NCBI GenBank assembly: GCA_021821785.1
Contig: JAKACD010000013.1
Coordinates: 1 to 34,633 of the forward strand
Direction of reading: 5' to 3'
From: Thermoplasmata archaeon
GTDB lineage: Archaea; Thermoplasmatota; Thermoplasmata; Lutacidiplasmatales; UBA184
Length of the DNA stretch: 34,633 nucleotides
Shown here: piece after piece, positions 1 through 34,633 of the stretch
Layout: the number at the start of each line of letters is the position of its first letter
Position numbering within the stretch: the stretch's first letter is position 1
Notes under the pieces: generated by a model
The model's input: only the letters and a program-made list of their open reading frames with translations
The model's database searches: none
What the model was told of the DNA's origin: nothing
Translations under genes and position numbers: made by a program

Positions 1-25
1 CGGGGTTCAAATCCCCGTGCTCCCA
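1..25 (+). tRNA. 3' end of a tRNA gene (partial)
   Basis: The first 17 bases form a perfect T-arm (CGGGG, loop TTCAAAT, CCCCG). They are followed by a 7-base acceptor strand TGCTCCC and discriminator A. The rest of the gene lies outside the window, so the anticodon is unknown. The 5' acceptor strand should read close to GGGAGCA. Confidence 0.85.
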
Positions 26-50
26 CCCCCCCTTCCCCGCCAGAGAGGGC

Positions 51-57
51 TTATTAG
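51..57 (+). promoter_or_regulatory. TATA-like box of the surface-protein gene
   Basis: TTATTAG is the only AT-rich stretch between the tRNA and the surface-protein gene. It lies about 30 bases before the GTG at 86, as expected for a leaderless or short-leader archaeal transcript. Confidence 0.45.
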
Positions 58-85
58 TCTCGACCGCCGCCGGTGGGTTCGCACT

Positions 86-3000
86 GTGACGCACCGCCGG
101 ACCATCCCGAGCCTTCGCCGCGCCGGGTGGCTTGCCCTCCTCGTGGTGGGGGTGCTCCTGATCGGGCCTTCGAGCGGTCTCGCCTCGCCGTCCGCCTCCG
201 CTCCGGCCCCGCCCTCCCCGCCGCCGCCCCTAGCGGCCGCGCTCGCCGGGGCGCATTCGGCGGCCACGAACTCCCCGGCCCTCGGGAAGAGCCCCACGCT
301 CACGACATCGAACTCGTCGAACCAAACGTTGCAGTGCGATGGGATGTACTGGGCCTCCACGATTTGGGCCACGTACGACCCGAGCTTCTGCTACGGGCAC
401 GATGAGCCCACCGTGAGCTACATCTCCACGGCCGTCGGGTCCGGCGAGGACGCCCACTTCCAGGTCTCCCTTCCGGCGGACGGCACTACCTACGCGCAAG
501 GGGACTTCTACGCGACGCTCTGGTTCGGGGGCACGGTCTACGACACCCAGAGCACGGGGGGCGGGAACCAGGCGTTCCTGGAATTCCAATTCTATCCGGC
601 TCCCCCCGCCTCGACCGGCCCCAATAGCGGCGCCGCGGACTGCCTCCCGGACGGAGCGTTCGCCCCGGTATGGACGCCGGGGTCGAACGAATGGTTCGCC
701 TGCGCGGTCGTATGGCAGCTTCAGGGATCGGTAGAGAACGCCGCCTTCGCGGGTCCCCTGGACGCGGCCGGGACGACCGGCATCCTCGTGATGCACAGCA
801 ACGATACGCTCGACGTGAACTACTCCGGGGTCGCCCAGAGCGCCACGCAGGGCTGGACGATCTCCGTCGCCGATCAGACGAGCGGAGGCGCGGGCTCCGT
901 TACGCTCGTCAATGGCACCCTGGTCCTTCCTCCGTACTATTCCACGGCCGCCCCCGGGAACACCCTCTTGTGGGGGGCGAGCAATCCGGGAGCGATCGCG
1001 TTCGCCTACGAGATCGGCCACTCCCTCAACCCGGCCATCCCGTCGACCTGCGCGCCGGGCGACAATGTGTGCGACAGCTACTGGCCGGGCCGTTGGGCCG
1101 CGGCCGGCCAGATCGACCTCGGACTTCCAGCGCTCGGCGCTTCGAGTGCGCTGACCTATCCCAGCCAGGTCGTGTTCTCCTCCTCCCAGGGTGGGGAGTA
1201 CGAGGTCAACGCCTCGGTCTGCGGGGCCCCTTCTTCCTCGACCTCGACGAACTGCATGTATCCGTTCTTCCAGTACCGAGGGGGGTCGTACGGCTTCACC
1301 TTCGGCACGTCACCGGAACCGAACGCCACCTACGTCTACGGCGGGGAGTACCAGTTCCCCGCGACCCAGAACTCCCGGGGCCAGTGGAACGGCCGCACCG
1401 CGGCCGCACCGTGGGGGACCCTTTCCACGGCCATCTCTCCCCTGAACGCCACGGTCGAGTTCAACCGCATGGGCGCGACCGACCAACTGACGGTGAACCC
1501 GAACGGTCGGGTCACCGGCCAGTTCGTCGAGGGGCCGTACTGGCTCAACATCTCGGCGCCGGGCTGCGTCAGCACAAGCACGTTCGTCTACGTGCGGACC
1601 GGGGCGACCGTGTCGCCGCCCGGTGCGTTGAGCTGCGGCGGGGCGCCGCCGCTCTCCGCGAGCGCGTCCGCTGTCCCGACCAGCGGGGCCGCGCCGCTTT
1701 CCGTGGTGTTCACGGGTTCGGCGTCCGGGGGTACCACCCCGTACGCCTACGCCTGGACATTTGGCGACGGCACCACGAGCACGGCGCAGGACCCCACGCA
1801 CACCTACACGGTCGCGGGCCAGTACACGGCGACGCTCACCGTCACGGACGCCCACGGCGTGACGGCCGGCGCGGTCGTGTCGATCGCGGTCTCGGGCCCG
1901 CTCTCCGCCCATGCCTCGGCCTCGCCGACCTCCGGCGGGGTCCCGCTCGCGGTCCAGTTCGCCGGCTCGGGGGGAGGCGGGGTCCCTCCGTACAGCTACT
2001 TCTGGACGTTCGGGGACGGGAACTCGAGCACGCTGCAAGACCCGAGCCATACCTACTCGGCGGTCGGCAACTACTCGGTGGGGCTGACCGTGACGGACCA
2101 CCAGGGGTCCACCGCCTCCGCGTCCCTCCTGATCCGCGCGACGCCCGCCCCGACCTATTCCGTCGACTTCCACGAGACCGGCCTGCCGAGCGGAACGAGC
2201 TGGAACGTCTCGCTCGGAGGGATCGTCCGGTCCAGCGGGACCGCCTCGATCGCGTTCGCCCTCGAGAACGGGTCCTACGCGTACTCGATCGGGGTGTCGG
2301 ACAGCCGGTACCGGCCGATCACGGCCCACGGCACCGTGACGGTCTCCGGCGGCCCGGAAACGGTCGCGGTCGGCTTCGAGCCCATGAACTATACGATCAC
2401 CTTCACGGAGAGCACACTGCCCTCGGGCCGTACCTGGAGCGTCGTCTTCGGGAGCCAGAATCGGTCCACCTCGGGCCCCTCGATCGCGTTCACCGCCGTG
2501 AACGGGTCGTACGCCTTCACGGTCAGCGGTCCTGCCGGCTACGGCGTGCTTCCCAGCGCGGGCAGCCTCGCCGTCCGCGGGGGCAATGAGACGCTGACCG
2601 AGGTCTTCAGCGCCCAGCTCTATCAGGTTGACTTCCGGGCCAGTGGGCTCCCCTCGGGTACGAACTGGACCGTGACCCTAGGCACAACGTCCCGGTCCTC
2701 GACCACCGCCTTCGTCAACTTCAGTTCGCTGATCGGAACCTATCCGTACGTCCTCACCGCCGTGGCGGGCTTCCTCGCTTCCCCGACCAACGGCTCCCTC
2801 ACGGTCAGCGCGTCGAACCAGACCGTCCCAGTGGCGTTCACTCCGATCCTGTACCCCGTCACCTTCGCCGAGACCGGCCTCCCGAACGCCACGGCTTGGG
2901 AGCTCACGGTGGACGGGATCTCCCATCCGATCCCGGGGACCTCGATCTCCCTGCCGCTCGCGGCCGGCACTCACACGTACTCGGTCGGGCCGCCGTCGGG

Positions 3001-3226
3001 CTACCAGACCCCGAATGCCTCCGGTACCGTCGTGGTGATCGATCGGGCGGTCGCGGTGCAGATCCCCTTTTCGGCCGTGACCCCTTCCCCGTCGTTCCTC
3101 TCGGGTCTCTTTACCAGCCCCGACTTCCTGCTCGGTCTCCTCGCGGTCGGGCTGATGGTGGCCGGGACCGTCATCTATGTGATCGGTGCCCGGCGACGTC
3201 GCCGGGAGTCCCCACCGGCCCGGTGA
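86..3226 (+). CDS. Large PKD-repeat cell-surface protein with C-terminal membrane anchor
   Basis: The product is 1046 aa from the GTG at 86. The longer ORF from 17 would start inside the tRNA, whereas GTG 86 places a basic stretch and a hydrophobic core (WLALLVVGVLLIG) at the N-terminus as a signal peptide. Residues of about 45-520 form an extracellular region I do not recognise. Two PKD domains follow (about 521-601 and 604-681), each with the WTFGDG and DPxHTY signatures. Four repeats of about 75 residues come next, with the core 'GLPSGTxWxVxLG' (about 690-1000). One transmembrane helix (FLLGLLAVGLMVAGTVIYVIG) and a basic tail RRRRR end the protein. It is probably displayed outside the cell as an adhesin or S-layer-associated protein. 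Many NxS/T sequons suggest N-glycosylation. No catalytic motif was seen. Confidence 0.85.
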   Translation: MTHRRTIPSLRRAGWLALLVVGVLLIGPSSGLASPSASAPAPPSPPPPLAAALAGAHSAATNSPALGKSPTLTTSNSSNQTLQCDGMYWASTIWATYDPSFCYGHDEPTVSYISTAVGSGEDAHFQVSLPADGTTYAQGDFYATLWFGGTVYDTQSTGGGNQAFLEFQFYPAPPASTGPNSGAADCLPDGAFAPVWTPGSNEWFACAVVWQLQGSVENAAFAGPLDAAGTTGILVMHSNDTLDVNYSGVAQSATQGWTISVADQTSGGAGSVTLVNGTLVLPPYYSTAAPGNTLLWGASNPGAIAFAYEIGHSLNPAIPSTCAPGDNVCDSYWPGRWAAAGQIDLGLPALGASSALTYPSQVVFSSSQGGEYEVNASVCGAPSSSTSTNCMYPFFQYRGGSYGFTFGTSPEPNATYVYGGEYQFPATQNSRGQWNGRTAAAPWGTLSTAISPLNATVEFNRMGATDQLTVNPNGRVTGQFVEGPYWLNISAPGCVSTSTFVYVRTGATVSPPGALSCGGAPPLSASASAVPTSGAAPLSVVFTGSASGGTTPYAYAWTFGDGTTSTAQDPTHTYTVAGQYTATLTVTDAHGVTAGAVVSIAVSGPLSAHASASPTSGGVPLAVQFAGSGGGGVPPYSYFWTFGDGNSSTLQDPSHTYSAVGNYSVGLTVTDHQGSTASASLLIRATPAPTYSVDFHETGLPSGTSWNVSLGGIVRSSGTASIAFALENGSYAYSIGVSDSRYRPITAHGTVTVSGGPETVAVGFEPMNYTITFTESTLPSGRTWSVVFGSQNRSTSGPSIAFTAVNGSYAFTVSGPAGYGVLPSAGSLAVRGGNETLTEVFSAQLYQVDFRASGLPSGTNWTVTLGTTSRSSTTAFVNFSSLIGTYPYVLTAVAGFLASPTNGSLTVSASNQTVPVAFTPILYPVTFAETGLPNATAWELTVDGISHPIPGTSISLPLAAGTHTYSVGPPSGYQTPNASGTVVVIDRAVAVQIPFSAVTPSPSFLSGLFTSPDFLLGLLAVGLMVAGTVIYVIGARRRRRESPPAR

Positions 3227-3253
3227 CGGGGGCGGCGCCGGCGCTCGCGGCGC

Positions 3254-4756
3254 TCACTCGGTCGGCGCCCGTGTCGGGTCCGCGGCCACGTCCATGGCGC
3301 CCGCGGCCACTTTCTGGCCGAGCACTTCCCGACCGAAGAGGATGAACCCGCCGGCGAACGCGAAGGTGATCGCGGCGATGGCGAAGGCCCACTGGAACGC
3401 GACGAACGCGGGCGCCGACTGACCGTACTCGGCGATCGTGAAGGTCGAGAGGAGCGATCCCGATATCGGCGCCCCGAGCGCACTGCCGATGTTGCGGAAC
3501 ACCGCGCTCATCGACGTCGCAAGCCCCATGTCCCGCGGGTCGACCGTGAGGACGAGGAGGTTGATCATTCCCGCGTTCACGATCCCGATCCCCGCCCCGA
3601 CCAGGAACTCGACCACGAGGAGCGAGACCAGCGACTGCGCCGGCACCGCGAGGAGGAAGCCGACGCCCGTGACCGCCGCCCCGATGAGCGTGATCGGCCG
3701 GGTGCCGATCCGGGAAACGAGGATCCCGGCCACCGGGGCAAAGAGCAGCATCCCGACGGCGAGGGGGACGAGAGCGTCGCCCGCGCTCTGGATGCTCAGC
3801 CGGTACCCCCCGCTGAACGGGGGCGCTTCGAACAGGAATGTCATGGACAGGAGGGCGAGGTACATCCCGAGGCCGGCCACGGCCCCGACGATGTTCGTCA
3901 CCATGACGTTGCGCTGACGCAGCAAGCGGAAGTCGAGGATCGCCTCCCCTCCGGACCGCTGATAGCGCCGCTCGTAGAGAACGAGGGGAGCGAGCAGGGC
4001 CACCCCGGCCCCGAACAACCCGAGGGTCGGGGTCGAGGTCCAGCCCCAGGTCGAGCCCTCCGAGAGGGCCAGCACGACGAACGCGAGGGCGAGGGCGAGG
4101 ATCGCGGCGCCGACGTAGTCGACCCTCGCTTCCGGCCGGCGATACCTCGACTCGCGCACATAGACGAAGACGAGGATCGCGAGGAGGACCACGAACGGGA
4201 TCGCCGAATGGTAGGTCGTCCGCCAACCGAAGTTCCCCGAGACCCACGCCCCGAGCGGAAGGCTCACGGCGAAGCCGGCTCCGAACATCGCGCTCAGGAT
4301 GCCCTGGGCCCTCGGGACCATCTCCCGCGGGAACTCCTCCCGCACCAGGCTCAGGCCGAGAGGGAAGATCGTGAGGCCGATCCCCTGGAACGCACGGGCG
4401 GCGACCATGAACGGGTAGTTCGGCGAGAATCCCGTGACCGAGACGCAGGCCGTGTAGATCACGAGGACGATCCCGAGGACACGCTTCTTGCCGTAGATGT
4501 CGCCGAGCTTTCCCACGACCGGGCTCAAGGCGACACCGGTCACGATGTAGGCGGACAGGATCAGGCTCACCTGCCCCGGGGTGACCCGGAACTCGCTCGC
4601 GATCGTGTTGAGCGACGGGGTGAGCATCCCCTCGATGTACAGCACGAGCGTGATGATCCCGGCCAGGATCAGCATCACGCGCCGGGCGTACGCCGGATCG
4701 AACTCGCTGGAGTTCGGCGCCCCGGGCAGAGGGGCGGCCGCCGGAGCAGGGCTCAT
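3254..4756 (-). CDS. MFS multidrug-type exporter (DHA2-like)
   Basis: The product is 500 aa from the ATG at 4756. The longer ORF to 4993 runs into marR and is rejected. The protein is almost entirely hydrophobic helices, compatible with 12-14 membrane spans. It has the MFS motif A between early helices (GKLGDIYGKKRVLG) and a downstream 'FQGIGLTIFPLGLSLVREEFP' region typical of the EmrB/QacA drug:H+ antiporter group. It probably expels a toxic compound by proton antiport. Its start overlaps the marR stop by 4 bases (ATGA), so the two genes are co-transcribed and the regulator probably senses an exported substrate. The substrate cannot be predicted. Confidence 0.88.
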   Translation of the reverse strand: MSPAPAAAPLPGAPNSSEFDPAYARRVMLILAGIITLVLYIEGMLTPSLNTIASEFRVTPGQVSLILSAYIVTGVALSPVVGKLGDIYGKKRVLGIVLVIYTACVSVTGFSPNYPFMVAARAFQGIGLTIFPLGLSLVREEFPREMVPRAQGILSAMFGAGFAVSLPLGAWVSGNFGWRTTYHSAIPFVVLLAILVFVYVRESRYRRPEARVDYVGAAILALALAFVVLALSEGSTWGWTSTPTLGLFGAGVALLAPLVLYERRYQRSGGEAILDFRLLRQRNVMVTNIVGAVAGLGMYLALLSMTFLFEAPPFSGGYRLSIQSAGDALVPLAVGMLLFAPVAGILVSRIGTRPITLIGAAVTGVGFLLAVPAQSLVSLLVVEFLVGAGIGIVNAGMINLLVLTVDPRDMGLATSMSAVFRNIGSALGAPISGSLLSTFTIAEYGQSAPAFVAFQWAFAIAAITFAFAGGFILFGREVLGQKVAAGAMDVAADPTRAPTE

Positions 4757-5235
4757 CGCGCCTTCCCCTGGCAGGGCAGGCCGTACCGGGCGCGCTGCGC
4801 GCGGATCCCGGCGGAGAGGGCCTTCAGGCCCTCCACCGTGCGGGCGCGCATCTCGGGCGGCAGCGAGTCGGTCGACTCGCGCACGACCGCCGCGACGTCC
4901 CGATCGAACTCGCGGAGCAGACGTTCGGCCTTCGGCGTGATGCGGACCACGACGCCCCTCCGATCCGTGGTCGTGTGCTGTCGGCGAGCCCACCCGCGAG
5001 ACTCGAGGGAGGTGACGAGCGAGGTCACGGCCGGACGGGAGATGCCCAACGTGTCCGCGAGAACCGAGAGGCGGACCCCGTCCGCTTCCCGGATCCAGCG
5101 GAGGGCGAGATGCTGACCGGGGGAGACATGGTCGCGGCGGAGCAGGTGCAGGTGAAGGTGCCGCGTCTCCACGAACGTCTCCCAGAGCGCGGGCCAGAGG
5201 TCGCCGGCCGCCGACAGCGAGGTACGCGGGGACAT
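4753..5235 (-). CDS. MarR-family transcriptional regulator
   Basis: The product is 160 aa, normal for MarR. The winged helix-turn-helix spans about residues 40-110. The recognition helix is in 'LADTLGISRPAVTSLVTSLESRGW' and the wing in 'HTTTDRRGVVVRITPKA'. Flanking helices would form the dimer interface. It is first in a two-gene operon with an overlapping MFS exporter, the usual arrangement for local efflux control. A perfect palindrome 16-28 bases upstream of its ATG coincides with the likely TATA box, suggesting direct autorepression of the operon. The ligand is unknown. Confidence 0.9.
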   Translation of the reverse strand: MSPRTSLSAAGDLWPALWETFVETRHLHLHLLRRDHVSPGQHLALRWIREADGVRLSVLADTLGISRPAVTSLVTSLESRGWARRQHTTTDRRGVVVRITPKAERLLREFDRDVAAVVRESTDSLPPEMRARTVEGLKALSAGIRAQRARYGLPCQGKAR

Positions 5236-5250
5236 GGAAGGTTCGGCGAA

Positions 5251-5263
5251 TCTAATGATTAGA
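5251..5263 (-). promoter_or_regulatory. marR promoter with perfect palindromic operator
   Basis: TCTAATGATTAGA is a perfect 6+1+6 inverted repeat in an AT-rich island amid very GC-rich DNA. On the minus strand the stretch TTATCTAATC lies about 20-30 bases before the marR ATG, where an archaeal TATA box is expected. MarR bound here would block TBP access. Binding is inferred. Confidence 0.65.
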
Positions 5264-5356
5264 TAAGGTTAACTTCCTGGGCCGGGACCCCCCGGCCGCC
5301 CCCGCCCGGGCCGTCGCAAGCCTCATCGAGGACCCGATCGTGGGGTCAGGGGGGCG

Positions 5357-5761
5357 ATGCCGCTCGAGTACACAGGGATCCGGGTCCGCGACATGGCCCG
5401 GTCGATCCGGTTCTACACCGAGGGGCTCGGTCTCCGGACCGGTGCCTCGGGTCGGATGGCCGCGGGAGGGGTCTGGCAGGAGCTCACGGACCCGGTGTCG
5501 GCGGCGGTGCTCGAGCTCAACTACTATCCGGGCGACCCGCCGTACGCCGAGGGCGATGAGCTCGATCACCTCGGCTTTCGGGTCGACGTGCTCGACCGGG
5601 TCGTCGAGCGGCTCATCGGGCTTGGAGCCCGCGTTCGTATTCCCGCCTTCCGAGAAGGGAACGAGCGGCTCGCGTTCCTATCCGATCCGGACGGGGTTTG
5701 GATCGAGCTCATCGAGCGCGAGTCGGAAGAGCTGCCTCCCACCTCGCGCCCGGGGGCGTGA
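5357..5761 (+). CDS. VOC / glyoxalase-fold protein
   Basis: The product is 134 aa, typical of a single vicinal-oxygen-chelate protein. It has two beta-alpha-beta-beta-beta modules: 'IRVRDMARSIRFYTEGLGL' and 'DHLGFRVDVLDRVVERLIGLGA', ending in 'SDPDGVWIELIE'. Against glyoxalase I, Glu53 (VLELNYY), His71 (DHLGF) and Glu117 (IELIE) occupy metal-ligand positions. The first ligand, usually His in the first strand, is replaced by Tyr5 (EYTGIRV). The activity may therefore differ from classical lactoylglutathione lyase. A purine-rich CAGGGGGG just before the ATG serves as the ribosome-binding site. The substrate is unknown. Confidence 0.8.
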   Translation: MPLEYTGIRVRDMARSIRFYTEGLGLRTGASGRMAAGGVWQELTDPVSAAVLELNYYPGDPPYAEGDELDHLGFRVDVLDRVVERLIGLGARVRIPAFREGNERLAFLSDPDGVWIELIERESEELPPTSRPGA

Positions 5762-5792
5762 GCCCGAAGGGTTCGTAGCGGTCGGGCGACGG

Positions 5793-5800
5793 ACATATGA
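5793..5800 (+). promoter_or_regulatory. TATA-like box of the flippase-like gene
   Basis: ACATATGA is centred about 34 bases before the GTG start at 5831 and is the only AT-rich element in the gap after the VOC gene. Confidence 0.4.
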
Positions 5801-5830
5801 AGCGGGGCCCGCCATGTCCCGCCGGTCACC

Positions 5831-7597
5831 GTGGGTCCTTCGAGCGCGCCGGACGCCCCGTCCAACGGAGTTCCTCGGCTCGCGCACTCTCTGACCCTGA
5901 GCTCGGGGGCCGTCTTCGCGACCAGCATCTCGATTCAGCTCATCGGGTTCGTCGGGAGCTTCTTCCTGATGCATCGCATCGGGGCGCCCCCGGGCGGTCA
6001 GGCGCTCCTCGGGACGGCCCAGCTGTTCCTCCTGATCGGCTCCTCCATCAACGGCGTAGGGGACCTGCGCCTCGGGAGCGCGTACTGCTACTTTCTCGCC
6101 CGCGGAAAGCCGCCGCAGGAGAACACCGCGACCTACCTCGGGCTGCGGCTATCGATGGTCGGTGCGGCGGGACTGGTCCTGTTCGTCTTCGCCCCGCTCT
6201 CGTTCGGGGGGCTCGGCGCGATCGCCCAAGGGGGCACGCAGCTCACTTCGCTCGGGATCTTCCTGACGCTCCCGCTCCTGTGGACGTTCTCCACGGTCTA
6301 CAACCAGATGTACATCGGGCTCGGGAACTCGCTGCGGGCCCAGTTCCCGTCGCTGATCGAGGCCCTCGTCCGGCTTCCGGTCCTCATCTACGTCGCCTTC
6401 ACCTTCACCACGGGCTCCGGGGCGATCCTCGGGGTGACGGTCGCGTACGCGATCGGCGCCGCGGCCTCCGCCCTGTTCAGCCTCCCGACGGTCCTGCCGC
6501 GGGTTCGCGGGTTCCGCCGGAGCGAGGCGTCCCACCTCTTCCGCTACGCCTGGCCGCTGATGGGCAGCCTCCTGCTCGGCTACCTCGTCACGAACATGAT
6601 CCCGCTGATCGTCGCCACCCTCGGCCGGGACCAGCTCTCGATCTTCCTCGCGGCGAACGGGTGGCGGATCCTGGTGCTCTCGGTTCCCGGGGCGGTGACG
6701 ACGCCGCTCTTCCCCTACCTCGCGGGGCTCCACCAGCGGGAGGAGTACGAGTCGGTCCGGCGGGGCACGTGGCAAGCGCTCCGTTACTCGGCGATGCTCC
6801 TCGTGCCCGGGGTCATCGCGCTCGTCACCTACCGGTTCAATTTCCTGAACGACTTCGCGGGGCTCAACTACGCTCAGCCAGGGAACATCCCGCTCGCGAT
6901 CCTCGCGGCCGGGGCGCTCCCCCTCGCCCTCAGCCAGATCATGCAATCGAGCATCAACGCGATCGGCCGCCAGCGGCTCGAGCTCTACATCACGAGTACC
7001 CAGGTCGGGGTGCTGTTCGCTACGGTCGCGCTCGTGATGCCCCCGTGGGGACTCCTGCGGATCTTCTCGCCCGACGACGGCCTCATCGCGGCGGCGATCG
7101 CGGTCCTGGTCTCGTCCGCGGCGTCCCTCGCGCTCAACACCTACTTCATGGAGAGCCTGATCCGGGTGCACATCCGCCCCGGCCCGATCGTCGCGATCAC
7201 GGGCAGCGCCGCGGGCTCCTTCGGCGTCCTGTGGCTCTTCACCTCCTCCCACTCGCGCCTGCAGCTCTTGCCCGTCAACGGCGGTCTCCAGCTCTTCCTC
7301 GCCGTCCTCTTGGGATTCGGGGTCTACTTCCTGATTCTGGCCGGAGTGGGCGAGCTCACGCGGAACGACGTGCGCACGATCGCTCGGTCGCTCGGCCTCC
7401 CCGCTCGCCTCTACGAGCCCGTTGCCCGGGTCTGCTGGAGGGAGTCCGCGCCGGACCTGGCCCCGATCGACCTCGCGCGCGCCCCCGGGCTCCGGGCGAC
7501 CGAGCTGCCCGGTACGTTCACCGGGACCCGGGAGATGCCCGACCTCGCCCCGCCCCTCCCGGACCAGGAGCCGCCCGATCCGAGGGCCCGTCCCTGA
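5831..7597 (+). CDS. Polysaccharide/lipid-linked oligosaccharide flippase-like membrane protein
   Basis: The product is 588 aa. From about residue 25 it is a run of 12-14 hydrophobic helices, beginning 'LSSGAVFATSISIQLIGFVGSFFLMHRIG', which is the usual opening of Wzx/MurJ/MATE-fold (MVF) exporters. Polar kinks such as 'GVGDLRLGSAYCYFLARG' and 'YNQMYIGLGNSLRAQFPSLIEALVRLPVLIY' also suit that superfamily. A cytosolic Pro-rich tail of about 80 residues follows the last helix. The likely role is moving a lipid-linked sugar across the membrane for surface glycan or N-glycan assembly. No glycosyltransferases lie next to it, so the substrate is open. The GTG start fits the upstream TATA box. A 616-aa ORF in another frame is a GC shadow. 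Confidence 0.75.
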   Translation: MGPSSAPDAPSNGVPRLAHSLTLSSGAVFATSISIQLIGFVGSFFLMHRIGAPPGGQALLGTAQLFLLIGSSINGVGDLRLGSAYCYFLARGKPPQENTATYLGLRLSMVGAAGLVLFVFAPLSFGGLGAIAQGGTQLTSLGIFLTLPLLWTFSTVYNQMYIGLGNSLRAQFPSLIEALVRLPVLIYVAFTFTTGSGAILGVTVAYAIGAAASALFSLPTVLPRVRGFRRSEASHLFRYAWPLMGSLLLGYLVTNMIPLIVATLGRDQLSIFLAANGWRILVLSVPGAVTTPLFPYLAGLHQREEYESVRRGTWQALRYSAMLLVPGVIALVTYRFNFLNDFAGLNYAQPGNIPLAILAAGALPLALSQIMQSSINAIGRQRLELYITSTQVGVLFATVALVMPPWGLLRIFSPDDGLIAAAIAVLVSSAASLALNTYFMESLIRVHIRPGPIVAITGSAAGSFGVLWLFTSSHSRLQLLPVNGGLQLFLAVLLGFGVYFLILAGVGELTRNDVRTIARSLGLPARLYEPVARVCWRESAPDLAPIDLARAPGLRATELPGTFTGTREMPDLAPPLPDQEPPDPRARP

Positions 7598-7684
7598 GCG
7601 TTGCGCCCGGGCGTGGGTCGTCCCGGAACCTCCGCGGGGGCGAATGAACCGGGGATCCGGGCCGACCTCCCGGCTGGGGACGAT

Positions 7685-7721
7685 GGCGGGGGTGGCCCCG
7701 CCGCGCCGACACCGGTGTCGG
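7685..7721 (+). repeat. Hairpin plus 16-bp perfect palindrome upstream of the ABC exporter
   Basis: GGCGGGG-GTGG-CCCCGCC (7685-7702) can form a perfect 7-bp hairpin. Three bases later, CCGACACCGGTGTCGG (7706-7721) is a perfect 16-bp palindrome. Both lie 37-80 bases upstream of the ABC exporter TATA box and about 90 bases after the flippase stop. They may be an operator or an end-of-transcript structure. The rest of the 192-base gap holds no gene. Confidence 0.5.
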
Positions 7722-7757
7722 TCTCGAACCGGGGCTGAGAGCCGCCCGAGGTCTTCC

Positions 7758-7765
7758 CTTAAATA
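7758..7765 (+). promoter_or_regulatory. TATA box of the ABC exporter operon
   Basis: CTTAAATA is centred 28 bases before the GTG at 7790, the classical spacing for a leaderless archaeal transcript. No Shine-Dalgarno sequence precedes the GTG. Confidence 0.7.
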
Positions 7766-7789
7766 CGAACCGGCGGCTCGCGCGCGCTC

Positions 7790-8716
7790 GTGACCGGCGA
7801 AGCGCTGCGCAGCGAGAACCTGCGCAAGGTCTACACGACGCGCGGGGTGCCCCCCGTCGTTGCGCTCGCCGGCGTGTCGATGGAGGTCCACCGTGGCGAG
7901 CGAGTCGCCCTGCTCGGACGGAACGGCGCGGGGAAGACGACGTTCCTCAAGATCGCCTCGACGCTCCTGCGCCCCACTTCGGGATCGATCGAGGTCTTCG
8001 GCTTTGACGTCGCGCGCACCCCGGAGCGGGCCCGCCCGTACATCGCCGTGGTGCCGCAGGAAGGCAAGCCGTTCTTCCACCTCACCCCGCGGGAGCAGGT
8101 CTACACGTACCTTCGCGCCCGCGGGATCGGCCGCGAGACCGCCAAGGCCCGTACCGAGGAGTCGCTCGAACGGATGGGGCTCCTCGAATTCGCCGACCGG
8201 CTGGCGATCACGCTCTCCGGTGGCCAGCGACAGCGGACGATGGTCGCCACGGTGATCGCGACCGAGGCGCCGCTCCTCTTCCTGGACGAACCCTCGATCG
8301 GGATGGACCCGTTCGCCCGGCGGGACGTCTGGGAGTCCCTGCGCACGCTCAGCCGACGGGGCTCGACGATCCTCCTGACCACCCACTACCTCGACGAAGC
8401 GGAAGCCCTGAGCCACCGCCTGTACATCGTCGAGCGCGGCGAGGTCCTGGTCAGCGGCACGGCCGACGACCTGAAGCGCTCGGTGGGCGGCACGCTCAAG
8501 GTCTCCATGGCCGGCGGCGCCCGGGAGGTCGAGCGGTTCCGCTCCTTCGGCTCCTGCGTGGCCGACGGCGAGCATCTGAGCGTCATCGTCGCGCCCGAGC
8601 GCCTCGGGGAGCTGATGGACCTCGCCGTCCGTTCTCAGCTCACCGCGACCGTGGGGCCGGTCACGCTCGAAGAGGCGTTCCTCCGGGTCGTCGGTCGGTC
8701 GATCAATGAAGAATAG
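7790..8716 (+). CDS. ABC exporter ATP-binding subunit (DrrA/NatA type)
   Basis: The product is 308 aa. Walker A is GRNGAGKT (residues 43-50). The Q-loop region is 'VVPQEGKPFFHLTPREQ'. The signature is LSGGQRQR, Walker B is 'LLFLDEPSIGMDP', and the H-loop is 'LLTTHYLDEA'. The C-terminal extension of about 85 residues ('VERGEVLVSGTADDLKRSVGG...') is typical of exporter ATPases paired with ABC-2 permeases. It drives ATP-dependent export, or pumping of ions or lipids, with the two permeases that follow. Its stop overlaps the next ATG by 11 bases. The transported substrate is unknown. The GTG start is supported by the TATA spacing. Confidence 0.92.
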   Translation: MTGEALRSENLRKVYTTRGVPPVVALAGVSMEVHRGERVALLGRNGAGKTTFLKIASTLLRPTSGSIEVFGFDVARTPERARPYIAVVPQEGKPFFHLTPREQVYTYLRARGIGRETAKARTEESLERMGLLEFADRLAITLSGGQRQRTMVATVIATEAPLLFLDEPSIGMDPFARRDVWESLRTLSRRGSTILLTTHYLDEAEALSHRLYIVERGEVLVSGTADDLKRSVGGTLKVSMAGGAREVERFRSFGSCVADGEHLSVIVAPERLGELMDLAVRSQLTATVGPVTLEEAFLRVVGRSINEE

Positions 8717-9473
8717 CGACGCGGCCGCCGTCACGGTCGCCCCGTTCCGCGGGCTCACCGCGTTCCTGTGGACGGAGGCGTTGGTCCAGGCGCACGAGAA
8801 CCTCGCGATGGCGACCTCGATGATCGTCCAAGGGGTCCTCCTCGTCTTCGTCTGGATCCTCGCCCCGGGCCTCATCGGGGTCGCGCTCGTCGGAGCGATC
8901 CTGTTCTCGATGTTCGCGATGGGCCAGCGGGTGCTCAACGAGGCCGCGTACATCCGCATCGACCACAAGGCGAACGACCTCTACCTCGCCGGTCCGCTCG
9001 CCCCCGAGGCGTACTTCCTCGGGATGTCGCTCGGGATCCTCCTCGTCTACATCGCCCCGGTGATCGTGCTCGGGATCCTGACGGCGATCGTCGTCCATTT
9101 CTCCGTGCTGACCGCCCTCCTCCTCGTGGGGCTCGCCGCGACCGTCTGGCTCTTCGCGGCCTCCATCGGCTACGTCTTCTCGACGTTCTTCCGCGACAAC
9201 CGGGCGATCTGGGCGTACGCCAGCCTGTTCTTCAACGTCTTCGGAGTGCTTCCCCCCGTCTTCTACCCGTTCTCGAGCTTCCCCGTGGACCTGCGACCGG
9301 TCGCGCTGATGATGCCGCCGAGCGCCGCGGCCGCCGTGCTGCAGCATGCGCTGGGGGCGACCGCGCTGACCTCGGGGGAGCTCGGGCTCGCGGTCGCAAG
9401 CCTCGCGATCGAGACGGTCGGGATCTTCCTGTTCGCCATCGTCTGGGCCCGGCGCACCGTGCAGGGGGCCTGA
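8706..9473 (+). CDS. ABC-2 type permease subunit 1
   Basis: The product is 255 aa with about six hydrophobic helices, for example 'MIVQGVLLVFVWILAPGLIGVALVGAILFSMFAMG', 'AYFLGMSLGILLVYIAPVIVLGILTAIVV' and 'LLVGLAATVWLFAASIGYVFSTFF'. A hydrophilic loop 'NEAAYIRIDHKANDLYLAGPLAPEAY' after the second helix is characteristic of ABC-2 permeases. It begins inside the ATPase gene and ends directly against the next permease, so all three are translated together. It probably forms a heterodimeric channel with the next protein. Confidence 0.85.
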   Translation: MKNSDAAAVTVAPFRGLTAFLWTEALVQAHENLAMATSMIVQGVLLVFVWILAPGLIGVALVGAILFSMFAMGQRVLNEAAYIRIDHKANDLYLAGPLAPEAYFLGMSLGILLVYIAPVIVLGILTAIVVHFSVLTALLLVGLAATVWLFAASIGYVFSTFFRDNRAIWAYASLFFNVFGVLPPVFYPFSSFPVDLRPVALMMPPSAAAAVLQHALGATALTSGELGLAVASLAIETVGIFLFAIVWARRTVQGA

Positions 9474-10256
9474 ATGGCGCTCGCGAACGAACCATTGCCG
9501 AAGGTCGTGACCCGGGGCCGGGCCCTGCCCGCCTTCCTCATCGTCGGCTGGCGATGGATCGCCCGGAACCCGGCGGTCACGGTCGCCCCGATCCTCCTGC
9601 CGTTCATCTTCCTCTACTTCCTGTCGTTCATCTCGCCGCCGTCCCTCCTGCCGCTCGAGATCGTGGGGGCGATGCTGTTCACGATGCAGAACATCGGTTC
9701 CTGGGTCCTCGGCGACAGCGCCACCTGGCGGATCGAATGCTCCCTCCAGGACATGTTCGTGGCGAGCCCGCTCGGTCGCCTGCGCTACCTGTTCGGCATC
9801 GCCTTCTCGAACCTGATCGCGATGCTGCCGGCCCTCGCCATCCTGGCCGTGCTTCTCGCCTGGGTCGGGGGCGAGCGGGGCCATCCCCTCACCCCGTTCG
9901 CGGCCGTGGTCCTCGTGGGGGCGCTCGGTAGCCTGTGGGTCCTGTTCTCCTCCATCGGGATCGCGATCTCGAGCCGGCTCCGGACCCAGCGGGAGATCTG
10001 GCCGGTCGGGAACCTCACGTTCACGATCCTCGGGATGCTCTCCCCCCTGTACTATCCCCTCTCGGTCCTGCCGCCCCTCTGGCAGGACGCGGCCCGTTTC
10101 CTCCCCGCGACCTACGCAGCGCTGCTCGTCCAGGGGGCCCTCGGGATCACGCCGGCCTCGCCCGCGGAAATGGCGAGCTATGCGGGGCTGCTCGCGGCGA
10201 CCGTGGGGACCGTGCTGTTCGTCGCCCTCCGCCTCTATCGCTGGGGGGAGGCGTAA
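9474..10256 (+). CDS. ABC-2 type permease subunit 2
   Basis: The product is 260 aa and is a distant paralogue of the preceding permease. It has the same six-helix plan and the same intracellular element (here 'GDSATWRIECSLQDMFVASPLGRLRYLFGIAFSNL'). A late 'NLTFTILGMLSPLYYPLSVLPPLWQDAARFLPATYAALL' matches the equivalent 'FNVFGVLPPVFYPFSSFPVDLRPVALMMPPSAAAAVL' of subunit 1. Its ATG follows the upstream TGA with no gap. The two permeases probably arose by duplication and work as a pair with one ATPase homodimer. Confidence 0.85.
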   Translation: MALANEPLPKVVTRGRALPAFLIVGWRWIARNPAVTVAPILLPFIFLYFLSFISPPSLLPLEIVGAMLFTMQNIGSWVLGDSATWRIECSLQDMFVASPLGRLRYLFGIAFSNLIAMLPALAILAVLLAWVGGERGHPLTPFAAVVLVGALGSLWVLFSSIGIAISSRLRTQREIWPVGNLTFTILGMLSPLYYPLSVLPPLWQDAARFLPATYAALLVQGALGITPASPAEMASYAGLLAATVGTVLFVALRLYRWGEA

Positions 10257-10434
10257 GCGAGTGGAAACGTTCAAACGGGGTCGCGGCATGGACCGGTCAG
10301 TGCGTCCTGCGAACCCCCCGACTCGATCCCATCGTGTCCCGGGACCGGGGAGGATGGGCAGGACCGACTTCTGTTCTCAGTCCTTCCCTCCTGCTCCCGG
10401 GGCCGAACGGGGAGGACGGTAGCGAGACCGAACG

Positions 10435-10752
10435 ATGGGTAACAACGAGTTCGACGAGATCCTGTCCGCGCTGGACCGCGAGACCGCCCGCATCCGCGTG
10501 CGCGCCGAGCCCCGCCGGTACAACAAGCCGGCGACCGTCATCTCGGGCTTTCCTCCTGGGGTCGACCTTGCGGACATCACCCGGCAGCTGAAGAACCGGC
10601 TCGCCACCGGCGGCTCCGTGGTCGAAGGGGAGGTCTACCTCCAGGGCGACCATCGGGCCCGGATCCGGGAGGAGCTCGGCAAGCTAGGGTTCGACCCCGA
10701 GACGATCGAGGTCTCGGATACCGCGCTCCCGAAGCGGGGCCGGCGCGGGTGA
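10435..10752 (+). CDS. Translation initiation factor aIF1 (SUI1 family)
   Basis: The product is 105 aa, the normal aIF1 length. The SUI1 core spans about residues 32-95: 'ATVISGFPPGVDLADITRQLKNRLATGGSVVEGEVYLQGDHRARIREELGKLGFDPETIEV'. The GGSV and LQGDH elements are diagnostic. The factor binds the small ribosomal subunit near the P site and helps select the start codon. It sits alone between an ABC operon and a sulfurtransferase. The 178-base gap before it holds no clear TATA box and no other gene that I can see. Confidence 0.93.
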   Translation: MGNNEFDEILSALDRETARIRVRAEPRRYNKPATVISGFPPGVDLADITRQLKNRLATGGSVVEGEVYLQGDHRARIREELGKLGFDPETIEVSDTALPKRGRRG

Positions 10753-10838
10753 TTCCGACCGGGCCGTTCGAACGGGCCCAAGGCCGGTCTCCGAGCGGTG
10801 GAGGCGCCCCCCGCGGGAATTTGCGCACCTCAAAGAAC

Positions 10839-10846
10839 GTATATTC
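10839..10846 (+). promoter_or_regulatory. TATA-like box of the sulfurtransferase gene
   Basis: CGTATATT is preceded by AAAGAA and lies about 36 bases before the ATG at 10879. It makes the longer upstream start at 10798 unlikely. Confidence 0.55.
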
Positions 10847-10878
10847 CTCCGCGGCTCCCCGGGGATCGGTGGATTCGA

Positions 10879-11733
10879 ATGGCGGCTTACGCCCACCCGG
10901 AAGTGCTCGTGGAGAACGACTGGCTCGAGGCCCACCTGGGCGACCCGAAGGTGCGCGTCGCAGAGGTCGACTACGACCCGGCGGCGAACTACGCGATGGG
11001 CCACGTTCCGGGCTCGGTCCTGTTCGACTGGCGAAAGGACATCAATGACCCCGTGGGCCGGGACATTCTGAGCGCGGAGGCCCTCACGGGTCTCTTCCAG
11101 CGAGCGGGCATCGACGACGACTCTACGCTCGTCCTCTACGGGGATTTCAACAACTGGTTCGCGGCGTTCGCCTTCTGGGTCTTCAGCTACTACGGCGTTT
11201 CCCAGGTGAAGCTCCTCAACGGCGGCCGGAAGAAGTGGATCGTCGAGGACCGCCCCCTCACGAAGGAAGTACCTACGCCGCCGCGGGGTCGGTTCTCCGC
11301 CCGACCCGCCGACCCAAAGCTTCGGGCCTACCTCGAGGATGTGCGCGCCGCGCTGCCGGCGGTGAGGGCCGGCCGCCTCCATCTGGTCGATGTCCGGGGC
11401 CCGAAGGAGTTCTCGGGGGAGATCACGGCCCCGCCGGAGTATCCCCTGGAACATGCGCAGCGGGGCGGGCATATCCCCGGCGCCCGGAACATCCCCTGGG
11501 CCCTGGCGGTGCGGGACGATGGGACGTTCAAGTCGCGGGAAGAGCTCGAGGAGATTTACCGTCGCGCGGGGGTGCTGCCGGACGCTCCGGTGTTCACCTA
11601 CTGCCGTATCGGGGAGCGCTCGAGCCACACCTGGTTCGTCCTCAAGTTCCTGCTCGGGTACCCGGACGTGCGGAACTACGACGGTTCCTGGACGGAGTGG
11701 GGGAACCTGATCCGCACCCCGATCGAGAAGTAG
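10879..11733 (+). CDS. Two-domain sulfurtransferase (rhodanese / 3-mercaptopyruvate type)
   Basis: The product is 284 aa from the ATG at 10879. The inactive N-terminal rhodanese domain covers about 10-130 ('AEVDYDPAANYAMGHVPGSVLFDWRKDIND', 'LVLYGDFNNWFAAFAFWVFSYYG'). The active C-terminal domain covers about 145-280 ('LVDVRGPKEFSGE', 'GHIPGARNIPWALA'). The catalytic Cys242 is in the loop CRIGERSSH. It moves sulfane sulfur from thiosulfate or mercaptopyruvate to a thiol acceptor. The CRxGERS loop is closer to thiosulfate sulfurtransferases than to the CGSG loop of many MSTs, so the donor is uncertain. The converging neighbour 32 bases away carries a TusA-like domain, which suggests a sulfur relay. 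Confidence 0.9.
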   Translation: MAAYAHPEVLVENDWLEAHLGDPKVRVAEVDYDPAANYAMGHVPGSVLFDWRKDINDPVGRDILSAEALTGLFQRAGIDDDSTLVLYGDFNNWFAAFAFWVFSYYGVSQVKLLNGGRKKWIVEDRPLTKEVPTPPRGRFSARPADPKLRAYLEDVRAALPAVRAGRLHLVDVRGPKEFSGEITAPPEYPLEHAQRGGHIPGARNIPWALAVRDDGTFKSREELEEIYRRAGVLPDAPVFTYCRIGERSSHTWFVLKFLLGYPDVRNYDGSWTEWGNLIRTPIEK

Positions 11734-11765
11734 GCCGCCCCGGGGCGGGGGAGGGCGCCCCTCGA

Positions 11766-12458
11766 TCACCCGCGCCGGCGCCGGGGCCGGGGATCCGCCT
11801 CTTTGCGGACCAGGAACTGATGGATCCCCGCGTCCTTCCGTTGGGCCAGGACGGTGTGGCCGGTCTCGTCCGACCACCGGACCATCTCGATCGGGCTCGT
11901 CGGGTCGTCGGTGACCACGAGCACGGCCTCGCCGGCCGAGCGCCGGGCGAGCTCCTCATTCAGGTTCGTCAGGATCGCCGAGCATTCCCGCCCGATCTCG
12001 TACAGTTCGAGGTCCGGAAGGACCGGCCAGCAACGGATCCCCTGCTGCCGAATGCGCTCCCGGAGCGGCCCGGCGACCGCCGCGGCGGGCAGGAGAAGGT
12101 GATCGGGGTCCTCCGGTCGAAGCGGCCGGATCTCGGCGATCCACCCGTCGGAGTAGGGGGCATCGTTGAGGAGTCGGGGGCGGTCAAGGAGCGCCGCGTT
12201 GCGTCCGACCACGGTGCCGTCGACCGGTATGCGGACCGCGCCGGTGAATCGCAGGCTCTCGACCGTCGCGACCGAGCGATGCCGGGCGAGCGGACCGTCT
12301 ACCGGGCGAAACGTGCAACGCTGGAGGCGACCCGCGAACGCGACGAGCGGCCCGATGAGCCCGATCCGCGCGGTCCCGTCCGCCCTCGGCGCCCACCAGA
12401 CGTCGTGCTCGAGGTCGTACAGCCGATCCTCGGGGAGGAGGCACCCGTCGATCTCCAC
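11766..12458 (-). CDS. GcvH-like / TusA-like fusion protein lacking the lipoyl lysine
   Basis: The product is 230 aa (GTG start). Residues of about 14-115 follow the glycine-cleavage H-protein fold: 'YDLEHDVWWAPRADGTARIGLIG', then 'VATVESLRFTGAVRIPVDGTVVGRNAALLDRPRLLNDAPYSDGWIAEIRP', parallel to the H-protein stretch VESVKA ... NEDPYGEGWL. The lysine that carries lipoate is Arg70 here (ESLR). Residues of about 150-220 resemble TusA/SirA: 'LYEIGRECSAILTNLNEEL', then 'GEAVLVVTDDPTSPIEMVRWSDETGHTVL' and 'HQFLVRK'. Cys159 sits at the TusA active-Cys position, but the following Pro is Ser. No P, T or L proteins of glycine cleavage are nearby. I infer a role in protein-bound sulfur handling rather than glycine cleavage. 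Domain matches are by eye. Confidence 0.72.
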   Translation of the reverse strand: MEIDGCLLPEDRLYDLEHDVWWAPRADGTARIGLIGPLVAFAGRLQRCTFRPVDGPLARHRSVATVESLRFTGAVRIPVDGTVVGRNAALLDRPRLLNDAPYSDGWIAEIRPLRPEDPDHLLLPAAAVAGPLRERIRQQGIRCWPVLPDLELYEIGRECSAILTNLNEELARRSAGEAVLVVTDDPTSPIEMVRWSDETGHTVLAQRKDAGIHQFLVRKEADPRPRRRRG

Positions 12459-12535
12459 GCCCCGACAGGGCGAGCGGCGTTCTTACGGTCTCGGGAACGA
12501 CAACCTTTTGGTGGGGGTCCACTCCCACCCCGACG

Positions 12536-12730
12536 ATGGTCGCCCGCAGCAGCTCCGAACCCCTCGAGGAGCTAGGGACCCGGGCCCGCTGCCGCTGCGG
12601 TCACCTTCCCACCCATCACATGGTCGTCGTGCCGATCGAGGTCGGCGGCGGCTTCCGCCTCGATCCGATGGGGCCGTGCGCCCTCTGCGGCGAAGCGGTC
12701 TGCCGCCGCTTCACTCCCGGCCCGGTGTGA
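12536..12730 (+). CDS. Small Cys/His-rich putative zinc-binding protein
   Basis: The product is 64 aa. It carries CRCGHLPTHH near residue 19 and CALCGEAVC near residue 48, giving two Cys/His pairs able to hold one metal ion. It starts 78 bases from the divergent GcvH-TusA fusion and ends 28 bases before the converging SRPBCC gene. The intergenic DNA contains a hairpin, GGTGGG...CCCACC (12510-12529), and a weak AT element (CAACCTTTTGG). It is short and has no recognised family, but the spaced Cys pairs and Gly/Pro turns argue for a real gene. Confidence 0.5.
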   Translation: MVARSSSEPLEELGTRARCRCGHLPTHHMVVVPIEVGGGFRLDPMGPCALCGEAVCRRFTPGPV

Positions 12731-12757
12731 CCGGGCCAAAGGACCCGGCGGGCCGCC

Positions 12758-13216
12758 TCAGCCGTAGGCGGTCCGGATGAGATATTCCTTCAACCGCTGC
12801 AGTCGGTCGTCCCAGAAGTGGAAGTGCCAGGAACGGGCCTGTTCCCACGCCTCGCCCGCGCCCCAACCCGAGTGCTCCAGCGTGACGTCGACCCCTTCGG
12901 GCGATTCCTGCAGGCGCAGGTAGACCTGGCTCGGCGGCGACGCCGCATGCATCAGGTTCGCGAACGCGGGGGGGCCGATCCAGGTGAAACCGAGGTCGAG
13001 ATCGTTCGTCCGCTGCACGATCTTCCCCGCGCTCTGGAACCGCTCGGGCTCGGTGAAGGTGAGCCGGTACTCCCCGCCCGCCTCGGCCCCGACCGTCGCC
13101 TCGGTGCAGAGCCACCCCTTCAACTGCTCCGGCGTGACCAGGGCGGCGTAGATCATCGGCACCGGGAGCGGCACGGTGACCTGGAGCAGGATCGCGTCCA
13201 ACGGCTCTTCGGGCAC
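12758..13216 (-). CDS. SRPBCC (AHSA1-like) domain protein
   Basis: The product is 152 aa. The START/SRPBCC helix-grip fold is visible as 'QVTVPLPVPMIYAALVTPEQLKGWLCTEATVGAEAGGEYRLTF', then 'TWIGPPAFANLMHAASPPSQVYLRLQESPEGVDVTLEHSGWG' and the long C-terminal helix 'FHFWDDRLQRLKEYLI'. This pattern matches Hsp90-ATPase-activator-like (AHSA1/CalC) stand-alone proteins, which bind hydrophobic ligands. The GTG start at 13216 is the only in-frame start near the upstream TATA element; the ATG at 13230 is out of frame. The ligand is unknown. Confidence 0.8.
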   Translation of the reverse strand: MPEEPLDAILLQVTVPLPVPMIYAALVTPEQLKGWLCTEATVGAEAGGEYRLTFTEPERFQSAGKIVQRTNDLDLGFTWIGPPAFANLMHAASPPSQVYLRLQESPEGVDVTLEHSGWGAGEAWEQARSWHFHFWDDRLQRLKEYLIRTAYG

Positions 13217-13238
13217 GGTGTCCGCTCCATCTTCGGGG

Positions 13239-13250
13239 CCTAAAGGATTT
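13239..13250 (-). promoter_or_regulatory. TATA-like box of the SRPBCC gene
   Basis: On the minus strand the stretch reads AAATCCTTTAGG, about 25-35 bases before the GTG at 13216. It is the only AT-rich stretch in the region. Confidence 0.5.
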
Positions 13251-13286
13251 ACTGCCGGGCGGGGCCAACGCGTTCGCCCTCGCTGG

Positions 13287-13379
13287 GTACCGCCCCCTCG
13301 GGCGCCCCGGTGAGGGGGATTCCCCGGGTCGAACGAGGGTCCGGGGCGCCGGCCGCGAGGGTCAGGCCCTGGGCGGTAC
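13287..13379. repeat. Nested imperfect inverted repeat (93 bp)
   Basis: The left arm is contiguous: GTACCGCCC, CCTCG, GGCGCCCCGG (13287-13310). The right arm has the same three blocks complemented in mirrored order: CCGGGGCGCC (13341-13350), CGAGG (13356-13360), GGGCGGTAC (13371-13379). Bulges of 5 and 10 bases occur only on the right. The 30-base centre itself contains GGGG-ATT-CCCC. It could be a structured RNA or the remains of a mobile element. It lies in the roughly 590-base gap between the SRPBCC and aldolase genes. Confidence 0.55.
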
Positions 13380-13452
13380 TGCTTTCCGCCCGGCGGCCGG
13401 GGTTGAGGCCGGTCCGACGGCGGGGGCCGCCGTGCGAACGGGCGGGGCTACG

Positions 13453-13680
13453 ATGGCCGAGGGGGGGTCCGCTCCGATCCTTCGCGTGCGGGACCCTTCG
13501 GTCGGGCAGGCCGCCGGGCGATCCTCGAACCGGTCACCTTCGGGGTGCCCCGCGGCGTGACGCTCGCCGTCGTGGGGCCGAACGGGGCCGAAAGGACGAG
13601 CCGCCTGCGCCGGAGATCCGGGGACGAAATGCCCGGCGAGGGGCCCGGTCGTCGAGAGCGACGCCTCTGGCCGTGGACTG
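13453..13680 (+). pseudogene. Decayed ABC-transporter ATPase fragment (ZnuC-like)
   Basis: The ATG at 13453 opens 'MAEGGSAPILRVRDPSVGQAAGR'. After a frame change near 13518 the reading continues 'AILEPVTFGVPRGVTLAVVGPNGAERTSRLRRRS'. This parallels the start of the intact ATPase 2 kb away ('SVPVLTVTDVTV...[34 protein letters not shown]'). Walker A is broken (GPNGAERT instead of GPNGGGKS), and nothing resembling the signature or Walker B follows. No complete ORF exists. I read this as the relic of a paralogous ATPase gene in the opposite orientation. The 3' limit is approximate. Confidence 0.6.
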
Positions 13681-13806
13681 CGGAGCGGAAGGAGTGGCCG
13701 AAGTAGCGGTCCGCTTCGCCGGCGCTTTCCTGCGGTCGATGGCCCCTGCAGGGAGAGGACGAGGGGAAAGCTCTGGTCGGACCGAGCGGGGGTTGGGGCC
13801 GAACGA

Positions 13807-14565
13807 CTACGCCTGGAGATAGTGCCGTGCCCCTTCGAGCAGGAACCGCACGTCGGACGCGAGCGAGATGAACCGGAAACCGAGGTCCACGGCGGCCTTC
13901 TTCTCCTCGGGATCGACGATCAGGGTGCCGGGGATCTTCCCGTGCCGCTCGCACGCCTCGACCACGCGGCGCATCGCCTCGCGCACCTTCGGGTTCTTCC
14001 GATCGTCCAGGAGCCCGAGGTTCAACGTTAGGTCCTGCGGGCCGACGAACAGGAGGTCGAGCCCTTCCACGGAAGCGATGGCATCGAGATGATCGAGAGC
14101 CTCGCGCGTCTCGATCTGGATCCCGACGAGCGTTTCCTCGTTCGCTTCGCGCAGGTAGCCGGCGAGGCCCGCCCCGTACCGGGACGCGGCGGCGGCCGCC
14201 GCCCCGCGCACTCCCTGAGGCGGGTACTTTGCGAAGGCCACGGTGGCCCTCGCCTGGGCTTCCGTGCTGACGAGCGGGGCCAGGATCCCGTACGCGCCGG
14301 CGTCGAAGGCCTGCTTCACGAGGTACGGGTCCACGTCGCCCACGCGCACGAAGGGAGCCGCTCCGCGACCGACAAGGATCGCCATCATCGCCGCGAGCGT
14401 TTCGGGATCGACCTGCGAATGCTCGGTGTCGACCATGAACCAGTCGAACCCGAGTTCCCGGATCGCGTCGAGCGCCACGATCGACGACGAGGAGATCCAC
14501 GTACCGAACGAGGTCTCTTTGGTGCCGAGCAGCCGGGCCTTGAGCGGGTTCTTCACGGGTCCCAC
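13807..14565 (-). CDS. HpcH/HpaI-family aldolase
   Basis: The product is 252 aa, the standard length. Family motifs occur in order: 'FMVDTEHSQVD' (catalytic His region), 'APFVRVGDVDPYLVKQAFDAGAYGILAPLVSTEAQAR', 'YPPQGVRG', 'GIQIETREALDHLD' (metal-binding Glu) and 'LLFVGPQDLTLNLG' (metal-binding Asp). These class II enzymes cleave or form 4-hydroxy-2-oxo acids, releasing pyruvate. Relatives act on 2,4-dihydroxyhept-2-ene-dioate, 2-keto-3-deoxy-L-rhamnonate or citryl-CoA-like substrates, so the exact substrate is open. The gene stands alone with its own TATA box; the GTG start at 14565 fits that spacing. Confidence 0.88.
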   Translation of the reverse strand: MGPVKNPLKARLLGTKETSFGTWISSSSIVALDAIRELGFDWFMVDTEHSQVDPETLAAMMAILVGRGAAPFVRVGDVDPYLVKQAFDAGAYGILAPLVSTEAQARATVAFAKYPPQGVRGAAAAAASRYGAGLAGYLREANEETLVGIQIETREALDHLDAIASVEGLDLLFVGPQDLTLNLGLLDDRKNPKVREAMRRVVEACERHGKIPGTLIVDPEEKKAAVDLGFRFISLASDVRFLLEGARHYLQA

Positions 14566-14589
14566 CGCTGCCCGGCAGGGGGGCGGGCA

Positions 14590-14599
14590 GAATAGCTTT
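14590..14599 (-). promoter_or_regulatory. TATA-like box of the aldolase gene
   Basis: The minus strand reads AAAGCTATTC, centred about 29 bases before the GTG at 14565. The rest of the 278-base gap up to the metal permease gene shows no gene or recognisable element. Confidence 0.55.
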
Positions 14600-14843
14600 C
14601 CTCGGAGATCCGGGGGATCGGAGTCTGAGACGAAACCAGCCCCGGGGCGATCATCGCCTTTCGGCTGGGGTAGGGTCCACGGTCGCGCGTCTCGCGCTTC
14701 ACGGGGAACGATTTCTGGGGCCGGCTCGGAGGGAGAACGATCGGACGACGGTAGGGCGTCCCGGGCTCGGGACGCTCCGCGGTCCCCTTACGGCCCGCGA
14801 ACCATCCCCCGAGAATACTCCGAGGGCGTGTCCGACCCCGGGG

Positions 14844-15641
14844 TCACGCGAGCTCCTTCCGCGCCCGCCGTCGACCGGCCGCCGCGAATCCCCACGAAGC
14901 GACGAACAGGACCACCCCGAGAACGACGACGAGCGGACCCGCCGTGACGCCCCAGGCGAACGAGAGAAGGGTTCCCCCGACGGCGCTCGCCACACCAAAG
15001 AGCGCACTGAGCGTGGCGTACGGAGTGAGGTTCGTTCCGAGTGTCTTCGCCGCCGCGGCCGGAACGATGACGAGAGCCCCGACCAATAGCGTGCCGACCA
15101 CCTGGACCCCCACCGCCACGACGGTGCTCACGAGAACGAGGTAGACGAGGCTGACGAGCTCGACCCGGACGCCCGCGCTCGCCGCCAGGTCCTCCGAGAT
15201 CACCGATAGGATCATCGATCGATAGATGAGGCGTGTGACGAGGACCACACCGGTGGCGAGGACGATCGTCGCGAGGGTTGCAAGGAGCCCGACCTGGCTC
15301 ACGTTCCCGAAGAGCGCCTCGAGAAGATCCGGGTTCGGCGTCAAGAGAACGCCGACCGCCAGCGCGAGTACGAACAGAACCCCGATGATCGCATCGACCG
15401 CAAGATGCGCCGACCGCTCGATGAACCAGGTGAGGAAGGCCGCGGTGAGCACGAAGGCGAACGCACCGAGGAACGGGTCGAACCCGAGGAGGAGGCCGAC
15501 GGCGAGCCCGGGGAGCGCCACATGGGAGAGCGCGTCGCCGACCAAGGCCATCCGGCGTAACACCATGAGCGAACCGACATAGCCGGCGCCGAATCCCACG
15601 GCGGCGGCGGTAGCGAGGCTGTAAGGCGACAGGGCGATCAT
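14844..15641 (-). CDS. Metal (Zn/Mn) ABC transporter permease, ZnuB/MntB type
   Basis: The product is 265 aa with about eight hydrophobic helices in the ABC-3 family pattern. The N-terminus 'GYVGSLMVLRRMALVGDALSHVALPGLAVG' is the hallmark cytoplasmic-loop motif contacting the ATPase. 'DAIIGVLFVLALAVGVLLTP' and 'VVGTLLVGALVIVPAAAAKTL' are also typical. It imports a divalent metal such as zinc or manganese. Its ATG overlaps the ATPase stop by 4 bases. No solute-binding protein gene lies next to the pair, so the receptor must be encoded elsewhere. Confidence 0.9.
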   Translation of the reverse strand: MIALSPYSLATAAAVGFGAGYVGSLMVLRRMALVGDALSHVALPGLAVGLLLGFDPFLGAFAFVLTAAFLTWFIERSAHLAVDAIIGVLFVLALAVGVLLTPNPDLLEALFGNVSQVGLLATLATIVLATGVVLVTRLIYRSMILSVISEDLAASAGVRVELVSLVYLVLVSTVVAVGVQVVGTLLVGALVIVPAAAAKTLGTNLTPYATLSALFGVASAVGGTLLSFAWGVTAGPLVVVLGVVLFVASWGFAAAGRRRARKELA

Positions 15642-16342
15642 CGGCGGGAACCGATCCCGAACGGGGGGATCTCGCCCGGTGGGATGCCGAACGTCTCCGA
15701 CACGCGATCCGGGTTGGACAGGAGTTCAGCGACCGTCCCTTCGAACCGCACGCGGCGTTGGAGAACGAGGACCCGGTCGGCGTAGTGGTGGAGCTCGTGG
15801 AGGTTGTGCGTCACGAGGAGCACGGTCGCCCCGGTTTCGACCTGGACGCTCTTGACGGCCTGCAGGATCGCGTCCTCGCTCCCGATATCCACGTTCGACG
15901 TCGGTTCGTCGAACAGGAGGACGTCCGGCCGGTCGACGGTCGCCCATCCGATCAACACACGCTGGATTTCGCCCCCGGATAGGGTGCCGATCGTCTTCTT
16001 CAGGATCCGTTGATCCAGGCCCACCATCGAGAGGCAGGCCGCATAATCCCCCCGGCACTTGAGGGAGAGGAGCTCTTCGACCGATAGGGGGATGTCGGTG
16101 TCGACGAGTTTCTGGGGTACGTAGCCCACGCGCACCGGGCCGTCCCACTCTACCCGGCCGGTGTATGCAATCCGATCGAGGAGGACCTTGAGAAGGGTCG
16201 ACTTCCCCCCGCCGTTCGGCCCCACAATCGCGAACGTGATGCCGCGGGGCACGCGAAAGCTCACGTGGTCGAGGATCGTCAGCGGTCCGGCGCGGACCGT
16301 GACGTCGGTGACCGTAAGCACCGGAACGGACGGGAGGCTCAT
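15638..16342 (-). CDS. Metal (Zn/Mn) ABC transporter ATPase, ZnuC type
   Basis: The product is 234 aa from the ATG at 16342. The ORF's upstream extension to 16459 runs into tRNA-Ala and is rejected. Walker A is GPNGGGKST (41-49), the Q-loop is 'VGYVPQK', the signature is LSGGEIQRV, Walker B is 'DVLLFDEPTSNVD' and the H-loop is 'LLVTHNLHEL'. Overall it matches ZnuC/MntB-type ATPases. It is the first gene of a two-gene operon with the permease. No TATA box is evident in the 76 bases between it and the tRNA on the same strand, so read-through from the tRNA promoter is possible. A decayed copy lies at about 13.45 kb. Confidence 0.9.
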   Translation of the reverse strand: MSLPSVPVLTVTDVTVRAGPLTILDHVSFRVPRGITFAIVGPNGGGKSTLLKVLLDRIAYTGRVEWDGPVRVGYVPQKLVDTDIPLSVEELLSLKCRGDYAACLSMVGLDQRILKKTIGTLSGGEIQRVLIGWATVDRPDVLLFDEPTSNVDIGSEDAILQAVKSVQVETGATVLLVTHNLHELHHYADRVLVLQRRVRFEGTVAELLSNPDRVSETFGIPPGEIPPFGIGSRR

Positions 16343-16418
16343 GAGTTTGCGTCGGAGGCCATTCAGATTCGTGCCCTCCTGCGGCCTCTCGACCGGACGA
16401 CCGCCCATGCAGGGAAGA

Positions 16419-16492
16419 TGGACTGGTCGGGATTTGAACCCGAGGCCTCCGGTTTGCAAAACCGGCGATCTTCCGGACTGATCTACCAGCCC
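16419..16492 (-). tRNA. tRNA-Ala (UGC)
   Basis: A complete cloverleaf is present. The acceptor is GGGCTGG/CCAGTCC, the D-arm GATC...GATC, the anticodon stem CCGGT/ACCGG with loop TTTGCAA (anticodon TGC), and the T-arm TCGGG-TTCAAAT-CCCGA. The discriminator is A and no CCA is encoded. The G3:U70 wobble pair, the main alanine identity element, is present. There is no intron. Confidence 0.95.
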
Positions 16493-16520
16493 ACGGCCGT
16501 GGCACGGAGCGGCCCATGCC

Positions 16521-16530
16521 TTAGCTTTTC
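16521..16530 (-). promoter_or_regulatory. Possible TATA box of tRNA-Ala
   Basis: The minus strand reads GAAAAGCTAA, about 29-38 bases upstream of the tRNA 5' end. It overlaps the stop codon of the NUDIX gene. The match to consensus is weak; the call rests mainly on spacing. Confidence 0.35.
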
Positions 16531-17270
16531 GGCACCGGCCGGCCGCTCACTTGGTTCCAGGCTCGATCGAGCTTTGGAACGGTCGGCCGCTGTCGGATCT
16601 CTCGGGGATCGACCCACTCGGCGCGGGCGGATTCCCAGTCGAGACGGATCTCCGGGGCTCGGACGAGGAAGCGGAACGGGAACACGACGAACACCCGGGT
16701 CCCGTCCCGGGCCAGGACCGGATCCCCCTCCGCCGCCAGGGCGAGGTCCTCACGGGCCATTCCGACCTCCTCTGCGATCTCGCGGTACGCTTGCTCGAGG
16801 GGGGTCGGGTCCTCGAGGTAGCCCGAGATCCCCGCCCACCGGCCCCGGAAGCTCCCAACCTTGTCGGACCTCTGGAGAAGGAGGATCCGGCCGTCCTCCC
16901 GCTCGAGGAACGCCGTCACGACCAGCACCTCCTCCACCCCCACGATCGCGATCGTGCCCTTGGAACCGTTCACCTCGACCCGCTCGCCCTCGAGCAGAAG
17001 GTCGACGTCGGCCCCGGCGACTGTCGGGAGCGGGGGTCCACCGGCGGTCGGGCCGGTGGGCAGGCCGAGGAGGATTGCCGCCCGGGCGTTCGTCGGCAAC
17101 GGGTGCGGCGGGGGCCACCAGAGCGCCGGAACGACCGTCACCTCGGGCCCTTCCCGGTCCGAGCTCCACGCGATCGGGTCGTCGACAAGATGGACCTGGC
17201 CCGTGGCCCAACCCGGGGCGACCGGGAGGAGGGGCAAGGACATGCTCCGACCGAGCGCGTGTCTGCTCAT
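16521..17270 (-). CDS. NUDIX hydrolase with N-terminal PEP-utiliser-like swivel domain
   Basis: The product is 249 aa (ATG 17270; an in-frame ATG at 17243 would give 240 aa). Residues of about 15-110 resemble the mobile phosphohistidine domain of PEP-utilising enzymes: 'VAPGWATGQVHLVDDP', 'NARAAILLG', 'LPTVAGADVDLLLEGERVEVNGSKGTIAI'. Where those enzymes have TSHAAI, this one has NARAAI, so the phosphorylated His is absent. Residues of about 113-230 form a NUDIX domain with the box 'GYLEDPTPLEQAYREIAEEVGM'. The REUxEExGU core is intact, but the preceding Glu is missing and the spacing is one short. NUDIX enzymes cleave nucleoside-diphosphate-linked compounds; the substrate here is unknown. The swivel-domain call is by eye. 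Confidence 0.75.
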   Translation of the reverse strand: MSRHALGRSMSLPLLPVAPGWATGQVHLVDDPIAWSSDREGPEVTVVPALWWPPPHPLPTNARAAILLGLPTGPTAGGPPLPTVAGADVDLLLEGERVEVNGSKGTIAIVGVEEVLVVTAFLEREDGRILLLQRSDKVGSFRGRWAGISGYLEDPTPLEQAYREIAEEVGMAREDLALAAEGDPVLARDGTRVFVVFPFRFLVRAPEIRLDWESARAEWVDPREIRQRPTVPKLDRAWNQVSGRPVPKS

Positions 17271-17332
17271 CGGCTTGTCGGCCGGTATGGGTCGCGGGAA
17301 ACGCCATCTACCCCGGGCCGGTCGGTGTACCG

Positions 17333-18322
17333 GTGAAGCTCAGCGCCTTCTCGGTAGTGGACGAGTACGACGGGGCCGAACGCTCCCGTCGTCTCCTCGA
17401 CGTTCTGGCGCTCGCGGGGGCCGCGGAGACCGGCGGGCTCTCCGCGCTCTGGGTCGCGGAGCACCACTTCCACGCGGGGGGCGTATGCCCCTCGCCGCCC
17501 ATCCTCCTGGCCGCCGCGAGCGGGAAGACCCAGCGGCTGCGTCTCGGCGCGCTCGTCAGCGTTCTCCCGTTCCACTCACCGATCGAGCTCGCCGAACAGT
17601 ACGCGATGGTCGACCGGCTCTCGGACGGCCGGTTGAACCTGGGAGTGGGGAGCGGCTACATCCCGATGGAGTTCGCCGGGTTCGGAGTCGATCCCGAGAC
17701 CAAGCGCGCGCGCTTCGACGCCGGGCTCGATACGCTGCTCGCGGCGTTCCGCGGCGACGAGGTTCGAGCGGTGGGCCCCGGGGCGACGGCGGTCCGGATC
17801 AACGTCCGGCCGGTCCAGACACCGCATCCTCCGATCTGGGTGGCGGTCCAGCGCCGGGAGGCGATCCCGTTCGTGGCCGCACGAGGCTGGTCGATCGCGC
17901 TCATTCCGTACGCCACGCTCTCCGGACTTCCCGAGCTCGCCGAGGAGGTCCGAGAGTTCCGGTCCCGCCGGCCCGCCGGCTCGCGAGGTGAAGTGGCGGC
18001 CGGCTTCCACCTCTACGCGGGCGATCACCCGGACCGCGCCCGCGCCGCCCTTCAGCGCTATCTCGACAGCCGTCGGGCGACGCAGAGCGCCTTCTACCTC
18101 GAGAAGGTCGCCCGCGACGCGTCGCACGCGAGCGCCAAGACGATCGAGGAGAGCGGTTTCGCGCTCATCGGGTCACCCCGCGAGGTGGCGCGGCGGCTCG
18201 AGGCGGTCGCCGAGACGGGGGTCGACGAGGTCCTCGGTCTGTTCGATTTCGGCGGGCTTCCCACGGACGAGGTGGCCCGTTCGGTGATCGCGCTCGGGCG
18301 GGCGCTTTCGGCGTCCCTGTGA
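17333..18322 (+). CDS. LLM-class (luciferase-like) flavin-dependent oxidoreductase
   Basis: The product is 329 aa from the GTG at 17333. The ORF open from 16265 is a GC artefact overlapping the minus-strand NUDIX gene and tRNA. Luciferase-like signatures are 'FSVVDEY' at the start, 'GLSALWVAEHHF', 'SPPILLAAASGKTQRLRLGALVSVLPFHSPIELAEQYAMVDRLSDGRLNLGVGSGYIPMEFAGFG' and the late 'GSPREVARRLEAVAETGVDEVLGLFDFGG'. It is a TIM barrel using FMN or F420. The cofactor and substrate cannot be decided from sequence. It is divergent from the NUDIX gene with 62 bases between them and no clear TATA box. Confidence 0.85.
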   Translation: MKLSAFSVVDEYDGAERSRRLLDVLALAGAAETGGLSALWVAEHHFHAGGVCPSPPILLAAASGKTQRLRLGALVSVLPFHSPIELAEQYAMVDRLSDGRLNLGVGSGYIPMEFAGFGVDPETKRARFDAGLDTLLAAFRGDEVRAVGPGATAVRINVRPVQTPHPPIWVAVQRREAIPFVAARGWSIALIPYATLSGLPELAEEVREFRSRRPAGSRGEVAAGFHLYAGDHPDRARAALQRYLDSRRATQSAFYLEKVARDASHASAKTIEESGFALIGSPREVARRLEAVAETGVDEVLGLFDFGGLPTDEVARSVIALGRALSASL

Positions 18323-18387
18323 GCCGGGGCCCGGCGGGTCGGTCGGGGGGTCGGGGCGCGATTCTCTCGAGGTCGGTCCGTCCGAAG

Positions 18388-18396
18388 CTCTTTAGC
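18388..18396 (+). promoter_or_regulatory. TATA-like box of the MBL-fold hydrolase gene
   Basis: CTCTTTAGC lies about 36 bases before the ATG at 18428. The leader carries GAGGAG five bases before the ATG, a clear ribosome-binding site, so this transcript appears to be leadered. Confidence 0.5.
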
Positions 18397-18427
18397 GGTC
18401 CGAGCGCTGCGCCGCCCGAGGAGAACC

Positions 18428-19096
18428 ATGGCGGAGATACTTCCCGGAGTGCACCTGGTGGAAGGCGTCGACCCCTCGCCCGACTTCACGACCCACGTGT
18501 ATCTCCTGAAGGACAAGGGTGCCTCCTGGACGCTGATCGACACCGGGCTACCCGGCGCCTCCGAGGCGATCTTCGCCTACCTCGCGAAGATCCACGTGGA
18601 ACCGAGCGCCGTGAAGAAGATCCTCCTGACGCACCTGCACCGGGACCACACCGGCTCGCTCGCCGCCGTGCACGCACGGACGAAGGCTCGGACGTTCGCG
18701 CACTGGATCGAGGCGGCGTACATCGGCCTCGACCCGAAGTACGACGGTCCGGGGACGCCGCCGGCGGAAGCGTTCGCCGTGGACGAGCGGTTCAAGGACG
18801 GCGACGAGATCGATGCCGCCGGGGGCCTGATCGCCTACCACACTCCGGGCCACACGCCGGGGCACACCTCGTACTATCACCCCGAGCGCCAGCTGCTCTT
18901 CTCGGGCGACCTGTTCTTCGTCGACGGAGCGACCGCGAACCTGACCCCACCCGATTTCACGCACCACACCGCCACCGCGAAGATCAGTGCCCGGCGGATG
19001 GCCCAGCTCTCCGTCGCCTCGGTGCTGAGCTACCACGGGGGCCCGATCCTGAAGAACGGGGGCCACGCGCTCCGGGCGCTCACCCAGAAGCTGTAG
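18428..19096 (+). CDS. MBL-fold metallo-hydrolase
   Basis: The product is 222 aa. The metallo-beta-lactamase fold is shown by 'WTLIDTGLPG', the metal motif THLHRDH (His69, His71, Asp73, His74), 'YHTPGHTPGHTSYYHPERQLLFSGDLFF' (third His and bridging Asp) and 'VLSYHGGPI' (last His). All ligands for a binuclear zinc site are present. Such stand-alone proteins include glyoxalase II-like thioesterases, lactonases and RNA or phosphodiester hydrolases. Nothing narrows it further. A strong GAGGAG Shine-Dalgarno supports the ATG. Confidence 0.9.
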   Translation: MAEILPGVHLVEGVDPSPDFTTHVYLLKDKGASWTLIDTGLPGASEAIFAYLAKIHVEPSAVKKILLTHLHRDHTGSLAAVHARTKARTFAHWIEAAYIGLDPKYDGPGTPPAEAFAVDERFKDGDEIDAAGGLIAYHTPGHTPGHTSYYHPERQLLFSGDLFFVDGATANLTPPDFTHHTATAKISARRMAQLSVASVLSYHGGPILKNGGHALRALTQKL

Positions 19097-19143
19097 GCGG
19101 GCGTCCGGGGACGACGGGCGGACCGCCCGTCGCGAAGGCCGAA

Positions 19144-19218
19144 TGGGACTGGCCAGATTTGGACTGGCGTCTCGGAGTCCCGAACCCCGAAGGATGGACC
19201 AAGCTACCCCACAGTCCC
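19144..19218 (-). tRNA. tRNA-Pro (CGG)
   Basis: The acceptor is GGGACTG/CAGTCCC and the archaeal Pro-type D-arm reads GGGGTAGCTTGGTCCATCCT. The anticodon stem is CGGGG/CTCCG with loop TTCGGGA (anticodon CGG), and the T-arm is GCCAG-TCCAAAT-CTGGC. The discriminator is A, with no CCA encoded and no intron. The first T-loop pair is TC instead of the usual TT, a small deviation. Confidence 0.92.
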
Positions 19219-19244
19219 AGACGGGGGTCGGCCACTCCCCCGCG

Positions 19245-19252
19245 CTATTTAT
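19245..19252 (-). promoter_or_regulatory. TATA box of tRNA-Pro
   Basis: The minus strand reads ATAAATAG, 27-34 bases upstream of the tRNA 5' end. It is a near-consensus archaeal box A in an otherwise GC-rich gap. Confidence 0.7.
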
Positions 19253-19324
19253 CCGTAAGGGACGGGGGATGCCCAGGGACCGCGCCGCTCGGGCCGGGGG
19301 TGTTTCACTACCTCGGGTCATGGG

Positions 19325-19332
19325 CTTACAAG
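19325..19332 (+). promoter_or_regulatory. TATA-like box of the nre gene
   Basis: CTTACAAG is centred about 31 bases before the ATG at 19359, suggesting a leaderless nre transcript. Confidence 0.45.
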
Positions 19333-19358
19333 CTCCCTCCCCCTAGTTCCTCTGGCCC

Positions 19359-20681
19359 ATGACGACGGAGAGCACGGCTTCTCCCATCCCGGGCCTTCCC
19401 CCGGTTCCCGCGCTCTCCTGGACGATCCCCGGGCTCCGCGAAGACCCCACGATGTGCCTGAAATGCCGCTCCGCCCAGCTCCTGTGCGGCAAGCCGATCT
19501 GCCCGATCCTCCTCAAGTATCGCGCCTTCGAGCGCACGCTACCGATGATCGAAGGGACCGAGCTGGCGGGCAGCTCGCCGCCCGGACTCTTCGTCGGGCG
19601 GTTCGGGTACCCGAAGGTCGCCCTCGGGCCCCTGTTGAGCCCCGAGCACGGGTCGACCGAGCTCCTCGATACCCCCGAGGAATGGGTCGGCCGTTCGGTC
19701 CAGGAGGTGGTCTCCTTCCGCACGGGCCTCGTGCGCGGGACGACCCGGATCCGGGTGACGGACGCCGAGCGGCCGATCCCGATGCTGGAGGAGCTCCAGC
19801 TCCTCGGCATCGCCGGCGAATCCGTCGAGTCGGAGGCGACCTTCCGTCGACCCCCCCGCGGCCACCTGGCCCTTTCCGACTCCACCCCCCCGTTCGGTCC
19901 CTCCGCGCCGATCGAGCGGGTGCACCTCGATGTGCGCCGGGTCGATCCGCATCTCGACCGCCTCTCCTCCGACACCGACGCCAACGCCCGGATCGCGGTC
20001 GGGGAGCTCTACACGCGCGGCGTCCGGGTGAGCCGGATCCAGCGCGCGTTCAGCGTCGGGATCCTCGGGCGTCACGGCCGTCGCCGGCTCGTGCCGACCC
20101 GGTGGAGCATCACCGCGGTCGATGATCTCCTGTCGAAGCAGAACCTCGAACTGGTCCGCTCGCTGCCCGAGCTCTCCGAGGTCCTGCTCTACCGCTACAC
20201 CGCGCTCGACAACCGCTGGATCATCGTCCTCCTGCCCGGGGCGTACCGCTACGAGTCGATCGAGGCTTGGTATCCGAACACGTTGTGGAACCCGAGTCCG
20301 AGCGAGTTCGTGGTGATCGGGGACCACGAGGGTCACTCCGGGCGAACTACGTACGCCTCGATCGGGGGATGCTACTACGCAGCCCGCCTCGCGACCAGCG
20401 AGGGGCTCCTGGCCCTGGGTCGACAGGCCGGCGTGGTCGTGCTGCGAGAAGTGCACCCGGGAGAGATCCTTCCGCTCGGCGTCTGGAACGTCCGGGAGCA
20501 CGTCCGAGCCGCCCTGCGCACCCGGCCCGAGAGGCTGCCGGGGCTGGGGGAACTCTTCGCGCGGGTCGGCTCCACGTTCGCGATTCCGCTCGAGCGGTGG
20601 AAGCGGGCCAGCACCGTTCTCCATGAGGCCCGGACCCAGCGGCGGCTCGACGAATGGGCCCCGACGGCGTTGGCGGCGTGA
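19359..20681 (+). CDS. nreA: Archaeal Nre DNA repair protein with C-terminal PCNA-binding motif
   Basis: The product is 440 aa. The N-terminal Cys cluster CLKCRSAQLLCGKPIC (Cys33, 36, 43, 48) is the predicted zinc finger of archaeal Nre proteins. It is followed by the conserved 'GTELAGSSPPGLFVGRFGYPKVALGPLL' block. A second block includes 'VSRIQRAFSVGILGRHGRRRLVPTRWSITAVDD'. The protein ends in QRRLDEW (427-433), matching the PIP-box core QxxLxx(F/W), as in haloarchaeal NreA and NreB. Those proteins act in DNA-damage repair together with PCNA. The gene is monocistronic, starts divergently from tRNA-Pro and converges on the zinc-ribbon gene. I did not resolve NreA from NreB, so the symbol is tentative. 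Confidence 0.85.
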   Translation: MTTESTASPIPGLPPVPALSWTIPGLREDPTMCLKCRSAQLLCGKPICPILLKYRAFERTLPMIEGTELAGSSPPGLFVGRFGYPKVALGPLLSPEHGSTELLDTPEEWVGRSVQEVVSFRTGLVRGTTRIRVTDAERPIPMLEELQLLGIAGESVESEATFRRPPRGHLALSDSTPPFGPSAPIERVHLDVRRVDPHLDRLSSDTDANARIAVGELYTRGVRVSRIQRAFSVGILGRHGRRRLVPTRWSITAVDDLLSKQNLELVRSLPELSEVLLYRYTALDNRWIIVLLPGAYRYESIEAWYPNTLWNPSPSEFVVIGDHEGHSGRTTYASIGGCYYAARLATSEGLLALGRQAGVVVLREVHPGEILPLGVWNVREHVRAALRTRPERLPGLGELFARVGSTFAIPLERWKRASTVLHEARTQRRLDEWAPTALAA

Positions 20682-20718
20682 CCCGTTAACGGCGGAAGCC
20701 TGGCCGCCGACCGCCCCC

Positions 20719-21645
20719 TCAATCGAACCGGGTCCCGCAGCGCCCGCAGAAGGTGTCCGACGAGGTGCGGGGAGTTCCGCACGCGGGGCAGCTCGCCCCG
20801 CCGTGAGGCTTGCCGCAACCCCGACAGAAGGTGTCCCCCGGTAGCGTCGGGTACCCGCACGCGGAACACCGGTCCGCGCCCGCGACCCGCTCGGCGGCGG
20901 CGCTCGCATCGAGCGGCCGCGCCGCGTCGGGGGCCGCCGCTCGCGGCGCCGACGCCACCCGAGCTCCGGGCGAAGGCGGGAGCGATTCCACCGAGCCCCC
21001 CAGGGCCCGCCGACCGCGCAGGGCCAGACGGAACGCCTCCGTGTAGTCGGACCGGTCGAAAGCCATCTGAGCGTCCCGCTGAAGGGCGGTCGCCTCCGCC
21101 GTGGTAGGCCCCTCGGGCCCATCGCGACGGGCTCGCTCGAGCTCGCGGTCGAGGACCGTCAGCTGGAACTTCGACTCCGCCCGGTTCTTCGCGATCCCGG
21201 GCACGGGGACCGCCGTGGCTGGGGTGGCGATCGGGTCGGGCTCCGGGGACCGGACCGGGGTTGGCTCGGGCCCACTCTTGGGGGAGGAGGACGGCAGTGG
21301 AGACGCCTTGCGAGCGTGGACGAGCGATTCGTGGGCGAGCTGCGCGGATTGATAGGCCGCCTCGTAACGGCGGGTGTCGAACGAGGCCTGGGCAGTCGCG
21401 ATCAGCTCCCGCGCCCGCGTGACGTCGGTTCCCCGGACCGCCAGGAGCTCGGCCTCCCGTCGCGCCATCGCGATGCGGTTGAACGCCCGGTCCTGGATGA
21501 GCTCCGGTCGGTCCTCTAGGTCGCGGAGGAGCTGGGCCCTCTTCCGGCGCAGCTGCTGACGGAGGTAGAGGAGCATGCCGACGACGATGACGGCCACGAC
21601 GACCACGATGAAGATCGCCGTCAGGTCCGCGGAAGTGAGGTCCAT
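20719..21645 (-). CDS. Membrane-anchored protein with helical repeats and double zinc ribbon
   Basis: The product is 308 aa. One N-terminal membrane helix (AIFIVVVVAVIVVGMLLYL) is followed by a basic stretch, which places the rest in the cytoplasm. Two TPR-like helical hairpins occur near residues 79-108 ('RELIATAQASFDTRRYEAAYQSAQLAHESL') and 187-214 ('TALQRDAQMAFDRSDYTEAFRLALRGRRAL'), separated by a Pro-rich linker. The C-terminus has two zinc ribbons: CSACGYPTLPGDTFCRGCG and CPACGTPRTSSDTFCGRCG. The layout suggests a scaffold at the inner membrane face. The function is unknown. It may have a leader of about 40 bases from the TATA box at 21713. Confidence 0.82.
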   Translation of the reverse strand: MDLTSADLTAIFIVVVVAVIVVGMLLYLRQQLRRKRAQLLRDLEDRPELIQDRAFNRIAMARREAELLAVRGTDVTRARELIATAQASFDTRRYEAAYQSAQLAHESLVHARKASPLPSSSPKSGPEPTPVRSPEPDPIATPATAVPVPGIAKNRAESKFQLTVLDRELERARRDGPEGPTTAEATALQRDAQMAFDRSDYTEAFRLALRGRRALGGSVESLPPSPGARVASAPRAAAPDAARPLDASAAAERVAGADRCSACGYPTLPGDTFCRGCGKPHGGASCPACGTPRTSSDTFCGRCGTRFD

Positions 21646-21712
21646 CTTCGCTTCGTGACCGGCTGAGGGCGCGCGCGGTCCCGCCGGGCGGATGCTTCTA
21701 GGGGGGGTGGGG

Positions 21713-21720
21713 GTATTTAG
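21713..21720 (-). promoter_or_regulatory. TATA-like box of the zinc-ribbon membrane protein gene
   Basis: The minus strand reads CTAAATAC in an otherwise GC-rich gap, 68-75 bases before the ATG at 21645. This predicts a leader of about 40 bases. Confidence 0.5.
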
Positions 21721-21728
21721 AACGCCGC

Positions 21729-23006
21729 CTACGCGGGTCGCCCGAGGAGATACGTGGCGCGGGCCCCGTCGACCCGGACCGTCAGCGTTCGACCGAGCGC
21801 CTGTCGCTCTCCCAGCACCACGGGCAGGTAGTTCGGGAAGCGGGCCACGGAGCTCGACCCGGCACCGTGCTCGAGGACGCGGGCCGGGAGCTCTCGACCG
21901 ATCCAGCGCTCGAAGCGGGCCCGGGCGAGGCGCTGACGGAGCGTGGTGAGGGCGCGGGAACGGCCCTTCGCGACGGACGGTGGGAGCCGGGGTAGTCGCG
22001 CAGCGGGGGTCCCCGGACGCGCCGAGAACCGGGTCACGTTCACCATCTCGGGCGCGACCGACTCAAGGAGCGCCTCGGTCGCCCGGTGATCGTCGTCCGT
22101 CTCCCCGGGAAAGCCGACGATCACATCGGTGGAGAGCGCGAGATCGGGGATCCGGCCGCGGGCCTCGGCGACCTGGCGTTCGAACTCCGCGGCGGTGTAG
22201 CCGCGTCGCATCGAGTGAAGGACGCGGTCCGAGCCGCTCTGCGCGGGCAGGTGAAGGAAGTGGTAGCACCGGTCCGAGGCGAGCACCTCGAGGTGGTCGT
22301 CGAGGATCGACCGTAGGGTCTGCGGACTCATCATGCCGACCCGGATCCGGAACTCCCCCGGGACCTGAGCGACCGCGCGGAGGAGGTCGGGGAGCCGCGC
22401 GCCGTCCGTACGGTCAAGGCCCCAAGCGGCGGTGTCGAGCGAGGTGAGTCGGACCTCGTGGACTCCTCGGGCGACGGCCGAGCGCACCCGGCGCACGACC
22501 TCCGGAATGGGGACGCTCTCGAGGGGGCCGCGGGCGAGGCGACTATAGCAGTACGAGCAGCCGCTCGTGCACCCCTGGGCGATCACGACCTCCTCGGTCA
22601 CGGGGGGATGCGCGGCGAGGGGGACCATCGCGAGACCCCCCGGGCTCCGACCGGACGGTGCCGGGACTTCCCCCGGAGGAGGGAGGAGCAGCGCCGGAAT
22701 CCGAGCCTGCTCGCGGATCGGGACAAAGAGCGTCCGGTCGCGGCCCGGGCCGTCAAGAAGGTCGGTTCGCAGCGGGACGAGGCACCCCGTGACGAGGACC
22801 CTCGGGAGCCGCTCGGCCAGCGCTTGCCAGCGTCGGACCATCCGCGCCTCGGTGGAGGCGATGACGCCGCAGGAAACGAGGATCCCGGCCTCGGCGTCCC
22901 GGGGCTCGGGGACGATCTCGTGGCCCTCTTCGGCGAGCGCCCGGGCGATCGCCGCGCCCTCGCCCTGGTTCTGCGAGCAGCCGTAGCTCTCGACGTAGAC
23001 GCGCAC
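21729..23006 (-). CDS. tRNA N6-threonylcarbamoyladenosine methylthiotransferase (MiaB/e-MtaB family)
   Basis: The product is 425 aa from the GTG at 23006. GGGGGAGGA eight bases before it is a strong ribosome-binding site, and the longer ORF to 23360 overlaps metK. The N-terminal UPF0004 domain binds the auxiliary cluster through Cys10 (YGCSQNQ), Cys46 (SCGVI) and Cys75 (GCLVP). The radical-SAM cluster is CTSGCSYC (Cys146, 150, 153). The core follows with 'LSTDVIVGFPGETDDD', and a C-terminal TRAM-like domain ends the protein. It inserts a methylthio group into t6A37 of ANN-decoding tRNAs, using two AdoMet per turn. It sits 29 bases after metK on the same strand and is probably co-transcribed with it. 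Confidence 0.88.
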   Translation of the reverse strand: MRVYVESYGCSQNQGEGAAIARALAEEGHEIVPEPRDAEAGILVSCGVIASTEARMVRRWQALAERLPRVLVTGCLVPLRTDLLDGPGRDRTLFVPIREQARIPALLLPPPGEVPAPSGRSPGGLAMVPLAAHPPVTEEVVIAQGCTSGCSYCYSRLARGPLESVPIPEVVRRVRSAVARGVHEVRLTSLDTAAWGLDRTDGARLPDLLRAVAQVPGEFRIRVGMMSPQTLRSILDDHLEVLASDRCYHFLHLPAQSGSDRVLHSMRRGYTAAEFERQVAEARGRIPDLALSTDVIVGFPGETDDDHRATEALLESVAPEMVNVTRFSARPGTPAARLPRLPPSVAKGRSRALTTLRQRLARARFERWIGRELPARVLEHGAGSSSVARFPNYLPVVLGERQALGRTLTVRVDGARATYLLGRPA

Positions 23007-23035
23007 GGTCGGGGTCCTCCCCCGCACCGAGGCGC

Positions 23036-24232
23036 CTAGAAGACCGTGAGCTTGTCGGTCAGGAGCCGGCGCGGGATCGTGTCGATTTGGTCGAACCAGC
23101 TCTGCGCGACCGCCTCGGCCTTGCCCTTCACCTGGGCGAGCTTGACCCCGTCCGCGGGAAGGATCTGGAGGCTCGCGACCTGCGGCTGATCGACCGGTTT
23201 CCCGATCTGGGAGAGGATCCGCACGTGGACCTCCCGAACGTTCCCTCCGGTCTCCTTCACGATGTCGTTCGCGATCATGTTGCCGAGGATGTTGTAGATC
23301 TTGCCGACGTGATTGACCGGGTTCTTCCCGGCCGACGCCTCGAGGCTCATCGGGCGGCACGGCGTGATGAGGCCGTTGGCCCGGTTGCCGCGACCGACGG
23401 ACCCGTCGTCGCCGGCCTCCATCGAGCAGCCGGTGACCGTGAGGTAGTAGCGGCCGAGCTCGGGGTCGTCGGCGGTGTTGACGTCGATCGTGAGCTCGCG
23501 ACGGGTGAGCTTCGTGGCCTGATCGGCGAGCTTGTCCCGGATCTCGTCGCAGACCGATTGGTACTCCTGCCCGTCCTTGACCTCACTGTCGACCAGGGCC
23601 GCGGCGACCGTAAGGTGGATCTTCTCCCCCTGCCGGTAGCCCATGACCTTGACGTCCTCCCCGATCGCAGGGACCTTCTTCTTGAGCTTGAGCGTGAGGA
23701 GCTTCTCGCTCTCGAGGACGATCCGCTCCGTGTCGGAGAGCGGCGCGAAGCCGACCCCGAAGCTCGTGTCGTTCGCGAGGATCTCCTTCTGGTCGAAGAC
23801 GCCCCGGAGGTCGACCGAGCCCTGACCGATCTTGCAGTCGAACTCGACGTGCTTGTCGACGTCGACGTGGGAGCAGACCGATTTGACGTAGTTGCGGGCC
23901 GCCTCGATCGCGACATCCCGGTACGGGAGCTTCTCCCCGTTGACCTCGGTGGTCGCCCGACCGACGAGGAGGATGTAGATCGGGCTCGTGACGCGGCCGC
24001 CGCCGAACTTCGGCTCGGACGCCCCGCCCACCACCTGGGTCTCATCGGTGTTGTGGTGGAGGATCTTACCGAACTCGTCCAGGTAGAGCCGGCAGAGCGC
24101 CCGGCTCACGGACTCCGAGACCCCGTCCGCGATCGAATCGGGGTGGCCGAGCCCCTTGCGCTCGACCAGCTCGACCTCTTGGTCCTCGATGTGGACGGTC
24201 CGCAGCGGTTCGATCTGTATGTTCCGGGCCAT
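23036..24232 (-). CDS. metK: Archaeal S-adenosylmethionine synthetase (AdoMet synthase)
   Basis: The product is 398 aa, the usual length of the archaeal class, which is only distantly related to bacterial MetK. Diagnostic blocks are '[21 protein letters not shown]', '[12 protein letters not shown]', '[16 protein letters not shown]', '[56 protein letters not shown]' and the C-terminal '[19 protein letters not shown]'. It makes AdoMet from methionine and ATP in the cytosol. It leads a probable two-gene operon with a radical-SAM methylthiotransferase that consumes AdoMet. Confidence 0.97.
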
Positions 24233-24264
24233 GAGGGATTCCCTGCGCTCGCCGATACGGGGGT

Positions 24265-24275
24265 GGGTTTAACCC
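24265..24275 (-). promoter_or_regulatory. TATA-like box of the metK operon
   Basis: The minus strand reads GGGTTAAACCC, a short palindrome with the AT core TTAAA, 33-43 bases before the metK ATG. It is the only AT-rich element in the 82-base gap after elp3. Confidence 0.5.
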
Positions 24276-24314
24276 TTGCGCGACCGGCACACGGGGGTCG
24301 GTCGAGGGACCCCG

Positions 24315-25871
24315 TCAGGAGTTGTGTCCCACGAAAAGTCCCTTCGCGAGGTGAGGGCCCCGGGGCTCGTAGCCGAGCCCCCGGTAGTACCCGCGGGTCC
24401 CGACGGCGCTCGTAACGTAGATCTGCGCGAAGCCCCGCGTGCGCGCCTCCTCTTCGGCGGCCGCGAGGAGCGCTCGGCCGAGCCCCCGGTGCTGGTAGTC
24501 CGTCGGGCGCGCCCCGGGCTGCCCCACCGCCACCTCGCTTCCGAGCACCTTGAGCTCGCGGATCACCGGGGCGTCGAGCACCCTCTCCGCCCGATCGCGC
24601 GGATAGCGAAGACGGAGGTATCCGGCGACCGTGTCGGTCCGCGGCTCCTCCCAGGCCCAGAAGACCTCCCGGCCTCCGCTCGCCGCGTACTCGGCCCGGG
24701 TCAGCCGGAACTCCTCGAGCGGTGGGGCGGCCTTCCGACCGACCTCCCGGCAGCGCAGGCAACGGCACCGGGCGCCCTCGGCCTTGAGTCGCTCGATCGC
24801 CTTCTCCCGGAGGTTGCTAGTGCGCACCCCGGCGGCGATCAGTCGCGCCGGGATGTCCCGCTGGATGCGCTGGATGCGAACCCACGGGGGAAGCTCGCGC
24901 TTCATCCGGGCAAGCAGTTCGGCGGCGGTCCCGGTGTCGTACGGGACGTACCGGCCCGATTTCCAATCCTCGTAGAGCGGCGTTCCGGGCAGGACCAGCG
25001 TGGGGTAGATCTTGAGGAGGTCCGGTCGGAACGCTTCGTCCGACCAGAGCCGTCGGAAGTCGGCGAGGTCCTTTTCGGGGTCCATGCCGGGCAATCCCAG
25101 CATCAGGTGGTAGCAGACCTTGAGCCCGTGGTCCCGGGCGGCGGCCGTCGCCTGCTCCACGTCCCCGGTCGAGTGGGCCCGACCGACGGCCGAGAGCACG
25201 TCATCGCGCAGGCATTCGACCCCGATCTCGATGCGCGTCACCCCTCCCTCCAAGAGGAAGGAGAGGACCTCCCGGTCGCACCAGTCGGGGCGGGTCTCGA
25301 CCGTGAGCCCGACCATCCGGTGGTCGGCGGTTTCGTTCCGGGCCTGAGCGGCCCGGAGGCTCGCGGAGGGGGCCCCGTTCAGCCCGTCGTAGATCCCGCG
25401 GAGGACCGACTCCTGATACGAACGGGGTCGGGAGGGGAACGTCCCTCCCATGACGATCACTTCCACCTTGCTGGTCGGGTGGCCGATGGTCTCGAGCGTC
25501 TCGATCCGGTGGCGCGTGATCGCCGCCGAGTCCCAGTGGAACTGCGCCCCCCGCAGCGCGGACGGCTCCTCTCCGGTGTAGCTCTGCGGGCTCGCATTCT
25601 CCACGCCGCCGGGGCAGTAGGTGCAGCGACCGTGGGGGCATCGGGCCGGCGCGGTCATCACGGCCACGATCGCGACCCCCGAAAGCGTGCGGGAGGGCTT
25701 GCGCCGGACGGCGCCCGAGAACCGGGCCGCCTCCTCCGGTGGAAGGGCGTTGATCCAGTCGACGTTCGAAGGAAGGGATGCCCCCGGCGCCTTCCGCATC
25801 CACGCGAGCTTGGCCCGGTGGATCGCTTCCGGGGAGGGGTCGGTGGGCTCGGAGGTCAGCGACGGGTCCAC
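24315..25871 (-). CDS. elp3: Elp3-family tRNA uridine-34 acetyltransferase
   Basis: The product is 518 aa, normal for archaeal Elp3. The radical-SAM cluster motif is CPHGRCTYCPGG (Cys78, 83, 86). It is followed by 'VEVIVMGGTFPSRP', 'HRMVGLTVETRPDWC', 'TRIEIGVECL', 'LKVCYHLMLGLPGMDPEKDL' and 'KIYPTLVLPGTPLY'. A Cys cluster (CRCLRCREVG) and a C-terminal GNAT domain (about 380-518, 'YQHRGLGRALLAAAEEEARTRGF...GYYRGLGYE') complete the enzyme. It uses AdoMet and acetyl-CoA to install the cm5U-type modification at the wobble position. The GTG start overlaps the IPP isomerase stop by 16 bases, so it belongs to the isoprenoid operon. Confidence 0.94.
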   Translation of the reverse strand: MDPSLTSEPTDPSPEAIHRAKLAWMRKAPGASLPSNVDWINALPPEEAARFSGAVRRKPSRTLSGVAIVAVMTAPARCPHGRCTYCPGGVENASPQSYTGEEPSALRGAQFHWDSAAITRHRIETLETIGHPTSKVEVIVMGGTFPSRPRSYQESVLRGIYDGLNGAPSASLRAAQARNETADHRMVGLTVETRPDWCDREVLSFLLEGGVTRIEIGVECLRDDVLSAVGRAHSTGDVEQATAAARDHGLKVCYHLMLGLPGMDPEKDLADFRRLWSDEAFRPDLLKIYPTLVLPGTPLYEDWKSGRYVPYDTGTAAELLARMKRELPPWVRIQRIQRDIPARLIAAGVRTSNLREKAIERLKAEGARCRCLRCREVGRKAAPPLEEFRLTRAEYAASGGREVFWAWEEPRTDTVAGYLRLRYPRDRAERVLDAPVIRELKVLGSEVAVGQPGARPTDYQHRGLGRALLAAAEEEARTRGFAQIYVTSAVGTRGYYRGLGYEPRGPHLAKGLFVGHNS

Positions 25872-27001
25872 GCGCGCGTCTCCCCCGTGACGACGTAGCG
25901 CGCCCGGCGGAGCTCCTCGATCGATCGGGAGCCCGTGAGGAGCATCGCGACCTTGAGCTCGTGGACCAGGGTCTCGAGCTCCGTTTTCGTCTCGGCGAAC
26001 CCCGTGGCGGCGGCCCGAAGCATCCCGCCCGCGGTGCCGGCGGCCGTCGCGCCCAGCGCGAGCGCCCGGGCGACGTCGAGCCCGGAACGGACCCCGCCGC
26101 TCGCGATGACCGGTAGTCCGAGGGGGACGACCTCGAGGACCGAGACCGGGGAGGGGATCCCCCAGTTCCAGAACGTCTTTCCGACCCGGGCCTCCCGTTC
26201 CGCGCCCTGGTCGACCGCACGGTAGTGCTCGACCGCGGCGAAGGAGGTGCCCCCGGTGCCGCTCACGTCGAACGCGCGCACGTGGCGGTCGCGCAACGAC
26301 TCCGCGACGGTGTGGGAGATGCCGGCGCCGGTCTCCTTCACGAGCACGGGGAACACCCGGGCCAGAAGGCCGATCTGCTCGAGGCAGCCTCGAGCGCGGC
26401 GGTCGCCCTCGGGTTGGACCATCTCCTGGAGGAAGTTGAGGTGGATCGCGAGGACGTCCGCATGGATCAGGTCCATGGCCTCCCGGACCTCCGCAGGGCC
26501 GACGACCCGGTCCCCCGCCTTCTGGGGGATGATCTGGGGGGCGCCGATGTTCGCGAACTTGAGGGGGACGGCATGGCGGGCCACGGTCGAGTAGCTCTCG
26601 GGGTACTGGCCCTTCAGCACCGCCGCCCGCTCGCTCCCGACGCCCATCGCGACCCCGACCTCCGCCGCGGCGCGCGCGAGATTGTCATTGATCTTCACGG
26701 CATCCGGGAAGCCCCCGGTCATCCCCGTGATCACGATCGGGGCGTTGAGCCGGTGGCCGAGGAGCGAGACCGAGGTGTCGATCTCGTCGAAGTCGACCTC
26801 GGGCAGCGCCGAGTGGATGAGCTGGATGTCGTCCCAGTAGCGGTAGCGACCCTCTACGTCGCGGCCCAGCACGACCTTGACGTGCTCGGCCTTGCGGTGG
26901 CTCAAGTCGAGGCTTTCGGTCTCGGGCCGGTCAGCGGGGTTCGGCGTGGGCCCAGCTCCCGTAGACCTTCTCCCCCCGGATAGCGCGCGAGAGCGCTCCA
27001 T
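25856..27001 (-). CDS. fni: Type 2 isopentenyl-diphosphate delta-isomerase (FMN-dependent)
   Basis: The product is 381 aa from the ATG at 27001 (or 385 from the GTG at 27013). An N-terminal extension of about 30 residues precedes the conserved 'LSHRKAEHVKVVL'. FMN-barrel motifs follow: 'LNAPIVITGMTGG', 'MGVGSERAAV', 'ANIGAPQ', 'AIHLNFLQEMVQPEGDR' (metal and substrate), 'VLVKETGAGIS', 'DVSGTGGTSFAAVE', 'WGIPSPVSVLEV' and 'VIASGGVRSGLDVARALALGA'. It interconverts IPP and DMAPP for archaeal lipids. It overlaps the isopentenyl phosphate kinase gene by about 71 bases upstream and elp3 by 16 bases downstream. The conserved kinase C-terminus in the overlap shows that both reading frames are used. 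Confidence 0.94.
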   Translation of the reverse strand: MERSRALSGGRRSTGAGPTPNPADRPETESLDLSHRKAEHVKVVLGRDVEGRYRYWDDIQLIHSALPEVDFDEIDTSVSLLGHRLNAPIVITGMTGGFPDAVKINDNLARAAAEVGVAMGVGSERAAVLKGQYPESYSTVARHAVPLKFANIGAPQIIPQKAGDRVVGPAEVREAMDLIHADVLAIHLNFLQEMVQPEGDRRARGCLEQIGLLARVFPVLVKETGAGISHTVAESLRDRHVRAFDVSGTGGTSFAAVEHYRAVDQGAEREARVGKTFWNWGIPSPVSVLEVVPLGLPVIASGGVRSGLDVARALALGATAAGTAGGMLRAAATGFAETKTELETLVHELKVAMLLTGSRSIEELRRARYVVTGETRAWTRR

Positions 27002-27749
27002 CCGTGAGACCACTAATAAGACCTGCGTCCGCGCCGGCCCGGGCGATGGTGCGGATGGCCTCGGCCTTCCCTCGAATTCCGCCGGTCACATCGGTCGCGC
27101 CCGGCGGGGGGCGCAGTCCCGCGACCACGTCGTCCGTGATCGCCTCGACCACCGTCCGACGACCCGCGCCGCCGGGGGAGAGGATGCCCGGGACGTCGCT
27201 CACGAAGACCACCCGGTCCGGGTGCAGCGGCGGGACGAGCGCGGTCGCGATGGTATCGGCGCTGAGGATCGAGTATCCCCACTCCTCGTCCGGGACGACG
27301 TCCCCGAACGAGACGGGGATCGACCTGCGCCCGAGCGCCATCGCGAACGGAGCGACGTCGAACGCGACGAGCCGACCGGCCCGGTTGCGAGCGTGGGTGG
27401 CAATCGGCACGGAGGCAGGGCTCGCTCCGGCGCGGACGAGAGCGCGCAGGACCTCGAGATGGAGCCGTCGCACCTCCGTGGCCACGATCGCCGCGCCCCG
27501 CGCTCGATGGCGGGGGTCGCTCCCATTCACGGGGGGGGCCGCGAGGCCGAACCGTCGCGCCCCGGGATGGCCGAACGACCCGGCGCCGTGAAGGAGGACC
27601 ACGTCCCGCTCGGGAACCTGAGCGACCTCCCGGGCCAGGCGGTCGAGGATCTTAGGTCGGATCCGCTCGACCTCCCGCTTGCGGGTGATCACGCTGCCGC
27701 CGAGCTTGACGACCACGAGCGGCGGGTCGCGCCGCGGGTCCCCGGCCAT
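26931..27749 (-). CDS. ipk: Isopentenyl phosphate kinase
   Basis: The product is 272 aa from the ATG at 27749; the ORF extension to 27812 overlaps the upstream gene. The amino-acid-kinase fold opens with 'VVVKLGGSVITRK' (phosphate-binding KLGGS). 'VVLLHGAGSFGHPGARRFGL' contains the IPK-specific catalytic His61. Next come 'FGDVVPDEEWGYSILSADTIA', 'VVFVSDVPGIL', 'TDVTGGIRGKAEAI' and the end motif 'AIRGEKVYGSW'. It phosphorylates isopentenyl phosphate to IPP, the final step of the archaeal alternative mevalonate routes. The isomerase that uses its product is the next gene. Confidence 0.95.
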   Translation of the reverse strand: MAGDPRRDPPLVVVKLGGSVITRKREVERIRPKILDRLAREVAQVPERDVVLLHGAGSFGHPGARRFGLAAPPVNGSDPRHRARGAAIVATEVRRLHLEVLRALVRAGASPASVPIATHARNRAGRLVAFDVAPFAMALGRRSIPVSFGDVVPDEEWGYSILSADTIATALVPPLHPDRVVFVSDVPGILSPGGAGRRTVVEAITDDVVAGLRPPPGATDVTGGIRGKAEAIRTIARAGADAGLISGLTDGALSRAIRGEKVYGSWAHAEPR

Positions 27750-27765
27750 CGTTGCCGCCCTGGGT

Positions 27766-27984
27766 CTACGCCCGGTCCGGCCCGGTCCCCCGGGTGAACA
27801 GCATGAGCGCACCGAAGATGAGCGGGATGAGGGAAGCGAAGTAGAGCCAGTCGAACGTCACAAGCCAGTACGCGAGCCCGAGGAGCCCGACCCCGCATAG
27901 GAGCGCGGAGAGGACCAGGAACGGGATCGAGAGCGTCCCCGCCGTCGAACTGTGCGCGCCCGCGCCGCTCTCGTACGCCGTCAT
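27766..27984 (-). CDS. Small two-helix membrane protein
   Basis: The product is 72 aa. Two hydrophobic helices (about 20-42 'IPFLVLSALLCGVGLLGLAYWLV' and 48-65 'YFASLIPLIFGALMLFT') are joined by a short loop, with a polar N-terminus. It is first in the chain with isopentenyl phosphate kinase, IPP isomerase and elp3, ending 16 bases before the kinase ATG. The family is not recognised. It could be a membrane adaptor for lipid-precursor enzymes, but position is the only hint. Confidence 0.7.
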   Translation of the reverse strand: MTAYESGAGAHSSTAGTLSIPFLVLSALLCGVGLLGLAYWLVTFDWLYFASLIPLIFGALMLFTRGTGPDRA

Positions 27985-28007
27985 CGGTCCCGCGGAGAGC
28001 GCCCCCC

Positions 28008-28016
28008 TTCAAATGC
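28008..28016 (-). promoter_or_regulatory. TATA-like box of the isoprenoid/elp3 operon
   Basis: The minus strand reads GCATTTGAA, centred 28 bases before the ATG at 27984, the right spacing for a leaderless start. Confidence 0.55.
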
Positions 28017-28114
28017 GTTCGGTCAGGTCGGACCGCCCGGCGGAAGGGGCCCGAACGGGCCGAACGGCCGATCGCGCGAGCGCTTCCGTCGAACGAGTGC
28101 AAAAGATAGATATG
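28016..28114. other. Candidate replication-origin region upstream of orc1/cdc6
   Basis: The intergenic DNA between the divergent isoprenoid operon and orc1 holds several CGAAC elements. CCGAACG occurs on the minus strand at 28016-28022. CCGAACGG occurs at 28051-28058 and 28060-28067, nine bases apart. TCGAACGA lies within CTTCCGTCGAACGA (28083-28096), loosely like an archaeal origin-recognition box. An AT-rich run, AAAAGATAGATATGG, follows. Archaeal origins commonly lie beside orc1/cdc6. No consensus ORB was found, so this is tentative. Confidence 0.35.
28103..28113 (+). promoter_or_regulatory. TATA-like element of orc1/cdc6
   Basis: AAGATAGATAT lies 49-59 bases before the GTG at 28162. It predicts a leader of about 25-30 bases. 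It also forms part of the AT-rich patch that could serve as an unwinding element. Confidence 0.45.
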
Positions 28115-28161
28115 GCTCGCCCTCCTCGTACTCCCGCCCGAGGCCCGGGCAGGCGTAGACG

Positions 28162-29595
28162 GTGCCACCTGCTCCCGACGACCGGCCGGCGGAGACGCCG
28201 GAGCGGTCCGATCCTGCGTACGCCACGAACCCGGCGGTCGCTCCCGTCGGTGACCGCCGCCCGGTCGGGGGAGGTGCGAGCCCTGCGAACGCAGCGGCCC
28301 CTCCGCCCTCGGCCGGGAACCCGAGCTCGGCCGGTGAGTACCTCGATTCGCTCCTGCAGGCGAAGAGCGAGCTGTTCCGCACCACCAAGGAGGTCCTTCG
28401 CGACTCCTACGTACCGAGCCGGCTCCCGCACCGCGAGCAGCAGGTGCGCCAGGTCGCGGAGATCCTCGCCCCGGCGCTGAAGGGCGATCTTCCCTCGAAC
28501 CTCCTCATCTACGGTAAGATCGGGACGGGGAAGACCGCGGTCGTGGCGCAGGTCCGCCAGGAGATCCTGCGCCGCACCGAGCTCGCCGAGCACATCAGTT
28601 TCGTCTCGATCAACTGCGGCAACATCGACACGCCCTACAGCCTGCTCCAGACGATCGGCAACACGTTCGCGAAGAACGAGGCGGATCGGGTGCCGACGGG
28701 CTGGTCGCTCGACCGGGTCCAGGCGGGCATGCGCCGTCTGATGGACTCGAAGGGGGGCATCGTCCTCCTCATCCTGGACGAGATCGACCGGCTGGTCGCT
28801 CGGAGCGGCGACGGGGTGCTCTACACCCTGAGCCAGCTGAACACGGAGCTCGAGACCGCCCGAGTGGTCCTCGTAGGGATCTCGAACGACCTCAAGTTCA
28901 CGAACCAGTTGGATGCCCGGGTCCGCAGCCGGCTCAACGAGGAGAAGATCCTCTTCCCGCCGTACGACGCCCTTCAGCTTCAGGACATCTTGCGCGAACG
29001 GGCCCGCGAGGCGTTCCGGGACGGGGTCGTCGATCCCGGCGTAGTCGAACGGTGCGCGGCGTACGCCGCGCTCGAGAACGGGGACGCCCGGCGGGCGCTC
29101 GCCCTCCTGCGGCTTTCCGCTGAGATGGCCGACCGCGACCACGCGAAGCGGATCACTGCTGACCACGTCGTCAAGGCGAAGAACCGCCTCGAGCAGGACA
29201 TCATCATCGAGTGCGTTCGCACGCTCCCCCCGCACTGCAAGGTGCTGCTCTACGCGATCCTCCAGTCCTACGAGCGCCGCCGCAATGGAGTGCTCACGGG
29301 GGAGGTGTACGAGGGCTACAAGCGGCTCGCGGAGCGCCTCGGGCTCCAGCCGCTGCACGCTCGGTCGATCTCGAACTACGTCTCCGAGCTCGAGTCGCTC
29401 GGACTGATCCGCGCGACGATCGTCTCGCGCGGGCGGGGCGGACGAACGCGGGAGATCATCGTGGACGTCCCGATCTCCGAGACGATGCCGGCGCTCGAAG
29501 AGGACCCCCTGATCGCGCCGGTCGGCCGCCCGAAGTCGCGCGGTCAGATGCTGCTCACGAACTTCGACAACCCCGGACGCACCGGTCCGTTCTGA
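28162..29595 (+). CDS. cdc6: Orc1/Cdc6 replication initiator
   Basis: The product is 477 aa with a GTG start. An Ala/Pro-rich N-terminal extension of about 60 residues is unusual for archaeal Cdc6. The AAA+ core carries Walker A GKIGTGKT (118-125), Walker B 'VLLILDEID' (201-208), sensor 1 'VVLVGISNDL', 'DARVRSRL' (arginine region) and sensor 2 'ENGDARRAL'. A C-terminal winged helix (about 345-435) includes 'YEGYKRLAERLGLQPLHARSISNYVSELESLGLI'. It binds origin DNA and loads MCM. The far C-terminus holds QMLLTNF (462-468), a PIP-like peptide. The upstream region may be the origin. It is monocistronic and converges on the coiled-coil gene. Confidence 0.94.
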   Translation: MPPAPDDRPAETPERSDPAYATNPAVAPVGDRRPVGGGASPANAAAPPPSAGNPSSAGEYLDSLLQAKSELFRTTKEVLRDSYVPSRLPHREQQVRQVAEILAPALKGDLPSNLLIYGKIGTGKTAVVAQVRQEILRRTELAEHISFVSINCGNIDTPYSLLQTIGNTFAKNEADRVPTGWSLDRVQAGMRRLMDSKGGIVLLILDEIDRLVARSGDGVLYTLSQLNTELETARVVLVGISNDLKFTNQLDARVRSRLNEEKILFPPYDALQLQDILRERAREAFRDGVVDPGVVERCAAYAALENGDARRALALLRLSAEMADRDHAKRITADHVVKAKNRLEQDIIIECVRTLPPHCKVLLYAILQSYERRRNGVLTGEVYEGYKRLAERLGLQPLHARSISNYVSELESLGLIRATIVSRGRGGRTREIIVDVPISETMPALEEDPLIAPVGRPKSRGQMLLTNFDNPGRTGPF

Positions 29596-29655
29596 ACGAG
29601 GCCCCGGCGGCCCGCCGGCGCCCGACCGCGTCGGGGGGCTCCGATGGTCCGCGCG

Positions 29656-29865
29656 CTAGACGGTGATCGGATCGGAACCGGCCGTCGCGTCCGCCGTCGC
29701 CTCGACCCGAGCGCGCCGGCGGGCGCGCTCCCGCTTGAGCTCGCGCAGGTCCCGGTTGATCTCGTTCAGCTCCGAGGTGGCCCGACGCAGCCGGATCCGG
29801 GCGATCCGCTCGAGCGCCGCAATCTCCCGATCGATCTGCTCGTCGGTCGCCCGGTAGCGGTTCAT
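29656..29865 (-). CDS. Small charged coiled-coil protein
   Basis: The product is 69 aa. It is almost wholly predicted helix, with 'DEQIDREIAALERIARIRLRRATSELNEINRDLRELKRERARRRARVEA' giving heptad-like Leu/Ile spacing and a strongly basic second half. Its ATG overlaps the stop of the aldehyde dehydrogenase by 4 bases (ATGA), so it is translated from the same message. The ORF track hides it inside a longer shadow frame. The family and function are not recognised. Confidence 0.65.
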   Translation of the reverse strand: MNRYRATDEQIDREIAALERIARIRLRRATSELNEINRDLRELKRERARRRARVEATADATAGSDPITV

Positions 29866-31358
29866 GCCGCCGTTTCGCTGTCGATCTGGGCCTTCTGGAG
29901 CTTGGAGGAGAAGTCGACGAAGACGGTCTTGATCTCCGTGAACTCTTCGACCGCGGCGCTGCCCGCTTCGCGGCCCCCGTTGCCCGTGTTCTTCACGCCG
30001 CCGAACGGGAGCTGGACCTCGGCCCCGATCGTCGGCGCGTTGACGTAGGTGATCCCCGCCTCGAGGTCCTGGATCGCGCGGAAGGCGCGGTTCACGTCCC
30101 GCGTGTAGATCGACGAGGAGAGACCGTACTCCACATCGTTCGCCACGCGAACGGCCTCGTCGTAGCTCGCGACCTTGATCACGGACAGGACCGGGCCGAA
30201 GATCTCCTCCTTCGAGATCCGCGTCCCGTGCGGCGTCTCGAAGATCGTGGGCTCGAGGAAGAAGCCCCGGTCGTAGGCTCCGCCCGTCAGCTTGTGGCCG
30301 CCATAGCGGAGCTTCGCCTCCTTCTTGCCGAGCTCGATGTACTCGAGGATCTTCTGCTCCTGGTCCCGCGAGGCGACCGGGCCCATCCCGGTCGCGGGAT
30401 CGAGCGGATCCCCGACGGGGAACTTCTCGAGCCGCGCGGTCAGCATCCCGAGGAACTGGTCGTAGACCCGCTCGTGGACGATGAGGCGGCTCGTGGCCGT
30501 GCACCGCTGGCCCGAGGTCCCGAAGGCGCCGAAGAGGACCCCGTCGAGCGCGAGGGGTAGGTCGGCGTCCTCCATCAGGATCACGGGATTCTTCCCGCCG
30601 AGCTCGAGATGGACCATCTTGAGCCCCTGGGCGCCGCGGACGTAGACCTCCCGGCCCGTCGCGACCCCACCCGTGAACGAGACGGTCCGCACGCGGGGGT
30701 CGTCGATGAGCGCATTGCCGACCACGCCACCGGAACCGGTGACGAAGTTGAGGACCCCCGGGGGGACCCCGGCCGCCTCGTAGATCTTGACCACCTCGGC
30801 CCCGCAGCGGGCGGTGCCGGACGCCGGTTTGAAGACCACCGTGTTGCCGGTGACCAGGGCCGCGGCGATCTTCCAGTTCGGGATCGCGGTCGGGAAGTTC
30901 CACGGAGTGATGCAGGCCACCACGCCCTTCGGCTGGCGTACCGTGAGGCAGAACTTCGAGCGGAGCTCGCTCGGGACGGTCTCCCCGAAGAGACGACGTC
31001 CCTCCCCGGCCATGTACTCGATGAAGTCGATCGACTCCTGGACGTCGCCGCGACCCTCGCTGATGACCTTGCCCATCTCGCGGGTGACCGTGCGGCCGAG
31101 CTCTTCCTTCGCGAGCTTCATCCGGCGCGCGGCCTCCAAGAGGATCTCCCCGCGCTTCGGGGCCGGGGTCTCCTTCCAGCCCCGGAACGCCTTCGCGGCG
31201 GCGGCCACCGCCTCGGCCGCATCCGCCGCCGTGCCTGCCACGAACGATCCCACCGTCTCTCCGTTGGCGGGGTTCATGGTCGTGAACCGCTTCGCCCCGC
31301 GGGGCGTGACCCACTTTCCGCCGATGTAGAGTCCGAACTCCTCCGCCTTCGACGACAT
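29862..31358 (-). CDS. NAD(P)-dependent aldehyde dehydrogenase
   Basis: The product is 498 aa from the ATG at 31358; the extension to 31397 overlaps the TATA element. ALDH superfamily motifs are 'GVVACITPWNFPTAIPNWKIAAALVTGNTVVFKPAS' (cofactor binding, catalytic Asn), 'VSFTGGVATGREV', 'LELGGKNPVIL' (catalytic Glu), 'FGTSGQRCTATSRLIV' (catalytic Cys) and 'EIFGPVLSVIK'. It oxidises an aldehyde to an acid. The sequence resembles the succinate-semialdehyde, 2,5-dioxovalerate and glyceraldehyde dehydrogenase group, but the substrate cannot be fixed. It is divergent from serS and is followed by the overlapping coiled-coil gene. Confidence 0.92.
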   Translation of the reverse strand: MSSKAEEFGLYIGGKWVTPRGAKRFTTMNPANGETVGSFVAGTAADAAEAVAAAAKAFRGWKETPAPKRGEILLEAARRMKLAKEELGRTVTREMGKVISEGRGDVQESIDFIEYMAGEGRRLFGETVPSELRSKFCLTVRQPKGVVACITPWNFPTAIPNWKIAAALVTGNTVVFKPASGTARCGAEVVKIYEAAGVPPGVLNFVTGSGGVVGNALIDDPRVRTVSFTGGVATGREVYVRGAQGLKMVHLELGGKNPVILMEDADLPLALDGVLFGAFGTSGQRCTATSRLIVHERVYDQFLGMLTARLEKFPVGDPLDPATGMGPVASRDQEQKILEYIELGKKEAKLRYGGHKLTGGAYDRGFFLEPTIFETPHGTRISKEEIFGPVLSVIKVASYDEAVRVANDVEYGLSSSIYTRDVNRAFRAIQDLEAGITYVNAPTIGAEVQLPFGGVKNTGNGGREAGSAAVEEFTEIKTVFVDFSSKLQKAQIDSETAA

Positions 31359-31395
31359 CCCGTTCACACTCGCAGGGCGGACCACGGCCGGGCCC

Positions 31396-31404
31396 ACCTA
31401 AAGC
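31396..31404 (-). promoter_or_regulatory. TATA-like box of the aldehyde dehydrogenase gene
   Basis: The minus strand reads GCTTTAGGT, about 38-46 bases before the ATG at 31358. The divergent serS gene starts about 54 bases away on the other side. Confidence 0.45.
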
Positions 31405-31457
31405 GGTACTGGCTCCCGGGGCACAAGCATTTTCGGCGCGGACCCTTGGGGGGAGAG

Positions 31458-32750
31458 ATGATCGACCTCGAGCTGCTCCGCAAGGAGCCGGACCGGGTCC
31501 AGGAGAACCTCGGTCGACGGCGGCGGATGGAGTACCTCGATCTCTTCCGGTCCGCCCGCGAGAAGGACGGGGAGTGGCGGGCCCTGCTCGGCGAAGCGGA
31601 CGGCCTTCGCCGTCGCCGCAACCTCCTCAGCCAGGAGATCGCGAAGCTCCGGGGGAGCGGCACGCCTTCCGCCGAGCTCGAGGCCGAGGCCCGCACGCTG
31701 CCCGACCGATTGAAGGGCCTCGAGGAACGGGAGTCCGCGGTCCAGGCCGAGCGCGACACGCTCCTGCGACGGATCCCGAACCTGCTCGATGACTCGGTCC
31801 CGTTCGGCAAGGACGACAGCGAGAACGTCGTGGTCGCCACCTGGGGCACTCCCACGAACGCGCCCGAGGGACTCGGCCCCCACGGAGAGACGCTCGAACG
31901 GCTCGGCATGGCCGAGTTCGACCGGGCGCATCGGGTGAGCGGCGCGGGTTTCTACTACCTGAAGGGCGGGATCGTCCTTCTGGACCTGGCCCTCCAGCGC
32001 ATGGCCCTCGACCTGCTCGTCGAGCGCGGGTTCCTCCCCGTGGAGCCGCCCCTGTTCCTTCGGCGGGGCCCGTATGAGGATGTGACCGACCTCGGCGACT
32101 TCGAGCAGGTCATGTATCGGATCGATCAGGAGGACCTCTACCTCATCGCGACCAGCGAGCATCCGCTCGCCGCGCTCTACCGAGGGGAGATCCTCGACGA
32201 GGACTCCCTTCCGATCCGCCTCGCCGGGATCAGCCCCTGCTTCCGCAAGGAGATCGGTGGCCACGGGGTCGACCAGAAGGGGATATTCCGGGTCCATCAG
32301 TTCCAGAAGGTCGAGCAGTTCGTCTTCTGCCGGCCCGAGGACTCGCCGCGGATCCACGAGGAGCTCCGCGCGAACGCCGAGGAGATCTTCCGCCGCCTCA
32401 AGGTCCCGTACCGCGTAGTCAACGTCTGCACCGGCGATCTCGGGACCGTCGCGGCGAAGAAGTACGACATCGAAGCGTGGTTCCCCCGGCAGCGGGCGTA
32501 TCGCGAGGTCGTGAGCTGCTCGAACTGCACGGACTACCAGGCCCGCCGCCTCCGTATCCGCATGGGGAAGGCCGGCCGGCCCGGAAAGATGGTTCCGCAC
32601 ACTTTGAACTCCACCGCGGTGGCGACGTCCCGTGCGCTTGTCGTCCTCGTCGAACAGTACCAGCGGCCCGACGGCTCCATCGAGGTCCCCGAGGTCCTGC
32701 GCCCGTACCTGGGGGGGCGTACTACGCTGACGGCCGAGGCCCGGCCGTAG
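31458..32750 (+). CDS. serS: Seryl-tRNA synthetase
   Basis: The product is 430 aa from the ATG at 31458. GGGGGGAGAG directly before the ATG is a strong ribosome-binding site, and the ORF's upstream extension lies over the divergent ALDH gene. The N-terminal tRNA-binding long coiled coil covers about 1-110. The class II core has 'LIATSEHPLAALYRGE', motif 2 'PIRLAGISPCFRKEIG', 'GIFRVHQFQKVEQFVFC', 'VNVCTGDLGTVAAKKYDIEAWFP', 'YREVVSCSNCTDYQARRL' and motif 3 'HTLNSTAVATSRALVVLVEQYQ'. This is the common SerRS type, not the methanogen type. It charges tRNA-Ser in the cytosol. Confidence 0.97.
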   Translation: MIDLELLRKEPDRVQENLGRRRRMEYLDLFRSAREKDGEWRALLGEADGLRRRRNLLSQEIAKLRGSGTPSAELEAEARTLPDRLKGLEERESAVQAERDTLLRRIPNLLDDSVPFGKDDSENVVVATWGTPTNAPEGLGPHGETLERLGMAEFDRAHRVSGAGFYYLKGGIVLLDLALQRMALDLLVERGFLPVEPPLFLRRGPYEDVTDLGDFEQVMYRIDQEDLYLIATSEHPLAALYRGEILDEDSLPIRLAGISPCFRKEIGGHGVDQKGIFRVHQFQKVEQFVFCRPEDSPRIHEELRANAEEIFRRLKVPYRVVNVCTGDLGTVAAKKYDIEAWFPRQRAYREVVSCSNCTDYQARRLRIRMGKAGRPGKMVPHTLNSTAVATSRALVVLVEQYQRPDGSIEVPEVLRPYLGGRTTLTAEARP

Positions 32751-32810
32751 TGAACGTCCGGGTCCCGCCGACCGGCTACGGAGCCGTGCGGCTCGAGCCG
32801 GTCCGCCGGA

Positions 32811-32818
32811 CCTAAAGG
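32811..32818 (+). promoter_or_regulatory. TATA-like box of the Hef-like helicase gene
   Basis: CCTAAAGG lies about 35 bases before the ATG at 32850, in the 99-base gap after serS. Confidence 0.5.
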
Positions 32819-32849
32819 TGCGTCGCGGTCTTCGCCCCGGGGACCTTCC

Positions 32850-34577
32850 ATGAGCCACCAGCGTCTCCTCGACGAGTTCACCGGTGGAGGTCCCGTCGCA
32901 CCTCCGCCGGCCGCGCCCGCCGGGCGGCCCCGACCGCCGCCGCTCCCCGGTGTCTGGAGCGTCGAAGACGGGAACGTCCGCCACCCTCTCCTGCGGCCCC
33001 GGGAGATCCGAGCGTTGCCCTTCCAGCTCGATCTCGCCCGCATCGGTCTCGAGGAAGACCTCCTTGTCGTCCTCCCGACCGGGCTCGGGAAGACCGTAAT
33101 CGCCGCGCTCCTCGCCGCCGAACTCTTGCGGGCCCAGGAGGGTAAGGTCCTCTTCCTCGCGCCCACGCGGCCCCTCGTGCAACAGCACGCGGAGTCGTTC
33201 GCGCGCTGGCTCGTCCCCCTGCGCGTGGCCCGCTTCACCGGTACCGTGCGGCGTCCGGTACGGGAGGGTGCGTGGGACAGCGCCGACCTCGTGTTCGCGA
33301 CCCCCGAGATCGTGGCGAACGACCTCGAGGCCGGGCGGTACCGGCTGAACGACGTCGCCCTCCTCGTCTTCGACGAGGCGCATCATGCGGTGGGCAAGTA
33401 TGTCTACGTGCCGATCGCCGCCCGCTACCTCGCCGAGCGACCGAAGCGAGGACGGGTGCTCGCGCTCACCGCCTCCCCGGGCGGAAAAGACGAGCGGATC
33501 GAGGAGGTCGTGACCGCGCTCGGGGTTCGGCGGATCGAAGCCCGGACCCGGGAGGACGAGGGGGTCCGGGAGCATGTCCAGCCGATCGAGGTCGACTACC
33601 GGTGGGTCGACCTCCCGCCGGCGACCGCGCACATCCGTGACCTCGTCGGGGAAGCCTCCCGCGCGACCGCCCGGAAGCTCCAGAAGCTCGGCTTCCTCAG
33701 GAAGAAGCCGATCGCCTCGCTCTCCGTCAAGGACCTCATCGCGCTACGGGCCGAGATCTTCGCGCGGCCCGGGCCGATGGTGCGCCGGTTCGGTCCCCTG
33801 TTCCATCAGCTCGTGCTCCTGCACCTGCACCATGCCCAGGAGCGCCTCGAGACCCAGGGCCTCGCTCCGTTCCTCCAGTACTTCGACCGCCTCGAGGCGA
33901 AGGAGAAGCCGAGCCGAGGGGATCTCGCGGTCCTCAAGCTCCCGGAGGTCGTGGCCGCCCGTCGCGAGGCCGTCGAGTTCCTCCGCACGACCCGCGAGCC
34001 GTCCCACCCGAAGCTTGACGCGCTCGTCGAGCTCGTCCGGGAGACCCTCGCCGCCCCTCGGGACCACCCCTGCCGCATCCTCATCTTCGCCCAGTACCGG
34101 GACACGATCCAGACGATCCAGGAGGCGCTCGAGCTCCAGGAATGGAGCGTGGGCCGATTCGTCGGTCAGGCAACCCGGGACTCCAAGGACAAGGGAATGA
34201 GCCAGAAGGAACAGGCGCGGGTGCTCGACGGGTTCCGGCAGGGCCGCTTTCCGCTCCTGGTCGCGAGCAGCGTCGCGGAGGAGGGGCTTGACGTCCCCGA
34301 CGTGGACCTTGTCGTCTTCTTCGAGTCCGTGCCGAGCGAGATCCGCGCGATCCAGCGACGGGGACGCACCGGCCGCAGCTCGCTCGGCCGGGTCGTCGTG
34401 CTGCTCACCCGCGCTACCCGCGATGTCGCGTATCAGAAGGCCGAGGCCCGACGGGAGAAGGCGATGCGGCGGATCGTCCGACGGCTCTCGGCCGAAGCCC
34501 GGCAGCGGGCGACCCGACCGCGGACCCCGGACGGGGGCCCATCCGAGGGGTCGCCGCCGCCCGCCGGCGCATCTTAA
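32850..34577 (+). CDS. Hef/FANCM-like superfamily 2 DNA helicase without a nuclease domain
   Basis: The product is 575 aa. The helicase core has Q-region 'LPFQLDLARIGLEEDLLVVLPTGLGKT' (Walker A 76-82), motif Ia 'FLAPTRPLVQQH', DEAH (175-178) and motif III 'ALTASPGG'. A helical insert of about 200 residues follows, as in Hef/FANCM. The C-terminal lobe has 'RILIFAQYRDTIQTI', 'FVGQATRDSKDKGMSQKEQARVLDGFRQGRFPLLVASSVAEEGLDVPDVDLVVFFESV' and motif VI 'QRRGRTGR'. It probably remodels stalled replication forks. Euryarchaeal Hef usually continues into an XPF-type nuclease and HhH domain, but this one stops after a basic tail. The N-terminus MSHQRLLDEF is PIP-box-like. Confidence 0.88.
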   Translation: MSHQRLLDEFTGGGPVAPPPAAPAGRPRPPPLPGVWSVEDGNVRHPLLRPREIRALPFQLDLARIGLEEDLLVVLPTGLGKTVIAALLAAELLRAQEGKVLFLAPTRPLVQQHAESFARWLVPLRVARFTGTVRRPVREGAWDSADLVFATPEIVANDLEAGRYRLNDVALLVFDEAHHAVGKYVYVPIAARYLAERPKRGRVLALTASPGGKDERIEEVVTALGVRRIEARTREDEGVREHVQPIEVDYRWVDLPPATAHIRDLVGEASRATARKLQKLGFLRKKPIASLSVKDLIALRAEIFARPGPMVRRFGPLFHQLVLLHLHHAQERLETQGLAPFLQYFDRLEAKEKPSRGDLAVLKLPEVVAARREAVEFLRTTREPSHPKLDALVELVRETLAAPRDHPCRILIFAQYRDTIQTIQEALELQEWSVGRFVGQATRDSKDKGMSQKEQARVLDGFRQGRFPLLVASSVAEEGLDVPDVDLVVFFESVPSEIRAIQRRGRTGRSSLGRVVVLLTRATRDVAYQKAEARREKAMRRIVRRLSAEARQRATRPRTPDGGPSEGSPPPAGAS

Positions 34578-34620
34578 ACCTTCGCCGAGGGCGTGCGACG
34601 CTGCGACTCGGTCACGGAAG

Positions 34621-34628
34621 CTAAATAA
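34621..34628 (+). promoter_or_regulatory. TATA-like box of a gene beyond the window
   Basis: CTAAATAA, at the very end of the window, is a near-consensus box A. It presumably serves a plus-strand gene or tRNA just downstream. Confidence 0.4.
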
Positions 34629-34633
34629 CCGGC

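Follow-up and report, generated by a model that had tools for sequence, protein, structure and literature searches.

A NUDIX hydrolase gene of a Thermoplasmata archaeon that very probably carries a non-catalytic remnant of a phosphomevalonate dehydratase small subunit

Introduction

The window analysed here, a stretch of 34,633 nucleotides making up contig JAKACD010000013.1 of a Thermoplasmata archaeon, encodes a NUDIX hydrolase preceded by about a hundred residues of unfamiliar sequence, and the question it raises is where that N-terminal domain came from and what it is still doing there. A first-pass annotation, made from the letters alone, had taken it for the mobile domain of a PEP synthase-type enzyme without its phosphohistidine, perhaps turned into a binding module, and had proposed comparison with the small subunit of phosphomevalonate dehydratase (PMDh), an AcnX protein. 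PMDh is archaea-specific and was characterised recently. We followed the gene through a phylum-wide search of 390 genomes, then through searches with PF01989 (small subunit) and PF04412 (large subunit) in 80. Genomes (G), loci (L), genera (g) and families (f) carry our own labels, g1 and f1 being the genus and family of the window; the window genome, G000, is a metagenome-assembled genome (MAG) of 1.69 Mb in 99 contigs, 91% complete.

Results

The fusion gene and its surroundings

The reading frame at 16521-17270 on the reverse strand is open across 249 codons and does encode a NUDIX hydrolase fusion, with PF00293 at residues 117-232 (E 5.7e-11, 43 bits against a cut-off of 21.1). Starting at the ATG at 17270 would give 249 aa; the second ATG is the most likely start because homologs begin there (Table 1). 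The gene is present in one copy in G000, and its homologs occur in 46 of the 106 genomes of the window's order, so it is a real gene and not an annotation artefact, the doubt that the first-pass annotation had proposed to settle by seeking the same domain pair in other genomes. One match is a Thermoplasmata MAG, YP4.bin112. A pattern scan of contigs yielded one true relative (L031) and five short, doubtful matches. In most of the family a luciferase-like monooxygenase (LLM, PF00296) gene is conserved beside the fusion gene, in divergent orientation. Promoter and terminator scans of the window were uninformative for an archaeon.

Table 1. Features of the fusion gene and its flanks (positions in the window)
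Feature	Position	Strand	Remarks
Fusion gene (decayed swivel-NUDIX)	16521..17243	-	likeliest start ATG 17243, 240 aa
Decayed AcnX swivel domain (putative PMDh small-subunit relic)	16935..17243	-	residues 10-112 of 249; hhalign, PDB profile, AlphaFold2
LWWPP motif	17109..17123	-	at place of lost GSTVG catalytic loop
NARAAI	17073..17090	-	pairs with AcnX strand GVGPVAI
NUDIX hydrolase domain	16545..16934	-	PF00293 E 5.7e-11; nearest folds 3grn, NudI, BdRppH
NUDIX box GYLEDPTPLEQAYREIAEEVGM	16758..16823	-	22 residues; RE..EE glutamates present
Luciferase-like (LLM) oxidoreductase gene, divergent	17333..18322	+	PF00296 E 4e-52; synteny
tRNA-Ala(TGC)	16417..16493	-	immediately downstream of fusion gene

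The NUDIX domain

The NUDIX box, GYLEDPTPLEQAYREIAEEVGM, is slightly non-standard, as had been noticed at first reading: it has one residue fewer than the canonical 23-residue GX5EX7REUXEEXGU and is missing the first Glu. The short box is common to nearly all proteins of family f1 (three g2 proteins have the full length), and in other parts of the class most relatives have a full-length box; departures from the canonical box are known within the NUDIX superfamily. The metal-binding RE..EE is present (R154, E155, E158 and E159 in 240-aa numbering), and in the 31 proteins with a decayed N-terminal domain, described below, E155 and E159 are kept in all and E158 in 30. AlphaFold2 modelled the whole window protein with a pLDDT of 94.5, and structure comparison of the NUDIX domain gave the nucleotide hydrolases 3grn, NudI and BdRppH as closest folds; NCBIfam equivalogs were matched only far below their cut-offs. 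The predicted substrate is most likely of the nucleoside-diphosphate-X or NTP type, and we favour a house-cleaning nucleotide-type hydrolase.

Neighbouring genes of stand-alone NUDIX relatives were named by eye from their sequences. In f33 the NUDIX gene directly follows a PurQ-like gene at all nine loci (L103, L108, L116, L117, L118, L121, L123, L124 and L125), which suggests a link of the NUDIX domain to nucleotide metabolism; a search of open PMC for PurQ with NUDIX in archaea returned no relevant paper. In f22, f45 and f52 the gene directly upstream of it is PIN-KH ATPase-like (six of six loci: L102, L112, L113, L114, L119 and L120), and at two further loci a radical SAM gene adjoins it. 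No isoprenoid gene stood beside stand-alone relatives outside the class at the loci read. We considered whether the divergent NUDIX of f4 might itself be decayed and rejected this, as the f4 boxes retain their glutamates. About two thirds of g1 genomes are without the fusion gene, and the NUDIX is therefore dispensable in that genus.

Ancestry of the N-terminal domain

Neither Pfam nor NCBIfam gave a useful match to the N-terminal domain of the window protein (for PF01989, none at all), and its homology came out only via intermediate sequences. Modelled from decayed relatives only, the domain folds confidently (AlphaFold2 pLDDT 93.2, pTM 0.85), and Foldseek ranked the phosphohistidine domain of rifampin phosphotransferase best (E 2e-5, TMq 0.61-0.67), with the small subunit of TkAcnX (7cnr_B, E 1.6e-3, TMq 0.65) and then PPDK and pyruvate kinase below it. 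The swivelling type of fold proposed in the first-pass annotation is thus borne out, and on the predicted structure its PEP-utiliser impression looks geometrically sound; by itself, however, structure comparison makes no choice between a PEP-utiliser and an AcnX origin.

Fold cannot settle this ancestry; intermediate sequences do. Genera g2-g5 of the window's family have a textbook AcnX swivel as their N-terminal half (SFLGEIDPxTGxVDN...FPEARGSTVGPYVIYG...ADAIVVSAAVIARIPCV), matching PF01989 at E ~1e-25 to 1e-28 in the same reading frame as the NUDIX and constituting the sole PF01989 in those genomes. The intact half matches PF01989 at E 2.6e-25 and the DUF126 model at 1e-36 across residues 1-128. 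A profile of the intact g2-g5 swivels matches 7cnr_B at 3.7e-41; the 31 decayed domains (from g1, g6 and g7) align with the intact fusions at an hhalign probability of 99.1 (E 7.6e-19); and a profile of the decayed domains only, run against the PDB, finds 7cnr_B (TK1248) first (E 7.8e-6) and PEP synthases next (7.7e-4). By sequence descent, then, the N-terminal domain derives from the AcnX swivel of the PMDh small subunit, and the comparison suggested at the outset proved a sound one.

The identification of NARAAI as a degenerate TSHAAI does not survive alignment, in which NARAAI pairs with the AcnX strand given in Table 1. The stretch matching TSHAAI is VSAAVIA of the intact relatives, which Pfam pairs with positions 37-72 of the PEP-utiliser profile and which is largely deleted in the window protein, where alignment finds neither a TSHA phosphohistidine motif nor a remnant at the right place. 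No histidine was lost, as the ancestor had none there. A swivel without its catalytic residue, fused to a NUDIX, is correct as first read; a PEP-utiliser domain deprived of its phosphohistidine is not, since the sister orthologs keep an AcnX swivel with Ser62 and Thr63.

The fusion across the class

In all 63 sampled genomes, drawn from 12 further families of the class, the sole PMDh small subunit (PMDhS) is a PMDhS-NUDIX fusion, and there the large-subunit match is followed by the single PF01989 match within roughly 80-120 bp. Outside the class, PMDhS and NUDIX are separate genes in all eight genomes tested. In f5 PMDhS stands alone with no NUDIX match; at L105 of G171 and in G138 it follows the large subunit, and a NUDIX relative was not found. 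The NUDIX half may there have been either lost or never joined. Six f6 genomes are without both. In f1 most fusion genes no longer lie beside the large-subunit gene; in G004 the two are still adjacent. Our search for the fusion covered this phylum, plus one pattern scan beyond it, and in open PMC we found no paper on a PMDhS-NUDIX or DUF126-NUDIX fusion; the class-wide fusion from which the window gene descends is apparently undescribed, and it is a more interesting object than the window protein itself.

Decay of the swivel

The upstream LLM gene is common to all 31 decayed loci and to the intact loci of g4 and g5, and in the NUDIX tree the decayed g1/g6/g7 clade is nested within intact f1 genes, beside g5 (127 columns; moderate support, 83 for the node that encloses it and 47 for the clade of decayed forms). 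The intact and the decayed form are therefore two states of one gene. In the small subunit of TkAcnX, Ser62 is the general base and Thr63, Val64 and Leu27 line the substrate site (PMC8184944). All intact f1 proteins have L27, S62, T63 and V64, the residue numbering coinciding by chance in the G015 protein; every decayed protein, that of the window included, has either lost the Ser-Thr-Val loop or has other sequence in its place.

Pairwise identity in the N-terminal half is 0.70 among intact proteins vs. 0.29 among decayed ones; for the NUDIX it is 0.54 and 0.61. By simple Nei-Gojobori estimates on short segments, dN/dS of the N-terminal half is 0.00-0.18 when intact and 0.18-0.57 when decayed; as it stays below 1, and as AlphaFold2 agrees, the decayed domain should still be folded and somewhat constrained. 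A subclade that includes the window protein bears LWWPP in place of the lost loop: WWP or WWPP occurs in 15 of the 31 decayed members, and one further member has WPP at this position. A half that evolves fast yet under constraint, with this motif, is compatible both with a scaffold retained for structure and with a modest new function.

The tree shows at least four separate decays: in f3, in f16, in one paralog of G004, and in g1/g6/g7. The two G004 paralogs (L047 and L052) form a reciprocal pair, one with an intact swivel and a ruined NUDIX box, the other with a decayed swivel and its NUDIX glutamates. Because the two copies decayed reciprocally, the halves have separable roles.

Probable replacement of the mevalonate step

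The PMDh large subunit (PF04412) has no match above cut-off in g6, g7 and most of g1, and G000 has only sub-threshold, partial matches. Strong matches to the decarboxylase family PF22700 are found in 20 of the 22 g1 genomes tested, two of three in g6 and five of five in g7, and in none of the 11 genomes of g2-g5; most of these genomes are MAGs, in which a single absence is weak, and the pattern holds across genera. Match strength is E ~1e-60 in g1, g6 and g7, including G000, and 3e-48 in f16; the G000 protein also clears TIGR01240 (241 vs. 171 bits). Decarboxylase-type mevalonate pathways have been reported independently in Thermoplasmatota, the phylum of Thermoplasmata (PMC11052028). In f16, G419 has no PMDh, a decarboxylase, and a decayed swivel with a live NUDIX, a triad that arose independently of the one in g1/g6/g7.

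Other genomes depart from this pattern. One genome each of f7, f9 and f19 has both decarboxylase and PMDh, with the fusion intact, so the switch between them is not one-for-one; these genomes may plausibly represent an intermediate state. In f3 a decayed fusion accompanies a stand-alone PMDh operon, and PMDh loss is therefore not the cause of decay in that family. G036, G039 and G018 have neither a strong decarboxylase match nor PMDh, possibly because these MAGs are incomplete.

Five g1 genomes (G030, at L061:2971-6633, and G031, G043, G077 and G092) encode a type I-like AcnX in which small and large parts are joined (S-L). At the G030 locus, read alone, this gene adjoins one for a UbiD-family decarboxylase, a pairing that resembles the steps of PMDh and tAHMP decarboxylase. 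As a replacement PMDh in the five genomes the joined AcnX was rejected: its best score was to cis-3-hydroxyproline dehydratase, below cut-off.

Discussion

We consider it very probable that the product of the window gene is a NUDIX hydrolase that is still live, joined to a PMDh small-subunit relic that no longer catalyses but is maintained structurally. Its ancestor would have been bifunctional, with a PMDhS of AcnX type II, whose general-base serine served mevalonate 5-phosphate dehydration, and a C-terminal NUDIX, an architecture that is widespread in this archaeal class. In the window lineage an ATP-dependent (di)phosphomevalonate decarboxylase presumably took over the archaeal-type mevalonate step, and the large subunit of PMDh was lost; the swivel half would then have shed its catalytic loop, persisting as a folded, fast-evolving, non-catalytic domain, while the NUDIX half retained its metal-binding residues. 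The sequences themselves establish the gene's origin, the fusion, the orthology, the missing catalytic residues, the absence of PMDh and the presence of a decarboxylase; we infer that pathway replacement was the cause of the decay, that the NUDIX half is active on the predicted substrate class, and that the relic has a purely structural role.

Among other accounts of the swivel half, a gain of function after PMDh catalysis ceased, such as binding of a partner or ligand or control of the NUDIX site, with LWWPP as its signature, is the one we take most seriously, though we think it unlikely. It would explain why dN/dS stays below 1 and the fold is confident, why LWWPP or a close variant sits at the old catalytic loop in 16 of the 31 decayed members, and why not one of the decayed homologs has trimmed the domain off; but identity of only ~0.29 among decayed members sits poorly with a specific new role, LWWPP is confined to one subclade, and a folded N-terminal domain may serve just the solubility or dimerisation of the NUDIX. 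We judge it very improbable that the domain descends from a PEP-utiliser swivel and turned into a binding module after losing its histidine. In favour of this, the Foldseek top matches are rifampin phosphotransferase phosphohistidine domains (E 2e-5) and PPDK, so that on structure alone the decayed domain scores slightly better by E-value against PEP-utiliser swivels than against AcnX, and PEP synthases come second in the profile search. Against this, same-locus orthologs carry the full AcnX swivel, even the decayed-only profile prefers AcnX, NARAAI is off the TSHAAI position, and no PEP-utiliser domain with a TSHA motif was fused to this NUDIX at any locus read. It is hardly credible that the degraded swivel still partners an unrecognised large subunit in a working PMDh: the fold is kept, but the Ser62/Thr63 loop is deleted, PF04412 is below cut-off in G000, most of g1, g6 and g7, and the decarboxylase route is present.

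The NUDIX half, for its part, might serve the mevalonate pathway, for instance by converting isopentenyl diphosphate (IPP) to the monophosphate (IP), with its fusion to PMDh serving to balance flux. There is a precedent in plants, where NUDIX enzymes turn IPP into IP and so oppose isopentenyl phosphate kinase, and across most of the class the domain is fused to, and in an operon with, a pathway enzyme. We nevertheless find the proposal rather improbable: stand-alone relatives lie beside PurQ, PIN-KH ATPase or radical SAM genes, the NUDIX outlives PMDh loss in several lineages and splits from PMDhS in G004, and its closest folds are nucleotide hydrolases. A bolder form, in which the fused NUDIX is an isoprenoid-diphosphate hydrolase opposite isopentenyl phosphate kinase, the polypeptide setting flux at two steps and the window protein keeping the valve, is a speculation to which we give little credence.

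If the relic interpretation is right, a core lipid pathway was swapped in this lineage, the fused subunit became a relic, and the partner domain survived. With its several independent repeats and its one pair of reciprocally decayed duplicates, this is a clean system for asking whether the domains of a fusion are coupled in function. The biochemistry of PMDh in the class has probably been read as that of half a protein, because its small subunit carries a NUDIX on which no paper was found.

Among known systems, the PMDh small subunit (AcnX type II, DUF126/PF01989; TK1248, PDB 7CNR/7CNS; APE_2089) is the N-terminal domain's ancestor. Over residues 1 to ~128 the intact sister genes match it, with Ser62, Thr63 and Val64 retained. 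In the window protein the catalytic loop and ~28 residues are missing, and PF01989 gives no detectable score; the small subunits known so far occur either alone or, in type I AcnX, fused to the large subunit, not to a NUDIX. The PEP-utiliser mobile domain (PF00391) shares the swivelling beta/beta/alpha fold class, with a structural match at E 2e-5, but AcnX and the window protein are without the phosphohistidine position, and the ancestry differs. With NUDIX hydrolases of the MutT/NudI/BdRppH type (3grn, 3oga, 3ees) the C-terminal domain shares the fold, the RE..EE metal ligands, and RS and G-x-W elements ahead of the box; in contrast to them, the window box is one residue shorter, without the first Glu, and its subfamily has conserved HPF and DWEHTE motifs of its own.
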